NCBI RefSeq assembly: GCF_007671725.1
Contig: NZ_VCNM01000002.1
Coordinates: forward strand, 620,001 to 684,000
Source: Halorubrum depositum
GTDB taxonomy: Archaea; Halobacteriota; Halobacteria; Halobacteriales; Haloferacaceae
Length of the DNA: 64,000 nt
Direction of reading: 5' to 3'
Part shown: piece by piece, positions 1 through 64,000 of the stretch
How the letters are laid out: every line of letters starts with the position of its first letter
How positions within the stretch are numbered: the stretch's first letter is position 1
The notes under the pieces: model-generated
Database searches by the model: none
The model's input: the letters and a program-made list of their open reading frames with translations, nothing else
Told to the model about the DNA's origin: nothing
Translations under genes and position numbers: made by a program

Positions 1-333
1 AGTGTAATCGGCTATGGCAGTTCTGAATGGATACGCTCCGATCGCAACAAAGACGACAAGAAACAAGGGAAGTAGCATCTGACCGGCAATGATCTCACCC
101 TTCGGACTTGTTAGCTCTGAGTACCGCTTTTTTGCGGCTACACTCCAGCCGTCTACTGGTTTTTTGAGGAACTCTGCGATCATGAGCAGGAGATAGTACC
201 CGCCGAAATCAGATGCTCCGAGAAGACGCGCGAAGAGTATTGTTCCGGAGAATCCGATCACAGCCATTACGACCTTTGCTATCAATCCCTTGCCTACTTC
301 GAAGCTAAGATTTACTTCAGACGCGTCAGTCAT
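1..333 (-). CDS. Oligosaccharide flippase family protein (N-terminal part, runs off the window)
   Basis: An open frame of 111 codons runs from an ATG at 333 to the window edge with no stop. It begins MTDASEVNLSFEVGKG and contains a hydrophobic stretch reading VVMAVIGFSGTILFARLLG then ASDFGGYYLLL, which is the N-terminal first-helix pattern of Wzx/RfbX-like MATE-fold polysaccharide flippases of haloarchaea. Family members move lipid-linked glycans across the membrane. It is the last visible gene of a minus-strand surface-glycan cluster with a glycosyltransferase and sulfatase-like enzymes. The substrate is unknown and only about a quarter of the usual protein is present. Confidence 0.8.
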   Translation of the reverse strand, partial: MTDASEVNLSFEVGKGLIAKVVMAVIGFSGTILFARLLGASDFGGYYLLLMIAEFLKKPVDGWSVAAKKRYSELTSPKGEIIAGQMLLPLFLVVFVAIGAYPFRTAIADYT

Positions 334-442
334 CAGTTGCGAGAGAAACTCACAGTTACACGTAGGTCAAGTGCTTGTCTATGGAGGGGATAGTCGTTCA
401 GTGAGCTGCACAGGACAGTTGTATTAAATTCTTGTCGAGTAC

Positions 443-1342
443 TCATTTGTATCCGAGGGCTTCGAGTTGGTCGCTCCGGTCTATTCGTTTATCCTGCCGG
501 ATCAAATTATGTACAGGTTCATAGCTCCCAGTGTCTTCAGCCACCGTCTTGATCCATGGGACGCGCTTCAAAGCAGGGAGGGGTACCCAGTCCGGGTGAG
601 CATACATCCCCCACTCACCGAGTAGGTTGCCGTGGTCTGCTGTTATGAGTACCTCCCCGGACGTATTTTCGAGGAGTGTATCAACGTGTTCAAGCACGTA
701 GTCGAGATTCGCCGCGTATCCACTCCAGACCTCTTCGCGGTCAACGTCTCCTTTCCGAAGTTTGTGCCAGACGTTGTCCCACGGTTGGCTGCCGAATTCC
801 TGTCGCGGAAGCCCTTCATCCATCGGCTTCGGAACGAACGGGTGATGCGGTTGCATGTAGTGGACCACCAATTGCTCCGGTCCTGAGTTCCAAGCACTGA
901 TTGCCTGGTTGGTCACGAGGTCCGCTGGAATTGTCCGGACATCATCGTTGAAGCCGTACTCCCACACTTCGTCGAGGAGGAAGAAGTCGTCCTTGTCGAG
1001 GAGCGTCTTCGAGTACGGATTAGCGGTGACGTAGGCTATATCTGAGTTGTCGCGACCGGCGAATGTCTTCGAAATCCATTCACCCGAACTACTCGCTACA
1101 GAGTACTTCGATTGATCCGTCAGGTAACTGCGATCAACTTCTGGGATGAGATCCCAGCGGCAGGCATCAAGGACAAGGCAGATATCCCAGTTGTCTTCCC
1201 AAATGGAGGTTCCATAATTGTACCGTCGACCGATATTGCTCCAGGCCCCGACATAAAACTCGTACGCTGACTGCTTCGCACCGGACCACCCATTGTCTCG
1301 GACGCGACGTCCCGATTTCGCAACCCATTCACCGACCGTCAT
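443..1342 (-). CDS. Sulfatase-like / alkaline phosphatase superfamily protein
   Basis: A 299-residue protein. Residues about 49-60 read WDICLVLDACRWD, the N-terminal metal-site strand of the alkaline phosphatase superfamily with Asp in place of the usual D-S pair, and residues near 235 read ITADHGNLLGEWG, the C-terminal metal-binding DHG motif. A mid-protein VVHYMQPHHPF matches the sulfatase HPH-type motif. These features support a metal-dependent hydrolase or phospho-/sulfo-transferase of cell-surface glycans. The catalytic Cys/Ser of true sulfatases is not evident, so the reaction is uncertain. Its ATG overlaps the stop of the upstream gene by 4 bp (ATGA), so the two are translationally coupled. 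Confidence 0.75.
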   Translation of the reverse strand: MTVGEWVAKSGRRVRDNGWSGAKQSAYEFYVGAWSNIGRRYNYGTSIWEDNWDICLVLDACRWDLIPEVDRSYLTDQSKYSVASSSGEWISKTFAGRDNSDIAYVTANPYSKTLLDKDDFFLLDEVWEYGFNDDVRTIPADLVTNQAISAWNSGPEQLVVHYMQPHHPFVPKPMDEGLPRQEFGSQPWDNVWHKLRKGDVDREEVWSGYAANLDYVLEHVDTLLENTSGEVLITADHGNLLGEWGMYAHPDWVPLPALKRVPWIKTVAEDTGSYEPVHNLIRQDKRIDRSDQLEALGYK

Positions 1343-1731
1343 GCGTCCTTGCGAGTCTTCTCGTCGTTCGGATACTCCATTCCGTGGTCACGCGAGAATA
1401 CCGTGTTCTCAACAACAGTGTCTAGCCGAGTGTCAGTATCGAGAATACCGCGATCTAGTATCGTCTTAGTACGAAACAATCGGTGCCCAGCCAATAAGTA
1501 GTCCTTGTCAGCCGCTCCAGCCCTTAGAACTCCGAGTTTGGCCGAGCAAGAACGAGTCGCATCTGCCGTCGATAACTGGAGGGCGGAAAGCCGCTCACTC
1601 ATTTTGCGGGACACGTAGATGGAGTGATGCTGCTCCGACGAACAGACTCTCCTCTCAAACTGGTCAGCGGAGTTCTGGTCGTCATGTGCGAATGCGAGCG
1701 GCATTGCGCTGAATTTTCCGGCGGGTGGCAT
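1339..1731 (-). CDS. Hypothetical protein in glycan cluster
   Basis: A 130-residue ORF that I do not recognise. It is polar, has no membrane segment or signal peptide, and contains two Cys residues spaced by about 30 residues. The ATGA overlap with the downstream sulfatase-like gene suggests a genuine translated gene rather than a shadow. It begins abruptly with MPPAGKFSAMPLAFAHDDQN, so it may be the surviving C-terminal part of a longer protein. Codon use is less GC-biased than in the rest of the window, as for the whole cluster. Confidence 0.4.
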   Translation of the reverse strand: MPPAGKFSAMPLAFAHDDQNSADQFERRVCSSEQHHSIYVSRKMSERLSALQLSTADATRSCSAKLGVLRAGAADKDYLLAGHRLFRTKTILDRGILDTDTRLDTVVENTVFSRDHGMEYPNDEKTRKDA

Positions 1732-1831
1732 TAATCGCTTCCGATACAGTTATGTTAGACACAATACAGGACAGGGACGTACGATTCAATATAGTCGTTG
1801 AAGCCTTACTCTGTCTTCTTGCTACTCAGAG

Positions 1832-2722
1832 TCAGCCAATAATCCGATTCTGCAGTCGTTCCAGCAGATGCTCCTCGTTCATCGGAAGGTATTTTCGCTT
1901 CAAATACCGCCATGCTCCGCGCGAGTAAGAGTACTTCTCAGCCATGGCTAGTTCCCACACTCCTATCTCCTCAAAGAACGGAGCGTACCGCTTGGCCTTC
2001 TTCAGGTTGGGTAGGTTATGGTAATGCAGTACCGTCACCTCGTCTGGGACTCGCAATCTAAGATGTAGGGGGTAATTGTACCGGTTATCAACCGGCACCG
2101 TCCTGTACTCCTGTGAAAGGAGGCCGAGTGTGACCTGGTCAGCATGCCACTCGTAGGAGAGATCGGGATAGATTTGTTCAACAGCGTCGAGCCACCGAGC
2201 ACCGAATCCATCGTTTGCTGTCAGAACGAAGCCCGCGTTCCAGTACGGCGGAATCGGGTTTCGGTCAAACGTACTCTTGTATCGCCACTCGGGTACTGGA
2301 AGATCGAGACGCCCCGCGAGCGATGTCCACTCGTCAAGAGACTGATTCCGTCGCCCCCAGTACTGGAGACCAACGTCGACGGGCTTCAAGAACAGATCGC
2401 CGGGTTGTTCGTGGACGGTTATTTCGTCGAGGACGAGTGTGTCTGTGTCCAACAACAGGAGGTACTCTTCGTCGGCGGCGTCCTCGGCCGCCGCCAGCGC
2501 GTCTATCTTCGTCGAGATTCCGTAGTCAGAGATTCGCTGCGGCCCTTCCAGGATCGTCCCGTACTCTGCGAGCTCGGAAAGGCGGTCAGGCGACTCCGCC
2601 TCGGGGACGAAAATGTAGATTTCGGAGTCCGGATTCGTTCGAGCGATAGAGCGGGCGAGGAAAACGCTCTGTTCGGCGTACTTGCCTTCTCCGGTCGCAA
2701 AGACGAATGCGAGGTTCTTCAT
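1832..2722 (-). CDS. Glycosyltransferase-like protein (GT-A fold, GT8-like)
   Basis: A 296-residue protein starting MKNLAFVFATGEGKYAEQS. Residues about 90-100 read YLLLLDTDTLVLDE; the DTD is the DxD-type metal/nucleotide-sugar motif of GT-A glycosyltransferases. The N-terminal beta-strand (LAFVFATG), the acidic-preceded DxD and a later YWNAGFVL segment are typical of GT8-like retaining transferases. It probably adds a sugar to a lipid-linked or surface glycan in the cytoplasm. It lies between a sulfatase and the other minus-strand glycan genes, 65 bp downstream of the former. Donor and acceptor cannot be read from the sequence. Confidence 0.75.
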   Translation of the reverse strand: MKNLAFVFATGEGKYAEQSVFLARSIARTNPDSEIYIFVPEAESPDRLSELAEYGTILEGPQRISDYGISTKIDALAAAEDAADEEYLLLLDTDTLVLDEITVHEQPGDLFLKPVDVGLQYWGRRNQSLDEWTSLAGRLDLPVPEWRYKSTFDRNPIPPYWNAGFVLTANDGFGARWLDAVEQIYPDLSYEWHADQVTLGLLSQEYRTVPVDNRYNYPLHLRLRVPDEVTVLHYHNLPNLKKAKRYAPFFEEIGVWELAMAEKYSYSRGAWRYLKRKYLPMNEEHLLERLQNRIIG

Positions 2723-2787
2723 GAGCGACCACTAGCGTCGGGGGACTTATCGGTGACGTACGAGCGACCGAGTGAACAGTCGACGAC

Positions 2788-4104
2788 TCATTCCTTGTAG
2801 CCGAGGTTGCGCAGTTGTTCTTGTAAGTCCTCGTCGATTTCGACTGCGTCCGTAGTCCGTGCCGTTTCTCGAATCTCCGTTTCAAACTTCTCGACTGCGT
2901 CGATGTGGTTGCTTGCGTCAACGTCGGCGAAGACGTTCTCCCGTTCTTCGGGATCGGTCGAGAGCTCGTACAATTCCTCGGTCGAATCAATCGTATTGCG
3001 GATGAACTTCCGGTGGGGCGTCCGATGCATGAGACGAACCCTGTTAGGGTCCGACCCTGTTTCGGGACCCCACCCACCCATGACCGCCTCGCGGTCTCCA
3101 TCAAACAGGTTCCAACCCCGATAGGTGTCCGGCGTGGGGACGTTTGCTACGTCAAGGAGCGTCACCGGGACATCATTGAGGCCGACGAGGTGGTCGTGCT
3201 GCCCGGACCCTGCAGCGTCGCCACCAACGATTAGGGGAACGTGAACGTGTTCCTCGTAGAAGCGGTTCTTGTGACCGAAGTTACCGTGTTCGTAGAACTC
3301 TTCGCCGTGGTCGGCGGTGAGGAGCCACGTCGTGTTGGTAAAGTGTTCGACGAGCCGCCCGATCTCGGCGTCGGTGTATCGTATCTCGGCGTCGTACAGA
3401 TCGGTCAGGTCCGACCAGTCACGCTCGGAGAGACTATCGGGATTCTCCAGCACCTGCTGTCTAAGCTTGACTCCCCGGCGTCGAGAAAATGTCTCACCGA
3501 ACAGTTGATGATCTTCGGGCGGGACGTAGGGATGGTGTGGGTCCATATAGTGCGCCCACACAAACCATGGCTCTTCTGCCGATTCGGTCCACTGGATGAC
3601 CTGGTCAGTGAGATCCGTCGCGTTCTGGTAGTATGCGCCTACGTCGACACCGCCGTGCTCTTCGGCCTTGTCGTGAATCCACGAGAGGACATCGTGGACG
3701 GGTCCCGAGACGTTGTTCGCGACATACCGTCGAATTCGCGACGTGAGGTTGGGGTCTTCCTCTTGATCGCTATATGTGTCGAATCCGCGTGCGTATCCAA
3801 ATTGGGCTGATAAATAAGGATTGGAGTGAAAGCCACCGGTCGCGTATCCGTTCTCCGACAACGGGACAGACATCGGGACCTGTTCCTCAGAGAGATGATC
3901 GAAGCCGCCGTATAGCATCCCGTGTGTTGAGGTCAAGATCGAAGGAAAAGAGGGACGCGTGGCGCAGGCGTGAGAGATTGCGTTGGTGAAGACGTCAGCG
4001 TCGGCCGCCAGTGTATCGATATTCGGAGTCGTCTCGCGGTTGTATCCGTAACAGCCGACGTGGTCGGCCCGGAGTGAATCGACCGTAATCAGCGCAAGGT
4101 TCAC
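2788..4104 (-). CDS. Sulfatase family protein
   Basis: A 438-residue sulfatase-fold enzyme. It opens MNLALITVDSLRADHVGCYGYNRETTPN, the N-terminal D-D metal-binding signature of sulfatases, and has AHYMDPHHPYVPP, WLLTADHGEEFYEHG and GHKNRFYEEHVHVPLI, the usual metal-site and substrate motifs in order. The expected Cys/Ser-x-Pro-x-Arg formylglycine site is replaced by HACATRPSFPS, so activation as a classical sulfatase is doubtful; haloarchaeal relatives are also proposed as phosphoglycerol or sulfate-handling enzymes. The C-terminus ends LRNLGYKE, like the LEALGYK end of the 443-1342 protein. It is the first gene of the minus-strand glycan cluster. Confidence 0.85.
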   Translation of the reverse strand: MNLALITVDSLRADHVGCYGYNRETTPNIDTLAADADVFTNAISHACATRPSFPSILTSTHGMLYGGFDHLSEEQVPMSVPLSENGYATGGFHSNPYLSAQFGYARGFDTYSDQEEDPNLTSRIRRYVANNVSGPVHDVLSWIHDKAEEHGGVDVGAYYQNATDLTDQVIQWTESAEEPWFVWAHYMDPHHPYVPPEDHQLFGETFSRRRGVKLRQQVLENPDSLSERDWSDLTDLYDAEIRYTDAEIGRLVEHFTNTTWLLTADHGEEFYEHGNFGHKNRFYEEHVHVPLIVGGDAAGSGQHDHLVGLNDVPVTLLDVANVPTPDTYRGWNLFDGDREAVMGGWGPETGSDPNRVRLMHRTPHRKFIRNTIDSTEELYELSTDPEERENVFADVDASNHIDAVEKFETEIRETARTTDAVEIDEDLQEQLRNLGYKE

Positions 4105-4221
4105 ACCACCAGTCTAGGCTTGATCATCTTATTAGCTACTAAACTGCGGTGAAGAAGAGAACTGGCGGAGTTAGTACATCGACGATACGGGTAGTATCGA
4201 GAGGCCATGGATACGAGGGTA

Positions 4222-4256
4222 GGATATAATCCGTCTCATAATTCTAGAGGAAGGCC
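4222..4256 (+). promoter_or_regulatory. AT-rich promoter region of the epimerase gene
   Basis: The 200 bp between the divergent sulfatase and epimerase genes contain GGATATAATCC around 4222-4232, an archaeal TATA-like box, followed by CATAATTCTAG. Transcription would start near 4255, leaving a roughly 50-nt leader. The box assignment is inferred from spacing only. Confidence 0.35.
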
Positions 4257-4305
4257 AATCAGGAGAACCAAAGCCCTAATGACTCCTCTCTAAGGACTCA
4301 CATCC

Positions 4306-5223
4306 ATGCAAAACAAACGCGTCCTCGTCACGGGCGGCGCCGGGTTCATCGGCTCGAACCTCGCGAACCGCCTCGCGAGCGACAACGACGTGATCGCCGT
4401 CGACGACACCTACCTCGGCACGTCTGAGAACCTCGACGACGACGTGGAGTTTGTCGAGGCCTCCGTCCTCGGCGACGACTTCCCCGCCGACGTCGACGTG
4501 CTCTTCCACCTCGCCGCGCTCTCCTCGCGGAACATGCACGAGGAGAACCCCCAGCGCGGCTGTCGCGTCAACGTCGAGGGGTTTGTCAACGCCGTCGAGC
4601 GCGCCCGCCGCGAGGGATGCGACACCGTCGTCTACGCCTCCACCTCCTCGATCTACGGCAGCCGCACCGAGCCCTCGCCCGTCGACATGGACGTGGAGGC
4701 TCACACCGCCTACGAGGCCTCGAAGCTCGCCCGCGAGCGGTACGCCGAGTACTACGCCAACCACCACGAGGTGGCGATGGCGGGCCTCCGCTTCTTCTCC
4801 GTCTATCAGGGCTTCGCCGGCAACGAGGAGCACAAGGGCGAGTACGCGAACACGGTCGCCCAATTTGCGGACGCCATCGCGAACGGCGAGGCGCCCGAGC
4901 TGTTCGGCGACGGCAGTCAAACGCGCGACTTCACCCACGTTTCAGACGTCGCCCGCGCCTGCGAGCTCGCCGCCGACCACGAGCTGACGGGCGTCTACAA
5001 CGTCGGCACCCAAGAGGCGCACTCGTTCAACGAGATGGTCGCCATGATCAACTACGCGCTCGGCACCGACGTCGACCCCGAATACATCGAATGCCCCTTC
5101 GACGGCTACGTCCACGACACGATGGCCGACTACTCGCAGTTCCGCGAGGCCACCGGCTGGGAGCCTGAAATCAGCTTCGAGGAGGGCGTCGAACTCGTCT
5201 GCGAGCCGTATCTCGACGAGTAG
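4306..5223 (+). CDS. NAD-dependent epimerase/dehydratase (UDP-sugar 4-epimerase type)
   Basis: A 305-residue short-chain dehydrogenase-fold sugar enzyme. GGAGFIGSN at residues 8-16 is the NAD-binding glycine-rich loop; HLAALSS near residue 67 is the usual second signature; YEASK near residue 136 gives the catalytic Tyr-x3-Lys; RFFSVYQGF precedes the sugar-binding half. Family members interconvert UDP-glucose/galactose or UDP-glucuronate/galacturonate epimers for glycan synthesis. It begins the high-GC part of the window, next to the glycan island and upstream of glmM, consistent with surface-glycan precursor supply. The exact sugar is unknown. Confidence 0.85.
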   Translation: MQNKRVLVTGGAGFIGSNLANRLASDNDVIAVDDTYLGTSENLDDDVEFVEASVLGDDFPADVDVLFHLAALSSRNMHEENPQRGCRVNVEGFVNAVERARREGCDTVVYASTSSIYGSRTEPSPVDMDVEAHTAYEASKLARERYAEYYANHHEVAMAGLRFFSVYQGFAGNEEHKGEYANTVAQFADAIANGEAPELFGDGSQTRDFTHVSDVARACELAADHELTGVYNVGTQEAHSFNEMVAMINYALGTDVDPEYIECPFDGYVHDTMADYSQFREATGWEPEISFEEGVELVCEPYLDE

Positions 5224-5445
5224 CCGGTCGGAGACGAGCGGTTTTCTCGGTCCTCACGTAGCGTGACGAGGCTCGTTCGGTCGGCGTCTCTCTCATCCAC
5301 CGACCTCGCCTCGCCGATACGCGGTCGGAATTCGACCGACTCGACGATCCGACGCCATCGCCACCGATTCCGACGATGGTGACGAGACCGATCGAATCGC
5401 GAGGCGCGACGACCACGCGTGCCACGACCCCTCGGTGAGACGCAG

Positions 5446-6768
5446 TCAGCGCGCGTCGGCGCCCCGGTCGACGAGCCCGCGCGCGGTCTCGAACAGCTCG
5501 TCGGCGTCGGCCGCGTCCCGCGCCTCGGCGGTGATCCGCACCAGCGGCTCGGTCCCGCTCGCGCGCACGAGGAACCAGCCCGTTTCCGTCTCCACCCGGA
5601 TCCCGTCGAGCGTCGACACGTCGTCGAACGACTCCCGGGCGAGCTCCGCGACGCGGTCGACGACGGCCCGCTTCTCGTCGATCCGGACCGAGTCCCGGCG
5701 GATCGGATACGACGGAAGGTCGTCGACCAGCGCGGCAAGCGACCCCTCCGCGCCCGCGACGGCGGCCAGCGTGCAGGCGGCGAGCGGGCCGTCGGGACAG
5801 CGCGTCTGGTCGGGCCAGATCCACGCGCCGCTGGGCTCGCCGCCGAAGGCGACGTCCGGATTCCGCGTCTCGGCGGCGACGTACGCGTCGCCGACGGGGG
5901 TGTACGTCACCTCGGCGCCGACCTCGGCGAGCGCGTCGGCGACGAGGAGGCTCGTGTCGACCGGCACGGCGACGCGGTCGCCCGCGTCGGCCTCGCGCCG
6001 GGCGAACAGCGCGAGCAGCGCGTCGCCCGGAACGAACCGCCCGCGCTCGTTGATCGCCATCATGCGGTCGGCGTCGCCGTCGTGGACGACCCCGAGGTCG
6101 GCGTCGGTCGCCTCGACGACCGCGCAGGCCGTCGCGCAGTTCTCGGCGGTCGGCTCGCTCGGCCGCCCCGGGAACCGCCCGTCCCGCTGGGCGTTGAGCG
6201 TCTCCACGTCGCAGCCGGCCGCGTGGAGCGCGTCCGCGGTGACGCGTCCGACGCCGTTGCCGAGGTCGACGACGACCGACAGATCGGCCGGGATCGCGAC
6301 CGACTCCCGGAGCGCGCGTTCGTGGCGAGCGCGGGCGCCCTCCAGCCGACGTCGGGCTCCGAGCTCGTCCCACGCCGCGAGGTCGAAGTCCGCCGCCTCC
6401 ACGATCGACGCGATCCGGGCGTTCGCGTCCTCGTCGAACGCGCTGCCGTCAGCGCTCCAGAGCTTGATCCCGTTGTCGGGCGCCGGGTTGTGCGAGGCGG
6501 TGACGACGACGCCGGCGTCGGCCTCCTCGCGGACGACCGCGCGGGCGACGGTCGGGGTCGACTGGACGCCTACCTCGATCACGTCGCCGCCGCACTCGGT
6601 GACCCCGGCCGAGAGCGCGCGACTCAGCGTCCGCCCGCTCTCGCGCGCGTCCCGGCCGACGACGACGGTGTCGGCGCCGTCCGTCGCGAGCGCACGGCCG
6701 ACGTCGAGCGCGAGGCTCGCGGTGATCTCGTCGCCGACGCGCCCCCGGACGCCGCTCGTCCCGAACAT
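5446..6768 (-). CDS. glmM: Phosphoglucosamine mutase / phosphomannomutase family (GlmM)
   Basis: A 440-residue alpha-D-phosphohexomutase. The start chosen is the ATG at 6768, giving MFGTSGVRGRVG, the conserved N-terminus; an in-frame upstream ATG would add 18 Arg-rich residues. TASHNPAPDN carries the phosphorylated catalytic Ser; VHDGDADRMMA is the DGDxDR magnesium site; GGEPSGAWIW is the sugar-recognition GEXSG loop; RASGTEPLVRITAEA is the phosphate-binding C-terminal motif. It converts glucosamine-6-P to glucosamine-1-P (or mannose/glucose phosphates; haloarchaea carry several paralogues) for UDP-GlcNAc and glycan synthesis. It is convergent with the epimerase gene. Confidence 0.88.
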   Translation of the reverse strand: MFGTSGVRGRVGDEITASLALDVGRALATDGADTVVVGRDARESGRTLSRALSAGVTECGGDVIEVGVQSTPTVARAVVREEADAGVVVTASHNPAPDNGIKLWSADGSAFDEDANARIASIVEAADFDLAAWDELGARRRLEGARARHERALRESVAIPADLSVVVDLGNGVGRVTADALHAAGCDVETLNAQRDGRFPGRPSEPTAENCATACAVVEATDADLGVVHDGDADRMMAINERGRFVPGDALLALFARREADAGDRVAVPVDTSLLVADALAEVGAEVTYTPVGDAYVAAETRNPDVAFGGEPSGAWIWPDQTRCPDGPLAACTLAAVAGAEGSLAALVDDLPSYPIRRDSVRIDEKRAVVDRVAELARESFDDVSTLDGIRVETETGWFLVRASGTEPLVRITAEARDAADADELFETARGLVDRGADAR

Positions 6769-7044
6769 ACCGCGGCTTCGCCGCCTGGCGAAAAGACGTT
6801 TCGGGTCGTGATCGGGGGACACGGAGCCTCGAACGCCGGTAGAAGGCCCCCGAGCGCGACATCAATAGTTGCGAACGACCGGCGCCCGGGCGTTCGGCGT
6901 TCCCGATCCGTGCGTGTTCCGTGATTCTCCGTTTTCCGGCTAGCGATTCGCCACCCGCCGGGCGAATCGGCTCTTGAGGGGCTCATTCGAGGAACCTGCG
7001 AATCGCCCGTCTATCTTATACGTGTTTGTGATCAGTCTACAATC

Positions 7045-7305
7045 ATGTCGTCGCCCCCGTTTATCGATCCGGAGTCAGGAGAGCTAGACGTCCGGCAGAT
7101 CCGAGCAGAAGCGGGTCCCCTCGCCGGCCTCATCGTCCTGTTCGGCGGTACGGCCCTACTGTTGTTTCTGATCACGCTTTTGGTCGGCGGGAGCACCCTT
7201 CTCACCGGATTCCTCACCGTCGTCTCGCAGTTCGTTCTCGCCGTCGGCACCGGGATAACGCTGATGTACGTCGTCGCGCGCGGGATACAGCTCTCGGACC
7301 GTTGA
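7045..7305 (+). CDS. Small two-helix membrane protein
   Basis: An 86-residue protein whose residues about 28-50 and 56-80 are hydrophobic (LAGLIVLFGGTALLLFLITLL and LLTGFLTVVSQFVLAVGTGITLM), with a polar N-terminal 25 residues. TATA-like CTTATACG about 30 bp upstream of the ATG suggests a leaderless transcript. I do not recognise the family and there is no functional context beyond a divergent glmM. Confidence 0.6.
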   Translation: MSSPPFIDPESGELDVRQIRAEAGPLAGLIVLFGGTALLLFLITLLVGGSTLLTGFLTVVSQFVLAVGTGITLMYVVARGIQLSDR

Positions 7306-7392
7306 GCGCGGACCGCTGACGTCGGTGGTCGCGACGGGTCGGCGCTCTCGGCAGACCGCGTGTCCCTTCTCGATTCACACGATCTGCCCGAT

Positions 7393-8049
7393 TCACCCGG
7401 CGACTCGCGCGATCGCGACGGCCTCCCGGTAGCAGGCGACCGCCAACAGCAGGTATCCGCCGACGAGGACCGCCCACTCGCGGCGCGTCAGCGACCAGTC
7501 TCTCGGGGATCGCACCCGTTCGAACTCCTCTTTCCACCGGGGCCCGGACGCCTGATGCCAGAGCATCACGCCGCGCGTCGCGACCACGATCGCGACTAAC
7601 GCCGTGATCTCGGTGGGGCCGCTCCGCTCGACGAGCACGGCCAGCGACGGCGCGATACGCTCGCCCGTCCCGACGGCGAGCGAGCCGGTCCCCCAGACGG
7701 CTCCGTAGCGCGGTGCCTGGACGACTTGGACGACGTAGCCGAGAGGCGTGTTCACCGAACGGAACGCGTTCGCCGCGACGGCGACCAGCGAGACGGCCGC
7801 GTTCCACCCGAACAGCGTCAGGAACTCCCGCGGCACGCTGCCCGCGTACTCCGCGGTCGCGACGGGGTTCTCGCCGCGCAGCAGCCCCTGCGGGAGGAGG
7901 GCGTAGCTGAGGAGCCACGCCGTCGTGAACACGCCCGCGACGACGAGCCACAGCGAGACGAACCGGACGACGACGTCGTCGTGGTTGACGTACCGCCCGA
8001 CTCGGGCGGACGCTCGACCGATCGGACCGGTCGCCTTCGGCGCTGTCAT
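7393..8049 (-). CDS. Integral membrane protein, weakly SpoIIM-like
   Basis: A 218-residue protein with about five hydrophobic segments (residues ~30-50, 78-95, 105-120, 145-160, 190-210). The arrangement of NPV, PREFLTLFGWNAAVSLVAV and NTPLGYVV resembles stage-II-sporulation-M-like membrane proteins, which occur widely in archaea, but the match is by eye and weak. The ATG at 8049 follows a GC-rich spacer. Function unknown. Confidence 0.6.
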   Translation of the reverse strand: MTAPKATGPIGRASARVGRYVNHDDVVVRFVSLWLVVAGVFTTAWLLSYALLPQGLLRGENPVATAEYAGSVPREFLTLFGWNAAVSLVAVAANAFRSVNTPLGYVVQVVQAPRYGAVWGTGSLAVGTGERIAPSLAVLVERSGPTEITALVAIVVATRGVMLWHQASGPRWKEEFERVRSPRDWSLTRREWAVLVGGYLLLAVACYREAVAIARVAG

Positions 8050-8127
8050 ACGGACAGCCGGTCGCGCGCCCCCGACATATAGGTTCGCGGGGCGAGTGCC
8101 TGCCGCCGAACCGTGCGTCAGTGGCGG

Positions 8128-8937
8128 CTACCCCAGCGCGACCTGGACGAGCGAGAGCGCCACCAGCGGGACGTGGAACGCGGCGTGGGCGACCATCGCC
8201 GCCTCGAGGCTCCGCCGCCAGTACAGCCAGCCGAAGACGAGGCCCGCGATCGCGTTCAGGAGGATCGTCCGGGCGACGAGCGCCGGCGTCAACCCGACGG
8301 ACTGCGCGAGCGCCGGGAGGTGACCGACTCCGAACGCCACGGCGGAGACCGCGATCGCGGCCCACATGACTCCCGATCCGGGGCCGTCGGACGGGCGACC
8401 CGTCACTACCCAGCCGACGAACGCGAGCGCGGACATGAGCCCGTATCGGAGCAGCAGTTCCTCCGTGACGCCGCCGTAGAGGAAGCGGACCGGGGCGTAC
8501 GCGAGGACGGTCGCCGCGGTCGGATCGGTCGCCCCGATCGCGGACCGGGGCAGCTCTTGCGCGACGAACGGCGCCAGCGCGACGTCGAGCAGCAGGATCA
8601 GGAGGCCGCCGGCGACGCCGAGGCCGACGGCGACTCGGAGCTCGGGCCGCAGGCGTCGCCAGACGTCGGCGCCGCTCCCCGCCGACTCGGCGAGAAACGA
8701 ACGCAGCCCCGCTCGCGGGGCGGCGTACGTCCCGACCAGACACGCGACGGCGAGCAGGAGCAGCGAGTTGACCACGGCCGACACCGCGAGGAGCGGGAGC
8801 GACAGGCCGGGCGGGACGGCCGTCGGCGGCGTCGTGAGGTAGACGTAGCCGCCGAGGGCGAGGACGCCGGGGACGCCGGCGAGCAGCGTCGAGCCGAACC
8901 GCTTCGCGAAGGAGGGGGTGCGCTGAGGCGGAGCCAT
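8128..8937 (-). CDS. CPBP family intramembrane metalloprotease
   Basis: A 269-residue multi-pass protein. GGVTEELLLRYGL carries the EExxxR motif, FGVGHLPAL the FxxxH motif and HAAFHVPLV the third HxxxB motif of the CAAX protease/bacteriocin-processing family (ABI, CPBP). These place the glutamates and histidines of the active site inside the membrane. The start taken is the ATG at 8937 giving MAPPQRTPSFAKRFG; the frame stays open upstream for 88 Arg-rich residues that look non-coding. The substrate is unknown. A second CPBP gene lies 1 kb away on the same strand. Confidence 0.8.
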   Translation of the reverse strand: MAPPQRTPSFAKRFGSTLLAGVPGVLALGGYVYLTTPPTAVPPGLSLPLLAVSAVVNSLLLLAVACLVGTYAAPRAGLRSFLAESAGSGADVWRRLRPELRVAVGLGVAGGLLILLLDVALAPFVAQELPRSAIGATDPTAATVLAYAPVRFLYGGVTEELLLRYGLMSALAFVGWVVTGRPSDGPGSGVMWAAIAVSAVAFGVGHLPALAQSVGLTPALVARTILLNAIAGLVFGWLYWRRSLEAAMVAHAAFHVPLVALSLVQVALG

Positions 8938-9028
8938 ACGGTGCCGACTCACCGCGCAGCGAGATAAGTCGTGTCGCCGTCGTCGCGCTCGCGGCCGTCG
9001 TTGCGCTCGCCGCCGGCGTCGCGACCGC

Positions 9029-9859
9029 TCACCGCGCCGGGCCGTCGTAGCGTCCCATTCCGGCGTGCAGCTGACCGTCGAGCCGCGTCCAGCCCTGTCG
9101 GTCGTCCGCGTAGACCGCGGGGGGTGTAGTCGCTTCGAACGCGTTGAAGCTGTTCGAGAGCCAGAACCCCCACTCGTTCCAGGCTTCGAACCGGATTTCA
9201 TCGATGGTCACGATCGCTTCCGCCGGCGCCTCGTAGGTGGCCGCGGCGACGGTCGTGAACTCCCAGCACGCGTCCGACTCGTCCCACGCGTACTCGCAGT
9301 CGGTCGAAGAGACGTCGGTGATCGGTGCGAGGAACGACGCGTTCCCGATCGGATACCGCGTTTCGATGTCGTGGTCGACCGACCGCTGCCACGCGATCGA
9401 GTACCGGGTCGGGTCGGGCGAGAGCGCTTTGTCGGTCATGTCCGCGGGAATCTCGTCAGGGCCGATCTCGGCCCGATCGATCACCGACCCGTTCGGCGCG
9501 TACGTCCAGAGGACGTAGCGGTCCTCGCCGACGAGGCGGTCGACGTGGACGCGGAGCATCGGTCCGGAAGCGGTCTGGACGACGGCCGCGTCCCAGTCCG
9601 TGATCTGCGTGCCGTCGTCGCCGTAGATCCAGAGGTTCGACGCGGCGTCGGCTTCCACGTCCGCACCTGCGGGGAACGGGAGATGGAAGGTGGCGTTTTC
9701 GATCGTCGAGTTCGTGCTGATCGACGTCGCGTAGGAGTACGTCGACGTGTGAGAGTACGCGAAATCCGGCGGGAAGACGAGGAAGCCGACGGCCGCGACC
9801 GGCACGAGAACGACGACGAGGGCGAGCGCGATAACGAGCAGTCGCTTCGAGGAGACCAT
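9029..9859 (-). CDS. Membrane-anchored extracellular hypothetical protein
   Basis: A 276-residue protein with one N-terminal hydrophobic helix (residues 6-31, LLVIALALVVVLVPVAAVGFLVF) and a polar exported domain rich in Asn/Asp/Ser/Thr and N-glycosylation-type sequons near the start (NSTIENATF). Two Cys in CEYAWDESDAC may form a disulfide. Family unknown; probably a surface protein with a signal-anchor. AT-rich sequence upstream (about 9860-9895) provides a promoter. Confidence 0.55.
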   Translation of the reverse strand: MVSSKRLLVIALALVVVLVPVAAVGFLVFPPDFAYSHTSTYSYATSISTNSTIENATFHLPFPAGADVEADAASNLWIYGDDGTQITDWDAAVVQTASGPMLRVHVDRLVGEDRYVLWTYAPNGSVIDRAEIGPDEIPADMTDKALSPDPTRYSIAWQRSVDHDIETRYPIGNASFLAPITDVSSTDCEYAWDESDACWEFTTVAAATYEAPAEAIVTIDEIRFEAWNEWGFWLSNSFNAFEATTPPAVYADDRQGWTRLDGQLHAGMGRYDGPAR

Positions 9860-9957
9860 ACGGAACGTACGTTCATATCAATCATAATACTATTGTGGCG
9901 CCGGATAGCACGCGACAGCGCTCCGACGGCCGTGAGCGCTCGAGAGGACGGCGGCGG

Positions 9958-10848
9958 TCACTCGGCCGCGTTCGGTTCCGGTGGGAGGCCGGCGTCGCGC
10001 GGCGTCGGCGGGTCGCGTGTCGCGAGGCGGTCGCCGCCGTAGACGGCGACGAGGAGGACCGCGATCAGTACGAGCGGGAGGGCACCGGTCACCTCGGCGA
10101 GCAGGTTCAGCCAGGGGTCGGGCACGCCGTTCGGGACGAGCGCCGCCGGGTCGGCGGGGTGGAAGATCCCCATGGCGTTGACGCCGGCGTGGAACACCGC
10201 GACGACGAGGACGCTCCCGCCGGTGCTGTTGTACATCCACGTCCAGAGGACCGACCCCGCGAGGATGGAGACCATCCAGAGGAGCTGCTGAGAGAGCGGC
10301 CAGCCGCCGTGGGTGGTCGTCGCGTTCAGGAACAGCGGGAGGTGCCAGACCGCCCACGTGACGCTGACGATGACGCTCGACGCCAGCGCGCTGTACGAGT
10401 CCTGCAGAACGGGCAGCATGAAGCCGCGCCAGCCGAGGTCCTCCTGGCCGCCGCCCCACACCGTCCCCCACGCCATCGCGAACAGGTAGATGAGGGGTGA
10501 CTCGAACTCGGTGAGGTCGATCGGGCCGCCGGCCAGGACGAACAGCAGGACGCCGAGCGAGAGAATGATGAACGGAAGCCCGATCGCGAGCGTCCACCAT
10601 CTCGCACCGACCCGCCAGTTGAACATCTGGCCGACCCACGTGCGGAGGCTCCCGCCGGCGGCCCAGACGACGACCGCGGCCCCGATCGGCGGGCCGAATC
10701 CGCCGAACCCGATCAGGATCGAGTGCGTCCAGGAGGCTTCCATCCCCGAATACGCGAGCGCGCCCTGGATCGTCCACGTGAACGCGTACGCGATCGCGAC
10801 GAAGCTCAGGAGGCGATGGTGATCGATCCACGCGCGGACACCGGACAT
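9958..10848 (-). CDS. CPBP family intramembrane protease (second copy)
   Basis: A 296-residue protein with about eight hydrophobic segments. GGGQEDLGWRGFMLP is the first motif with Gln-Glu in place of Glu-Glu (QExxxxR/EExxxR variant common in this family), TWAVWHLPLF the second, and VFHAGVNAMG the third. The start taken is the ATG at 10848 (MSGVRAWIDHHRL); a further in-frame ATG lies 18 bp upstream. Substrate unknown. It differs clearly from the CPBP gene at 8.1-8.9 kb, so this is not a recent duplicate. Confidence 0.8.
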   Translation of the reverse strand: MSGVRAWIDHHRLLSFVAIAYAFTWTIQGALAYSGMEASWTHSILIGFGGFGPPIGAAVVVWAAGGSLRTWVGQMFNWRVGARWWTLAIGLPFIILSLGVLLFVLAGGPIDLTEFESPLIYLFAMAWGTVWGGGQEDLGWRGFMLPVLQDSYSALASSVIVSVTWAVWHLPLFLNATTTHGGWPLSQQLLWMVSILAGSVLWTWMYNSTGGSVLVVAVFHAGVNAMGIFHPADPAALVPNGVPDPWLNLLAEVTGALPLVLIAVLLVAVYGGDRLATRDPPTPRDAGLPPEPNAAE

Positions 10849-10941
10849 AGCTCCGACTGCGACCACGTCGCAGTTAACAGTGACCCCACTTGCCGAGGGT
10901 TCGACACTACCTTCTTCTCAGTTCATCTCGAAGCCGCTGAT

Positions 10942-11370
10942 ATGCCCGACGACGTCCTCGTCGCCTTCGACGGCTCCCCGCTCGCCGAACGCGCGCTCGC
11001 GTACGCACTGGAGACCTTCCCGGACGCCGCCGTCACCGCGATGTACGTCATCGACCCGGTCGACTCGGTGATCGACGTGGAGGCCGGCGGCCTGCCGGTC
11101 GCGGAGGAGTGGTACGACGACGCCCGAGAGCGTGCCGCCGAGGTCCTCACGACGGCGACGGATCTCGCGGCGGAGCGCGATAGCGTTCTCGACACCGTCG
11201 CTGAAGTCGGGAAACCGGCGCGTGCGATTCTCGACTACGCCGACGGCCACGGCGTCGATCAGATCGTTATGGGGAGCCACGGCCGGTCGGGAATCGACCG
11301 GGCGCTTCTGGGAAGCGTCGCCGAAACGGTCACCCGCCGAGCGCGGATTCCGGTGACGATCGTCGGATGA
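10942..11370 (+). CDS. Universal stress protein (UspA family)
   Basis: A 142-residue Usp domain: VLVAFDGSPLAERAL at the N-terminus, an internal Asp/Arg-rich helix, and IVMGSHGRSGIDRALLGSVAETVTRRARIPVTIV, the G-2x-G-9x-G-S/T ATP-binding motif of the ATP-binding Usp class. It starts at the ATG at 10942; the longer upstream frame is a shadow of the opposite-strand gene. It likely binds ATP in the cytoplasm and acts in stress responses. It precedes the metal-ATPase gene by 95 bp. Confidence 0.88.
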   Translation: MPDDVLVAFDGSPLAERALAYALETFPDAAVTAMYVIDPVDSVIDVEAGGLPVAEEWYDDARERAAEVLTTATDLAAERDSVLDTVAEVGKPARAILDYADGHGVDQIVMGSHGRSGIDRALLGSVAETVTRRARIPVTIVG

Positions 11371-11465
11371 TCGCTTCGACCAGCGTATCGACACCGAGGA
11401 GCGCTCCGAGGGACCGAGCGACCCCCCACAGCCGTCGGACAGATACGCACTGGAGTGCCTAACAC

Positions 11466-13691
11466 GTGACATCAGACCAAATCGGCGGTGCCGAGAACGC
11501 GGCCGTCACTGAACCGTCGTCGCCCTCGACGTGTACCGTCCACGTCGAACGACGAGGCGGCCGCGGCGACGCGGGAGCGCGGGCGCTCGAACGTCATCTC
11601 GCGGGGCTCTCCGGCGTCCGCGACGTCGACGTCTCGTTTCGAACGGGAGACGCCCGGATCACCTACGACGGGAGCGTCATCTCGGAGGAAGCGATTCGAG
11701 ACGCCGTCCGCGACCGGAACGTGTCGATCCGGGGCGACGCCGAACCGGACACGGACGGCGTGAGATCCCGTTCGAAGCTCAGGCGGGAGGCGACGTTCGT
11801 CGGCCTGACGCTGCTCGGGATGGCGACCGGCCTGGCGACGGGGTGGCTCGCCGGACCGCTCCTTCTCGAGTGGGCCGGCTACGCCGTCGCATACGTCTTC
11901 GGCGGCTGGTACGGGCTCAAAGGGGCGATCGAGACGCTTCGCCACCGCGCGGTCGACATCGACCTGTTGATGATCGTCGCCGCGCTCGGCGCCCTCTCGA
12001 TCGGCGCCCCGTTCGAGGGCGCGATGCTGCTGTTCCTGTTCTCGCTGTCGAACGTCCTCCAGCACTACGCGATCGGGCGCTCGCGCCGGGCGATCGAGTC
12101 GCTCGTCGAGATGCGGCCGGACGAGGCGCAGGTGCTCCGCGACGGCGAGGAGGTCACCGTGCCCATCGACGACGTCGCCGTCGGCGACGTGTTCGTGGTC
12201 CGTCCCGGCGATAAGATCCCGCTCGACGGGACCGTCGCGTCCGGCGAGAGCACGGTCGACGAGGCGTCGCTCACCGGCGAGTCGATGCCCGTCTCGAAGG
12301 GGCCCGGCGACGAGGTGTTCGGCGGGACGCTCAACGAGAGCGGGAGCCTCGAGATCGAGGTCACGCGGCGGGCCCACGAGTCGGCCATCACCCGGCTCAT
12401 TCACATGGTCGAAGAGGCGCAAAGCGAGAAGGCGCCGACACAGCGGCTCATCGACCGCCTCGAACAGCCGTACGTCCTCGGCGTTTTCGGGCTCACGATC
12501 GCGGCGATCGGGATTCCGCTCGCGCTCGGGAGCGAGTTCACCGGCGCGTTCTACCGCGCGATGACGCTCATGGTCGCGGCCTCGCCGTGTGCGGTCATCA
12601 TCTCGACGCCGGCGGCCGTGCTCTCGGCGATCGCGTCGGGCGGGCGACAGGGCGTCCTCTTCAAGGGCGGCGAACACGTCGAGACGGCGGCGTCCATCGA
12701 CGCGGTCGCCTTCGACAAGACGGGGACGCTCACCGAAGGCGACACGCGACTGACCGACGTGGTCGTGCGGGAGGCGTCTCGGACCGGGACCGGGACCGGC
12801 TCCCTCGACGACGATCAGTTGCTCGGCCTGTCGGCAGCCGTTCAGGCGCGTTCGGAACACCACCTGGCCGAGGCGACCGTCGACGCCGCGACCGAACGCG
12901 GTCTCGACGTCCCCGACGCGAGCGGGTTCCAGGCCACCGCCGGGAAAGGGGTCCACGCGACCGTCGGGGACGACGTCGTCCACATCGGGAACCGCAGTTA
13001 CGTCGAGACCGTTCTGGCTGACCGGTCGATCGACGGATTGGACGCCGGCCTGGACAGGTTACGAGAGCTGGAAGCGGAGGGGAAAACGAGCGTGCTCGTC
13101 GTCCGCGAGAGCGACCGGAGCGCCTCGGTGCTCGGCTGGCTCGCCTTCACCGACACCGTCCGTCCCGGCGCGGCGGACATGATCGAACGGCTCCGCGCGC
13201 TCGGCGTCGACCACATCGTGATGCTGACGGGGGACAACGAACGCGTCGCCCACAGGATCGCCGAGGAGGTGGGTATCGACGAGGTGCACGCGGAACTGCT
13301 CCCCGAAGAGAAGGTCGACCGCATCGACGACCTGGTCTCCCGTTACGAGAACGTGGCCATGGTCGGCGACGGCGTGAACGACGCGCCCGCGCTGGCGACC
13401 GCGACGCTCGGGATCGCGATGGGTGGGGCCGGGACCGATGTCGCCCTCGAGACGGCCGACGTCGTGTTGATGGGCGACGACATCGGGAAGATCCCGTACG
13501 TGCTCGGACTCGGTCGGCGGACGCGCCGGACGCTGACGGTCAACCTCGCGATCGCCTTCGGCGCGATCGCGCTCATGGTCGGCGCGATCCTGCTGCGGGG
13601 CATCCCCCTGCCGCTGGCCGTGGTCGGCCACGAGGGCTCGACGGTGATCGTCTCGCTGAACGGCCTCCGACTGCTCGGGTTCCGCGAGTAG
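11466..13691 (+). CDS. Heavy-metal P1B-type ATPase (SPC / HEGS type)
   Basis: A 741-residue ATPase with a GTG start. Residues about 16-92 are an HMA-like ferredoxin fold that lacks the GMxCxxC metal site. The membrane motif is SPC (about residue 372), not CPC; DKTGTLTEGD holds the phosphorylated Asp (about residue 417); the usual SEHP is SEHH; MLTGDN, GDGVNDAPAL follow; the C-terminal helix has HEGSTVIVSLNGLRLL. SPC with HEGS/T fits subgroup P1B-4 (Co/Zn/Fe-type exporters), so a divalent metal exporter is likely; ion specificity is inference. SHOCT and DoxX genes follow convergently. Confidence 0.88.
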   Translation: MTSDQIGGAENAAVTEPSSPSTCTVHVERRGGRGDAGARALERHLAGLSGVRDVDVSFRTGDARITYDGSVISEEAIRDAVRDRNVSIRGDAEPDTDGVRSRSKLRREATFVGLTLLGMATGLATGWLAGPLLLEWAGYAVAYVFGGWYGLKGAIETLRHRAVDIDLLMIVAALGALSIGAPFEGAMLLFLFSLSNVLQHYAIGRSRRAIESLVEMRPDEAQVLRDGEEVTVPIDDVAVGDVFVVRPGDKIPLDGTVASGESTVDEASLTGESMPVSKGPGDEVFGGTLNESGSLEIEVTRRAHESAITRLIHMVEEAQSEKAPTQRLIDRLEQPYVLGVFGLTIAAIGIPLALGSEFTGAFYRAMTLMVAASPCAVIISTPAAVLSAIASGGRQGVLFKGGEHVETAASIDAVAFDKTGTLTEGDTRLTDVVVREASRTGTGTGSLDDDQLLGLSAAVQARSEHHLAEATVDAATERGLDVPDASGFQATAGKGVHATVGDDVVHIGNRSYVETVLADRSIDGLDAGLDRLRELEAEGKTSVLVVRESDRSASVLGWLAFTDTVRPGAADMIERLRALGVDHIVMLTGDNERVAHRIAEEVGIDEVHAELLPEEKVDRIDDLVSRYENVAMVGDGVNDAPALATATLGIAMGGAGTDVALETADVVLMGDDIGKIPYVLGLGRRTRRTLTVNLAIAFGAIALMVGAILLRGIPLPLAVVGHEGSTVIVSLNGLRLLGFRE

Positions 13692-13749
13692 GCGCCGCGG
13701 GAGTTCAGCTGACCGTCCGTCGGTCCTCACGTTGTACCGGCAGCGGCGA

Positions 13750-14148
13750 TCAGGAACGATCGTCGTCGGATATGAGCCGAGCGCGTCGGCGGTCGAACTC
13801 CTCGTCGTCGATCTCTCCGCGGGCGTACCGCTCCTCGAGGACGGCGAGCGCGCCGTCCTCGGCGGAGCCGTTCGATCGCGACCGCGTTGCCAGCCAGTAG
13901 ACGAGAGAGACCGGGAGGGCGACGAGGAGTGCCATCCAGAGGAGGCCGAACAGCGGCATCCCCCAGCCCCATCCGCCCCAGCCGACCATGTGGCCGTCGG
14001 TCCACATCCCGTCGTGCCAGCCCCACATCACTGCGTCCGGAACGGTCGCGTGCGTCAGCGCCATTCCGGCGACGACGGCCAGAGCGAGCGCTCCGACGAC
14101 GACGAGTCCCAGAGAACGAATCCCGCGTGCTCGAATTGGATTTTGCAT
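13750..14148 (-). CDS. SHOCT-domain membrane protein
   Basis: A 132-residue protein: helix 1 at residues about 12-32, a Trp/Gly/Met/His-rich extracytoplasmic stretch (MWGWHDGMWTDGHMVGWGGWGWG), helix 2 at about 64-86, then a cytoplasmic C-terminal SHOCT motif (VLEERYARGEIDDEEFDRRRARL). The Met/His-rich loop next to a metal ATPase hints at metal binding (inference). It is convergent with the ATPase gene and 30 bp from the DoxX gene, with which it likely forms an operon. Confidence 0.75.
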   Translation of the reverse strand: MQNPIRARGIRSLGLVVVGALALAVVAGMALTHATVPDAVMWGWHDGMWTDGHMVGWGGWGWGMPLFGLLWMALLVALPVSLVYWLATRSRSNGSAEDGALAVLEERYARGEIDDEEFDRRRARLISDDDRS

Positions 14149-14178
14149 TGGTGTACTCCCGAAAAGCGCTCGGCGTGG

Positions 14179-14745
14179 TTAGCCGAGGACGTACTCGAGG
14201 ACGGGGTAGCGCTCGACGAGCGCCTCGCCGCCGACCTCGTACTGTTCGATGTACCGGTCGAGTCCCAGGATGCGGCCCGCGGCGAACGCGGCGACCGCGA
14301 GGAACACGAGCATGTACGCGAAGTCCCCGTTGATGAAGCCGTGGGCGATGTCCCAGTTGGCGACGTAGAACGTCGCCATCATGAGCGCGCCGAAGAACGC
14401 CGCGAGGCGGACGAACGCGCCCACGATGAGGCCGAGACCGATCGCGACCTGGCCGTACGGCACGGCGACGTCCACGACCGCGAGAACCGTCGGGCTCCCG
14501 GCCATCCAGAGGAACTGGTCGACGAACGGGCCGCCGTTCGCCGGCACCGCGTTCGCCAGATAGCCGTACGCGCTGAACGGCTCCGCGCTGAGAAGCTTGC
14601 TCAGTCCCGCGTTCAGGAACGCGATGCCCATCATGAGGCGGAGCGCGAGCACGAACCACGCGCTGAGGCTGTGGACTTTCCCGCCGACGGTCAGGCCGCC
14701 GACTCTGCTCTCGAGCTGGTTCATGCCGGAGTCGAGTGTGGACAT
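14179..14745 (-). CDS. DoxX family membrane protein
   Basis: A 188-residue four-helix protein with the DoxX signatures: LALRLMMGIAFLNAGLSKL near the N-terminus, [18 protein letters not shown] and YMLVFLAVAAFAAGRILGLDRYIE at the C-terminus. DoxX proteins are membrane subunits linked to quinone or thiosulfate redox chemistry in some organisms; in haloarchaea the role is unknown. It ends with EVGGEALVERYPVLEYVLG, very similar to the paralogue at 36.3-36.9 kb. The start codon sits next to an AT-rich promoter shared with the divergent regulator at 14860. Confidence 0.85.
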   Translation of the reverse strand: MSTLDSGMNQLESRVGGLTVGGKVHSLSAWFVLALRLMMGIAFLNAGLSKLLSAEPFSAYGYLANAVPANGGPFVDQFLWMAGSPTVLAVVDVAVPYGQVAIGLGLIVGAFVRLAAFFGALMMATFYVANWDIAHGFINGDFAYMLVFLAVAAFAAGRILGLDRYIEQYEVGGEALVERYPVLEYVLG

Positions 14746-14859
14746 ACTTATTTCACCTTCAACTATCGGTAGGCGGGGAGAGACGATATAACGGTGAGCC
14801 GGCGTTCCGACTCGGAAAATCGGCGGGCTATATTACCCTCCTGTCGCGAGTAGGCGACT

Positions 14860-15210
14860 GTGACCGAGGAGCCCGACCCGCCGGCGATCTTCGCCACGCT
14901 CGACGACGAGTACGCCCGCGACATCCTGGTGGCGACGAAGACCGGCCGGCTGTCAGCGAAGGAGCTCAGCGAGGAGTGCGGCATGTCGCGCCCGACCGTC
15001 TCGCGCCGCGTGACGCGCCTCGTCGAGCAGGGCCTCCTCGAGGAGTACACGCACGTCGACCCCGGCGGCCGGCACTACAGCGAGTACGAGGCGCGACTCG
15101 AACGCGTCGAAGTCCTCCTGCAGGCCGAGGGGTTCGACGTCCGGATCGACGTCCGGCCCGACCCCGCCGACCGGATCACGTCCATCTTCGAGGAGATGCG
15201 GGGAGACTGA
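14860..15210 (+). CDS. Winged-helix transcriptional regulator
   Basis: A 116-residue protein with a GTG start. Residues about 9-70 form an HTH domain: DEYARDILVATKTGRLSAKELSEECGMSRPTVSRRVTRLVEQGLLEEY is a clear ArsR/MarR-like winged helix with recognition helix SRPTVSRRVTRL. The C-terminal 40 residues are mixed. It is four bases upstream of a small membrane-protein gene and probably regulates that operon or the divergent DoxX/SHOCT operon; the effector is unknown. Confidence 0.85.
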   Translation: MTEEPDPPAIFATLDDEYARDILVATKTGRLSAKELSEECGMSRPTVSRRVTRLVEQGLLEEYTHVDPGGRHYSEYEARLERVEVLLQAEGFDVRIDVRPDPADRITSIFEEMRGD

Positions 15211-15213
15211 CTC

Positions 15214-15489
15214 ATGGAACACACGCTATTCGTCATCGCCAAACTGTTCACGACCGCGTTGGCGCTTGTCATCGCGTACCAAGCGTATCGCGGGTACCGG
15301 CGGCATCACACGCGGCTGCTACTCTACGTCGCGGCCGGCTTCGCGCTGATCGGGCTCGGCGGCCTCCTCGAAGGCGTGCTCTTCGAGGTCCTTCAGGTGT
15401 CGATCTTCGAGGCCGGCTTCGTGGCGGCGCTCGTCACCGCGGCGGGGATGCTGTCCATCTTGTACGCACTCTACGCGCCGAACCCCTGA
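15214..15489 (+). CDS. Small membrane protein paired with HTH regulator
   Basis: A 91-residue protein with three hydrophobic helices (residues ~5-22, 33-55, 62-86) and polar RRHHTR between the first two. It begins 4 bp after the stop of the winged-helix gene, so they form a two-gene operon; this regulator-plus-tri-helix-protein arrangement is common in haloarchaea. Its role may be to signal to, or sequester, the regulator (inference). Confidence 0.7.
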   Translation: MEHTLFVIAKLFTTALALVIAYQAYRGYRRHHTRLLLYVAAGFALIGLGGLLEGVLFEVLQVSIFEAGFVAALVTAAGMLSILYALYAPNP

Positions 15490-15540
15490 GCGACTTTCAG
15501 GCCGAACGCCGATATCGAAACGGAACGGGTCCGCCGAGCG

Positions 15541-16512
15541 TTACATGTAGCCGAGGTCGCGGAGCCGCTCCATGAGGTCCTCTTTGTCCTGGGCGCGGCC
15601 GGCGCGCTCGGTCGTCCCTTCGAGGTCCTGGAGCCACGCGGGCTCCTCGGTCGTCTTGTCGGTGCTGACTTCGCTGCCGAGCGAGCGGAATCCGGCGAAG
15701 TACTTCGGCGAGATGGGAATGTCCTCTTGGGTGACGCCCTCAGGGAGGTCGTCGTCGGCCTGCGGGACGTAGCCGTCGTCGGGGAAGGAGTCGACGGTGT
15801 CGGGGACGACGTAGTTCCAGAACGCGTCCCACACGTCGGCCTCGGCGAACTGGAGGATGGGCTGGATGCGGTCGTGCGGCGGGAACAGGTCCGGGTCGTG
15901 GCGCGGCGAGAAGAACGTCTCGTCCGCGCGCGCCTCCTGTTCGTCCCACCGCACGCCCGAGATGACGCCGTCGATGTCGTACTTTTCGAGGGCGTTGTTG
16001 AGCGCGACCGTCTTCAGCAGGTGGTTGCCCACGTACGTGTCCAAGAGGAACGGGAACGTGTCCTCTTCGTATTCGAGAATGTCCCGGATGTGATGCTGGT
16101 TCTGCTCGTTCAGCGCGTCGACGGGGATGTCGTCGCCGGGTTCGAGGCCATGTTCCTCGACGTACGCGCCCACGTCCTCGTTGCGGGCGTACACGAGATC
16201 AATCTCCCACTCGGCGGCCCAGTGCTCGACGAAGTCAGTGATGTCATCGAAATGCTGGAAGTGGTCGATGAACACCGCGGTGGGCTTCTCGTACCCGTAC
16301 TGCTCGGCCACTTGGTTGATGAAGTACAGCGTCAGCGTCGAGTCCTTCCCCCCAGTCCACATCACCGCCGGGTTCTCGTACTGCTCGAGCCCCGTCTTGG
16401 TGACCTCGATCGCCTTCTCGAGCTTGTGTTGCAGCGACGGGTAGTCCGCCGGATCCTCGCCCTCGCCGTCGGTGTAATCGACGTCGACGCTCGCCGGGAA
16501 GTCATCGCTCAT
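15541..16512 (-). CDS. PAPS reductase family protein (phosphoadenosine phosphosulfate reductase-like)
   Basis: A 323-residue protein. MWTGGKDSTLTLYFINQ is the SGGxDS-type PP-loop nucleotide-binding motif, followed by DHFQHFDDITDFVEHW and a second half DGVISGVRWDEQEARADETFFSPRHDPDLFPPHDRIQPIL like the adenylyl-sulfate/PAPS reductase and CysD families. The start is the ATG at 16512; the frame stays open upstream but through the antisense strand of the next gene. The catalytic ECGLH Cys motif of CysH is absent at the C-terminus, so it could be a PP-loop enzyme of another type. Sulfate activation genes are not in the window. Confidence 0.75.
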   Translation of the reverse strand: MSDDFPASVDVDYTDGEGEDPADYPSLQHKLEKAIEVTKTGLEQYENPAVMWTGGKDSTLTLYFINQVAEQYGYEKPTAVFIDHFQHFDDITDFVEHWAAEWEIDLVYARNEDVGAYVEEHGLEPGDDIPVDALNEQNQHHIRDILEYEEDTFPFLLDTYVGNHLLKTVALNNALEKYDIDGVISGVRWDEQEARADETFFSPRHDPDLFPPHDRIQPILQFAEADVWDAFWNYVVPDTVDSFPDDGYVPQADDDLPEGVTQEDIPISPKYFAGFRSLGSEVSTDKTTEEPAWLQDLEGTTERAGRAQDKEDLMERLRDLGYM

Positions 16513-16647
16513 ACGCCCGGAGGGTCTGTGCGGAGGGAAATAGGCCTTCTGAATCCGCACCGCGCCGGCGCTCGGCGGGAACGCACCGCGGACCCGCCGG
16601 CTCGTCGGAGCACAAGGGATATGTCGGCGGAACCGGACTACCGGGTC

Positions 16648-17994
16648 ATGGGACTGTTCGACCGGCTGCGCGGCGACGACGACGAGCGTGTCGTCTTCCT
16701 CGGCATCGACGGCGTACCGTACGATCTCGTTCAGGAGCATCCCGAGGTCTTCGAGAACCTGACCGACGTCGCCGAGACGGGGTCGGCCGGGCGCTTGGAG
16801 AGCATCGTGCCGCCCGAGTCGAGCGCGTGCTGGCCGAGCCTCACGACCGGCGTGAACCCCGGAGAAACGGGCGTGTACGGCTTCCAGGACCGCGAGGTCG
16901 ACTCCTACGAGACGTACGTCCCGATGGGGCGCCACGTGAAGGCGACGCGGCTGTGGGACCGCGTCACCGACGCGGGCCGGGACGCGACCGTGCTCAACGT
17001 CCCCGTCACGTTCCCGCCGTCGACGCGGATCCAGCGGCAGGTCTCCGGCTTCCTCTCGCCCGGCATCGACGCGGCCGCGAGCGACGACGCGGTCGAGCGG
17101 GTGCTCGAGGACCGGAACTACCGCATCGACGTGAACGCGAAGCTCGGCCACGACGAGGACAAACGCGATTTCATCGAGAACGCTCACGCCACCCTCGACG
17201 CCCGACACGACGTGTTCACCCACTACCTCGCGGAGGACGACTGGGACCTCTTCTTCGGCGTGTTCATGACCACCGACCGCGTCAACCACTTCCTGTTCCG
17301 CGACTACGCGACCGACGGCGAGTACCACGAGGAGTTCCTCGACTTCTATCGCAAGCTCGACGGATACATCGGCGAGATCCGTGACTCTCTCGACGACGAC
17401 ACGACCCTGATCGTCGCCTCCGACCACGGCTTCACCGAGCTGGAGTGGGAGGTGAACTGCAACCAGTTCCTCGCCGACGAGGGGTGGCTCTCCTACGACG
17501 GCGACGACCACGACTCGCTCGCGGACATCGACGACGAGACGCGGGCGTACTCGCTCATTCCCGGGCGCTTCTACCTCAACCTCGAGGGTCGCGAGCCGGA
17601 GGGCGTCGTTCCCGAGTCGGAGTACGAGGCGGTCCGCGAGGAGCTCAGAAGCGATCTCGAGGAGCTCACCGGCCCCGACGGCCGGCAGGTATGCAAGCGG
17701 ATCGTGAACGGCGAGGACGCCTTCGACGGCGCCCACGACGAGATCGCGCCGGACCTCGTCGTCATCCCCGCGGACGGCTTCGACCTGAAGTCCGGCTTCG
17801 GCGGGAAAGAGGCGGTCTTCACCGAGGGGCCGCGCAACGGGATGCACAAGTTCGAGAACTCGCTTCTGTACACCACCGACCCCGACGTCGACGTCGCGGG
17901 CTCGAACCTCTTCGACGTGGCACCGACGATCCTCGACCTGATGGACGTCGACGCCGACGCGACGTTCGACGGCGAGAGCCTCCTCGCGGAGTAG
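16648..17994 (+). CDS. Alkaline phosphatase family protein (type I phosphodiesterase-like)
   Basis: A 448-residue protein beginning MGLFDRLRG; an ATG at 16621 would add nine residues, but a TATA-like GGGATATG about 30 bp upstream of 16648 supports the shorter, leaderless form. VVFLGIDGVPYDLV is the N-terminal metal motif, PPESSACWPSLTTGVNPGETGVYGF contains the putative catalytic Ser/Thr of the AP/phosphodiesterase superfamily, DRVNHFLFRD and IVASDHGFTE provide the other metal ligands. It likely hydrolyses phosphodiester or nucleotide sugar substrates; specificity is unknown. It is divergent from the PAPS reductase-like gene. Confidence 0.85.
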   Translation: MGLFDRLRGDDDERVVFLGIDGVPYDLVQEHPEVFENLTDVAETGSAGRLESIVPPESSACWPSLTTGVNPGETGVYGFQDREVDSYETYVPMGRHVKATRLWDRVTDAGRDATVLNVPVTFPPSTRIQRQVSGFLSPGIDAAASDDAVERVLEDRNYRIDVNAKLGHDEDKRDFIENAHATLDARHDVFTHYLAEDDWDLFFGVFMTTDRVNHFLFRDYATDGEYHEEFLDFYRKLDGYIGEIRDSLDDDTTLIVASDHGFTELEWEVNCNQFLADEGWLSYDGDDHDSLADIDDETRAYSLIPGRFYLNLEGREPEGVVPESEYEAVREELRSDLEELTGPDGRQVCKRIVNGEDAFDGAHDEIAPDLVVIPADGFDLKSGFGGKEAVFTEGPRNGMHKFENSLLYTTDPDVDVAGSNLFDVAPTILDLMDVDADATFDGESLLAE

Positions 17995-18058
17995 GGCGCT
18001 CACCGTCGCGGCCGCGGCACCGACACCCGTACCGGCACGGAGACCCTCGCCGCCGTCC

Positions 18059-19366
18059 TCATCCGAGCAGCGACCACCGCTCGCCCGGGCTCGCCCGGAA
18101 CCCGTACAGCTTCGCGTCGTCGACGACGACCAGCCGGTCACCGATCGCGAACAGCTTCTCGACGCGGACGCCCTCCGGGAGAGGAGCCGACCAGCGGTCA
18201 GCGCCGTCGGCGCCGACCGCGACGATCACCGGTCGGGTCTCGCGACTCCCGTCCCGTACCGCCTCCCGACCGACCCCGTAGATCCCCCGCTCGTCGACGG
18301 CGACCGGACGGGAGGCCGGGGGGCCGGCGTGCTCCCACGCGACCTCGCCGGCCGCGACGTCGAGCGCGCGAACCCGGTCGCCGCGGTGGAGATACACCCG
18401 GTGACCGGCGTCGTCGCCCTCGCCGTCCCCGCCGATGGGCGGTCGGCCGGTCGGCGCCGGTACCTCCAGCGCGAACCGCCGATCGAGCTCCCGGTCGAAC
18501 CCGCGTACCGACCGCTCGCCGTCGACCCCGGCCACGAGGCCGTCGTCGACGACGAGGAGCCAGTCGACGCCGACGTCGAGCGATCGGGTCACCAGCCGCT
18601 CGCCGGCCGCGTCGAACCGGGCGACGCGAGCGCCCCCCGAGTCGCCCTCGGCGAGAGCGACCCACACGGCGTCGCCGTCGACCGCGACGCGGTCGGGGGA
18701 AAGCGAGCGCAGCGACCCGTCGCTCGCGTCGGCCCACGCCTCGCTGACGGCGAACGCGCGGTCGCCGGATTCGGCGTCGAGGACCACCGCGTCGTTCCGA
18801 GTGACGGCGACCGCGAGACGCTCGCCGGCGCGGACAGCGTCGACGTTTCTCACAGGCGCGTCGGTCTGCCAGCGGACCGGGTCGGGCTCGTCGCCGTCGC
18901 TGTCGCCCCTATCGACCGTCGGGTCATCGAGATCGAACGCGGCCGTCTCGCGGTCGATCGCGGTGACGCGTCCGCCCTCGACGGGGACGAACACCGACGC
19001 GTCGGTGACGGCCGGCGCGCCCGCGGCCTGTCGGTCGGTCTCCGCCTCGAGCCGGGGGTCGCCGGCCGGATTGTACCCCGTCACCGCCGCGTTCTCGTAG
19101 TCGCGCCACGCGTCGTCCTCGACGTCGAACGTCCGACCGGACTGGTTGCGGACGACGAACAGCCGGTCGCCGGCGGGGAGGAACCAGCGGTCGCCGACGC
19201 CGAACAGCCCGCCGCCCCCGAGCGACGACTCCCACGCGAGGTCGCCGCCGCCGGGGCGGTAGCCGCAGCCGGCGAGCGCGCCGGCGAGGCCGACGGCAGC
19301 GGCCGCGAGGAACCGGCGTCGAGAGACGCAGTTGGTGGAGTCCCCGGCCGCGTCGCGCTCCGTCAC
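18059..19366 (-). CDS. Tat-exported lipoprotein with PQQ-like beta-propeller
   Basis: A 435-residue protein. SRRRFLAAAAVGLAGALAGCGYRPGG is a twin-arginine signal ending in a lipobox Cys, so it is expected to be lipid-anchored outside the cell. The rest is a series of beta-propeller repeats with motifs such as TAIDRETAAFD, VVLDAESGDRAFAV, VRALDVAAGEVAWEH and YGVGREAV, matching the PQQ-binding-like (outer membrane assembly BamB-type) propeller. Its ATG overlaps the stop of htpX-like gene by 4 bp, suggesting a joint role in envelope quality control (inference). Confidence 0.8.
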   Translation of the reverse strand: MTERDAAGDSTNCVSRRRFLAAAAVGLAGALAGCGYRPGGGDLAWESSLGGGGLFGVGDRWFLPAGDRLFVVRNQSGRTFDVEDDAWRDYENAAVTGYNPAGDPRLEAETDRQAAGAPAVTDASVFVPVEGGRVTAIDRETAAFDLDDPTVDRGDSDGDEPDPVRWQTDAPVRNVDAVRAGERLAVAVTRNDAVVLDAESGDRAFAVSEAWADASDGSLRSLSPDRVAVDGDAVWVALAEGDSGGARVARFDAAGERLVTRSLDVGVDWLLVVDDGLVAGVDGERSVRGFDRELDRRFALEVPAPTGRPPIGGDGEGDDAGHRVYLHRGDRVRALDVAAGEVAWEHAGPPASRPVAVDERGIYGVGREAVRDGSRETRPVIVAVGADGADRWSAPLPEGVRVEKLFAIGDRLVVVDDAKLYGFRASPGERWSLLG

Positions 19367-20442
19367 GCGGTCTCACCCGCGAGCTCGCGGAGCCGCTTCA
19401 CTCGCTCGCGGGTCGGGGGGTGGGTCTCCGGGAACACGTCGGTGCTCACCAGCTCCTCGTCGCCGAACGCGCGGCTCTCGAGGGGCGCGACGTACAGCGC
19501 CTCGGCGCCGCCGTCGAACTCGCGGAGGTCGCGTTCGGGCACCGCCGGCATCGACTCGTCGAGCGTCTCCAGCGCCGTCGCGAGCGCCGCCGGCGACCCC
19601 GTGATCTCGGCGGCCGCGCGGTCGGCGGCGTACTCGCGATACCGCGAGAGCACCCGGTGGATGAGGACGCTCCCGACCCAGAACATCGCCGAGACGGTGA
19701 GCGTGAGGACCGCGCTCACCGTGATCACGACGATCCCGACCGCGAGCGCCCGGCCGTCGCGGTTCCCGCCCGACCCGCCGCCGCCGAAGCTGAGGAATCG
19801 GAACAGGCCGTAGAGGACGTAGAAGGCGAGCACCGCGAGGTAGTAGGTGACCGTCGGGAGCACCCACGCGACCGTCATCAGGCTGGCGTCGCGGTTCGCG
19901 AGGTGCGCGAGTTCGTGGGCGAGCACGGCGTCGCGCTCGTCCTCGTCGAGCGTCTCCACCAGCGCGGTCGTGACGACCACCGTGCCGTTGCCGGGCGTCC
20001 CGACCGCGAAGGCGTTCGGCAGCTCCGTGTGCGCGACCGCCACGTCCGGCTTCGGAACGTCGGCCTGCGCGGCCAGCCGCGTGACGGCGGCGTGGAGCGC
20101 CGGGTACTCGTCGGCCGACACGCGCCGGCCGCCGACGGAGCGGAGAACGGTCCGGGGACCGTACCGGTACTGTACCGCGAGCCCGACGAGCACGACGACC
20201 GTCAGGAAGACGGGATCGACGTAGAACTCTCCCGTGTACGGGCGCTCGTTCGCCCACTCGAGGAGGGGAAGCCCGACCGCGTTGATCAGGAAGACGAACG
20301 CGTACACGAACGCGAACGGGAGCGCGACCACCAGCCCGGTCGCGATCAGCATCCGCAGGCGGAGCTGTCGGTCCCGGTCGGGGCCGTTCGACGGCGCGAG
20401 CGCGCGGAGGGGACGGAGGGCGTCGGGGATGGAGGGCGACAT
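19363..20442 (-). CDS. htpX: M48 family membrane metalloprotease (HtpX-like)
   Basis: A 359-residue protein with N-terminal helices (residues ~30-55, 70-85), AVLAHELAHLANRD (HExxH zinc motif) at about residue 172-185, further helices, and RYREYAADRAAAEITGSP with the third zinc ligand Glu. PNAFAVGTPGNGTVVVTTAL is the usual HtpX pre-motif. It cleaves misfolded membrane proteins. It is upstream of, and overlaps by 4 bp with, the PQQ-like lipoprotein, so the two are co-translated. Confidence 0.88.
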   Translation of the reverse strand: MSPSIPDALRPLRALAPSNGPDRDRQLRLRMLIATGLVVALPFAFVYAFVFLINAVGLPLLEWANERPYTGEFYVDPVFLTVVVLVGLAVQYRYGPRTVLRSVGGRRVSADEYPALHAAVTRLAAQADVPKPDVAVAHTELPNAFAVGTPGNGTVVVTTALVETLDEDERDAVLAHELAHLANRDASLMTVAWVLPTVTYYLAVLAFYVLYGLFRFLSFGGGGSGGNRDGRALAVGIVVITVSAVLTLTVSAMFWVGSVLIHRVLSRYREYAADRAAAEITGSPAALATALETLDESMPAVPERDLREFDGGAEALYVAPLESRAFGDEELVSTDVFPETHPPTRERVKRLRELAGETA

Positions 20443-20525
20443 CGTGTTCGCCGGAGGAGTTGGACCGGCGGCGGGTTAAATCTGCTCGGTCGCCGCCGAT
20501 CCGTCGCGAGCCCGTGAAGCTCCCG

Positions 20526-21383
20526 TCAGCTCGCCTCGGTGTCGCTGATCGCCTCGTAAAAGGCGACCGAGTAGGTCGCGTAGAACGCGGCGAACGCGCT
20601 CGTCAGCAGGAGGTAGCCGACGGCGGCCGCGGCGAGCACTGGCAGGGTCGGCTCGATCGCCCCGAGGTCGGCGAACGGCGTGCCGGGCATTCCCGCGGAC
20701 TGAGGGCCGAGGAGGATCGAGGCGGCGGCGGCCAGCGTCCCGAGGACGAGGCTCCCGACGAGGAGGATCAGCGTGTAGCCGGCGACGCTCACGAGGTTCG
20801 ACCGGACGAGCCCCGCGCTGCGCCGGAACCCCTCGACGAGCTCCGCGTCGTCGAGGACGATCGCGTGGGCGTAAAACTGGACGACGAAGGTGACGAGGAG
20901 GTACGCGAGGAGGAGCCCCCCGGCCACGATGGCGACCACCGCCAACAGCGTGGGGTCGACGCCGACTCCGGGGGCGTCGCCGGGCATCGACGCCGCGCCG
21001 ACGACGACGGCGATCAGACCCCCGACGAACGCGACGAAGCCGAACACGAAGTTGATCGCGAGCAGGACGAAGTAGGCGAGCAGCAGCGACACGTAGTTGG
21101 CCTTCCCCTCGGCGACCAGCGTCCCGAGGCCGGTCCGGCCCGCGATAGCCTCGCTCGCCATCCCGAGCAGCCCGCCCTGGACGAACGGGAGCACGAGCAC
21201 GAACGCGCCGAAGGTCGCGAGTGAGACGATCGCCGACAGGATCGGCTGCGTCGGCGGGACGAGGAGATTCGGGACCTGCGCGAGCCCGTACAGCGCCGTG
21301 ACGAGCAGGAGGACCGGGTTGCGAACGATGCCACCGACTGCCGGACGGAGAGCGTGGAGGGCCGCCATGAGACCGTGTTTCAC
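20526..21383 (-). CDS. Multi-pass membrane protein (haloarchaeal DUF7847-like)
   Basis: A 285-residue protein with about six hydrophobic segments. The pattern of an N-terminal LHALRPAVGGIVRNP, central FVVQFYAHAIVLDDAELVEGFRRSAGLVRSNLVSV and repeated TM helices is that of haloarchaeal membrane proteins related to the glycerophosphodiesterase membrane-domain superfamily. No catalytic motif is seen. Function unknown; it is a single gene 63 bp upstream of, and on the same strand as, nothing obviously related. Confidence 0.65.
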   Translation of the reverse strand: MKHGLMAALHALRPAVGGIVRNPVLLLVTALYGLAQVPNLLVPPTQPILSAIVSLATFGAFVLVLPFVQGGLLGMASEAIAGRTGLGTLVAEGKANYVSLLLAYFVLLAINFVFGFVAFVGGLIAVVVGAASMPGDAPGVGVDPTLLAVVAIVAGGLLLAYLLVTFVVQFYAHAIVLDDAELVEGFRRSAGLVRSNLVSVAGYTLILLVGSLVLGTLAAAASILLGPQSAGMPGTPFADLGAIEPTLPVLAAAAVGYLLLTSAFAAFYATYSVAFYEAISDTEAS

Positions 21384-21447
21384 GCGATGTGTATATAAAT
21401 TGAAGGCATTGCTGAACGCCTCGGCGGGCGACCCGTTCCGACCCCCC

Positions 21448-21777
21448 TCACTTCCAGGGAGTGCCGACGACCTCGGCTTGGATCTCGTGGCCGACCCGGA
21501 GTCGACAGTCGGACTCGGGCGCGGCGACGCAGAGGAGGACGTACCCGGCGTCGAGCGAGGACGGCTTCAGCGCTCGCGGCGACCGCCGGTGACGCACCTC
21601 ACCCTCGAGCAGTTCCGCGGTGCAGGTGCCGCACGCCCCGTACAGACAGCCGTACGGAACGGCGACGTCGACCCGTTCCGCCGCGTCGGCGATCGTCTCG
21701 CCCTCCTCGACTCGGATCGTCACGGTCCGCCCGTTCGGGCGGACGAGTTCGACGGCGTGGGTCGTCGCGTCCGTCAC
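21448..21777 (-). CDS. 2Fe-2S ferredoxin-type protein
   Basis: A 109-residue protein. CLYGACGTCTAELLEGEVRHR followed by a Cys in GYVLLCVAAPESDCRLRV gives the Cx4Cx2C...C cluster of plant-type/adrenodoxin-like [2Fe-2S] ferredoxins. ATG starts are 7 bp downstream of the SBP56 stop on the same strand, so it is probably an electron acceptor or partner of that enzyme (inference). Confidence 0.88.
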   Translation of the reverse strand: MTDATTHAVELVRPNGRTVTIRVEEGETIADAAERVDVAVPYGCLYGACGTCTAELLEGEVRHRRSPRALKPSSLDAGYVLLCVAAPESDCRLRVGHEIQAEVVGTPWK

Positions 21778-21783
21778 GACCGA

Positions 21784-23187
21784 TCACTGCCAGACGTCGC
21801 TCGTGCAGTCGCCGCCCGGCCAGCGGATCTCGTGTGCGCGTGCCGGTCCACCGGGGGCGTCGCCGAAGTCGACGAGGAACTCCTCGTCGAGTTCCAGCCG
21901 CCCCTCGTCGGGGTAGACGTCGGCTTTGAGCATCAGCGAGCCGTCCGCGGCGATCTCCGGGAAGAACTGGTTGTCCCACGAGGAGAACAGCGACGTCGTC
22001 CAGTAGAGCCGTTTGCCGTCCCGGGAGAGCTGGAGCATCTGCGGCGCGCCGCGGATCTCCTCGCCCTGCACCGTCTGCCGATCGCCGAAGAGGCCGCCGG
22101 CCCACACCCGATCGACCAGCCGCGGATTGCCGGCGTCGCTCACGTCGTACATCCGAACGTCGCCGTGGAGCCAGTTCGAGAAGAACAGGTACTGGTCGTC
22201 CAGCGACAGCAGGATGTCCGTGATGAGCGGCGGCACCGGCATCTCCCACTCCTCGTGTTCGCGCGGCTCCTCGTCGATGACCACGTCCCAGTCCCACGCA
22301 CCGTCGCTCTCCTCGTAGAACCGGATGATGTTCGAGGAGAGCGCCGCGCCGACGTACCCCTGCGTCTCCTCGGGGTTGTGGCTCATCCGAACCTCGAGCG
22401 GGATCTGTCCCTGCTCGCCGAACTCGAGCGTCTGGATGTGCTCGCGGTCGTCCCACGACCAGACGTGGATGCTGTCGCCGTACTCGCCCGCCTCGACGTC
22501 GTCGAGGTCGAACCCCGGGTAGTAGGTGTTCGGCGCGGCCCACTCGCTCGATATCATGACGTCGTGGCGGGGCTGATACCAGTAGTCGTAGTTCAGCTCC
22601 ATCTCGCCGCGGTCGGCCTCCCAGTGGCCGTCGATGCTGAAGTCCTCCTGGTCCAATTGGAGGAAGCCGCCGGGGAGCTCGCCGTTCGCGTCGCCGAGCA
22701 TGCTGACGACGATCTTCCCGCCGGGGACGCAGTGGACCGTGTGCGGCGCGGACAGGTCGTGTTCGAACACCTCCTCCGGTTCGATGACCTTCACCAGCTC
22801 GGGGTCGCGCGGGTCCTCGGCGTCGATGACGTGAATGCGCGAGGAGCGTTGGCCCGGAACGACCAGATACTGTCGGGCGAGCCCCTCGGCGTGACACGAC
22901 GACGAGCAGGCGTTCCAGCCGAAGTGGTGGAGCTCGTCCCCGTTGTTGGGCATCTCGACCGCGTCGATCAGTTCGCTGTAGGTGTCGGACGCGGGGTCGA
23001 GATCGACGACGCCGATCATGTCCGGCCCCTCCGCTTCCATGCCCACGCGCGGCGCCATCACGAACGCCGTCTCCTCGCGACCGCTCTCGGTCCGCATCGC
23101 GGCCGGCGTCGGATACCCCGGCCCCTCGACTTCGTGGTGTTCGTGTCCGCTCTGTTCCGCAGTACGACCGGGTTCGTCAGTGCTCAT
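21784..23187 (-). CDS. Selenium-binding protein / methanethiol oxidase (SBP56 family)
   Basis: A 467-residue protein of the SBP56/MtoX family: N-terminal HEHHEVEGPGYPTP, then DELHHFGWNACSSSC with the Cys/His metal-binding site, PHTVHCVPGG, EWAAPNTYYPGFDLDDVEAGEYG, and SNWLHGDVRMYDVSDAGNPRLVDRVWAGG. Known family members are copper-dependent methanethiol oxidases producing formaldehyde, H2S and H2O2. It lies upstream of a ferredoxin gene on the same strand, forming a likely sulfur-volatile oxidation operon. A high-AT spacer upstream (about 23200-23265) is the promoter region. Confidence 0.9.
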   Translation of the reverse strand: MSTDEPGRTAEQSGHEHHEVEGPGYPTPAAMRTESGREETAFVMAPRVGMEAEGPDMIGVVDLDPASDTYSELIDAVEMPNNGDELHHFGWNACSSSCHAEGLARQYLVVPGQRSSRIHVIDAEDPRDPELVKVIEPEEVFEHDLSAPHTVHCVPGGKIVVSMLGDANGELPGGFLQLDQEDFSIDGHWEADRGEMELNYDYWYQPRHDVMISSEWAAPNTYYPGFDLDDVEAGEYGDSIHVWSWDDREHIQTLEFGEQGQIPLEVRMSHNPEETQGYVGAALSSNIIRFYEESDGAWDWDVVIDEEPREHEEWEMPVPPLITDILLSLDDQYLFFSNWLHGDVRMYDVSDAGNPRLVDRVWAGGLFGDRQTVQGEEIRGAPQMLQLSRDGKRLYWTTSLFSSWDNQFFPEIAADGSLMLKADVYPDEGRLELDEEFLVDFGDAPGGPARAHEIRWPGGDCTSDVWQ

Positions 23188-23277
23188 CCCGAGGCGCCAC
23201 TACCGGTTCAACACTATTAATAATGTAGTATCAGTTACATTCTCGAAATACAGTTATTTATCAGTTCACACGTCGGT

Positions 23278-23319
23278 AACGACTGACAACGTCGGGGGCA
23301 GCAACGACTGACAACGTCG
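23278..23319. repeat. Short direct repeat, two copies of AACGACTGACAACGTCG
   Basis: The 17-mer AACGACTGACAACGTCG occurs at 23278-23294 and again at 23303-23319, 25 bp apart, between the SBP56 promoter and the stop of the UDP-sugar dehydrogenase. Spacing of about two and a half helical turns and similarity of the intervening GC-rich text suggest a small tandem duplication or a repeated protein-binding site. Its role is unknown. Confidence 0.6.
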
Positions 23320-23381
23320 AGCGCAGCGACGGCTGGACGGTCACACCGCCTCGACTCGCTGCGCGTGAGTGATCGTCGCCG

Positions 23382-24710
23382 CTACCAAGTGAGCCCCTCG
23401 TACGTCAGGCCGTCGCGCCGCTCGATTATCCGCCGACCGTCGATCACGACGGGCTCGGCCATCGCGTCGAAGGCGTCGTCGAGCGCCGCGAACTCGTCCC
23501 AGTCGGTGACGACGAGCGCGGCGCTCGCCTCGTCGAGCGCCGCGGCCACGGAGTCCGCGTACTCGATACCGGGGAACAGCTCGCGCATGTTGTCGGCCGC
23601 GACCGGGTCGTATCCCACCACGTCGGCGCCGCGCTCCCGCAGTCCCTCGACGAGCGGAATCGCCCGGGAGTTCCGCACGTCGTCGGTGCCGGGTTTGAAC
23701 GCGAGCCCGAGCACGGCGACGCGCTCGCCCGCGACGTCGACGTGGGCGTCGAGCAGTTCGAGCATGCGCTCCGGCTGGCCGTCGTTCACCGCGACCGCGG
23801 CGTCGAGGAGCAGGGGCTCGTAGCCCGCCTCGCGGGCCGCCGCCCTAATTGCATCGACGTCTTTGGGAAAACAACTCCCGCCCCATCCCACCCCCGAGCG
23901 CAGGAACTGCGCCCCGATCCGGTCGTCGAGGCCGACCGCGTCCATCACCTCGTAGGCGTCGATCCCGAACCGCTTGCAGACGTTCCCGAGGTCGTTCGCC
24001 AGCGAAATCTTCGACGCGAGGAACGCGTTGTTCGCGTACTTGATCATCACGGCGGTCTCGGGGTCGGTCCGGATCATCGGTACCTCCCCGTCGGTCGCGG
24101 CGAGCAGGGGCTCGTAGAGGGTCTCGAGTCGGTCGGTCGCCCAGTCGGAGTCGGTGCCGAAGACGAGCTTGTCCGGGTGCTGGAAGTCGTCGACGGCGGA
24201 GCCCTCGCGGAGGAACTCTGGGTTGGTCGCGAGCTCGACCCGGTCGGCCGCGTCGCCCGCGCCGGCGCGGAGCGCCTCGCGGACCTCGCGGACGCCCGGC
24301 GGCGTGATCGTGCTCTTGACGACGACGAGGTGGCGGTCGTCGTCGGTGGCCGACGAGGATCCGCCGTCGCCGTCGCTCGCTCCCGCCAGCGCCTCGCCGG
24401 TCATCTCGGCGGCGGCCGTGAGCGGGCCGAGGTCGATGCTCCCGTCCTCGCGCGAGGGGGTGCCGATCGCGAGGAACGTCACGTCGGCGTCGGGGACGCC
24501 GTCGTACTCGGTCGTCGCGCGGAGCCGGTCGCCCGCGTGCTCGGCCAAGAGGTCGTCGAGACCCGGTTCGTGAATCGCCGCGTGGCCGTCGTTCAGGGCG
24601 TCGACGACGTCCGGATCGATGTCGATCGCCGTGACGTCGTGACCCGCGTCCGCGAGGCAGGCCGCGAGGGTGGTTCCGACGTAGCCGCTGCCGACGACGG
24701 TGACTCGCAT
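23382..24710 (-). CDS. UDP-glucose/GDP-mannose 6-dehydrogenase family protein
   Basis: A 442-residue protein starting [26 protein letters not shown] (NAD-binding GxGxxG). The catalytic Cys lies in [37 protein letters not shown] and [18 protein letters not shown] are the dimerisation and C-terminal domain motifs. It makes a UDP-hexuronate or GDP-mannuronate for the N-glycan; Haloferax AglM is of this family. The ATG at 24710 is chosen because the upstream extension is Arg/Gly-rich antisense text. A Ser/Gly-rich insertion near residues 120-135 ([16 protein letters not shown]) is unusual. Confidence 0.9.
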
Positions 24711-24836
24711 GCCGAAACGAGCGACCCCCGGCACAAAGAGCGTTGCGCGTCGCCCCACGGATACGCCCGTCGCGGCGGGACGAGCCGCCGCACCGGTCCC
24801 GGACGATTCTTCCCGCCGCGACTCCGAGACACGGGT

Positions 24837-25421
24837 ATGTCCGAGGGGTCCTCGCGAGGGTTCGACGGAGACCGGTCCGACGCCGGACGCGCCGACGCCG
24901 ATCGGTCCGCCGGCGATACGGCCGCCGACGCGCGCGGCCCGGTCGCGCGGATCGGGTGGATCCTCGTACTCGCGCTGCTCGCGGTCCCGATGGCCGTCAT
25001 CCCGGCCGGCGGCGAGCTCACGGTCGTGAGCCTCTGGGGGTTCCTCAACGCGGCGGCGTCCGACTCCGGCGTCGGTCTCGGCGGGTACCCCGTGTGGGCG
25101 TACTTCCTCGACCAGTCGCGGCCGTTCGCGGCGCTCCCGGCGTCGATCCGCGCGTGGCCGCTCGCGGTCGGCTTCCACGTCCTCGCGGCGGCCAGCGCCG
25201 TCGCGGGCGCGACGCTCGGCCGCGAGGACCGCCGCGTCACCGGCGGGCTCCTCGTCCTGGCGGCGGCCGCGAGCCTGTGGGTCGCCGTCGGGCTCGCGAC
25301 GCGGTTCGGCGTCGGGACCACGTCCGGGTTTCTCACCGTGCTCCCGGTCGGCGCGCTCGCGACGCTCGCGGTCGCCGTCGTCGCGTACGGGAGCGATCTG
25401 CGGGCGGTCGTCACCCAGTGA
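24837..25421 (+). CDS. Haloarchaeal membrane protein (TIGR04206-like)
   Basis: A 194-residue protein: an acidic, Asp/Arg-rich N-terminus (residues 1-36), then four hydrophobic segments around residues 40-60, 100-118, 130-150 and 160-185. It resembles the small haloarchaeal TIGR04206 membrane proteins that often lie next to the UDP-sugar dehydrogenase gene (recalled, not searched). The stop codon falls inside a 27-bp tandem repeat, so the C-terminal end may have been altered by duplication. Function unknown. Confidence 0.6.
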
Positions 25422-25490
25422 GGAGTGCGAGCGGCCGTCGCTCGGTGAGGAGTGCGAGCGGCCGTCGCCCGGTGAGGAGGGCGGACGGCC
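25418..25490. repeat. 27-bp tandem repeat over the stop codon of the preceding gene
   Basis: GTGAGGAGTGCGAGC begins at 25418 and recurs at 25445; a third, diverged copy begins at 25472 (about 2.6 copies). The period is 27 bp, so the repeat preserves reading frame. The TGA stop of the membrane-protein gene lies in the first unit (25419-25421). Homologous slippage would be the simplest origin. Confidence 0.8.
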
Positions 25491-25492
25491 GG

Positions 25493-25645
25493 CCTCTTTC
25501 GGTCTCCGCCGGCTTCGGCGCGGGCGCGATGCTCGCGGTCGTCTTCCGAGAGCTAATTCCCTCCTCGCACGGCCACGCCGACGTCGCCACCGGGGCGTTC
25601 CTCCTCGGGTTCGTGCTCCCCGTCGTCGACGACGCCGTCGTGTGA
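25493..25645 (+). pseudogene. ZIP metal transporter remnant (C-terminal part)
   Basis: The frame reads [23 protein letters not shown] followed by [18 protein letters not shown] and a stop. This resembles the C-terminal half of ZIP zinc/divalent-metal transporters, whose helix V carries a G-A-M-L ... D/E-E-(L/I)-I-P metal-binding segment followed by a His-rich loop and a final helix. No start codon or N-terminal half lies upstream; the preceding text is the tandem repeat. It appears to be the stub of a deleted transporter, probably not expressed. Confidence 0.6.
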
Positions 25646-25696
25646 GCCGCGCGGACCCGCGACAGTTTTTCGAGCCGCGACCTACATCGTCCGATC

Positions 25697-25906
25697 ATGT
25701 CCACGACCGTGTCGACGCCGACGGCCGACCAGACGTGCGCCTACTGCGGCTCGCGCATCTTCGAGCACGACCCGATCTGCGTGCGCGACTGCGACGACGA
25801 TTGCGGCTCGCCCGCCTACTTCTGTAACTACGCCTGCCTCTCGGCGCACGTCGACGAGGAGGACCTCACCGCGGGGAACGCCTGCGAGTGGTCGCCGGAG
25901 AGATGA
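25697..25906 (+). CDS. Small zinc-finger protein (haloarchaeal DUF7576-like)
   Basis: A 69-residue protein with two zinc knuckles: CAYCGSRIFEHDPICVRDC and DDDCGSPAYFCNYACLSAHVDEEDL. The Cys pattern (CxxC ... C ... C, plus CxxxC) predicts one or two zinc sites. The N-terminus is short and polar. Family members are haloarchaeal and of unknown function, possibly protein-protein adaptors. Confidence 0.75.
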   Translation: MSTTVSTPTADQTCAYCGSRIFEHDPICVRDCDDDCGSPAYFCNYACLSAHVDEEDLTAGNACEWSPER

Positions 25907-25942
25907 AGCGGATCTAGATCAAGTCGTTCGATTCGAGCGTGG

Positions 25943-26270
25943 TCACCGAACACCCAGATAGCCCACGGTCGCCCTCGCAATCGTCTCTGTCGTTTCGTCG
26001 GTTAGCCGGCCCTCCTCGCCGTGGATGTCCGCGTGCCGGATCGTCACGACGGTCCACGGATTGACGTACGTTTCACGCGGAAGTCCACCGGCGACGAAAT
26101 CCTCCGCCGTGAGCGGGATCGCGACCGACCGACGCGTCGTCGTCGCGGCGACGTAGACGGCCACCTCGTCCGCGAACGGATGCGTGTCGTCGTTTATGCG
26201 AACGTACGGCCGAAACGTTGTCCGCGAGCAGATCCGGCCCCTTGACCACCGCACCGCGTTCGGCGGTCAC
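25943..26270 (-). pseudogene. Frameshifted PemK/MazF-type toxin gene
   Basis: Starting from a GTG at 26270 that overlaps the HTH gene's stop (GTGA), the frame reads VTAERGAVVKGPDLLADN. The downstream frame, offset by +1, reads RPYVRINDDTHPFADEVAVYVAATTTRRSVAIPL then GGLPRETYVNPWTVVTIRH, the PemK/MazF fold. Removing one base in the AAA/TTT run at 26213-26215 joins them as LLADNVRPYVRIND. As given, the gene is broken near codon 20, so toxin would not be made unless the base is an error or ribosomes shift. The intact partner, an HTH protein, remains upstream. Confidence 0.75.
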
Positions 26271-26590
26271 GCTTCGTCCCCGCCGTAGTAGTCGTCGGTC
26301 GTCGACGCTGAACTCGCCGCCTGTTGCGCGGCGAAGGATGCGAGCCGATCGTCCTCGGCGATCGCCCAATACCGCCCACGGTGACGGACCAGCCCGCGGT
26401 CCTCGAGTCGAGAGAGGACCGCGCCGACGCTCCCGCGTTTGATCCCCGTTCGCTGGTGAATCTCGGTCTGTGTGAACGCCTGGTCGTCGTGTTCGGCGAG
26501 GAACGCGAGGACGCGATACGGCTGCGTCCCGGGGGCAACGTCGAGTACGGCCTCCGGCTCTTTGTCGAACGCGTCGATACCGATCGGCAT
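26267..26590 (-). CDS. Winged-helix HTH protein (antitoxin-like partner of MazF)
   Basis: A 107-residue protein. Residues about 20-75 (PYRVLAFLAEHDDQAFTQTEIHQRTGIKRGSVGAVLSRLEDRGLVRHRGRYWAI) form a MarR-like winged helix; the tail is short and Ser/Ala-rich, ending DDYYGGDEA. The stop overlaps the toxin's GTG by GTGA, so the pair is translationally coupled as in toxin-antitoxin operons. It probably represses its own promoter, which contains repeated TGTAATAA sites 12-29 bp upstream. Confidence 0.8.
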   Translation of the reverse strand: MPIGIDAFDKEPEAVLDVAPGTQPYRVLAFLAEHDDQAFTQTEIHQRTGIKRGSVGAVLSRLEDRGLVRHRGRYWAIAEDDRLASFAAQQAASSASTTDDYYGGDEA

Positions 26591-26601
26591 GTGTCATAGA
26601 A

Positions 26602-26621
26602 TGTAATAATCTGTAATAAAT
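26602..26621 (-). promoter_or_regulatory. Repeated TGTAATAA promoter/operator of the HTH-MazF operon
   Basis: TGTAATAA occurs at 26602-26609 and 26612-26619, exactly 10 bp apart (one helical turn), inside the AT-rich upstream region. On the minus strand this reads TTATTACAGATTATTACA and includes a plausible TATA box (TTTATTAC) about 25 bp before the HTH start, implying a leaderless transcript. The repeated sites would fit binding of the HTH dimer over the TATA region (inference). Confidence 0.45.
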
Positions 26622-26700
26622 ATGACGGCGGAGTCACGGCTACACGAGTATGAGAACCTCAGTACCGTCGGAAAAGGGACCCCGAAATATCGTGCGTCCG

Positions 26701-27888
26701 TTACTCGTTATCCGGGCTGCTCGGGTGGTAGTCGGTGTCGTACTGACCCGGATCGTTGTCCACGCGGTCGGGGTTGATCCGGCCGGCGAGCAGCATGAAG
26801 TCGAGGACGGTGCAGTACAGCATCGCCTCAACGACGGGGACTGCCCGCGGCGGGAGGACGGGGTCGTGTCGGCCCACGACCTGCACCTCCTTCTCCTCGC
26901 CCGTCTCCCAGTCGGCGGAGCGCTGCTTCTTCGGGATCGAGGTGGGCGCGTGCCACGTCGCCTCGCCGTAGATCGGCTCGCCGGTCGTGATCCCGCCCTG
27001 GAGCCCGCCGTGGTCGTTGCCGACCGGAACCGGATCGCCCTCCTCGCTCTCGACGTGGTCGAACGACTCGCCGTCGTCGAACGTCCAGTCTTCGTTGCGC
27101 TCGCTGCCGGCGACGTCGACGGCGTCTTTGCCGAGCCCGAACTCGACGCCCGTGGTCGCCGGGATGGAGAACATCGCCCGGCCGAGCCGAGCGGGGAAGC
27201 CGTCGAAGCGGGGTGCCCCGAGCCCGCGGGGGACGCCGCGACACTCGAAGTAGATGGAGCCGCCGATGGAGTCGCCCTCCTCCTGGTACCGTTCGATCAG
27301 CTCCTGCATCTCGGCGGCCGCCTCGGGGTCGGCGCAGCGCACGTCGTTCGACTCGCTCTCCGCGAGGATCTGCTCGAAGCTCACGTCGTCGGCCGCGACG
27401 TCGCCGATGCGGTTGACGTGCGCCTTGATCTCGACGTCGTAGTCGGAGGCGTCGAGCACCTGCTCGGCGACCGCCCCCGCGGCGACCCAGTTCACCGTCT
27501 CGCGCGCGGAGGAGCGTCCGCCGCCGCCCCAGTTGCGCGTGCCGAACTTCGCGGAGTAGGTGTAGTCGCCGTGCGAGGGGCGCGGCGCCGTGACGTACGG
27601 CTCGTACTTCCCCGAGCGGGCGTCCTTGTTCTGGATCACCATGCCGATCGGCGTCCCGGTGGTGTAGCCGTCCTGCACGCCGGAGTTGACGACCACCTCG
27701 TCGGGCTCGCCCCGCGAGGTCGTGATCATCGACTGGCCCGGCTTGCGCCGGTCGAGCTGCGCCTGAATGGCTTCCTCGTCGAGCTCGACCCCCGCGGGGA
27801 CGCCCGAGACCGTCACGCCCATCGCGTCGCCGTGGCTCTCTCCGTACGTCGTCACCTGGAAGAGCCGCCCGAACCGGTTCCCGTTCAT
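26701..27888 (-). CDS. aroC: Chorismate synthase
   Basis: A 395-residue enzyme. The start at 27888 gives MNGNRFGRLFQVTTYGESHGDAMG, the conserved N-terminus with the GESHG flavin motif; a more upstream ATG would add eight residues. TKGxxS-type and RSGKYEPYVTAPRPSHGDYTYSAKFG, GGGRSSARETVNWVAAGAV and SPDNE-like C-terminal segments complete the family. It makes chorismate, the precursor of aromatic amino acids, from EPSP and uses reduced FMN. No other shikimate genes lie nearby. Confidence 0.95.
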   Translation of the reverse strand: MNGNRFGRLFQVTTYGESHGDAMGVTVSGVPAGVELDEEAIQAQLDRRKPGQSMITTSRGEPDEVVVNSGVQDGYTTGTPIGMVIQNKDARSGKYEPYVTAPRPSHGDYTYSAKFGTRNWGGGGRSSARETVNWVAAGAVAEQVLDASDYDVEIKAHVNRIGDVAADDVSFEQILAESESNDVRCADPEAAAEMQELIERYQEEGDSIGGSIYFECRGVPRGLGAPRFDGFPARLGRAMFSIPATTGVEFGLGKDAVDVAGSERNEDWTFDDGESFDHVESEEGDPVPVGNDHGGLQGGITTGEPIYGEATWHAPTSIPKKQRSADWETGEEKEVQVVGRHDPVLPPRAVPVVEAMLYCTVLDFMLLAGRINPDRVDNDPGQYDTDYHPSSPDNE

Positions 27889-28037
27889 ACCCGACCGTAC
27901 GGCCGAGGGCATATAGTGGTTGCAATCCGCGCTACGGCGCGCCGGGCGAGCGGCGGTCCCACTCGGAACTGGCGCCGTGCGGTCGCCGCCTCGCCGCGAC
28001 CGAATGGCGTTTATAAGTCGACGCCGTTGGTGGGAGC

Positions 28038-28259
28038 GTGCGCGATCGTCTCACCTCCGACCTGGGCGTGTACGCCCTCTCGGGCCTGTTCTCGCTGGTC
28101 GTGTTCGCCGTGGCGCTGGGGATCCTCTCGCGGACGCTGCCGGACGGACTCGGCTCCCGGCAGCTGGTCGGGCTCGTGGTCGGCTACCTGCTGTTCATCG
28201 GCGCGTACACCTCCGCGTGGTTCATCTACAGCGAGATCGACAGCCGCGAGGAGATCTGA
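28038..28259 (+). CDS. Small two-helix membrane protein
   Basis: A 73-residue protein with a GTG start and two hydrophobic helices (residues ~10-30, LSGLFSLVVFAVALGILSRTL, and ~43-62, GLVVGYLLFIGAYTSAWFIYS). TTTATAAGTC about 25 bp upstream is a good TATA box for a leaderless transcript. I do not recognise the family; small haloarchaeal membrane proteins of this type are common and unstudied. Confidence 0.65.
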   Translation: MRDRLTSDLGVYALSGLFSLVVFAVALGILSRTLPDGLGSRQLVGLVVGYLLFIGAYTSAWFIYSEIDSREEI

Positions 28260-28352
28260 CGTCGCCGGCGCGGCCTCGCGGTCGCCCCGCTCGACCGTCG
28301 GCGCGAGCGCCGCCTGCCGAACGGTTTTCACGCCGCCGCGCGAGGGGCCGGT

Positions 28353-29132
28353 ATGACGTGGGACACCATCACGCTCGACGTCGACGCCGACAGCGACGTC
28401 GCGACGCTCACCGTCGACCGCCCGGAGCAGCTGAACGCGCTCACCGTCGACACGCTCGAAGCGATCGAGGAGGCGCTCGACGAGGCCGAGGCGGCGGGGG
28501 CCCGCGCGCTCGTCTTGGCCGGCGCGGGCGACGAGGCGTTCGTCGCGGGCGCGGACATCTCCTACATGGTGGAGCTGTCGACGCCGGAGGCACAGGCGTA
28601 CGCCGAACTGGGTCACCGCGTCGCCGACGCGATCGAGTCGTTCCCGGCGCCGACGATCGCGGCGATCGACGGCTACGCGTTCGGCGGCGGCTGCGAGCTG
28701 GCGCTGGCATGCGACCTTCGCGTCGCCGCCGAGAGCGCCGTCCTCGGCCAGACCGAGATCGACCTCGGTATCGTCCCGGGATGGGGCGGCACCCAGCGGC
28801 TCTCCCGGCTCGTGGGCGACGAGACGGCCAAGCGGCTCGTCTTCCTCGGCGAGCGTATCGACGCCGCGGAGGCGGCCGAGGTCGGCTTCGTCGGCGAGGT
28901 CGTCGCGGACGACGCGTTCGACGACCGGATCGACGAGCTGGCGGGGGCGCTGGCCGCGAAGCCCGCCTTTGCGATGCGCGCCGCCAAGGAGGCGCTCAAC
29001 GCGGTCCACGACGGCACTCAGACGGGCGGGCTCGCCTTGGAGCGCCGGGCGTGGTCCGGGCTGTTCGGTACCCACGACCAGCGCGAGGGGATGCGCGCGT
29101 TCTTAGAGAAACGCGAGCCGGAGTTCGAGTGA
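28353..29132 (+). CDS. Enoyl-CoA hydratase/isomerase family protein
   Basis: A 259-residue crotonase-fold enzyme. The oxyanion-hole segment is FVAGADISYM; GYAFGGGCELALACDLRVA carries the first catalytic Glu and GQTEIDLGIVPGWGGTQRLSRLVG the second Glu, as in enoyl-CoA hydratase. C-terminal helix AAKEALNAVHDGTQTGGLALERRAWSGLF completes the fold. It hydrates 2-enoyl-CoA in fatty-acid or branched-chain degradation; both catalytic acids present. A tandem repeat begins at its stop codon. Confidence 0.92.
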   Translation: MTWDTITLDVDADSDVATLTVDRPEQLNALTVDTLEAIEEALDEAEAAGARALVLAGAGDEAFVAGADISYMVELSTPEAQAYAELGHRVADAIESFPAPTIAAIDGYAFGGGCELALACDLRVAAESAVLGQTEIDLGIVPGWGGTQRLSRLVGDETAKRLVFLGERIDAAEAAEVGFVGEVVADDAFDDRIDELAGALAAKPAFAMRAAKEALNAVHDGTQTGGLALERRAWSGLFGTHDQREGMRAFLEKREPEFE

Positions 29133-29194
29133 CTGACGGGCCGGAGTGACTGACGGCCGGGGTGACTGACGGGCCGGAGTGACTGACGGCCGGG
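29129..29194. repeat. Tandem repeat of GTGACTGACGG-type units after the hydratase stop
   Basis: The unit GTGACTGACGGGCCGGA alternates with GTGACTGACGGCCGGG; roughly four 16-17-bp units run to about 29194, as two copies of a 33-bp dimer. The hydratase TGA stop is within the first unit. This is the second repeat tract in the window that starts at a stop codon (the other is at 25418), and the two are unrelated in sequence. Confidence 0.8.
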
Positions 29195-29290
29195 GTGAAG
29201 CCGCGCCCGGCACCGCTGCGACCCGTGCCACCGACGTCCACGGGATCGGGGGATCGCCACGCTTTATTAATCCGCCCGAGTACCGGCGAC

Positions 29291-29860
29291 ATGGACCAGT
29301 TGCGGCAGTCGCTCCTCGACGCGCCGATCATCGAGAAAGGCGGGTACCAGTACTTCGTCCACCCGATCAGCGACGGCGTCCCCATGCTCGAACCCGAGCT
29401 GCTCCGGGAGATAGTCATCCGGATCATCCGGAAGGCGGAGCTTGAGAACGTCGACAAGATCGTCACCCCCGCGGCGATGGGGATCCACATCTCCACCGCG
29501 CTCTCGTTGATGACCGACATCCCCCTCGTCGTCATCCGGAAGCGCCAGTACGGGCTCGACGGCGAGGTACCGCTGTTCCAGGAGACGGGCTACTCCGAGT
29601 CGGAGATGTACATCAACGACGTGGAGGAGGGCGACCGCGTCCTCGTGCTCGACGACGTGCTCTCGACCGGCGGCACGATGAAGGCGATCCTCGACGCGCT
29701 GACGAACGAGGTCGGCGCGGAGGTCGTCGACGTCGTCGCCGTGATCAAGAAGGCCGGCGACAACGAGCTCGACGGCACCGACTACAACGTGAAGACGCTG
29801 ATCAGCGTCACCGTCGAGGACGGCGAGGTCGTGATCGTGGACGCGCAGGGCGACGAGTAA
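29291..29860 (+). CDS. hpt: Hypoxanthine/guanine phosphoribosyltransferase-type protein
   Basis: A 189-residue type-I phosphoribosyltransferase. [22 protein letters not shown] is the PRPP-binding loop, preceded by [10 protein letters not shown] and [23 protein letters not shown], the archaeal HPRT/APRT-like sequence. It salvages hypoxanthine and guanine (possibly adenine) to nucleotides. The ATG at 29291 is supported by TTTATTAA about 25 bp upstream, giving a leaderless mRNA. Haloarchaeal proteins of this group have been annotated Hpt; exact base preference not determinable. Confidence 0.88.
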
Positions 29861-29928
29861 TACTCGCGAGTCGGTTTTCCACTGGACTTCGTCGGTTGTC
29901 CGTAGCTCGCTGCGGTCGGTGACAGTGA

Positions 29929-30206
29929 GAACACCTCCAAAGCCCCAGCCGGGAGGCGGGCGCACGCTCGCTGCGCGCTTCAGTCGCTCGCGTTGCTCGC
30001 TCCCTCCAGTGCTTACGTCACCTGCGCCCGCCTCCCGGCTGCCCCTTTGAGTCCCACCCCGCACAGCAACCGCACCTCACGCCTCCCCAGCCTCGTCGAC
30101 CGGCCTCCGCTTCGCTCGGGCCGGCCGACTCCCTCGCGCGTGCTCCTCGCAGCCTCCGGGCGCTCGGAGGCACGCGCCACCGCGCCACTAATCGTGGTTA
30201 TAAACC
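29929..30206 (-). ncRNA. Candidate structured RNA, dispersed element copy 1
   Basis: On the plus strand the element starts with GAACACC, then CCAAAGCCCCAGCC, then a perfect 18-bp inverted repeat (29947-29964 with 30023-30040), then GCCCCTTTGAGTCCC, then CCTCCCCAGCCTCGTCG (30082-30098), a stem 30095-30105/30119-30129 with one mismatch, TCCCTCGCGC, and a third stem 30152-30158/30165-30171. The same order of blocks and different but compensating stem sequences occur in copy 2 at 46.14-46.48 kb. A palindromic TATA, GGTTTATAACC on the minus strand (30196-30206), points to minus-strand transcription. It overlaps no protein gene and fills the hpt-pfpI gap. Confidence 0.6.
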
Positions 30207-30276
30207 CCGCGCCAGCCCCGGGTCGCTGCCGGGCGCGGGCGCCTTTTATGTCGCGGTCGTGAATGAAGGAGTACAC

Positions 30277-30954
30277 ATGAGCAGCGCGCTGTTCGTCGTG
30301 AGCGAGGAGGGGTACTGGGCCGAGGAGTGCATCGAGCCGCTGACGACGCTCGAGGCGGAGGGCGTCGACGTGACGATCGCGACGCCGTCGGGGTCGCCGC
30401 CGGTCGTCGACGAGCGGTCGCTCGATCCGGAGGCGGCGGGCGGCGAGGAGCGGGTCGCGGAGTTCCGAGAGGTCGACGAGGAGCACCCGGGACTCAACGA
30501 TCCGGAGCCGATCGCGACGGTCGACGCCGACGGGTACGACGCGGTCGTCTTCCCCGGGGGTCACGGCACCGTCTGGGACGTGAATCAGGACCGGCACGCG
30601 CGCCAGCTCCTGCTGGACGCGGTCGCCGGCGACGACGGCGTCGCGCTCGTCGTCTGCCACGCGGTCGGCATCCTGGCGTTCACCCGCGAGGCCGACGGGA
30701 CGCCCCTCGTGGAGGGCCGCTCCGTCACCGGCTTCCCGAACGAGTGGGAGGACGGGATCGTCGACGACGAGGACGTGATGCCGGACGGCCGGAAGCTCCC
30801 GTACTGGGTGGAAGACGAGGTCGTCCTCGCCGGCGCCGACTGGGACGCCGAACTCGACGCCGACACCAGCGTCACTGTCGACGGCGACCTGATAACCGCC
30901 CGCGGCCCGGGCTCCTCGGCGGCCGCGGCGGCGACGCTGCTGGACGAGCTGTAG
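30277..30954 (+). CDS. DJ-1/PfpI family protein (Hsp31-like glyoxalase III/deglycase family)
   Basis: A 225-residue protein, start ATG 30277 (MSSALFVVSEEGYWAEECI); an upstream ATG would add six residues. A CTTTTATG box about 25 bp upstream supports leaderless transcription. GYDAVVFPGGHGTVWDV and LVVCHAVGILAF, with the nucleophilic Cys in the nucleophile elbow, are the DJ-1/PfpI family marks, and the early Glu (EEGYWAEEC) fits the catalytic triad. Family members act as chaperones, glyoxalases or deglycases; which applies here is unknown. Confidence 0.88.
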   Translation: MSSALFVVSEEGYWAEECIEPLTTLEAEGVDVTIATPSGSPPVVDERSLDPEAAGGEERVAEFREVDEEHPGLNDPEPIATVDADGYDAVVFPGGHGTVWDVNQDRHARQLLLDAVAGDDGVALVVCHAVGILAFTREADGTPLVEGRSVTGFPNEWEDGIVDDEDVMPDGRKLPYWVEDEVVLAGADWDAELDADTSVTVDGDLITARGPGSSAAAAATLLDEL

Positions 30955-30981
30955 GCCGTTTTTAATCGGAGAGGGCGCCGC

Positions 30982-31266
30982 TCACCGGATCACGAACGCC
31001 GGCTCCCCGATCCGTTCGCTCTTGCACTCCGGGCACCGCGACGGCTCGTTGACCGGGTCGTCGAAGCCGTCGAAGCCGCAGTCGCGGCACTCGGGCGGCG
31101 CGACGAGGAACCGCTCGTCGGCGCCGTCGTCGTCGACCGACCGCGAGACGTGCTCTAGGTGTTCGTACACGACCGGCGTCGGCAGCGACAGCGACTCGCC
31201 GAGGTCGCTCGCGGTCGCCGGCCCCTCGCGGAGCGCGTCGGCGATCCGCTGGCGCGTCGTCTCCAT
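30982..31266 (-). CDS. Winged-helix protein with C-terminal zinc ribbon
   Basis: A 94-residue protein: residues ~1-45 form a winged helix (METTRQRIADALREGPATASDLGESLSLPTPVVYEHLEHVSRSV) and residues ~58-90 a zinc ribbon with CRDC and CPEC (ECRDCGFDGF, SRCPECKSERIGEPAF). It is probably a sequence-specific transcription regulator. It is convergent with the PfpI gene (27 bp). Confidence 0.8.
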   Translation of the reverse strand: METTRQRIADALREGPATASDLGESLSLPTPVVYEHLEHVSRSVDDDGADERFLVAPPECRDCGFDGFDDPVNEPSRCPECKSERIGEPAFVIR

Positions 31267-31321
31267 GGCGGGCGTTCGGGGGCGAGAGATAAAACGGCGA
31301 CGGCGGCGTTCTCGCCCGCCC

Positions 31322-31648
31322 TCACTCCGCGGACCGCGACGCCAACACCACCAGCGCGACGCTGTCCTCGCGCGCGGTCGGCTCGACCGCGGACTCCCCC
31401 TCGAACCGGAGGATCTCCCCGGCCTCGACGCGGTGGGGGTCGCCGTCGAGCGCGACGTCGACAGCGCCCTCCAGCACGTGGAACAGCACGGTTCTGTCCG
31501 GGTGCTCGTGCTCGGGCACGACCTCGCCCGCCTCCAGCGACAGCCGGATCGTCTTCGGCTCCCGCCCGGGGAACGCGTCTGCGTGCGGCTCGCCGTCGAG
31601 ATCGGCGATTCGGGCCCGGTCGGCAGAGGAGTCGTCGAGTTCGACCAT
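31322..31648 (-). CDS. Cupin-domain protein
   Basis: A 108-residue small cupin using the ATG at 31648; another in-frame ATG at 31693 would add 15 residues. The core reads VVPEHEHPDRTVLFHVLEGAVDVALDGDPHRVEAGEILRFEGESAVEPTARED, with the cupin metal ligands His-x-His and Glu and the second motif's Gly/Glu. Small single cupins may act as metal-dependent isomerases or sensor proteins; the function here is unassigned. Confidence 0.75.
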   Translation of the reverse strand: MVELDDSSADRARIADLDGEPHADAFPGREPKTIRLSLEAGEVVPEHEHPDRTVLFHVLEGAVDVALDGDPHRVEAGEILRFEGESAVEPTAREDSVALVVLASRSAE

Positions 31649-31700
31649 AAACTCGGGATCCGTCGCGACCGCTATGTGCGGTGTCGCGAACACGTTCGGC

Positions 31701-32423
31701 TCACTCCGACGTCGCGTCCGCGTCGCCCGGGAGCAACGCCGCGATCCGGTCGGCTATCCGCGCCGTCGTCGCGTCCGAGAGGCCGTGGCCATCCCCCTCG
31801 TCGATCCGGAGGTCGACCCCGGCGCCGCCGCGTCGGAAGACGTCGGCGGTCGCGCGGACGCGCTCGACCGGGACGTACGGGTCGCCCGCGCTGCTGTCGA
31901 GCGCGACCGGCGTGCCGGCGAGCGGACCCGGATCCGGCTCCCCCTCGTCGTCCCCGTCCGCGCCCCCGGCGACCGCCCGGTGCGCGAGGTCCTCGCCCGG
32001 CAGCGCCGCGGAGACGACGAACGCGCCGCCGTAGCGCCGCGGGCGCCGCCGGAGGAACTCGCTCACGACGCTCCCGCCCTGCGAGACGCCGACGAGGACG
32101 ACCCGATCCCGACCGATCCCGACCTCGCCGGCGACCCGGCAGGCGGCGGCGACGCAGTCGACGGCCGAGGTGAGCGCCGGCTCGTTGGCGGCGACGGGCG
32201 CGTCGTGGCCGGCGGGGTACCAGTTCGACCGGACCGCGCCCGGCGCGAGGAAGGTCGTCCCCGGACGGTAGAACTCGTCGGCGAGCCGGACGAGCCCCTC
32301 GGGGGTGCCGCCGCGGCCGTGGACGAGCACGACCGCGACCTCGGCCGCGGCGGCCGGGGCGCCCCCGGTGACCAGCGTCGCGTCCGCGTGCGGGCCCTCG
32401 ACTCCCGGAAGCGACCGACTCAT
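31701..32423 (-). CDS. Alpha/beta-hydrolase (phospholipase/carboxylesterase-like)
   Basis: A 240-residue protein. VVLVHGRGGTPEGLVRLADEF is the N-terminal strand and oxyanion region, VLVGVSQGGSVVSEFL holds the catalytic Ser in GxSxG, SSAGDPYVPVERV the Asp, and IDEGDGHGLSDATTARI the His. This is the PF02230-type carboxylesterase/phospholipase fold. Its ATG overlaps the VOC-gene stop by 4 bp (ATGA). It hydrolyses esters; substrate unknown. In the frameshifted VOC frame there is no stop before it, so a fused protein is also possible. Confidence 0.8.
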   Translation of the reverse strand: MSRSLPGVEGPHADATLVTGGAPAAAAEVAVVLVHGRGGTPEGLVRLADEFYRPGTTFLAPGAVRSNWYPAGHDAPVAANEPALTSAVDCVAAACRVAGEVGIGRDRVVLVGVSQGGSVVSEFLRRRPRRYGGAFVVSAALPGEDLAHRAVAGGADGDDEGEPDPGPLAGTPVALDSSAGDPYVPVERVRATADVFRRGGAGVDLRIDEGDGHGLSDATTARIADRIAALLPGDADATSE

Positions 32424-33452
32424 CGCTCGGGGGCGTCGTCGGCGCCGGCGGCCTCTCTGCCGACCTCGAACGCGGGCAGCTGATTCTCGATCAGCTCTCG
32501 GTCGCCCTCGAACCGCGGCGGGAGGTACAGCTCGCTCGCGTGCCCGGTCGGCTCGGGGTCGACGAGCCCCGGTCCCGCGGGGCCGTCCGGGGTCGGTGAC
32601 GCCGGTCGCGAGTTCGACGAGGAGGCCGCCGGGACCGCGCACGTACAGCGAGTGGAAGAAGTGCCGATCCTTCACGCGGGAGACGTCGTAACCGCGGTCG
32701 CGGAACAGCGCGTGCCACTCCAGGAGCGCCTCGCGGTCGGGGACGCGCACCGCGGCGTGGTGGAGCGTCCCCGGTCCCTCCCGGAGGTAGGCCGCGTCGC
32801 GGTCCAGCAGGTCGACGACGGTCGCGCGGTCGCCCGGCGCGCGGTACCGGATTCGGTCCTCGGTCTCCGCCTCGTACTCGAAGCCGAGCGTGTCGAGGAC
32901 GCTCGCGGTCCCGTACGGGTCCGCCGGGAGCGCGGTGACGCCGTAGAGCCCGCGGGTCGCGGCCGACTGGGGTACCGGATCGGCGCCCAGTCGATCGCTC
33001 TCTCCGGCCTTCCCGACCTCCCCGGCCGCGTCGACCCACGGCTCCCCGGGCGCGTCGCTCTCGACGAGTTCGACCCGCGTGCCCGCCGGGTCGCTGACCG
33101 CGAGTAAGTCGTCGCCGAAGCGGTCCCCGTCGCCCTCGATCGGGACGTCCCGCTCGGCGAGCCGCTCGCGCCAGTAGCCGAGCGAGCCGGGCGGCACCGC
33201 GAAGGCGACCGCCTCGTAACCGGGCTTCCCGGTCCGGCCGGGGTCGGCGTGCGGGTCCGGGAAGACGGTGAAGACGGAGCCTGGCGATCCGGTCGCGTCG
33301 CCGAAGTAGAGGTGGTACTGGAGGACGTCCTCGTAGTTCACCGTGCGGCGCAGCAGCCGGAGGCCGAGCGTCTCCCCGTAGAACCCGGCGGCGGCCCCCG
33401 CGTCGCCGACGATCCCCGTGACGTGGTGGAGCCCGGGGCTGTCAGACAGCAT
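32420..33452 (-). CDS. VOC family ring-cleaving dioxygenase-like protein with frameshift
   Basis: Two tandem glyoxalase/dioxygenase (VOC) domains. From MLSDSPGLHHVTGIVGDA at 33452 the frame encodes GFYGETLGLRLLRRTVNYEDV and the second half TRGLYGVTALPADPYGTASVLDTLGF, ending LLVELATGVTDPGRPR. The correct C-terminal end GPGLVDPEPTGHASELYLPP, FEGDRELIENQLP is in the +1 frame and stops at 32420 as ATGA with the hydrolase. Deleting one C from the CCCC run at 32589-32592 joins them. Metal ligands His and Glu are present. Base error, pseudogene or shift are all possible. Function: possible aromatic ring-cleavage or glyoxalase. Confidence 0.8.
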
Positions 33453-33534
33453 GCCCTCACGGTGGAGCGCGCGGCGCAAACCGGTGTCGGTCGGTGTCGG
33501 GCCGCGACCGTGACGCCTCAGCATAATACAAGGT

Positions 33535-34975
33535 GGAGCCTCCGACCTCAAGGAGCGAGCAGAGCGAGCGAGTAGGTCGGAGAGGAAACCGACACAGCAC
33601 TGTACCACCCACGTTCAATGGTCGTCTGACTCCTCACTGAATCGTTACTAATATAAAAACAAGAGTATACATCTGAAGTACGGATGGAGGTCCGCCGCAC
33701 CGTCCCTGTCAGGCTTAATGTGGCCGACAGCGACGCCGAGCTCCTCCACGAAACCATCTCCGAGTTCCTGTGGGCCGCCAACTACGTCGTCGACCACGCC
33801 TGGCAAGGCGAGTATAAAACGACGAGCAAAGCCCAACTCCAACGTGAAACCTACGACAGCGTGCGGGCTGAGACACGGTTACAAGCGAATCTCGTCCAGA
33901 ACGCTCGCAACAAGGCCGCCGACGCCGTCCAGAGCGTCGTCGCCCGCTGGAAACAGGGTGACTACGCAGGGAAGCCGCACTTCACTGCCTCAACTCTCGT
34001 CTACGACAAGCGGTGTGCGACGTTCAACGACGACCACGCGACGCTCGCAACCCTCGACGGCCGCATTACCGCCGAGTACGTCCTTCCCGACGAAAACCGC
34101 GAGACGCCCCACTCGGAGTACCTGTTCAACGACGATTACGAAGTGACGGGTGCGGAACTCCACTACCGCGACGGCGAGTTCTACCTTCACGTCCGCACAA
34201 AGGCGGACGTAGAGTTCGAGACTGCCGACGACGGCACCGCCGAGCACAGCACAGTCCTCGGCGTTGACCTCGGCATCGAAAACGTCGCCGTCACCTCAAC
34301 GGGGACATTCTGGAACGGCTCGGAATTGAATCACTGGCATCGCGAGTTCGAGAAGCGACGCGGATCGCTCCAACAGCGTGGGACGCGGGCCGCCCACGAA
34401 ACCATCCAGTCGGTTGGACGCACCGAGACGGGGCGCTACGACCACTTCTTCCACACCGTCTCGAAAGAACTCGTCGCAGAAGCCGTCGAACACGACTGTC
34501 ACGTGATCGCGTTCGAAAACCTGACCGGAATTCGTGAACGGATGCCGAACGCCAAGAAATTCCACGCGTGGGCGTTCCGACGCCTGTTCGAGTACGTCGA
34601 GTACAAAGCCGAAGTCGTCGGCATCTCGGTCAAGCAGGTGAGTCCCGCCTACACCTCCCAGCGGTGTTCCAAGTGCGGGTTCACTCATGAGAACAACCGC
34701 CCGACCGCAGACGGACAGGACGTGTTTGAGTGTCTCAAGTGCGGATACTCACCGCACGCAGACTACAACGCGGCGAAGAATATCGGCCTGAAGCATCTCC
34801 GCTCGGCGCAAACGTCGGCGGGCGGAGGCGCACCCGTAAACGTGCGCTTGAATCGTGGGACGTTGAACGTGAACGGTGATTACGAGCCTGCCAGCAATGG
34901 CCAGAACGGGAGTCCACGCGAAAGCCCCGCCCTCAACGAAGCGAACGGCGAAGCCGTGAGCGAGTAGGGTGGGGT
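33535..34975 (+). mobile_element. Stand-alone TnpB (IS1341-like, IS200/IS605 group) element
   Basis: The tnpB gene is flanked by AT-richer, non-genic sequence: the VOC promoter (TTGTATTATG on the minus strand, about 33521-33531) is directly next to a 9-bp inverted repeat, CTCCGACCT (33540-33548) with AGGTCGGAG (33574-33582). The right end follows the tnpB stop as GGTGGGGTAGTTTA and directly abuts the stop codon of the next gene. No tnpA is present, so it is a non-autonomous or IS1341-type element. Exact ends are uncertain because IS605 elements leave no target duplication. Confidence 0.6.
33684..34967 (+). CDS. tnpB: TnpB-type RNA-guided transposon nuclease
   Basis: A 427-residue protein. 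[12 protein letters not shown] has the first RuvC Asp, [14 protein letters not shown] the Glu and [15 protein letters not shown] the final Asp; the zinc finger is [28 protein letters not shown]. All catalytic and zinc residues are present, so it appears intact. Known TnpB proteins are RNA-guided DNA nucleases guided by an omega RNA made from the 3' end of tnpB and the right end. C-terminal residues ~380-427 ([20 protein letters not shown] onward) are Gly/Asn-rich and probably overlap such an RNA. No tnpA is adjacent. Confidence 0.9.
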
Positions 34976-34978
34976 AGT

Positions 34979-35344
34979 TTACGCCAGCCACAGCAACCGG
35001 ACGTTGCTCGCGGTGAGATACGTGCCGACCAGCGTCAGGAGGACGGGCGGGAAGTAGTAGAGGAGCGCGTCTCCGTCGCGGGCGCCCGAGACGCTGATCC
35101 ACACCATCACGAGGTAGACGACGATCTTCAGCAGGACGAGCCCGGAGAGCCCGAACGAGTCGAGCGCGAGCGCGACGACCGGGTTCGCCTCGTCGATCGT
35201 CGGCACGTACTCCAGGAAGGCGATCGTCGAGACGACGTCGCCGACGCCGTACGTGGCGGTGGCGGCGATCCACAGCCAGTAGAACTCCTGGGGCCGGCGG
35301 CTGTACGCCGGGCGGCGGCGGCGTCGATCGCGGGACCGGGACAC
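34979..35344 (-). CDS. Four-helix membrane protein
   Basis: A 121-residue protein using a GTG at 35344, giving VSRSRDRRRRRPAYSRRP then a hydrophobic body with four helices (FYWLWIAATATYGVGDVVSTIAFL, SGLVLLKIVVYLVMVWISV, ALLYYFPPVLLTLVGTYL, and a short C-end ASNVRLLWLA). Longer frames upstream overlap the divergent nth leader and are Arg-rich. Small haloarchaeal family (DUF5658-like pattern). The right end of the tnpB element abuts its stop. Confidence 0.65.
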   Translation of the reverse strand: MSRSRDRRRRRPAYSRRPQEFYWLWIAATATYGVGDVVSTIAFLEYVPTIDEANPVVALALDSFGLSGLVLLKIVVYLVMVWISVSGARDGDALLYYFPPVLLTLVGTYLTASNVRLLWLA

Positions 35345-35484
35345 GGCCTGACGTGTCGAGGTGGCGACGTGAATCTGCCGGTTCGGCGGTCCGTTTCGCT
35401 CTCCCTGGAGGGATCGACCTCGCCACCGAGACCGCCCGCGACGCTTACCGGATCGTTCAATGTCGACCGGCCGGAGGGATCCCC

Positions 35485-36168
35485 ATGGGCACGCCACTGG
35501 AGCCGCGGGAAGAGCAGGTCGGGGAGGTCCTCGATCGGCTGTACGAGGAGTACCCGGACTCGACGATCTCGCTGAACTACTCGAACCGGCTGGAGCTGCT
35601 CATCGCCGTGATCCTCTCCGCGCAGTGCACCGACGAGCGCGTGAACAAGGTGTGCGCCGACCTCTTCGAGACGTACGAGACGCCAGAGGAGTACGCGAAC
35701 GCGCCCCAAGAGGAGATGGCCGAGGCGATCAACTCGATCACCTACTACAACAACAAGGCGAAGTACATCCGGTCGGCGTGCGCGGACATCGCCGAGAAGC
35801 ACGACGGCGAGGTCCCGGACACGATGTCCGAGCTGACGGACCTGGCCGGAGTGGGGCGCAAGACCGCCAACGTCGTCCTCCAGCACGGCCACGACGTCGT
35901 CGAGGGGATCGTCGTCGACACCCACGTCCAGCGGCTCACGCGGCGACTGGGGACCACGGAGGAGGAACGCCCCGAGGCGATCGAGCAAGACCTGCTGGAC
36001 GTCGTTCCCGAGAGCGACTGGCAGCAGTTCACGCACCTCATGATCGACCACGGGCGCGCCACGTGCACCGCGATCAACCCGGACTGCGGGGAGTGCGTGC
36101 TCGCGGACGTCTGTCCCTCGGAGAAGGGCGACGCCGAGGTCGACCTCGCGAGCGGCGAGGCGTGGTGA
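35485..36168 (+). CDS. nth: Endonuclease III, DNA glycosylase/AP lyase
   Basis: A 227-residue enzyme, start at the ATG 35485 (MGTPLEPREEQVGEVLDRL), chosen for family fit. LLIAVILSAQCTDERVN, the HhH motif LAGVGRKTANVVL with the catalytic Lys, GIVVDTHVQRLTRRLG with the catalytic Asp, and the C-terminal [4Fe-4S] Cys set (CTAINPDCGECVLADVC) are all present. It removes oxidised pyrimidines in base-excision repair. It is divergent from the small membrane protein. Confidence 0.93.
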   Translation: MGTPLEPREEQVGEVLDRLYEEYPDSTISLNYSNRLELLIAVILSAQCTDERVNKVCADLFETYETPEEYANAPQEEMAEAINSITYYNNKAKYIRSACADIAEKHDGEVPDTMSELTDLAGVGRKTANVVLQHGHDVVEGIVVDTHVQRLTRRLGTTEEERPEAIEQDLLDVVPESDWQQFTHLMIDHGRATCTAINPDCGECVLADVCPSEKGDAEVDLASGEAW

Positions 36169-36347
36169 GCGGTGAGAAAACGAGGGTCGATTCGGTCCCT
36201 CGAACCGACGGACGCGGCCGCGCGTTCGACGCACGTATTTAAAGACCCAAACGATCGGGGGAGGTCCCCGATCCGTTCCATCTGAAGGGGAACTCGCTTC
36301 CGGGTTTATCTTACTATCCGGCGTATCCGTAAGTGAGGAGAGACACA

Positions 36348-36902
36348 ATGTCCACGAAAACCACAAACGAGTTCGGCGGGGAGATCGGCGGCGTCACGCT
36401 GCTGGGGAAGGCGCACTCGCTGTCGGCGCTGTTCATCGTCGTGCTCCGGGCGACGATCGGCGGGATGATCCTGTTCGCCGGTCTCGGGAAGGTCTCGGAG
36501 TGGCCGTTCGACGCCGCGGGGTACCTCGCGAACGTCGACCCTGCGAGCCCGGTCAGCGGCCTGTTCGCCGCGATGGCCGCCAGCCCGGCGCTGATGGAGG
36601 TCGTCAACGTGTTCGTGCCCGCGACCCAGCTGCTCATCGGAACGGCGCTCATCCTGGGCGCGTTCGTCCGGCTGGCCGCGCTCGGCGGCGCGATGCAGAT
36701 GGCGCTGTTCTACCTCGGTGGGTGGAGCGGCGACGCCCTCGCGCTGTTCGACTCGACGCTGGTGTACGCGGTCGTGTTCCTCACGGTCGCGGCGTTCGGC
36801 GCGGGCCGCGTCCTCGGGCTGGACGCGTACATCGAGACGCTGGAGGTCGGCGGCGAGGCGCTGACCGAGCGGTTCCCGAAGCTCCGCTACGTCCTCGGCT
36901 GA
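36348..36902 (+). CDS. DoxX family membrane protein (second copy)
   Basis: A 184-residue paralogue of the 14.2-14.7 kb protein: [61 protein letters not shown] and a C-terminus [18 protein letters not shown]. It has a Shine-Dalgarno-like GTGAGGAG at 36333-36340, 8 bp before the ATG, and TTTATC about 43 bp upstream as TATA. Function as for DoxX, unknown in this organism. Confidence 0.85.
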
Positions 36903-37098
36903 ACGGGGCGACGCCGCGCGGGGGCGTCGGTCGCGTCCCCTCGCACCGCTGACTCGTTTTCGACCGCTTCGGTTCTCGGAGCCGCTTCGTCGGCGAGCGT
37001 CGCCGCCGCCCGTCTTTCGTTACGGATCCGACGACGACACCGGCGCTCCGTTTCGGGTTCCAATTCATATAAGACCGCGCGGCCGGTACGGGGCGGTA

Positions 37099-38178
37099 AT
37101 GGAACTCGGTTCGCGGGACGCGTTCGCCCGGATGGGAACGCTCGGCATCGAAGAGGAGTTCTACATCGTCGATGCCGACGGCCGTCCGACCTCGGGGACC
37201 GACGACCTCGTCTACGGCCGCGACCCGCCGAGCGCGGTGCCCGACGGATTCGATCACGAGCTGTTCAAATGCACCATCGAGGCGCAGACGGAGCTGATCG
37301 AGGACCCGGCGGACGCCGCGGACGCCCTGTCGACGGTGCGGGAGGCGCTCGTCAACCACGCCGCCGCGGACGGCTATCGGATCGCCGCCGCGGGGCTCCA
37401 TCCGGCCGCGAAGTGGCGCGAGCTGGACCACGTCGAGAAGCCCCGGTACGAGGCGCAGCTCGACCGCATTCAGTACCCGCAACACCGCAACACCACGGCC
37501 GGGCTCCACGTCCACGTCGGCGTCGACGACGCGGACAAGGCGGTGTGGGTCGCCAACCGGCTCCGCTGGCACTCCCCCGTGCTGCTCGCGCTGTCCGCGA
37601 ACTCCCCGTTCTGGAACGGCTTCGACACCGGGCTCGCGTCGGCCCGCGCGAAGATATTCGAGAACCTCCCGAACACGGGAATCCCGTCGGCGTTCGACGA
37701 CTTCGACGCCTTCCAGCGCTACGAGCGCCGGATGGTCGAGACGGAGTCGATCGCCGACCGCGGCGAGCTCTGGTTCGACGTGCGCCCGCACACCGGCCAC
37801 GGCACGGTGGAGGTGCGGGCGCCCGACGCCCAGCGCGATCCCGCGGTCACTCTCGCCTTGGTCGAGTACGTCCACGCGCTCGTGGTCGACTACGCCGAGC
37901 GCTACGCCGACGGCGAATCCGCGCCGGCGCTCCGCCGCGAGCTCCTCGACGAGAACAAGTGGCGCGCGATCCGCCACGGACACGACGCCTCGTTCGTCGA
38001 CCGGAACGGCGAGGAGACGGTCTCGCTCGGCGAGGTCGTCGATCGCGAGTGCGACCGCCTCGGGATCTCCGGGATCCGCGAGGTGTACGACGCCGAGAGC
38101 GGCACCGAGCGCCAGCGCCGGCTCCGCGAGGAGTCCGGAATCGACGCACTGTGCGAGGACCTGATCCTGTCGCCGTAA
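37099..38178 (+). CDS. gshA: Glutamate-cysteine ligase (GCS2 family)
   Basis: A 359-residue ligase of the GCS2 family: [17 protein letters not shown] is the substrate/ATP Glu cluster; [68 protein letters not shown] follow in the family order. It makes gamma-glutamylcysteine, the main low-molecular thiol of haloarchaea. TTCATATAAG about 30 bp upstream is a TATA box. A second GCS2-related gene lies at 46.5-48.1 kb. Confidence 0.88.
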
Positions 38179-38287
38179 AGAGGGGGCGACCACCGCGGGC
38201 GACCCGGCCGCTCGGAGCGCCGCCGGTTTTCCGTCGGAACGAAAGCGACGAGAAACCCTTTTGGGCGCGCGGATCCCACTTCGTGGT

Positions 38288-38863
38288 ATGACGAGCGACG
38301 ATTTCGACGACGACCCTGCCGCGGATTCCGGCGACGACGCCGCCCTCGGGGGAGGAGACGAGTCGCCGACCGAGCGGACCCGAGAGGAGCTCCGCAGGAC
38401 GAAAGAGCGGCTCGGCGAGGGCGCCGACAAGGCGGTCAAGGGGTTCGACGACAACGTCGTCGACCTGCTGGCGTGGCTGCTCGACACCGAGACCCGCGCC
38501 CGGATCTACGTCTACCTGCGGGACAACCCGCGGAGCACGAGCGACGAGGTCGCCGACGGCACCGGCCTCTACCCGAGCACGGTCCGCGAGGCGCTCGCGG
38601 AGCTCCACGACGAGGGGACGGTCGAGCGCGACAAGCGCGAGGCGAGCGGCGCCGGCAACAACCCCTACGAGTACGAGGCGATCGCGCCGAGCGAACTGGT
38701 CCGGGGCGTGGTCGGCGACGTCCAACGCGAGCTGAACGCCGTCTTCAACCTCGATCGCCGTCTCGGCGGCGAATCGCCCGACGGCGACGCGGAACCGGTG
38801 CAGATCTCCGTCGGCGGCGACGAGGCTGACGACGACGAGGCTGACGACGACGAGACCGCGTGA
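38288..38863 (+). CDS. Winged-helix transcriptional regulator with acidic tails
   Basis: A 191-residue protein: an acidic N-terminus rich in Asp, a basic segment (EELRRTKERLGEGADKAV), an HTH (LLAWLLDTETRARIYVYLRDNPRSTSDEVADGTGLYPSTVREALAELHDEGTVERDKRE) and an acidic C-terminal tail of DEADDDE repeats. This is a typical haloarchaeal MarR/Lrp-like regulator. It precedes coaD by 150 bp; its targets are unknown. Confidence 0.8.
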   Translation: MTSDDFDDDPAADSGDDAALGGGDESPTERTREELRRTKERLGEGADKAVKGFDDNVVDLLAWLLDTETRARIYVYLRDNPRSTSDEVADGTGLYPSTVREALAELHDEGTVERDKREASGAGNNPYEYEAIAPSELVRGVVGDVQRELNAVFNLDRRLGGESPDGDAEPVQISVGGDEADDDEADDDETA

Positions 38864-39013
38864 TCGGTGAGGCCGACGACGGTGGCGACGGCGACGACGA
38901 CCGAGCGGGTCGATAGGGACGAGGCCGCGGCGCGCGGCGAACGCGACCGACTCCGCTTCCGCGGCGCTCCCGAGTTCGGGACACTTTAAGTTCCGCCCGC
39001 GCAACCGACGGGC

Positions 39014-39508
39014 ATGAACGTCGCGCTTGGTGGCACCTTCGATCCCGTTCACGACGGCCACCGGAAGCTGTTCGAACGGGCGTTCGAGCTGGGGGACGTC
39101 ACCGTCGGCCTCACCTCCGACGAGCTCGCGCCGAAGACCCGCCACGTCGAGCGCTACGTCCGCCCGTACGACCGCCGCAAGCGCGATCTGGAGGCCGAGC
39201 TGGCGCCGCGGGCCGAGGAGTACGACCGCGAGTTCGCGGTCCGCGAGCTCACCGAGCCGACCGGCATCGCCGTCGAGCCCGAGTTCGACGCCCTCATCGT
39301 CTCCCCCGAGACGAAGGCGGGCGGCGAGCGGATCAACGATATCCGTCGCGAGCGCGGCCACGACCCGCTCGAACTCGTCGTCGTCGACCACGTGCCGGCC
39401 GAGGACGGCGAGCGCATCTCCTCGACGCGGATCGTCGCGGGCGAGATCGACGAGCACGGCAACCTCACGCCGGATCGCGAGGGTCGCGGTGCGACCCGGC
39501 CGGAATGA
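39014..39508 (+). CDS. coaD: Phosphopantetheine adenylyltransferase
   Basis: A 164-residue nucleotidyltransferase: VALGGTFDPVHDGHRKLFERAFELG is the (T/H)xGH-type adenylyl-transfer motif, VRPYDRRKRDLEAEL is the pantetheine-binding helix, and ISSTRIVAGEIDEHG is the C-terminal ISSTxIR-like motif. It makes dephospho-CoA from 4'-phosphopantetheine and ATP. Length and motif order match archaeal PPAT. Its stop overlaps the next gene by 4 bp. Confidence 0.93.
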   Translation: MNVALGGTFDPVHDGHRKLFERAFELGDVTVGLTSDELAPKTRHVERYVRPYDRRKRDLEAELAPRAEEYDREFAVRELTEPTGIAVEPEFDALIVSPETKAGGERINDIRRERGHDPLELVVVDHVPAEDGERISSTRIVAGEIDEHGNLTPDREGRGATRPE

Positions 39509-40038
39509 CGGCCGACGACGACTCCGGACGGCTCGCCCGCGTCGCCGTCGGGGAGACCGGATTCGAGCGCGCGGCCGTCTGGAGCGCGGTCGGCTTCGCC
39601 GTCTCGTACGTCGCCTTCGACGCGGCCTCACTCGCCGGGTCGGTCGCGGGCCTGACGCCCGCCGCCGGCGTCACCGCACCGGTCGCGGCGGCCCTCGCGA
39701 CGCTGACCGCCGTCGGCACGGTCGCGTTCGCAGCCGTCGGCGGCGGCGCGCTCCCCGCGGTCCTGCTGGCGTACGGTCCCCTCGCGGCGGTTCTCCTGCG
39801 AGCGATCGGCCCGACGCCGTACGCGATTCCCCTCACCGATCCGCTCCCCTTCGCGGTCGCTGTCGCCGAACCGCTCGGCGTCGCCCTCGCGGCCGCGGTC
39901 GCGGTCGGCCTCGCCGGCTACGCGGTCGGTCGGGTCGTCGCCGGTATCGGTGGCGGCGGCGACGGGGACGAGGGAGCGGGAGAAAACGGGTCGGCCGCCG
40001 CCGCGGACGAAGACGCGAACGCGGACGCGAGCGACTGA
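39505..40038 (+). CDS. Hypothetical membrane protein overlapping coaD
   Basis: A 177-residue protein with about four hydrophobic segments in residues 25-155 (e.g. GFAVSYVAFDAASLAGSV, VAAALATLTAVGTVAFAAVGGGAL, AVLLAYGPLAAVLL, VALAAAVAVGLAGYAVGRVVAGIG) and a Gly/Asp-rich tail. It begins within the coaD stop (ATGA). Ala-rich and of unknown function; no family recognised. Confidence 0.55.
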   Translation: MTADDDSGRLARVAVGETGFERAAVWSAVGFAVSYVAFDAASLAGSVAGLTPAAGVTAPVAAALATLTAVGTVAFAAVGGGALPAVLLAYGPLAAVLLRAIGPTPYAIPLTDPLPFAVAVAEPLGVALAAAVAVGLAGYAVGRVVAGIGGGGDGDEGAGENGSAAAADEDANADASD

Positions 40039-40047
40039 TACGGCCCG

Positions 40048-41478
40048 CTACTCCTCGGCGAGCGTCCCGTTGAGCACCTTCGCCGCGACGAGGACCGGGT
40101 CCCACACCGGGCTGAACGGGGGCGCGTACGCCAGGTCGAGCCGCTCGACCTCGGCGACGGTCATGTCGGCCTCCAGCGCGGTCGCGAGCGTGTCGATCCG
40201 GATCGCGGCGCGGTCGGGGCCGACGATGCTCCCGCCGATCAGGCGCCCCGAGTCGCGGTCGGCGACGAGCGTCACGTCGGTCGGCGCCGCGCCCGGGTAG
40301 TACCCCGACCGGGAGCCGGCGGTGACGGTCTCGCGGACGGGGTCGAAGCCGGCCTCGCGGGCGGCGGCGTCCTCGACGAGGCCGACGCGGCCGGCCTCCA
40401 TGTCGAACGCCTTCACGACCGCGGTGCCCGCGATGTCGCCCACGGGCGAGGGGTCGCCCGCGACGGTGGCGCCGATCGCCCGCCCGGCGCGGTTCGCGGT
40501 GAGGCCGAGCGGCATCCACGCCGGCTCGCCGGTGACGGCGTGGAACGCGGTCGCGCAGTCGCCGGCGGCGTACACGTCCGGCAGGCTCGTCCGGCCGTGC
40601 CCGTCGGTCAGGACCGCGCCGCCCTCGCCGAGCTCGGCGCCGGTCCCGTCGAGCAGCGCCGTGTTCGGTTCGATCCCGACGCCGACGACCGCCATGTCGA
40701 CGGGGAGCGTCTCCCCGTCGAACGCCACGCCCTCGATCCGGTCGTCGCCGACGAGCGCCTCGACCGGGCTCCCGGTGTGGACCGTCACGCCCTCCGCGAT
40801 CAGCTCCGCCTCGACGCGGTCGCCGACCGCCTCGCCGAACGGCGGGAGCAGGTGCCCGGAGCGCTGGAAGAGGTGGACGTCGAGGCCGCGATCGGAGAGG
40901 GCCTCGGCCGTCTCGACGCCGACGTAGCCGCCGCCGACGATCGCCGCCCGCTCGGGGGCGGGCATCGCGGCGTTGCGCTCGACGCGCTCGCGGTCGACCG
41001 CGCTCACGTCGGCGCGGTCCGGGTCGTACGCGTCCGGCTCGGCGACGTACGCGTCGATCGCGGCCGCGGCGTCCATGTCGTGGAGCGTGAACGCGCCGTC
41101 GACCCCGCGCACGTCGAACGGGCCGGTAGAGGCGCGCCCGCCGGTCGCGACGAGGAGGTCGCCGTACGGCTGCTCGAACGAGTCCCCGTCGGCGGTCTCG
41201 ACGGCGACGGTCTTTTTGTCCGGGTCCACCGCGACCACCTCGTGGCCGCGCCGGAGGTCGATCCCGCGCTCGTCGACGTCGCTCGGGGACAGCGAGAGGA
41301 GGTCCGACAGCCGCTCGACGCGCCCCTCGATGAAGTAGGGCATGCCGCAGTAGGCGTACGAGATCCACCGTCCCCTCTCGAAGACGATCACCTCGCGGTC
41401 GGGCGCCTCGCGGCGGAACTTGCTGGCCGCGCTCAGTCCGGCCGCGTCGGCGCCGACCACGACGAAGGGGTCGCTCAT
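40048..41478 (-). CDS. FAD-dependent pyridine nucleotide-disulfide oxidoreductase (CoA-disulfide reductase/NADH oxidase-like)
   Basis: A 476-residue flavoprotein. The ATG at 41478 gives MSDPFVVVGADAAGLSAASKF (FAD GxGxxA/G), WISYAYCGMPYFIEG holds the single redox Cys (about residue 44) of the CoA-disulfide reductase/NADH oxidase group, AIVGGGYVGVETAEAL is the NAD(P)H motif, DVYAAGDCATAF the second FAD motif, and FSPVWDPVLVAAKVLN the C-terminal dimer motif. It reduces CoA disulfide or persulfide, or oxygen. The nearby coaD and gshA genes suggest a thiol/CoA context (inference). Confidence 0.88.
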   Translation of the reverse strand: MSDPFVVVGADAAGLSAASKFRREAPDREVIVFERGRWISYAYCGMPYFIEGRVERLSDLLSLSPSDVDERGIDLRRGHEVVAVDPDKKTVAVETADGDSFEQPYGDLLVATGGRASTGPFDVRGVDGAFTLHDMDAAAAIDAYVAEPDAYDPDRADVSAVDRERVERNAAMPAPERAAIVGGGYVGVETAEALSDRGLDVHLFQRSGHLLPPFGEAVGDRVEAELIAEGVTVHTGSPVEALVGDDRIEGVAFDGETLPVDMAVVGVGIEPNTALLDGTGAELGEGGAVLTDGHGRTSLPDVYAAGDCATAFHAVTGEPAWMPLGLTANRAGRAIGATVAGDPSPVGDIAGTAVVKAFDMEAGRVGLVEDAAAREAGFDPVRETVTAGSRSGYYPGAAPTDVTLVADRDSGRLIGGSIVGPDRAAIRIDTLATALEADMTVAEVERLDLAYAPPFSPVWDPVLVAAKVLNGTLAEE

Positions 41479-41554
41479 GAATTCGACGACGGCGGGACCG
41501 CACAAAAATCCACGTCGCGGGTGCGGGGCGAGCGCCCGGCCCCGACCCGTCCGG

Positions 41555-42004
41555 TCAGGCGTCGCCGTCGACGTCCTCGGCCAGCCGCGACAGCGTCTCG
41601 CGGGCGTTCTCGACGGCGGCCTCCTTCTTCGCCGGGTACGCCTCCACCTTCGCGCGGACGGTGATCCCGGGACCGAGTCGGACGTCGCCGCGGAACGCGG
41701 CCTGCTTGTCGACGCGCAGGAACAGCGCGCAGTTGTCGTCGACGCGCTGGTCGAGCTCGTCGATCACGCGGTCGACGTCGTCGAGGTCGGCCAGCGCGTC
41801 GAGGACGTGACGCATCCCGTCGGCGTTCTCGATCCGGGCGGAGAGCACGACGATCCGGTCGCCGTGGTGGCCGACGTTCTCGACGCGGTCGATCTCGGCG
41901 TCCTCGGGGAGGAACCTGCGGAGGGCGTCTTCGACCCGCTTCTCGTCTTCCGTGGCGTACGAGAACGCCCGGAGGTCGACGTAGTGGAAGGGGACTTTGG
42001 GCAT
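41555..42004 (-). CDS. RNA-binding protein (DUF54/COG1325, predicted exosome-associated)
   Basis: A 149-residue protein beginning MPKVPFHYVDLRAFSYATEDEKRVEDALRRFLP, with a LHE-like mid part (GHHGDRIVVLSARIENADGMRHVLDAL) and CALFLRVDKQAAFRGDVRLG. This is the archaeal L5-like RNA-binding family often placed near exosome genes and described as a predicted exosome subunit. No partner genes are visible here; it ends near a small KOW-like gene. Confidence 0.75.
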   Translation of the reverse strand: MPKVPFHYVDLRAFSYATEDEKRVEDALRRFLPEDAEIDRVENVGHHGDRIVVLSARIENADGMRHVLDALADLDDVDRVIDELDQRVDDNCALFLRVDKQAAFRGDVRLGPGITVRAKVEAYPAKKEAAVENARETLSRLAEDVDGDA

Positions 42005-42025
42005 TACGGTCGGAAAAGGGGTCGG

Positions 42026-42214
42026 TTACTCCTCGCTCTCGACGGCGTCGAGCGCGTCCTCGGGGACGCCCGTCTCTTGGCCGTCCTCGAAGCTGACCGT
42101 GTAGGTCGCGTCGCCGAACATCGTCTCCATCACCTGCGTGATCGTGCCCGTCTCGCCGTCGTACTCGCTGTGTTTGTCGTGGAGCACGACCTCGTCTTCC
42201 TTCTCGAAGCTCAT
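42026..42214 (-). CDS. Small KOW-like beta-barrel protein
   Basis: A 62-residue acidic protein, EDEVVLHDKHSEYDGETGTITQVMETMFGDATYTVSFEDGQETGVPEDAL, with the short alternating beta pattern of a KOW/SH3-like barrel (DUF1918-like). It lies 21 bp upstream of the RNA-binding gene on the same strand, so they likely share a transcript. Function unknown. Confidence 0.7.
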   Translation of the reverse strand: MSFEKEDEVVLHDKHSEYDGETGTITQVMETMFGDATYTVSFEDGQETGVPEDALDAVESEE

Positions 42215-42314
42215 GCCCGCTCGTTCCGGTGGGACGGTTAAAAGCGCGCGGATCCGGAGCGGCGGATCGCCGTCGGGTGGGGGGCGCAGGAATCGAGCAG
42301 CGAGACGAACGCGG

Positions 42315-42896
42315 TCACGCGACCGCGAGCAGCACGGCCGCGATCGTCACCGCCAGGACGACGCCGACCGCGACCGAGACGAGCACGCTGTCGACCGCGA
42401 GCGCGACCGCGACGCCGGCGACGACGGCGACGAGACCGAGGACGGCCCCCGGCACGCCGCCGCGCTCCACGAGGCCCGCGATCGCGTTCGCGGCGCGCTG
42501 CCGGGGCGGGGGGTCGGGCGGCCGTTCCGGGGGCTTGGTGAACCGCTCGTCGATGACGACCTCGTCGGCCCCGGCGTCCGGCGGCGGGTCGAGCCTGACG
42601 TCGACGTACCGGGTGTTCGAGCCGTAGCCGGTGACGATCTTCAGCTTCCCGACGACGGGCTCGTCGACCTCGTCGGCGGTGACGTGGACCCGCCTGGTCG
42701 ACTCGTCGTCGACGAAGTGGTTCGTCTCGCCGATCGAGCAGACGCGGTCGAGGTCGTCGTCGAAGTGCAGGTGGACGTGCGTCGACCGGCCGAGGTTCTC
42801 GAAGGCGATCGAGAAGTGACCGGTCGTCGCGAACCGGTCCGGTGCCCGGATCGAGTGGACGGCGTCCCCGTTCAGTTCGACGGCGAGTGTCGGCAC
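42315..42896 (-). CDS. Membrane protein with N-terminal beta-sandwich domain
   Basis: A 193-residue protein: residues ~1-110 are beta-rich (Ig-like; YGSNTRYVDVRLDPPPDAGADEVVIDERF), a Pro/Arg-rich linker (TKPPERPPDPPPRQRA) follows, then two C-terminal hydrophobic helices (~143-165 and ~170-193). It probably exposes its beta domain to one side of the membrane. No family recognised beyond a haloarchaeal DUF. Confidence 0.6.
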   Translation of the reverse strand: MPTLAVELNGDAVHSIRAPDRFATTGHFSIAFENLGRSTHVHLHFDDDLDRVCSIGETNHFVDDESTRRVHVTADEVDEPVVGKLKIVTGYGSNTRYVDVRLDPPPDAGADEVVIDERFTKPPERPPDPPPRQRAANAIAGLVERGGVPGAVLGLVAVVAGVAVALAVDSVLVSVAVGVVLAVTIAAVLLAVA

Positions 42897-42956
42897 GCAC
42901 GGGTCGACGAACTCACACTAAAAAAAGATGTAGTACGATTCGGGGCGCGATCCGGG

Positions 42957-43151
42957 CTAGGCGGTCGCCTCCTCGCGCATGTCCGGCGGGAGGAGGTTCG
43001 GGATCCCGTCCTCGATGGGGTACGTCTCCCCGCACTCGGTGCAGGTGAGGGTGCCGGCGAGGATCTCCTCCTCGTCGCGGTCGTCGACGTCGAGTTCGAG
43101 GTCGGCCTTGTCGAGCGGGCAGCAGACGACGTCCATCAGTGACTCCTTCAT
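42957..43151 (-). CDS. Trm112-like zinc-ribbon protein
   Basis: A 64-residue protein, MKESLMDVVCCPLDKADLELDV with CCPLDK near the start and LTCTECGETYPIEDGIPNLLPPDM later. These match the Trm112/UPF0434 zinc-binding fold; in Haloferax, Trm112 activates several methyltransferases. The start is the ATG at 43151. It is the smallest clear gene in this stretch. Confidence 0.85.
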   Translation of the reverse strand: MKESLMDVVCCPLDKADLELDVDDRDEEEILAGTLTCTECGETYPIEDGIPNLLPPDMREEATA

Positions 43152-43288
43152 ACCACGCGGTTCGCGCGGACCGATAAAAAAGCGTGCGGGTCCGATGCGC
43201 CGGGGACCCCACGGTCGGGCGACGGCGAACCCGACGCGGCCCGCACTCGATGGCAACGACTTTGCCGGTCCGTCACCCCCGGCGAGAC

Positions 43289-43567
43289 ATGGGGATCCCG
43301 TCGGAACGGATCGAGCGCCTGTTGACGCTCGCCCGCGAGGCGGTCGTCGACGACGAGTACGACCGCTCGCGGGAGTACGTCGCGCTCGCGCGCCGGATCG
43401 CGGAGCGGAACCGCTGCGGCCTCCCGGCCGACTTCTCCCGACGGACCTGCGACGACTGCGACGTGTACCTCCGGCCCGGGAAGACGGGCCGCGTCCGGCT
43501 CCGGCCCGGCCGCGTCGTCGTGCGCTGCCGCGAGTGCGGGTCGACGGCGCGGTACCCGTTCGACTGA
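43289..43567 (+). CDS. rnp4: Ribonuclease P protein component 4 (Rpp21/Rnp4)
   Basis: A 92-residue protein. MGIPSERIERLLTLAREAVVDDEYDRSREYVALARRIAERN is the N-terminal helical domain; CDDC (with CDDCDVYLRPGKTGRVRLRPGRVVVRCREC) supplies the zinc ribbon. It binds RNase P RNA and aids tRNA 5' processing. ATG 43289 gives the usual length; longer upstream frames are Arg-rich. Confidence 0.9.
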   Translation: MGIPSERIERLLTLAREAVVDDEYDRSREYVALARRIAERNRCGLPADFSRRTCDDCDVYLRPGKTGRVRLRPGRVVVRCRECGSTARYPFD

Positions 43568-43612
43568 GTCGGGGCCGCAACGCTTTATCGGTCGCCGACG
43601 AGAGGGTCGGGT

Positions 43613-44638
43613 ATGGATTACCGACGGCTCGGCAACACGGGACTGAGCGTCTCGGAGCTCTGCTTCGGGACGTGGCGCTTCGGGCGCGAGACGAACGGCG
43701 TCGTCGAGACGGGGCGCGAGGAGGCCCACGAACTGCTCGACGCGGCCGCGGACCACGGGATCAACTTCATCGACACGGCCAACGTGTACGGGACGCCGAA
43801 CGGGACGAGCGAGGAGTACGTCGGCGAGTGGCTCGCGGAGCGCGACCGCGAGGACTACGTGATCGCCTCGAAGGTGTACTTCCCGTTCGACGGGCGCGGC
43901 GAGCCCGGGCCCAACGACTCCGGGCTCGGCCGCAAGCACATCAGAGCGCAGGTCGAGGGGACGCTCGACCGGCTCGACACCGACTACCTCGACGTTTACT
44001 ACATCCACCGCTGGGACGAGGAGACGCCCATCGAGGAGACGATGCGCGTCCTCGACGAGCTCGTTTCGGAGGGGAAGGTGCACTACCTCGGCGCGTCGAC
44101 GATGGCCGCGTGGCAGCTGACGAAGGCGCTGTGGACCGCCGACGTCAACGACTACGCCCGGTTCGACGTGGTCCAGCCGCTCCACCACGCCGGCTACTAC
44201 GAGGACATCGAGGAGTACCTCGACGTGTGTGTCGACCAGGACATCGCCGTCTGCCCGTACTCCCCGCTCGCGGGCGGGTTCCTCACCGGGAAGTACGAGC
44301 GCGCCGACCCGGACGACCCCGAGCAGGTGATCGCGCCGGACGGCTCGCGGGCGAGCTTCGACGACCGCTTCGAGCGGTTCTACCTCTCCGAGCGCGGCTG
44401 GAAGGTGCTGGACGCGGTGCGCGAGGTCGCCGCCGAGCTCGACGCCGCCCCGGCGCAGGTCGCGCTCGCGTGGCTGACCGAGTGGGACGAGTTCACCTGC
44501 GTCCCCATCGTCGGCGCGCGCACGACCGACCAGCTCGCGGAGAACGTCGCCGCGACCGATCTGGACCTGTCCGACGACCAGTGGGACCGGATCATGGACG
44601 CGCGGTACGCGCCGGACGGGACGCTCTGGGGGCACTGA
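43613..44638 (+). CDS. Aldo/keto reductase
   Basis: A 341-residue AKR: MDYRRLGNTGLSVSELCFGTWRFG, then INFIDTANVYGTPNGTSEEYVGEWL with the Asp and Tyr, IASKVYFPFDG with Lys, YLDVYYIHRWDEETPIEETM with His (the catalytic tetrad), and the C-terminal IVGARTTDQLAENVAA NADPH site. It reduces aldehydes or ketones; substrate unknown (KCNAB-like AKR subfamily). Confidence 0.9.
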   Translation: MDYRRLGNTGLSVSELCFGTWRFGRETNGVVETGREEAHELLDAAADHGINFIDTANVYGTPNGTSEEYVGEWLAERDREDYVIASKVYFPFDGRGEPGPNDSGLGRKHIRAQVEGTLDRLDTDYLDVYYIHRWDEETPIEETMRVLDELVSEGKVHYLGASTMAAWQLTKALWTADVNDYARFDVVQPLHHAGYYEDIEEYLDVCVDQDIAVCPYSPLAGGFLTGKYERADPDDPEQVIAPDGSRASFDDRFERFYLSERGWKVLDAVREVAAELDAAPAQVALAWLTEWDEFTCVPIVGARTTDQLAENVAATDLDLSDDQWDRIMDARYAPDGTLWGH

Positions 44639-44666
44639 GCGGTCGCCACCGAAATTCGCGCGGCCG

Positions 44667-45125
44667 CTACTCCTCGAAGTCGGGGAGGTCGTCGGGCGCC
44701 TCGAAGTCGGCCTCCCAGTCGATGTACTCCTCCTTGAGCGTCTCGCAGACGATCTGGCCGAGCTCCGTGAGCCCCGCGTTGATCGCGGAGACGGTCCCCC
44801 ACGAGTCGAGGTCGGGGTGGAGGTCTCGCTCCTTCCAGTCCTCGGGCAGCCCGGGCGCGTGGTAGCCGACGCGGTCGGCGAAGTCGTCCCAGAAGAAGTC
44901 GAACCGGGAGACGAGCCCGAGGTCGACGGCGATAGCCCAGTCTTCCTCGTCCATGTCGCTCCCGGCGGCCCACTCCGCGAAGGCGTCCTCCCACGCGCCT
45001 TCGTGCAGGAGTTCCTCCAGATCGTCGCGGCGGTACTCGCCGCCGGCGACCTCCGCGTCCTCGTACTCGTTGGGGTCCACGGCGGCGAGCTCTGGCGGCT
45101 CCGGCGGGTCGACGTCGAGGCTCAT
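44667..45125 (-). CDS. Hypothetical acidic haloarchaeal protein
   Basis: A 152-residue protein with very acidic, Asp/Glu-rich composition and a central motif SRFDFFWDDFADRVGYHAPGLPEDWKERDLHPDLDSWGTVSAINAGLTELGQIV. No catalytic motif, signal or membrane helix. ATG 45125 gives MSLDVDPPEPPELAAVDP; an upstream ATG adds nine residues. I do not recognise it outside haloarchaea. Confidence 0.6.
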   Translation of the reverse strand: MSLDVDPPEPPELAAVDPNEYEDAEVAGGEYRRDDLEELLHEGAWEDAFAEWAAGSDMDEEDWAIAVDLGLVSRFDFFWDDFADRVGYHAPGLPEDWKERDLHPDLDSWGTVSAINAGLTELGQIVCETLKEEYIDWEADFEAPDDLPDFEE

Positions 45126-45281
45126 ACGTCCCACTCCGCGCCGGCGACTCAAAACGGTACGGGGGTCGGCGGCGCGGTCGGTGGTGCGGTCGGCGTGGTC
45201 GGCGCGGGGACACGGTCAGCGCGGGGACGCGGCCGCCGCCGATCCGATTCTTTTACCGCGGTCCCGGACCGATCCGGGAGC

Positions 45282-45689
45282 ATGAACCTCCGCGACGTCT
45301 CGCGCCGGACGGGGATCGCCGCCGGCGTCGTCACCGTGGTCGCGCTCGCGGCCCCGTACGCGCTCGTGTCGGGGTACGCGACGCAACTCGCCGGCTACTA
45401 CGCCGCCGGCACCCTCGGCGCCGGCGGGATCGCGCTGTTCGCACTGCTGAGCGCCGTCGTCGTCGCCTCGGTCGAGCAGGGCAACCTCGACCCCGGGACG
45501 CTCGCGGGCGTCGCGGTGATCCTCGGCGTCGCGACTACGCTCAGCGCGGCGATGTGGGCGCTCGCCGTCGAGCCGACGACGATGTACGCCGACTACCGCT
45601 GGCTGCGCTGGCACGCGCCCGCCGTCGTCGCCCTGTCGGTCCCGCTTCCGGTCTCCGCCGCGGCGTACGCCCGAGCGCTGCTGTCGTAG
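45282..45689 (+). CDS. Four-helix membrane protein
   Basis: A 135-residue protein with four hydrophobic helices (residues ~12-33, 42-65, 78-98 and 111-130). An ATTCTTTTACC box about 30 bp upstream of the ATG suggests a leaderless transcript. The haloarchaeal family is unassigned. Its stop codon is 48 bp before the SRP RNA. Confidence 0.65.
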   Translation: MNLRDVSRRTGIAAGVVTVVALAAPYALVSGYATQLAGYYAAGTLGAGGIALFALLSAVVVASVEQGNLDPGTLAGVAVILGVATTLSAAMWALAVEPTTMYADYRWLRWHAPAVVALSVPLPVSAAAYARALLS

Positions 45690-45737
45690 TGTGGAGTCGC
45701 CGAACGAAAGGCCCTTATGCCGGACCCGAGTATCGTC

Positions 45738-46052
45738 GGACGGACTAGGTCGGGCGGTTAGGCCCCGCTCGTCACCCGTGAGGTAGTCTTCAGCGGGGAC
45801 CGAACAGCGGGCGCGTCCGGTCAGACCGGCGCGGGCCCCGAGAGCCAACGTGGAAGCCTCGTCCGCCGGGGACAGCGATCCGTGGCGCCCGCTCGCAGGA
45901 GCGGTCCGTCGCGGTTCGTCGGCGACACCGGGTCAGGCGCGGAAGCGAGCAGCCCATCGCCGAACGCCCGTCGCTCGTCGGGTCGCGGGGTGGAGAAGGC
46001 AACCGGGATACCCCGCGCCGGAACGCCGGGCCACCCCGCCTGTCCGCCATTC
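45738..46052 (+). ncRNA. ffs: Signal recognition particle RNA (archaeal 7S RNA)
   Basis: The conserved helix-8 domain is clear: GGGTCAGGCGCGGAAGCGAGCAGCCCATCGC, i.e. GGUCAGGNCNGGAAGNGAGCAGCC. Upstream, TAGGTCGGGCGGTTAGGCCCCGC and CCCGTGAGGTAGTCTTCAGCGGGG resemble the haloarchaeal 7S 5' end and Alu domain, and GAGAAGGCAACC... closes helix 6. The RNA forms the SRP with SRP19 and SRP54. A CTTATG box about 27 bp upstream is a TATA candidate; T4 at 46061-46064 may end it. Ends are set by pairing of GACGGAC-like 5' with GTCCGCC-like 3' sequence, uncertain by some bases. Confidence 0.92.
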
Positions 46053-46139
46053 ATACGCGTTTTAAACCGGTGAGCGTGAGCGATACTCGATTGGTGACAC
46101 CACCATTCGTTTAAAAGGGATTGACTCGGGATCGACGGT

Positions 46140-46480
46140 GAACACCGCCAAAGCCCCAGCCGCGAGAACTCGATGGGCTCGCTGCGGTCCTCGTCGCTCA
46201 CGTCGTTCGCTCCTGTGGTCCTTGCGTCGTCATCAGAACGCTGTGCGTTCTGATTGGCTCACGAGAGCTCTGCTCTCGTGAACGCCCGTCTTCGTCCTCG
46301 CGGCTGCCCCTTTGAGTCCCTCCCGACCGCGACCGCACCACAGCCTCACACCTCCCCAGCCTCGTCGCTGGCGGCATCAGCCGCCAGCGACTCCCTCGCG
46401 CCGTCGGTTCGCGGCCCTACGGGCCGCTCACCGGGACGCGCCGGATCGGTCGTAGGTCTCGATCGGCCGTTTTATAAATA
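46140..46480 (-). ncRNA. Candidate structured RNA, dispersed element copy 2
   Basis: Blocks in the same order as copy 1: GAACACC (46140), CCAAAGCCCCAGCC, a variable stem 46158-46166/46297-46305, GCCCCTTTGAGTCCC (46306-46320), CCTCCCCAGCCTCGTCG (46351-46367), a perfect 11-bp hairpin 46364-46374/46381-46391, TCCCTCGCGC, and a 7-bp hairpin 46411-46417/46421-46427. The stem sequences differ from copy 1 but still pair. The large loop holds two extra perfect 9-bp hairpins (46232-46254 and 46260-46280). ATTTATAAAA on the minus strand (46470-46479) gives a promoter next to the GCS2-type gene's stop. It lies 88 bp after the SRP RNA. Confidence 0.6.
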
Positions 46481-46481
46481 G

Positions 46482-48050
46482 CTACTCCGCCTCGCCGCTG
46501 TCCTTCCACGCGGAGAAGCCGCCGTCGATGAGCGTGTCGGACTGGCAGTCGATGTACTCGCGCTGTGTGTCGTGGACCGCGGTCTCGAAGTCGTCACCGG
46601 CGTCGAGGCGCGCGCGGACCCGGTCGCGCTTCCAGCTCGCCGGCGTGGTCCGATTCGCGACGCGCCACCGGAGCGGGGCGAGCCACGAGGCCGCCTCCTC
46701 CTCGGGACAGCCGGCGGTGCACAGGCCGGCCTCGGCGTGGTCGAGGAGGTCCTCGTAGATCGCGTCGGTGTCGGTCGTGGTCTCGCCGTCGCGGCCGATC
46801 CACTCGATGTCGGCGTCGAGCCCGTCGGCGACCGCGGCGTAGAAGTTGTCGCGGGCGGTCTCCCAGCCGAGGCGGATGACCGGGTGTTCGCGCTGCGGGA
46901 GCGCCTCCATCAGCCCGGCGAACGCCGCCTGGAAGGCGATCGAGTCGCGGACGGTGGGCTGGGCCGCGATGGGGCGGAACTCGATCCGGGCGTTCGCGCT
47001 CGACCGGCTCGCCCCCTCGAAGACGGGGCGGACCCACCGCCAGTAGCTGCCGTGCTTCGTCCGGAACGTCGCGAACTGGTCGTCGAAGCGGTCGGTCCCC
47101 TCGGGCTCCGGCATCGGGATGAGGGTCTCGTCGCCGGCGATCCGGTCGACCGCGGTCTCGACGTCGTGCACGTCGCGCGGGAACCGCACCTTGTCGTCGT
47201 CGGTCCGCTCGTTGAGCACCGACTCGAACACGTGGATCCGGTTCTCGGCGGCGCCCTCGCTCAGGACGCGCTCGCCGTCCCACCCGTCGTCGTACAGCTC
47301 CGGCGGGAAGAACGGGGAGTTGACGCCGAGCGCGAGGAGGGGGCCCGCGGTCCGGAGCGCGTAGCGGAAGTGCCGCGGGAGCGTCTCCGCGTGCGCGACC
47401 TGGTAGTGCGGCTGGATCGAGGTGATGAGGCTCTCCGGCATCACGGTGTCGGCCGCGAGCGACACCCCCGGCGCCTCGACGACCGTGCCGCGCTCGTCGG
47501 CGGCGCCCGTGTTCGCCATCGCGTGGTACCTGACCGAGTCGCTCATGTTGACCGCGACGGTGACGCCGTCGACGTCGACGCAGTCCGTGAGGTACTCGCG
47601 GGCCGTCTCGCCGGTCGGGGGGATAGTCCAGATCCCGTCGGAGACGAGCCGCATCCCCTCGACGCCCGCGGTGTTCTCCGCGGCCTCCAGCCGCGCGCGC
47701 ACCTCCGCGAGCTGCGCCCGGAGCCCGTGGTCGGAGAGCGGTTGCGGGCTCGTCGACATCTCCGCGTTGTGGAGCCCGAGCTCCTTCTCGAACCCCATCA
47801 GCTCTAAGAGCCGCCGCGGGACGCGCATCAGGGCGTACTCGCCCGCCCGCGACTCCTCGCTCCAGCGCCCGTCGGCGACCGCGTAGAACTCGTACTCGAA
47901 GCCGACGATCGACTGGTGGTTGTCGAAGGAGCCGTCGCGGAGCTCCTGTTTGACGATCTCCGCCTCCTCCTCGGCGCGCGCGGCGAACTCGTCCGGGTCG
48001 ACGGCGAGCGCCTCGCGGACGCCGTCTGCGAGGGCGGACTCCGTGCTCAT
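46482..48050 (-). CDS. Glutamate-cysteine ligase-related (GCS2 superfamily) protein
   Basis: A 522-residue protein. VGFEYEFYAVADGRWSEES has the glutamate/ATP acid cluster, HNAEMSTSPQPLSDHG, MSDSVRYHAMANTGAADERG, SLITSIQPHYQVAHAETLP and ARIEFRPIAAQPTVRDSIAFQ complete the ligase fold as in larger haloarchaeal GCS2-like proteins. Compared with gshA at 37.1 kb it is 160 residues longer and different in the active-site motifs, so a different amide-forming substrate is likely. A zinc-like CxxxCPEEEA is near residue 445. It is followed by the small-RNA candidate. Confidence 0.75.
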   Translation of the reverse strand: MSTESALADGVREALAVDPDEFAARAEEEAEIVKQELRDGSFDNHQSIVGFEYEFYAVADGRWSEESRAGEYALMRVPRRLLELMGFEKELGLHNAEMSTSPQPLSDHGLRAQLAEVRARLEAAENTAGVEGMRLVSDGIWTIPPTGETAREYLTDCVDVDGVTVAVNMSDSVRYHAMANTGAADERGTVVEAPGVSLAADTVMPESLITSIQPHYQVAHAETLPRHFRYALRTAGPLLALGVNSPFFPPELYDDGWDGERVLSEGAAENRIHVFESVLNERTDDDKVRFPRDVHDVETAVDRIAGDETLIPMPEPEGTDRFDDQFATFRTKHGSYWRWVRPVFEGASRSSANARIEFRPIAAQPTVRDSIAFQAAFAGLMEALPQREHPVIRLGWETARDNFYAAVADGLDADIEWIGRDGETTTDTDAIYEDLLDHAEAGLCTAGCPEEEAASWLAPLRWRVANRTTPASWKRDRVRARLDAGDDFETAVHDTQREYIDCQSDTLIDGGFSAWKDSGEAE

Positions 48051-48208
48051 GGGACGGTCGACGTGTCGGCCCGGTAAAAAGGGCTACGGCCGATCGGTCG
48101 CGTGGGGACGATCGGCACGGCGAGCGGCCGGGGCGACCGACAGACGGCGTGCGGTCGAGTCGGCCGACGGACCGGCGCGTTTTTGCCCGCCGATCGCCGA
48201 CTCCGCAC

Positions 48209-50011
48209 ATGGAGTTCGCCACGTTCGCCGCGCGGGCCGAGCGGCTGGCGGCCGAGCCGGGCGACATCGAGACGACGCTCGCGGTCGCGGATCTGCTCCG
48301 CGAGGCCGGCGGAGAGGGGAGCGCGGACGACCCGAGCGACGGCGACGACCTCGCGACGGTCACCCGCCTCCTGCTCGGCCGCGTCTTCCCGGCGCACGAC
48401 ACGCGGACCCTCGACGTCGGCCCGGCGCTGTGCCGGGAGGCGATCGCCCGCGCCGCGGGCCAGAACGTGACCGCCGCCGACGTCGAGGACCGACTGGCGT
48501 CGGCGGGCGAGATCGGCGCGGTCGCCGCCGGCTTCGACTTCGGCGGCCAGCGCGGGCTCGCCGCCTTCGGCGACGGGCGCGACGCGCTCACGGTCGCCGA
48601 GCTGGACGCGGACCTGCGCGGGCTGGCGGCCGCGTCGGGCGACGGGAGTGAGTCCCGCAAGCTCGACGCGCTGTTCGGGCTGTTTAACCGGTGTGACCCC
48701 GCCGAGGCGAAGTTCCTCGCGCGCCTGGTGCTCGGCGAGATGCGGATCGGCGTCGGCGAGGGGACCGTTCGAGACGCGATCGCCGAGGCGTTCCTGACCG
48801 ACCCGGAGTTCGAGTCTGCCGAGAGCGACGACGAGGAGCCGACCCCGCGCGCCGGCGACGAGGCGGTCGCGGCCGTCGAGCGCGCGCTGCAGGTGACGAA
48901 CGACTACGGCCGGGTCGCGGTCCTCGCGCGCGACGAGGGGCTCGCGGGGCTCCGGGCCGAGGGGCTCGTCGTCGGGCGCCCCGTGCAGGCGATGCTCGCG
49001 CAGGCGGGGACCGCGACCGACGCGGTCGAGGCGTTCGGGGAGGTCGCCGTCGAGACGAAGTTCGACGGGGCGCGCGTGCAGGTCCACTACGTGCCCGAGG
49101 GCGACGGGAAACCGGAGGGAGACGCGCTCGGCCCGAAGCTCTACTCCCGGAACATGGACGACGTGACCGACGCGCTCCCGGAGATCGCCGAGCGCGTCGC
49201 GGCTCGGGTCGACGTCCCGGTCATCCTCGACGGCGAGGTCGTCGCGGTCGACGACGACGGCGACCCGCTCCCGTTCCAGCAGGTGCTGCGGCGGTTCCGC
49301 CGGAAACACGACGTCGACCGGATGCGCGAGGAGGTGTCGCTGCGGCTCCACGCCTTCGACTGCCTCCACGCCGACGGCGACGACCTGCTCGACGAGCCGC
49401 TCCGGGTCCGTCACGAGCGCCTCGTCGACGTCGTCCCGGACGCGGCCGCGCCCCTGGAGGTCGCGAGCGGGGTCGAGGCGATCGAGGCGGCGGAGGCGGC
49501 CGCGCTCGACGCGGGCCACGAGGGGGTGATGCTGAAGGACCCGGACGCTCCCTACACCCCGGGCGATCGCGGGCGGGAGTGGCTGAAGCGCAAGCCCGAC
49601 GTGGAGACGCTCGACGCGGTCGTCGTCGGCGCGGAGTGGGGAGAGGGACGACGCGCGGAGCTGTTCGGGACGTTCCTGCTCGGGGTGCGGGCGGGCGGAG
49701 ACGGCGAGGGGGGCGAGGCGGGCGAGGGGTTCGCGACCGTCGGCAAGGTCGCGACCGGCCTCACCGACGAGGAGCTCGCCGACCTCACCGAGCGGCTGGA
49801 GCCCCGCGTCGTGAGCGAGAACGGGACGGAGCTCTCGATCCGGCCGGCGGTCGTCCTGGAGGTCGGCTACGAGGAGATTCAGACGTCACCGACGTACTCG
49901 TCGGGGTACGCGCTGCGGTTCCCCCGGTTCGTCGGCGTCCGCGAGGACAAGTCGGTGGAAGACGCCGACTCGCTGGAGCGGGTCGCGCGGCTCGCGGGCG
50001 ACTCGGGGTGA
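48209..50011 (+). CDS. lig: ATP-dependent DNA ligase
   Basis: A 600-residue ligase. N-terminal DNA-binding domain (residues ~1-260), ETKFDGARVQVHYV with the adenylated Lys of KxDG (about residue 283), LYSRNMDDVTDALPEI, ILDGEVVA, LHAFDCLHADG, EGVMLKDPDAPYTPGDRGREWLKRKPD (motifs III-V) and a C-terminal OB domain. It seals nicks using ATP in replication and repair. It begins at the ATG at 48209; upstream frames are Arg-rich. The C-end has the PIP-independent ARLAGDSG tail. Confidence 0.95.
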   Translation: MEFATFAARAERLAAEPGDIETTLAVADLLREAGGEGSADDPSDGDDLATVTRLLLGRVFPAHDTRTLDVGPALCREAIARAAGQNVTAADVEDRLASAGEIGAVAAGFDFGGQRGLAAFGDGRDALTVAELDADLRGLAAASGDGSESRKLDALFGLFNRCDPAEAKFLARLVLGEMRIGVGEGTVRDAIAEAFLTDPEFESAESDDEEPTPRAGDEAVAAVERALQVTNDYGRVAVLARDEGLAGLRAEGLVVGRPVQAMLAQAGTATDAVEAFGEVAVETKFDGARVQVHYVPEGDGKPEGDALGPKLYSRNMDDVTDALPEIAERVAARVDVPVILDGEVVAVDDDGDPLPFQQVLRRFRRKHDVDRMREEVSLRLHAFDCLHADGDDLLDEPLRVRHERLVDVVPDAAAPLEVASGVEAIEAAEAAALDAGHEGVMLKDPDAPYTPGDRGREWLKRKPDVETLDAVVVGAEWGEGRRAELFGTFLLGVRAGGDGEGGEAGEGFATVGKVATGLTDEELADLTERLEPRVVSENGTELSIRPAVVLEVGYEEIQTSPTYSSGYALRFPRFVGVREDKSVEDADSLERVARLAGDSG

Positions 50012-50092
50012 TCGCTTGAAACCCGCGACGCCGGGGCGAACGCGACTCTCCCCACGCGAAACAACTTCACGCTCGGGCCCGTACTGCCTCGC

Positions 50093-50980
50093 ATGCCAGG
50101 CCCGCTCGGGGACGCGGCGCGACGGCGGCTGACTGACGCGGCCGCGGCGCGGCTCGCGGACGACGGCTACGAGGTCGCGAACCCCGAGACGCGGGCGGAG
50201 CCCCCGGCGGTGGCGACGCCCCGGGACGGCGGATCGCCCCTCGCGGTCGAGCCGCTCACGCCGGACGACGCGACGCCGACGGTGATCGCCTCGCGGCTCG
50301 CACACGCGCTCGACCGCGACCGCCGCGCGTGCTTCGTCGTCGACGACGGCGCGACCGCCGAGCGGGTGCGGTCGCTGCTCGCCGACCCCCCGCTGCTCGT
50401 CGCCGAGCGCGACGGCCGCCGGACGTTCCACGCCGGTCCGGACCGGATCCCCGTCGCCGGCGGCGGGTACGCCTGCGTCCGGTTCGAGGGGCTCGGGGAG
50501 CCGACGTTCGCGTGGCGCGAGACCGACACCCCGGTCGGCCCGGTGCCCGCGGGACCGGGCGTCGACGCCGCGGCCGTCGACGAGGCGGGTCGCCCGGTCG
50601 TCCCCCGATTGGTCTGCGAGGTCGACGGGCGGGTCGTCGCGGTGCTCGCCGGCGTCGAGAGCCTCCGCGAGCCGCCGGCGGAGGCGTTCCCGTACGCGTA
50701 CAGCCGCCACCCCGACGACAAGCGGTTCCGGGTGCGCCGCGGCGCCGACGGCGCGGTCGTCGAGAGCGCCAGCGGCTTCGCGCCGATGCGGGCCGCGGGC
50801 TACGTCCCGATCCCCATGCCCATCGTCCCGGAGCACGTGCTCGGGCCGGCGTTCGCGCCCGATCGGGGTAGGAGCAGTGAGAGCGGGAACGAGAACCCCG
50901 CGGCCGACCTCGACGACGCCTGGAACCTGATCCGCGTCGACGAGGGGGACGAGGCGCTCGGCGGCGTCGACCGCCCATAG
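50093..50980 (+). CDS. Hypothetical haloarchaeal protein
   Basis: A 295-residue soluble protein. It has a Cys-containing VDDGATAERVRSLLADPPLLVAERDG segment and a middle PYAYSRHPDDKRFRVRRGADGAVVESASGF. No catalytic or membrane motif is clear. It looks translated because of its codon bias and its length. It follows the ligase gene by 81 bp; a DNA metabolic role is possible but unsupported. Confidence 0.5.
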   Translation: MPGPLGDAARRRLTDAAAARLADDGYEVANPETRAEPPAVATPRDGGSPLAVEPLTPDDATPTVIASRLAHALDRDRRACFVVDDGATAERVRSLLADPPLLVAERDGRRTFHAGPDRIPVAGGGYACVRFEGLGEPTFAWRETDTPVGPVPAGPGVDAAAVDEAGRPVVPRLVCEVDGRVVAVLAGVESLREPPAEAFPYAYSRHPDDKRFRVRRGADGAVVESASGFAPMRAAGYVPIPMPIVPEHVLGPAFAPDRGRSSESGNENPAADLDDAWNLIRVDEGDEALGGVDRP

Positions 50981-51016
50981 CCACCCTCAAGGCGTCCGCG
51001 CCCGGACCGCGATCAC

Positions 51017-51751
51017 ATGACGGTCCGCTACGACGACTTCGCGGTGGAGTGGCTCGGCTACGCGACGGCGCGGCTCGCGCCCGAGGACGGCCCGGTCGCC
51101 TACACCGACCCGGGGCGGTACGGCGTGCTCGACGACTACTGGGCGCGCGACGGCGACCTCGTCGTCGTCACCCACGACCACCACTACGACCCCGAGGGGA
51201 TCCGGTCGGTCGCGAGCGAGGAGGCGACGCTCGTCATCTACGACGCGGTCGACCCCGAGGGGATCGACCGCGACGTGGAGTCGATCGACTCGCTCGCCGA
51301 CGACTACGACGTGATCCGCGTCGACGACGAGGCGCGCGTCGACGTCCACACGCCCGCCGGGGAGGCGACCGTGTGGTCCGTCGCCGCCCACAACGACCCC
51401 GAGGGCCCGAACGCCGGCCCGGACGGCTCGGTGACGCACCCGCCCGGGCTCGGCTGCGGGTTCCTGCTCGGTCTCGGCGACCGAACCGTCTTCTGGCCGG
51501 GCGACTCCGACGCGCTCGACGCGTTCGCGGAGCTCGACGTCTCGGTATTCCTCGCGAACATCGGCGGCGGCGGCATCGTCTCCGATAGACACACGAGCGC
51601 GGACCTGGCCGAGCGCATGGACCCGGACCTAGTGGTCCCGATCCACTACGACACCTTCGAGAAGCTGGAGGCGGACGGCGAGGCGTTCGCGGGCGACGTC
51701 GCCGCCCGGTCGATCCCGGTCGCGCTCGACGCCCGGTCGGCGAATCAGTAG
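51017..51751 (+). CDS. MBL-fold metallo-hydrolase (UlaG-like)
   Basis: A 244-residue beta-lactamase-fold protein. EWLGYATARL, YTDPGRYGVLDD, VVVTHDHHYDPEGI with the HxHxDH-type metal site, VWSVAAHND, TVFWPGDSD and VVPIHYDTFEKLEAD hold the remaining ligands, as in UlaG/RomA-like hydrolases. Hydrolase of a cyclic or phospho-substrate; identity unknown. It is convergent with btuF. Confidence 0.85.
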   Translation: MTVRYDDFAVEWLGYATARLAPEDGPVAYTDPGRYGVLDDYWARDGDLVVVTHDHHYDPEGIRSVASEEATLVIYDAVDPEGIDRDVESIDSLADDYDVIRVDDEARVDVHTPAGEATVWSVAAHNDPEGPNAGPDGSVTHPPGLGCGFLLGLGDRTVFWPGDSDALDAFAELDVSVFLANIGGGGIVSDRHTSADLAERMDPDLVVPIHYDTFEKLEADGEAFAGDVAARSIPVALDARSANQ

Positions 51752-51773
51752 GGATCGACGCTCGGCCCCCGTC

Positions 51774-52967
51774 TCACGGCCGCCGCGCGATCAGCGCCGC
51801 GGCAATCGCGGCGATCAGCGCGGCGACGACGCCGAACCCGGGCGCCTCGTCGCCGGTGGTCGCGTCGCCGCCGTCGCTGCCGTCCGCGGTCGATCCGTCG
51901 CCGCCGTCGCTCTCGTTCATGCCGCCGTCGCTGCCGTCGGTCTCGCCATCGCTCTCGTTCTCTCCGTCGCTCCCGCCCGCCTCTCCGTCTTCCGCCTGGA
52001 GCTCCGCGACGGCGGTCGAGAGCGTGGTCGTCGACTCGATCACGCTGCGGGGCGCCGGCTGGTTGAGGTAGTTCACGTTCATCACGACGTAGTTGCCCTC
52101 GGTGCCGGCGGTCGTGCTGGCGTACGGCTCCTCCGCTAAGATCGCGGCGTCGGGGGTGGTCACTAAGATTAGCTCGGGGTCGGTCTGGAGGATCACCTCG
52201 TCGGAGAGCTGCGGGTAGCCGTCGCCCTCCGCGGCCGCGACGTTGTCCACGCCGCCGGCCTCCATGATCGAGTTGATGAACGTGTCGTTCGCGGCGACGA
52301 AGCCGCTCCCGAGCGGGTAGAGCGCGTCCGGCCGGTCGAGGTCGGCGGTCCGGTTCTCGGCGTCAGCGACGGCCTCATTCATCTCGGCGTTCGTCTCGGC
52401 GGCGGCCTCGCAGTTCCCGACGAGGCGACCGACGGTCTCGGTCTTCTCCGCGATGTCCTCGATTGAGGTCGCCTCGGAGAAGTGGTAGACGGTGAGGCCC
52501 TGCTCGCGGAGCGCCTCGACCTGGCCCGCCGACGCGTTCGGCGCGAGCACGAGGTCCGGCTCGGTGGCCACGACGCGCTCGACGCTGACGCCGAGCCCCT
52601 CCGCGGAGACGTTCTCCCGCTCGCTCGCCCCGTCGAGGTACGCTGCGTACTGGGTGACGCCGACGACGCGGTCTTGCTCGCCGAGTTCCCAAAGCGTCTG
52701 GGCGGCCGACGGGTTCGTCGTCGTGATCCGCTCGGGCGCCTCGTCGAGCGTGATCGTGGTCCCCGTCGCGTCCGTGATCTCCAGCGGGAACCCGCACGCG
52801 TCTCCCGTCTGGTGGACGCTCGGCCCGTCGGTCGGGGCCTGGAGCGTCGGTCCGTCCGTCGGCGACTCGACCGTCGCCGGCTGTGCACCCGCGGCCGGGC
52901 CCGCGACGCCGCCGACGAGGGCGGTCGTCACGAGCAGGGCCACCGCGATAACGTATCTCGTTCGCAT
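51774..52967 (-). CDS. btuF: Cobalamin/iron ABC importer, PGF-CTERM-anchored binding protein
   Basis: A 397-residue protein: Sec signal peptide (residues 1-28, AVALLVTTALVGGVAGPAAGA), a periplasmic-binding domain (ITTTNPSAAQTLWELGEQDRVVGVTQYAAYLDG; PLGSGFVAANDTFINSIMEAGGVDNVAA), an Asp/Ser/Gly/Glu linker and PGF-CTERM sequence APGFGVVAALIAAIAAALIARRP for archaeosortase processing. Linked to divergent btuCD; the substrate is inferred to be cobalamin or iron-siderophore. TATA-like AATACTTATT lies between the divergent genes. Confidence 0.88.
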   Translation of the reverse strand: MRTRYVIAVALLVTTALVGGVAGPAAGAQPATVESPTDGPTLQAPTDGPSVHQTGDACGFPLEITDATGTTITLDEAPERITTTNPSAAQTLWELGEQDRVVGVTQYAAYLDGASERENVSAEGLGVSVERVVATEPDLVLAPNASAGQVEALREQGLTVYHFSEATSIEDIAEKTETVGRLVGNCEAAAETNAEMNEAVADAENRTADLDRPDALYPLGSGFVAANDTFINSIMEAGGVDNVAAAEGDGYPQLSDEVILQTDPELILVTTPDAAILAEEPYASTTAGTEGNYVVMNVNYLNQPAPRSVIESTTTLSTAVAELQAEDGEAGGSDGENESDGETDGSDGGMNESDGGDGSTADGSDGGDATTGDEAPGFGVVAALIAAIAAALIARRP

Positions 52968-53029
52968 CGGATCGACGACGCGGCTCGTCCAATAAGTATT
53001 TACCTACTACAAGTTTTGTTGGAGAACGA

Positions 53030-54196
53030 ATGAGTGCCTGGACGCGGGCGTCCGTCTGGTCGGCGGGGTTAGCGGCCGCGCTGGTCGCCGTGGCCGTGGT
53101 GAGCGCCGCGATCGGTCCCGTCAGGATCCCGCCCGCTGAGGTCGTGAAGGCCGTGTTGAACGCGGTCACCGTGCCGGCCGGTATCGAGACGACGACCGCC
53201 GGGATCGGCACCCTGCGGCTCCCCGGCGTGGGCCCGCTGACCCTTCCCGGGATCGATCTCGCCTACGCCTCGCCGTTCGCGTTCCCGGTCGACGACGTCC
53301 ACGCGCAGATCGTCGTCGGCGTCCGGCTCCCCCGAATCCTGATGGCCGCGCTGGTCGGCTTCGCGCTCGCGGCGGCCGGCACGGTGATGCAGGGGTTCTT
53401 CCGGAACCCGATGGCCGACCCGTCGATCATCGGCGTCTCCTCCGGCGCGGCGGTCGGCGCCGTCGCGTTCATCGTCTTCCCCGCGGCGCTGTCGGCGACC
53501 GTCACGCTCCCGCTGGTCGGCGCGGTCGACCTGGGGCTCTCGCACGGCGCCGGCGTCAGCCTCTTCGCGTTCGTCGGCGCGCTCGCGGCCGCCTTCGGCG
53601 TGTACGCGATCGCGACGCGACACGGGCGGACCCCGGTGGCGACCCTGCTGCTCGCGGGCGTCGCGGTCCAGACGTTCCTCGGCGCGGTCATCTCGTACCT
53701 CCAGCTGCAGGCCGGCGAGTCGCTCCGCCGCGTCGTCGCGTGGCTGATGGGCCACCTCTCGGGCGCCTCGTGGAGCGAGGTCGCCGCGACGGCGGTCGTG
53801 GTGCCCCCGCTGTTCGTCCTCCTCCTCGTGTACGCGCGCGACCTCAACGTCCTCCTGCTCGGCGAGGAGGAGGCGCGCGGGCTCGGGATCGCGGTCGAGC
53901 GCACCAAGCGGGTCCTGCTCGGCGCCTCCGCGCTGATCACGGCCGCGGGCGTCGCCTTCGCCGGGATCATCGGCTTCGTCGGGCTAATCGTCCCCCACAT
54001 CCTCCGGCTGGTCGTCGGCCCCGATCACCGGGTCCTGTTACCGACCGCGGCGCTCGCGGGCGGGTCGTTCCTCGTCGCCGCCGACACGGTCGCCCGCGCC
54101 GGGAGCACGGAGCTGCCGGTCGGCATCGTCACCGCCGCGGTCGGCGCGCCCTTCTTCGTCTACCTGCTCTCGAAGCGGGAGGTGCACGAGCTGTGA
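53030..54196 (+). CDS. btuC: ABC importer permease (FecCD/BtuC)
   Basis: A 388-residue protein with about ten helices. RLPRILMAALVGFALAAAGTVMQGFFRNPMADPSIIGVSSGAAVGAVAF is the FecCD N-terminal signature and GEEEARGLGIAVERTKR the coupling loop to the ATPase. A 75-residue N-terminal segment before RLPR with an unusual VDDVHAQIVVGVRLPR lead is typical of haloarchaeal BtuC. It is followed by btuD overlapping 4 bp. Shine-Dalgarno-like GGAG lies 6 bp before the ATG. Confidence 0.9.
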   Translation: MSAWTRASVWSAGLAAALVAVAVVSAAIGPVRIPPAEVVKAVLNAVTVPAGIETTTAGIGTLRLPGVGPLTLPGIDLAYASPFAFPVDDVHAQIVVGVRLPRILMAALVGFALAAAGTVMQGFFRNPMADPSIIGVSSGAAVGAVAFIVFPAALSATVTLPLVGAVDLGLSHGAGVSLFAFVGALAAAFGVYAIATRHGRTPVATLLLAGVAVQTFLGAVISYLQLQAGESLRRVVAWLMGHLSGASWSEVAATAVVVPPLFVLLLVYARDLNVLLLGEEEARGLGIAVERTKRVLLGASALITAAGVAFAGIIGFVGLIVPHILRLVVGPDHRVLLPTAALAGGSFLVAADTVARAGSTELPVGIVTAAVGAPFFVYLLSKREVHEL

Positions 54197-55494
54197 GCTC
54201 CGAGCCGGCCGCGGAGGACGGCGGAGGCGGGGCGGGCGACGGTCTCGGGGCCACCGATCCCGACGGCGACGACCCCCTCATCGGAGTCAGCGGCCTGACG
54301 GCGTCATTCGGCGACGTGCCGGTCGTCTCCGGCGTGGACCTCCGGGTCGACCGCGGTGAACTCGTCGGGCTCGTCGGCCCGAACGGCGCGGGGAAGACGA
54401 CGGTGCTCCGGGCGATCAAGGGATCGCTCACGCCCGACTCGGGGGAGATCCTGCTCGACGGCGACCGCGCCGCCGACCTCTCCGCGCGCGAGGCCGGCCG
54501 CCGCGTCGCCAGCGTCCCGCAGGAGACGAGCCTCGCGTTCGACTTCCGGGTGCGGCACGTGGTGGAGATGGGCCGGACGCCCCACCTCGGCCGGTTCGAC
54601 AGCCACGGCGCCGACGACGACCGGGCGGTCCGAGAGGCGATGGACGCGGCCGGCGTCGCGCGCTTCGCCGACCGCTCGATCACCGAGGTGTCGGGCGGGG
54701 AGCGCCAGCGCGTCCTGCTCGCGCGGGCGCTGGCCCAGGGGACGCCGGCCCTCCTGTTGGACGAGCCGACGGCGAGCCTCGACGCGAACCACGCCGTGCG
54801 CACCCTCGAGCTCGTCCGCGACCTCGTCGACGACGGCCGGAGCGCGCTCGCGGCGATCCACGACCTCGACGCCGCGGCCCGGTACTGCGACCGGATCGTC
54901 GTCCTCGCGAACGGCGGCGTCCACGCGACCGGGCCGCCCGACGAGGTGCTGACCGCGGACGCGCTCCGGACCGCGTTCGACGCCGAGGCGTTCGTGGGCC
55001 GGAACCCCGCGACCGGGACGCCCGCGGTCACCGCCTTCGACGCGGTCGGGGCGGCCGGCGGGCGCGACGCGGACCGCGATGACGCGGACCGCGGCGAGAC
55101 CGACGCGCGGCGCCTCCACGTCGTCGGGCAGGGACGGGCGGCCTCGCGGGTCGTCGCTCGCCTCGCGGCCGCGGGCCACGAGCTCTCGGTCGGGGTGGTC
55201 CCCGAAGGCGACGCGGCCGCCGAGACCGCTCGCGACGCCGGCGCCCGGGTGGTCGCGGCCCCCGCGTTCGAGCCGGTCGGCGCGGGGACCCGCGAGGCCG
55301 CGGCGGAGCTCGCGCACGAGGCCGACGCGACCGTCGTCGTCGACGGCGCCGGCGGCGACACCGATCGAAGTGAGAGCGACCGAGCCGAGCCGAACGCGGC
55401 GGTCGTCGCGGCCGCCGACCGAGTCGTCGCGGTCGACCGGGACGTCGACGCCACCGACCTCCTCGACGCGGTTCGCGGCCTCGACGAGGCGTAG
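54193..55494 (+). CDS. btuD: ABC importer ATPase (BtuD) with C-terminal Rossmann-like domain
   Basis: A 433-residue GTG-start protein. Residues ~30-260 are the ATPase: GLVGPNGAGKTTVLRAIKG (Walker A), Q-loop QETSLAF, EVSGGERQRVLLARALAQ (signature), ALLLDEPTASLD (Walker B) and AAIHDLDAAARY (H-loop). Residues ~290-433 form a second domain beginning LHVVGQGRAASRVVARLAAAGHELSVGVVPEGD, which resembles nucleotide-binding Rossmann folds and is found in some archaeal relatives. It overlaps btuC by 4 bp. It powers vitamin B12 (or Fe-siderophore) import. Confidence 0.88.
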   Translation: MSSEPAAEDGGGGAGDGLGATDPDGDDPLIGVSGLTASFGDVPVVSGVDLRVDRGELVGLVGPNGAGKTTVLRAIKGSLTPDSGEILLDGDRAADLSAREAGRRVASVPQETSLAFDFRVRHVVEMGRTPHLGRFDSHGADDDRAVREAMDAAGVARFADRSITEVSGGERQRVLLARALAQGTPALLLDEPTASLDANHAVRTLELVRDLVDDGRSALAAIHDLDAAARYCDRIVVLANGGVHATGPPDEVLTADALRTAFDAEAFVGRNPATGTPAVTAFDAVGAAGGRDADRDDADRGETDARRLHVVGQGRAASRVVARLAAAGHELSVGVVPEGDAAAETARDAGARVVAAPAFEPVGAGTREAAAELAHEADATVVVDGAGGDTDRSESDRAEPNAAVVAAADRVVAVDRDVDATDLLDAVRGLDEA

Positions 55495-55667
55495 CCCGCG
55501 GCCTCGGCGACGTGCCTCGCCCGCGTGACGCGTGACGGCAATCGGTTCCGGTATCACACACGTCGGGGATCCGACGGCTCGCGGCTCACGGACCGATCGA
55601 GCCGCACGGACCGCCGTCAGAACTTCCGAGACGGCGGATACGCCCCTGTGTTCGTCTCTCACATCGC

Positions 55668-55735
55668 CGAATAAATTACTGTAGAGCATCATAGCTGCAG
55701 ATAAATATTCTCTATAAGCATACGCCCTTATCAGT
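55668..55735 (+). promoter_or_regulatory. Promoter region of the ssuABC-type operon
   Basis: The 263-bp space before the binding-protein gene is AT-rich from 55668 and includes AATAAATTACTG, AGATAAATATTC and CTCTATAAGC. The last box sits about 26 bp before 55735, so a transcript with a short ~23-nt leader could begin there and use the GAGAGG before ATG 55758 as a ribosome site. The rest of the spacer is GC-rich and shows no gene. Confidence 0.5.
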
Positions 55736-55757
55736 GGGGCCGGTACGGAGAGGTACG

Positions 55758-56753
55758 ATGGAACGAAGACAGTTCCTGCGCGGCACCGGCGCAGCGATCG
55801 GCGGCTCGCTGCTCGCCGGCTGCGCCGGGAGCGACGGACGCACCGTGACGGTCGACTACGCCTACTACAACCCGGTCAGCCTCGTCCTGCGCGAGAAGGG
55901 GTGGCTGGCGGAGGCGTTCGCGGAGACGGACGTCGACGTGGAGTGGGTGCTGAGCCTCGGCAGCAACCAGGCCAACGAGTACTCGCAGGGAGGGGAGGCG
56001 GAGGTCGCCTCGACCGCCGGGATCGCGGCGCTGATGGCGCGGTCGAACGGGGTCCCGATCACGACGCCGTACGTCTACTCGGAGCCGGAGTGGACCGCGC
56101 TCGTCACGTTCGCGGAGACGGGGATCGAGTCGGTCGCGGACCTGGAGGGCAAGCGCGTCGCGGCCACCCGCGGCACCGACCCGTACTTCTTCCTGCTGCA
56201 GGCGCTCGACGACGCAGGGCTGAGCGAGGACGACGTCGAGGTCGTCCACCTCCAACATCCGGAGGGGCAGTCGGCGCTGGTGGGGGGCGACGTGGACGCG
56301 TGGGCCGGGCTCGACCCCCACATGGCCGAGCTGGAGCTAGAACACGACGGCGCGGAGCTGTTCTTCCGCGAGCCCGCCTACAACACCTACGGCTTCCTCA
56401 ACTTCCTCGACGGCTTCCTCGCGGACCACCCCGATGACGCCCGGCGGGTCGTCGAGGCCTACGAGCGCGGCCGCGAGTGGGCGATCGACAACCCGACGGA
56501 GACCGCGGGGATCCTCGCGAGCGAGTCGGAGATGTCCCAGGCGGTGGCCGAGCGCGTGTTCACGCGCCGCACCGACCTCTCGGAGCCGCTTCCGGGCGAT
56601 GCGCACCGCGGCCTGCTCTCCGACCTCGCGCCGATCTTAGAGCGCGAGGGGCTCGTCAACGACGACGCCGACCCCGCGGGGAGTATCGACGACCTGCTCG
56701 ACGCGGAGTTCGCGGCCGATATCGTCGGCGACGCCGGAAGCGGGGGCGAGTGA
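55758..56753 (+). CDS. ABC importer substrate-binding lipoprotein (NMT1/SsuA-like)
   Basis: A 331-residue protein. ERRQFLRGTGAAIGGSLLAGCAG is a Tat signal with lipobox Cys. The mature part (TVTVDYAYYNPVSLVLREKGWLAEAF; LGSNQANEYSQGGEAEVASTAGIAALMARSNG; VADLEGKRVAATRGTDPYFFLLQALDDAG) is the NMT1/OpuAC-like fold used for sulfonates, taurine, nitrate and thiamine precursors. First gene of an operon with a permease and ATPase; the ligand cannot be read. Confidence 0.88.
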   Translation: MERRQFLRGTGAAIGGSLLAGCAGSDGRTVTVDYAYYNPVSLVLREKGWLAEAFAETDVDVEWVLSLGSNQANEYSQGGEAEVASTAGIAALMARSNGVPITTPYVYSEPEWTALVTFAETGIESVADLEGKRVAATRGTDPYFFLLQALDDAGLSEDDVEVVHLQHPEGQSALVGGDVDAWAGLDPHMAELELEHDGAELFFREPAYNTYGFLNFLDGFLADHPDDARRVVEAYERGREWAIDNPTETAGILASESEMSQAVAERVFTRRTDLSEPLPGDAHRGLLSDLAPILEREGLVNDDADPAGSIDDLLDAEFAADIVGDAGSGGE

Positions 56754-56754
56754 G

Positions 56755-57561
56755 ATGGCCGCGACGCGCGAGACGGAGCGGACGGGGATCGGCGTCGCCG
56801 CCGAGACCCTCCCCGACGCCGACCAGTTCCGGTGGCTGATCGGTTTCGTCGTGCCCGCGGCGGTCGTCGTCGCCTGGCACCTGCTGGTCGCGACCGGCGT
56901 CTTCGCCGCCCACCAGCTTCCGACGCCGCTGCGGGTGGTCGAGACGCTCTACGGGCTGGGCGTCTCCGGCGAGCTGTGGGGTCACGTCGCGATCACGGTC
57001 CAGCGCGTGTTCCTCGGCGTCCTCCTCGGCGCGAGCGTCGGTATCCTCCTCGGGACGCTCACGGGGCTGTACGACCTCGCCGCCGACCTCCTCGACCCCC
57101 TGCTCCAGAGCCTCAAGAACATTCCCTCGCTGGCGTGGGTGCCGCTGTTCCTGCTGTGGTTCGGGATCGGCGAGGGCGCGAAGGTGCTCCTGATCGCCGT
57201 CGGCGCCTTCTTCCCCGTCTACCTCAACCTCTCGACGGGGATCGGCGAGGTGAGCGAGGACCTTCTGGAGGTCGCCGAGGTGTACGACCTCGGCCGGATC
57301 GAGTCGCTCCGACGGGTGGTGTTCCCGGCCGCGGTGCCGAGCCTGCTCGTCGGGATCCGGGGCGGCGTCGGCCTGGCGTGGATGTTCGTCGTGGCCGCAG
57401 AGCTGATCGCGGCCAGCGAGGGGATCGGGTTCCTGCTGAGCGACGGCCGGGTGCTCGCGCGCCCCGACATCATCGTCGGCTCGATCCTGCTGTTCGCGTT
57501 CTTCGGGAACCTCTCGGACCTGGCGGTCAAGGAGGTGAAGAACCGTGTCGTCGTTCGGTAA
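56755..57561 (+). CDS. ABC importer permease (SsuC/TauC-like)
   Basis: A 268-residue protein with about six helices and the coupling motif LEVAEVYDLGRIESLRRVVFPAAVPSLLVGIRGGVGLAWMFVVAAELI (EAA loop) of SsuC/TauC/ThiX permeases. ATG 56755 follows the binding-protein stop by 1 bp. It overlaps the following ATPase gene by 17 bp, so the operon is tightly coupled. Confidence 0.88.
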   Translation: MAATRETERTGIGVAAETLPDADQFRWLIGFVVPAAVVVAWHLLVATGVFAAHQLPTPLRVVETLYGLGVSGELWGHVAITVQRVFLGVLLGASVGILLGTLTGLYDLAADLLDPLLQSLKNIPSLAWVPLFLLWFGIGEGAKVLLIAVGAFFPVYLNLSTGIGEVSEDLLEVAEVYDLGRIESLRRVVFPAAVPSLLVGIRGGVGLAWMFVVAAELIAASEGIGFLLSDGRVLARPDIIVGSILLFAFFGNLSDLAVKEVKNRVVVR

Positions 57562-58423
57562 GGGCGTGCTCACGGACGACGACGTCGACGCGGACGGCGA
57601 CGCGGCCGCGGTCGACGCGGACGACGGCGACGCCGCAGCGACCGCGGACGCGACCGAGTCGGAACGGGGCACCGGGTCGATGGCAGAGCCGACCCTCGCC
57701 GTCCGCGGGCTCACCAAGCGCTACGGCGAGACGGTCGCGCTCGAGGACGTCGACCTCGCTGTCGGCGACGGGGAGTTCGTCGCGGTGGTCGGCCCGTCCG
57801 GCTGCGGGAAGTCGACGCTGCTGCGCGTGCTGTCCGGGCTGGAGGGCCGGTTCGAGGGCGACGCCGCGGTCGACGGGGTCGACGTGCGCGAGGGCGGCAG
57901 CGACGCCGTCGGGATGGTGTTCCAAGAGCCGCGGCTCCTCGGGTGGACGGACGTGCGGGAGAACGTCGCCCTCGGTCTCCCGGCAGACGTCGACCGCGAC
58001 GACCCCGACACGCGCGACCGCGTTGACGAACTGATCGAGACGGTCGGGCTCGACGGGTTCGCGGAGAGCCGGCCGGGCGAGCTCTCCGGCGGGATGGCCC
58101 AGCGCGTCGCGCTGGCGCGCGGGCTCGCCTACGAGCCGGAGGTGTTGCTGCTCGACGAGCCGTTCTCCGCGCTCGACCGCCTGACGAAACACGAGCAGCA
58201 GGACCACCTGCTCGACGTGTGGGCGGAGCGGGGGACCACGGTCGCGCTGGTGACGCACGACGTCGAGGAGGCCGCCTACCTCGCGGACCGCGTCGTCGTC
58301 CTCGGCGGACAGCCCGGGACGATCGAGGCGGTGGTCGACGTCGACGCCGACCGCCCCCGCGACCGGACCGACGGGGAGCTGCTGGCGGCCCGTCGCGAGA
58401 TAACCGACGCGCTCGGGCTCTGA
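57545..58423 (+). CDS. ABC importer ATPase (SsuB/TauB-like)
   Basis: A 292-residue protein with a GTG start. The first ~45 residues are an Asp/Ala-rich acidic extension; an alternative is MAEPTLAVRGLTKRYG at 57680. GPSGCGKSTLLRVLSGL (Walker A), MVFQEPRLLGWTDVRENV (Q-loop), ELSGGMAQRVALARGLA (signature), VLLLDEPFSALDRLTK (Walker B) and TVALVTHDVEEAAYLADR (H-loop) are present. Importer for sulfonate, nitrate or similar. The GTG start is supported by overlap only. Confidence 0.85.
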   Translation: MSSFGKGVLTDDDVDADGDAAAVDADDGDAAATADATESERGTGSMAEPTLAVRGLTKRYGETVALEDVDLAVGDGEFVAVVGPSGCGKSTLLRVLSGLEGRFEGDAAVDGVDVREGGSDAVGMVFQEPRLLGWTDVRENVALGLPADVDRDDPDTRDRVDELIETVGLDGFAESRPGELSGGMAQRVALARGLAYEPEVLLLDEPFSALDRLTKHEQQDHLLDVWAERGTTVALVTHDVEEAAYLADRVVVLGGQPGTIEAVVDVDADRPRDRTDGELLAARREITDALGL

Positions 58424-58564
58424 ATCGGGGATCGGGACGCGACGCCGTCGGGCCCCGCTCCGGGATCAGCGCGCGACGCGCACGGACCGCGGCCGAAAGG
58501 AAACGAACGTCGATCGGCCTTATGACTCGGGTTCCGAAACCACAGTCCCGGATCACGCCGCGTG

Positions 58565-58606
58565 GTATATAATCAATATAAGGAGATGACATGGCGTTGG
58601 TGTCAT
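58565..58606 (+). promoter_or_regulatory. Upstream promoter/operator of leuA
   Basis: GGTATATAATCAATATAAG (about 58564-58582) is a strong TATA-like stretch. Just downstream ATGACA (58586-58591) and TGTCAT (58601-58606) form a 6-bp inverted repeat with a 9-base spacer, centred where transcription would begin (about 58592). That position suits a repressor operator. The leader to leuA would be about 115 nt. Confidence 0.4.
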
Positions 58607-58692
58607 GCGATTTTTCGCCGACGCCGCTCGACACGAACCTGTCGCCGTGGAGTGGTTTTTGTGAACGGCACAAGCGTTAAGTTCTCGACCGT

Positions 58693-58704
58693 ACTGTCGA
58701 CAGT
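58693..58704. promoter_or_regulatory. Perfect 12-bp palindrome ACTGTCGACAGT upstream of leuA ATG
   Basis: ACTGTCGACAGT is perfectly self-complementary and ends 2 bp before the ATG at 58707. A TTAAG box 28 bp upstream of that ATG (58674-58680) could be a leaderless promoter. A palindrome between promoter and start is the expected site for a regulator; no regulator is proven. Confidence 0.4.
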
Positions 58705-58706
58705 CG

Positions 58707-59928
58707 ATGACAGACATCACGGAGGCTTCGTCGGACACCCCGGCGGATCGAGTTCTTCCAGGGCACGATAGCTTCTAACATCGAAATCGGTCCTGTACGG
58801 ATCTTCGACACGACGTTACGAGACGGAGAACAGTCACCACGGACGTCGTTCAGCTACGACGAGAAACGCCGCATAGCGGCGACGCTGGACGACATGAACA
58901 CCCACGTCATCGAGGCGGGGTTCCCGGTGAACTCGGACGCGGAGTTCGAGGCCGTGAGCGACATCGCCGCCGCGACGGACACCACCGTCTGCGGGCTGGC
59001 GCGGGTCGTCGAGGGCGACATCGACGCCGCGATCGACTCCGGCGTCGAGATGGTCCACGTGTTCGTCTCCACCAGCGACGTGCAGCTGGAGGACTCGATG
59101 CACGCGACCCGGCAGGAGGCGAAGGAGCGCGCCGTCGCCGCCGTCGAGCAGGTGAAAGACGCCGGCGTCGAGTGCATGTTCTCGCCGATGGACGCCACCC
59201 GGACCGACCCCGACTACCTGATCGACATCGTCGAGGCGGTCTCGGACGCCGGCACCGACTGGATCAACATCCCCGACACCTGCGGCGTCGGGATGCCGAG
59301 CAGCTTCGGGAAGACGGTGAAGGCCGTCGTCGAGGCGACCGACGCCCGCGTCGACGTGCACACGCACGACGACTTCGGGATGGCCGCGGCGAACGCGATC
59401 ATGGGCTTCGAGAACGGCGCCGAGCAGGCGCAGGTGTCGGTCAACGGGATCGGCGAGCGCGCCGGCAACGCCGCCTACGAAGAGGTCGTGATGGCCGTGG
59501 AGTCGGTGTACGGCGTCGACACCGGCATCGACACGACCCAGATCACCAAGCTGGCGCGGATCGTCGAGGAGGCCTCGGACATCCCCGTGCCCGCGAACAA
59601 GCCCATCACGGGGCGGAACGCGTTCGCGCACGAGTCGGGCATCCACGCGGCCGGCGTCATCGAGAACGCCGACACGTTCGAGACCGGCGTGATGACCCCG
59701 GAGATGGTGGGGGCCGAACGCGAGTTCGTCCTCGGGAAACACACCGGCACCCACAGTGTGCGCAAGCACTTAGAGGAGGCCGGCTTCGACCCGAGCGACG
59801 GCGAGGTCCGCCGCATCACCAAGCGCGTCAAGGAGTACGGCGCCGGCAAGCGGCAGGTGACCGCCGGCGACGTCGAGCGCTTCGCCGAGGAGGCGGGCAT
59901 CGACCGCGAGGAGGAGGTCCGAGTCTGA
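58707..59928 (+). CDS. leuA: 2-isopropylmalate synthase / citramalate synthase family, with 5' frameshift
   Basis: The conserved N-terminus RRIEFFQGTIASNIEIG then VRIFDTTLRDGEQSPRTSFSY (catalytic DTTLRDGEQ) is in the frame of the rest of the gene, but no start codon precedes it in that frame; a stop lies at 58708-58710. The upstream ATG 58707 (MTDITEASSDTP) is one frame off. Deleting one C of CCCC at 58738-58741 gives MTDITEASSDT-RRIEFFQGTIASN. HTHDDFGMAAANAIMG has the metal His pair; GIGERAGNAAYE follows. It lacks a long regulatory C-domain (~400 aa). It starts the leucine/valine/isoleucine operon. An internal ATG at 58894 would lose the catalytic motif. Confidence 0.85.
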
Positions 59929-60095
59929 TGGCCGCCCCCCTGACCGGGGAGCCCGCCGAGCGACCGCCGCGCGGATCGGCGGGGGCTCCCGCGAGCCCGT
60001 TCGCAGCGAGCCGATACGGGACCGCAAGCCGGTGCGGGGGCGCGACGCGGCGCGGAGCCGCGATCCGACCGGTCGGGGCGACGCCCCGACAGGGA

Positions 60096-60101
60096 TTTAT
60101 A
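60096..60101 (+). promoter_or_regulatory. TATA box (TTTATA) of the ilv leader transcript
   Basis: GGGATTTATACCCC lies in the 400-bp leuA-ilvB gap. Transcription would start near 60123-60127, at the ATG of the 24-codon leader ORF, so that ORF would be leaderless. The preceding 59929-60095 part is GC-rich and has no feature I can see. Confidence 0.55.
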
Positions 60102-60126
60102 CCCCGACTCCGTTGGTCAGGGCGAG

Positions 60127-60201
60127 ATGCGACGGCACACCGCGGACCCGACGACAGCCGACGTCGCCGGAGCCGTCGCGCCGATCATCGTAGGGGTATA
60201 A
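60127..60201 (+). CDS. Small leader ORF upstream of ilvB (candidate leader peptide)
   Basis: A 24-codon ORF from ATG 60127 to TAA 60199-60201. It ends AVAPIIVGV, so four of the last seven residues are Ile or Val, the products of the downstream ilv genes, and uses the rare GTA Val codon twice. It lies at the expected leaderless start for the TTTATA box. Its stop is within the hairpin GTAGGGG-TATAAT-CCCCTAC. This matches the layout of bacterial ilv/leu attenuators; in archaea it is untested. Confidence 0.4.
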   Translation: MRRHTADPTTADVAGAVAPIIVGV

Positions 60202-60209
60202 TCCCCTAC
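60190..60209 (+). promoter_or_regulatory. Perfect hairpin GTAGGGG-TATAAT-CCCCTAC in ilv leader
   Basis: Seven perfectly paired bases with a six-base TATAAT loop. The TAA stop of the leader ORF is in the loop (60199-60201), so a ribosome at the stop would cover the stem. The TATAAT could alternatively act as a second promoter for ilvB (start near 60226). Both readings need tests. Confidence 0.5.
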
Positions 60210-60240
60210 ACAACCCCTTCCTCACCGACTCGACGTACCG

Positions 60241-60286
60241 CCGACCGCCGCCGCGATCGGAACGCGATCCATCGCCCGGCGGTCGG
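60241..60286 (+). promoter_or_regulatory. Second leader hairpin before ilvB
   Basis: CCGACCGCCG (60241-60250) pairs perfectly with CGGCGGTCGG (60277-60286), a 10-bp GC stem with a 26-base loop. It lies 45 bp before the ilvB ATG and 30 bp after the first hairpin, so the two could be alternate leader structures. No U-tract follows, so a classical intrinsic terminator is not evident. Confidence 0.45.
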
Positions 60287-60331
60287 ATCGAACTCCGACG
60301 CGCGAGAGATGCCACACACACCACCACGACA

Positions 60332-62146
60332 ATGAGCGACACAGCAGCACACCCACGAGAGGACGACCCGGAGGGCTCCGAGGAGCCGGCGACGGGAGCG
60401 GACGACGCCCCCGCCGCCGAGTCCGACGAGACGCCCGCCGCGGGGGCGGTCTCGACCGGCGCGGAGTCGGTCGTCGCCGCCCTCGAGGCGGCCGGCGCGG
60501 AGACCGCCTTCGGCGTCCAGGGCGGCGCGATCATGCCCGTCTACGACGCGTTGTACAGCTCGTCGATCGACCACGTCACGATGGCCCACGAGCAGGGCGC
60601 CGCCCACGCCGCCGACGCGTACGGCGTCGTGTCGGGCGAGCCGGGGCTCTGCCTGGCGACCTCGGGCCCGGGCGCGACGAACCTCGTCACCGGGATCGCC
60701 GACGCCGACATGGACTCCGACTCGATGCTCGCGCTGACCGGACAGGTGCCGACCGAGTTCGTCGGCAACGACGCGTTCCAGGAGACGGACACCATCGGGG
60801 TCACGCGCCCGATCACGAAGCACAACTACTTCGCGAGCGGCGCCGACACCGTCGGCGACACCGTCGGCGAGGCGTTCGAGCTGTCGCGGGCCGGTCGCCC
60901 GGGACCGACGCTCGTCGACCTCCCGAAGGACGTCACCCAGGACGAGACGGACGAGACGCCGGGGGCGGCGGCACCGCCGGCCGGCACCGACCCCGACCCG
61001 AACGCCGACGCCGACGCGGTCGAGGCGGCCGCCCGAGCCATCGAGGCGGCCGAGCGACCGGTCTGTCTGTTCGGCGGCGGCGTGATCAAGGCCGAGGCGA
61101 GCGACGCCGCGCGGACGTTCGCGCGGACGTACGGGATCCCGGTGACGACGACGATGCCCGGGATCGGCTCGTTCCCCGAGGACGACGAGCTCTGCCTCTC
61201 GTGGGCCGGGATGCACGGCACCGGCTACGCGAACATGGCGATCACCCACACCGACTGCCTGATCGCGGTCGGCACCCGGTTCGACGACCGGCTCACCGGC
61301 GGGATCGACACGTTCGCGCCGGAGGCCGAGGTCGTCCACGTCGACATCGACCCGGCCGAGATCTCGAAGAACGTCCACGCTGACCACCCGCTGATCGGCG
61401 ACGCGGGGCGCGTCCTCGACCAGCTGACCGCGGCGGTCCGGGAGGCGCCCGACGCCGAGGCGTGGCGCGAGCGCTGCGCCGAGTGGAAGGAGACGTACCC
61501 GCTCACGTACGCGACGCCCGAGGACGAGCCGCTGAAGCCGCAGTTCGTCGTCGAGGCGTTCGACGAGGCGACCGACGACGACACCATCGTGACGACCGGC
61601 GTCGGCCAACACCAGATGTGGGCCTCCCAGTTCTGGACGTACACGGAGCCGCGAACGTGGATCTCCTCGCACGGGCTGGGGACGATGGGGTACGGCGTGC
61701 CCGCCGCGGTCGGCGCGCGCGTCGCCGCCGACAACATGGGCGAGCCCGACCGCGACGTGGTCTGTTTCGACGGCGACGGCTCCTTCCTGATGACGATGCA
61801 GGAACTCTCCGTGGCCGTGCGCGAGGACCTCGATGTCACCATCGCCGTGCTCAACAACGAGTACATCGGCATGGTGCGCCAGTGGCAGGACGCCTTCTAC
61901 GAGGGGCGTCACATGGCCTCCGACTACACGTGGATGCCCGAGTTCGACAAGCTCGCCGAGGCGTTCGGCGCGCTCGGGCTCCGCGTCGACGACTACGACG
62001 AGGTCGCGCCCGCGATCGAGGAGGCGCTCGACTACGACGGTCCCGCCGTGATCGACTTCCACGTCGATCCCGAGGAGAACGTCCTGCCGATGGTGCCGAG
62101 CGGCGGCGCGAACGGGAAGTTCGCCACCGCGGAGGACCAGCTATGA
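60332..62146 (+). CDS. ilvB: Acetolactate synthase, large (catalytic) subunit
   Basis: A 604-residue ThDP enzyme: acidic N-terminal 35 residues (haloadaptation), [34 protein letters not shown] with the ThDP-activating Glu, [25 protein letters not shown], the FAD region and the C-terminal ThDP motif [42 protein letters not shown]. It condenses pyruvate to acetolactate (valine) or with 2-oxobutyrate (isoleucine). Its stop overlaps ilvN by ATGA. The long leader above it carries candidate regulatory structures. Confidence 0.95.
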
Positions 62147-62862
62147 GCGGCGACTCGCCCGACTCCCGACCCGCGACCGACGGCGGCTCCGCGTCCGACG
62201 CCGGCGTGCCCGAGGCCGACTCGCGGCCCGCGCCGAGCGAGCAGCCCGGTCCCGAGGAGCGGGACCACCCGGAGGGGCGCCGGAACCTCGAAGGGATCCG
62301 GATCGACCCCGTCCTGGAGGCCGAACACGAGTCGCGGCGCGCCGTCATCTCGGCGCTCGTGGAGGACGAGCCGGGCGTGCTCGCGCGCGTCTCCGGGCTC
62401 GTCTCCCGCCGCCAGTTCAACATCGAGAGCCTCACCGTCGGCCCGACGACCGTCGACGGCCACTCGCGGATCACGATGGTCGTCGAGGAGACGGACCCCG
62501 GCATCGACCAGATCGAAAAGCAGATGGCGAAGCTGAAACCCGTTATCTCCGTGGGCGAGGTGTCCGGCAACGCGGTCACCGCCGAGCTCGTCCTGCTGAA
62601 GGTCGAGGCCGACGACCCCGCGGCGGTCCACGCCGTCACCGAGATGTACGACGGTCGGACGCTCGACGCGGGGCCACGGACGATCACCGTCCAGCTCACC
62701 GGCGACGAGGCGCGGATCGACGACGCGCTCGACGCGTTCCGCCAGTTCGGCATTATCGAGATCGCGCGGACGGGCCAGACCGCGCTCGCGCGCGGCGACG
62801 TCCCGACCGCGCCCGGAGAGAAACCCGGAACGGCCGGCGAACCGACGACGCACGACAGCTGA
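62143..62862 (+). CDS. ilvN: Acetolactate synthase, small regulatory subunit
   Basis: A 239-residue protein with an acidic, Pro/Asp-rich N-terminal ~55 residues, then the ACT domain: [52 protein letters not shown], then a second region [71 protein letters not shown]. It binds valine and stabilises IlvB. Overlaps ilvB by 4 bp. Confidence 0.93.
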
Positions 62863-62885
62863 CGCAGTTACAAACACGATACACA

Positions 62886-63941
62886 ATGAGCGACAACGAC
62901 ATGCAGACGGTCGAATCCAACGTATACTACGACGAAGACGCGGACGGCGAAGCGATCGCCCAGAAGGTCGTGGCCGTGCTCGGCTACGGCTCCCAGGGGC
63001 ACGCGCACGCCCAGAACCTCCACGAGAGCGGGATCGACGTGATCGTCGGTCTCCGCGAGGACAGCTCCTCGCGGGCGGCCGCCGAGAGCGACGGGCTCGA
63101 GGTGGCGACGCCCGCCGCGGCCGCCGAGGCCGCCGACATCGTGAGCGTCCTCCTCCCCGACACGGTCCAGTCGGACGTGTACGAGGAGTCGATCGAGCCG
63201 AACTTAGAGCCCGGCGACACGCTCCAGTTCGCGCACGGGTTCAACATCCACTACAACCAGATCCAGCCGCCCGAGGACGTCGACGTGACGATGATCGCGC
63301 CGAAGTCGCCGGGTCACATCGTCCGCCGGAACTACGAGAACGACCAGGGGACGCCGGGGCTGCTGGCGGTGTACCAGGACGCCACGGGCGAGGCCCACGA
63401 CGAGGCGCTCGCGTACGCGGCCGCGATCGGCTGCACCCGCGCCGGCGTCGTCGAGACGAGCTTCCGGGAGGAGACCGAGACCGACCTGTTCGGCGAACAG
63501 GCCGTCCTCTGCGGCGGCATCGCCTCGCTGATCAAGCAGGGGTACGAGACGCTCGTCGAGGCGGGGTACTCCCCCGAGATGGCGTACTTCGAGTGCATGA
63601 ACGAGATGAAGCTCATCGTCGACCTGATGTACGAGGGCGGGCTCGGCGCCATGTGGGACTCCGTCTCGCACACCGCGGAGTACGGGGGGCTCACCCGGGG
63701 CGACGAGATCATCGACGACCAGGTCCGCGCGAACATGGAGGAGGTCCTCGAGGGCGTCCAGAACGGCACCTTCGCCCGCGAGTGGATCTCCGAGAACCAG
63801 GCCGGCCGGCCGGCGTACACCCAGCTCCGCAACGCGGAGAAGAACCACGAGATCGAGGCCGTCGGCGAAGAGCTTCGCGGCCTGTTCGCGTGGCAGGAGG
63901 AGGGCGAGGAGGAAGAGGAGTCGACCGAGGTGACGGCCTGA
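62886..63941 (+). CDS. ilvC: Ketol-acid reductoisomerase
   Basis: A 351-residue class-[36 protein letters not shown] (NADPH loop; Ser/Arg follow), [52 protein letters not shown] and [29 protein letters not shown] give the metal and substrate ligands (Asp, Glu). It isomerises and reduces acetolactate and acetohydroxybutyrate. The ATG follows ilvN by 24 bp; the C-terminus is Glu-rich. Confidence 0.95.
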
Positions 63942-64000
63942 TGGGCGCCCGCGGCGACGCGAACGGGGCGACGGCGACCGCACCCCGCACGGGTGATCCC
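63941..64000 (+). CDS. Start of a further ORF in the ilv operon (partial)
   Basis: An ATG at 63941 overlaps the ilvC stop (TGATG) and is open to the window end for 20 codons ([20 protein letters not shown]). The Ala/Gly/Thr-rich start is not recognisable. Overlap with ilvC suggests the operon continues; in other haloarchaea leuC follows ilvC, often after a small unknown gene. Could be a chance frame. Confidence 0.35.
   Translation, partial: MGARGDANGATATAPRTGDP

Follow-up and report, generated by a model that had tools for sequence, protein, structure and literature searches.

The gap between hpt and the gene for a PfpI-like protein in Halorubrum depositum holds one copy of a dispersed structured element, of which about 67 copies, counted by joint anchors and lying in both orientations, are present in this genome (3.18 Mb). 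On balance, we consider the element to be probably a class-wide family of chromosomal intergenic structured repeats that folds on its minus strand and resembles the ERIC/BIME-like repeats, i.e., a transcribed repeat. ERIC-like repeats are transcribed intergenic repeats of bacteria. The initial annotation of this DNA had proposed a "probable undescribed small RNA"; the fold, the minus strand and the absence of an Rfam family held up, but an ordinary small RNA did not. Given the copy number in this genome, up to 187 block hits per congener, the presence/absence differences between species and a cassette-like exchange of hairpins, "small RNA" is too restrictive a label.

Architecture of the element

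Within the window (the whole 64,000-nt stretch of DNA analyzed here), just two copies score with the covariance model and none is linked to TnpB, although a TnpB-like gene is present. The relevant features are as follows.

29929..30206, minus strand: copy 1 of the dispersed element, in the gap that separates hpt from the PfpI-like gene (minus being the folded strand by the wobble pattern)
29929..29950, plus strand: conserved block 1, GAACACCTCCAAAGCCCCAGCC
29947..30040, unstranded: P1 domain, an outer 18-bp stem (29947-29964/30023-30040) around the inner motif CTCGCTGCG ... GTGCTTACGTC
30041..30055, plus strand: conserved block 3, GCCCCTTTGAGTCCC (GCCCCTTTCAGTCCC in other families of the class)
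30082..30135, unstranded: block 4 CCTCCCCAGCCTCGTCG, hairpin P2 (arms 30096-30105/30119-30128) and block TCCCTCGC
30136..30178, unstranded: hairpin P3 (GCGCGTGC-TCC / GGA-GCACGCGC, with an apical stem)
30196..30206, minus strand: TATA-like GGTTTATAACC, inward-facing, from which a start is predicted about 26 nt downstream, close to where P3 has its base (spacing rule from PMC8707807)
33684-34967, plus strand: IS1341-type TnpB-like gene, 427 aa, with no element copy at its ends
45738-46049, plus strand: archaeal SRP RNA (RF01857; Rfam search, 174 bits), about 90 bp upstream of copy 2
46110..46478, minus strand: copy 2, about 90 bp downstream of the SRP RNA gene (77.7 bits with the covariance model)

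The blocks between hpt and the PfpI-like gene lie where they had initially been placed, and the proposed perfect stem is exact, AGCCGGGAGGCGGGCGCA (29947-29964) being the reverse complement of TGCGCCCGCCTCCCGGCT (30023-30040) over 18 bp with no mismatch. The single mismatch ascribed to stem 2 (P2) is an A.C on the plus strand, equivalent to a G.U on the minus strand, and the annotated TATA-like motif GGTTATAAACC is indeed present at 30196-30206. In addition, CAAAG at 29938-29942 pairs with CTTTG at 30045-30049 over an internal loop that is rich in C (in G on the minus strand). The fold of copy 1 beats 200 of 200 dinucleotide shuffles on either strand (z of -3.8 and -4.0), and a covariance model of the P1 core assigns it 97 bits. 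The second copy proposed at 46.14-46.48 kb is real; its P1 holds a nested double-hairpin insert, and inward TATA-like motifs are located at either end (46110-46116 and 46471-46478). An element near the SRP RNA gene is kept at about the same place in most congeners examined.

As a separate observation, nested double-hairpin modules of 50-80 nt occupy recurrent positions in the element (46207-46282 in the window; loci L021, L052, L054, L060, L063, L065 and L072), for example AGCGAGAGR..CTCTGGCAGCCGGCGGC..GCCGCCGGCGAC and ATCAGAACGC..GCGTTCTGATTGGCTCACGAGAGC..GCTCTCGTGAACG. Their presence varies between orthologous copies of the element, and they apparently constitute a second, smaller family of mobile or exchangeable hairpins.

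Copy number and genomic distribution

A BLAST search with the 278 bp of copy 1 retrieved full-length copies genome-wide at 74-85% identity, and block 3, searched with up to two mismatches, gave 69 genome-wide hits vs. 3 for the reversed block used as a control. The element was found in all 52 genomes of the genus, with a maximum of 187 block hits in one congener; carriers identified by name comprise Halorubrum species, Haloparvum sedimenti and one Halobacteriales MAG. Outside the genus, block copy numbers are uneven: single species have many copies and their congeners close to none. Low counts may, however, hide copies with a variant block, as the block count and covariance-model result for one genome (G074) illustrate.

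Copies are intergenic and occur in every gene arrangement, with a slight scarcity in divergent gaps in one 400-kb region (1 divergent, 8 convergent and 8 tandem gaps with the element, vs. a background of 77, 77 and 154), as judged with a simple gene caller. With the same caller few copies overlap called genes, and a protein-coding explanation was rejected on this ground. In 65 of 106 copies from three sets, the gene flanking the element on its 5' side points towards it, which is a weak bias, and the element was accordingly dismissed as a marker of gene ends. An orientation bias along replichores, hinted at by the contigs of H. depositum, was also discarded, as forward hits are evenly spread in a single-contig genome (G021). 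Repeat copies are located at contig ends in the H. depositum assembly (start of contig C3, end of C2), and the repeat probably breaks assemblies of these genomes.

Beyond the genus, the conserved unit is the P1 domain, organized as AAAGCCCC - stem - CTCGCTGCG - hairpin - GTGCTTRCGTCG - stem - GCCCCTTTSAGTCCC, which was found in 15 of 15 further genera tested with entirely different stems. A covariance model (R1) built from 36 P1 modules, applied with strict filters and 12 candidates scored per genome, matches 48 of 53 Halobacteria genomes, comprising about eight families, and none of the ~240 other genomes of the phylum outside Halobacteria. The inner motif CTCGCTGCG ... GTGCTTACGTC is conserved class-wide; unpaired positions of P1 are kept across the class while the stems change completely. 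In several families two P1 domains are arranged head to head. At one locus of another genus (L200 in G178), the P2-P3 half is present without P1, indicating that the element is modular.

Covariation and the folded strand

Covariation, initially deduced from two copies, was overwhelmingly upheld by the comparison of 127 distinct modules with shuffled arms. Within the genus, the first 12 pairs of P1 are Watson-Crick in 92% of cells (71% with shuffled arms, maximum 74%); in other genera the value is 88% (43% with shuffled arms, maximum 54%; 45 distinct arms in 48 modules); and one class of P2 shows 96% pairing vs. 71% with shuffled arms. These counts are alignment-free, arm being set against arm from the block edges, an approach that failed to register a second P2 class. 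For 36 diverse modules across genera, RNAalifold predicted 20 pairs, 13 of them with two-sided changes. Together with the pairing of the arms, this bears out the proposed selection on a fold: further covarying copies do exist in other genomes, and the element displays the covarying helices of a structured RNA. Besides the neighboring archaeal SRP RNA, a search of Rfam (Rfam 15) returned no family at the gathering threshold and, at a loose threshold, chance-level miRNA hits only, in line with the view that the element is undescribed there.

The strand that folds was addressed through wobble pairs, since an A.C on the plus strand is a G.U on the minus strand. We have counted mismatches flanked by Watson-Crick pairs in well-registered helices, by register-free and by column-based procedures. 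In the genus helices P1, P3 and the block pairing P0, the plus strand holds A.C over G.T in a ratio of 70:9 cells, or 39:8 by distinct contexts (p about 5e-6), the contexts being not wholly independent because alleles spread between copies. For P1 of other genera the ratio is 11:3, again in favor of G.U on the minus strand. As a positive control, the SRP RNA of the same genomes gave 160 G.U vs. 28 A.C on its own strand, so that the element matches it in strand bias; wobbles make up about 13% there and a lower share, about 3%, in the element. Mutational strand asymmetry was rejected as the source of the bias, as flanking DNA oriented by the element is unbiased (448 A/G vs. 485 C/T differences). 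An earlier and cruder count by free arm alignment gave A.C:G.T ratios of 37:47 for P1 in the genus, 16:43 for P1 in other genera and 20:20 for P3, with no consistent asymmetry; that alignment mis-registers inner helices, and the register-free and column counts came after its result. The one-strand excess of G-U over A-C typical of structured RNAs is, thus, seen on the minus strand, with the cruder count inconsistent. Based on the strand-biased wobble, the SRP RNA control and the unbiased flanks, there is good but not final evidence that the folded strand is the minus strand, as the initial annotation had it, in the form of either RNA or single-stranded DNA.

These observations bear on an improbable reading in which the element would consist of unselected, untranscribed DNA palindromes that quasipalindrome template switching and ectopic gene conversion maintain, the conserved blocks serving as recombination anchors or nucleoid-protein sites. 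Such a scenario would fit the intergenic location of copies in all gene arrangements, the frequent head-to-head arrangements and nested hairpin inserts, and the exchange of whole hairpins between copies (see below); against it stand wobbles that are strand-biased next to unbiased flanks, and the class-wide retention of unpaired inner motifs of P1 between stems that change completely.

Putative promoters and element ends

The inward minus-strand TATA at the 3' end recurs in 23 of 58 copies of the H. depositum genome vs. 4 of 908 random flank windows used as a control, and at the 5' end a TATA-like hexamer lies exactly 37 nt upstream of CCAAAG (block 1) in 27 of 37 copies. At the haloarchaeal spacing of about 26 nt between TATA box and start (PMC8707807), plus-strand transcription would begin close to GAACACC and minus-strand transcription around the base of P3. 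Copies of the Halorubrum type, therefore, likely carry promoters of their own. Among P1 domains of other genera, 0 of 50 have a TATA-like motif ahead at that spacing, which assigns the promoters to the genus form rather than to the class-wide core. The minus-strand TATA singled out in the initial annotation is, thus, a recurrent feature, but one of the genus.

The putative promoter at 30196-30206 and its counterparts in 23 of 58 copies, along with the minus-strand wobble, are what a conventional trans-acting small RNA gene would offer, duplicated and with a minus-strand promoter at each copy. We regard this explanation as highly improbable: TATA boxes are lacking in about half of the copies and in other genera, and each genome holds about 67 to 187 divergent copies with swapped stems.

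Units of 54-57 bp are often repeated in tandem at the 5' edge of the element. Such tandem edges were noted at L099, L224 and L227; the first of these, upstream of hpt, has up to about 5 units, and at L224 a locus-specific flank is duplicated along with the terminal block, possibly a vestige of the process that gives rise to copies.

Site stability, hairpin exchange and mobility

Comparison of the H. depositum genome with that of a congener (G035) revealed about ten syntenic sites with a copy in both and about six at which the two genomes disagree. No clear target duplication was seen at the latter, where edges are blurred since the intergenic sequence has been replaced. Copies next to the SRP RNA gene and hpt occupy the identical site in the same orientation in many species. 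Orthologous copies are mosaics, with P1 identical but P2 and P3 replaced at one site, the reverse at another, and both arms of a hairpin replaced together. The simplest reading of these alignments is that copies exchange whole hairpins through the conserved blocks. At the hpt-PfpI site of G035 (L082), just a 3' remnant of the element is left, and most of it is replaced by what reads as a serine O-acetyltransferase-like frame and unrelated DNA.

No Y1/IS200 transposase gene (PF01797) scored above threshold in the H. depositum genome (99.98% complete) despite its about 67 copies, and Y1 gene counts do not track copy number across genomes; an IS200/Y1 transposase was rejected as the driver on both counts. 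A phage-wide BLAST of phage records did not find the element, and viral contigs gave nothing beyond chance 15-mer matches (at most 24 bits). Two plasmid records match the element in part, and with mere pieces there a viral or plasmid origin was likewise rejected. A comparison of IS ends (non-exhaustive) revealed no known transposon end that would explain the palindromes, a possibility raised at the outset.

We tentatively retain, as a possible though rather unlikely alternative, a non-autonomous transposable element of the PATE/REPIN type, whose transposase, supplied in trans, would read single-stranded DNA hairpins and bind the conserved blocks. Single-stranded DNA would likewise yield a strand-biased wobble; PATEs are already a known class of haloarchaeal elements (PMC3119063); the inverted P1 pairs of other families resemble REPIN doublets; and the uneven, lineage-specific copy numbers and the about six sites differing in presence between two congeners, with no clear target duplication, point the same way. 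Nevertheless, most sites are common to different species, and the stems vary among copies, which is not what recent descendants of a single master would show. The findings on Y1 genes also argue against it, as does the absence of viral and phage copies, with pieces on two plasmids, for PATEs have been reported on a halovirus and a plasmid (PMC10544981).

Discussion

In the model that we favor, that of a structured and transcribed chromosomal repeat, P1 is the class-wide core, to which the genus form adds P2, P3 and flanking inward TATA boxes, with the core in other families often present as two head-to-head P1 domains. The selected molecule would be the folded minus strand, most likely as RNA, produced either from the 3' TATA box of the element or by read-through from a neighboring gene. 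Copies persist at the same sites over the long term, come and go at some sites, and swap whole hairpins, most simply through recombination within the conserved blocks. As to function, an ERIC/BIME-like transcribed repeat is the most likely reading, in which the element would give structured ends to transcripts or work as a non-coding RNA present in many copies. The copies and their distribution, the covariation, the minus-strand wobble bias, the mosaic exchange, the stable sites and the placement of the TATA boxes are shown by the sequences; the RNA nature of the folded strand, the activity of the TATA boxes, the way in which copies spread and the role of the RNA are inferred. Points against the model are that the wobble bias would also suit single-stranded DNA of the minus strand, that wobbles have a lower share than in SRP RNA, and that TATA boxes are missing from about half of the copies and from other genera. 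A bolder and quite unlikely version envisages an ancient, near-class-universal RNA family with tens to hundreds of promoter-bearing copies per chromosome and cassette hairpins, a SINE-like prokaryotic counterpart that would serve the host chromosome and not plasmids or viruses.

By copy number and length, the element makes up about 0.6% of the H. depositum genome and probably more than 1% in a congener. It is a sizeable non-coding part of Halorubrum chromosomes, absent from Rfam and from the open-access papers searched (by text and by direct sequence search). If transcribed, it would represent a very abundant structured RNA repeat present throughout an archaeal class, and one could then test whether prokaryotes keep high-copy repeats for their RNA or for their mobility. 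The combination of conserved blocks with exchangeable hairpins also offers a clean system for studies of gene conversion in polyploid archaea.

Comparison with known systems

The closest haloarchaeal likeness is with the PATE/SMR repeats of Haloquadratum walsbyi (PMC3119063), which are also non-coding, high-copy and palindromic, lack clear target duplications and have small hairpin elements nested inside. However, PATEs are tied to IS605-type transposon ends and occur on a virus and a plasmid, whereas the genome of H. depositum has no Y1 gene and no viral copies are known from our searches; the near-terminal palindromes related to IS605 and mobilized by its transposase were not found in a non-exhaustive comparison with IS605 ends. 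The element differs further in its class-wide inner motifs, its freely changing covarying stems and its TATA motifs at a fixed spacing.

With bacterial REP/BIME/REPIN and ERIC-like repeats, the element shares a high number of intergenic palindromic copies (tens to hundreds in a genome), the occurrence of head-to-head doublets and a conserved structure; unlike them, it is about 250 nt long, multi-domain (P1-P2-P3) and exclusively archaeal, its stems vary among the copies of one genome, and the RAYT (i.e., Y1 transposase) gene characteristic of REPIN/RAYT systems is missing from the H. depositum genome. PATEs are characterized by a lack of inverted terminal repeats and of target duplications, and MITEs by the inverted termini of a known transposon along with a target-site duplication. 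Copies of the Halorubrum type have no inverted termini, the inverted P1 pairs of other families do have inverted ends, and the six empty sites, with their blurred edges, show no clear duplication. By the results on Y1 genes, phages, viral contigs and plasmids, the feature tested here as defining for PATEs or REPINs is lacking, although the element may spread in a like fashion.

Halovirus HF2 carries promoter-bearing intergenic repeats of 56-58 bp with TATA boxes (PMC8707807), a length close to that of the 54-57 bp units repeated at the 5' edge of our element; the HF2 repeats are viral and devoid of large hairpins, and the sequence comparison, made by phage-wide BLAST alone, gave no match. Overall, covarying helices and strand-biased wobble are what the element has in common with the structured RNAs of Rfam, with archaeal SRP RNA as the reference.
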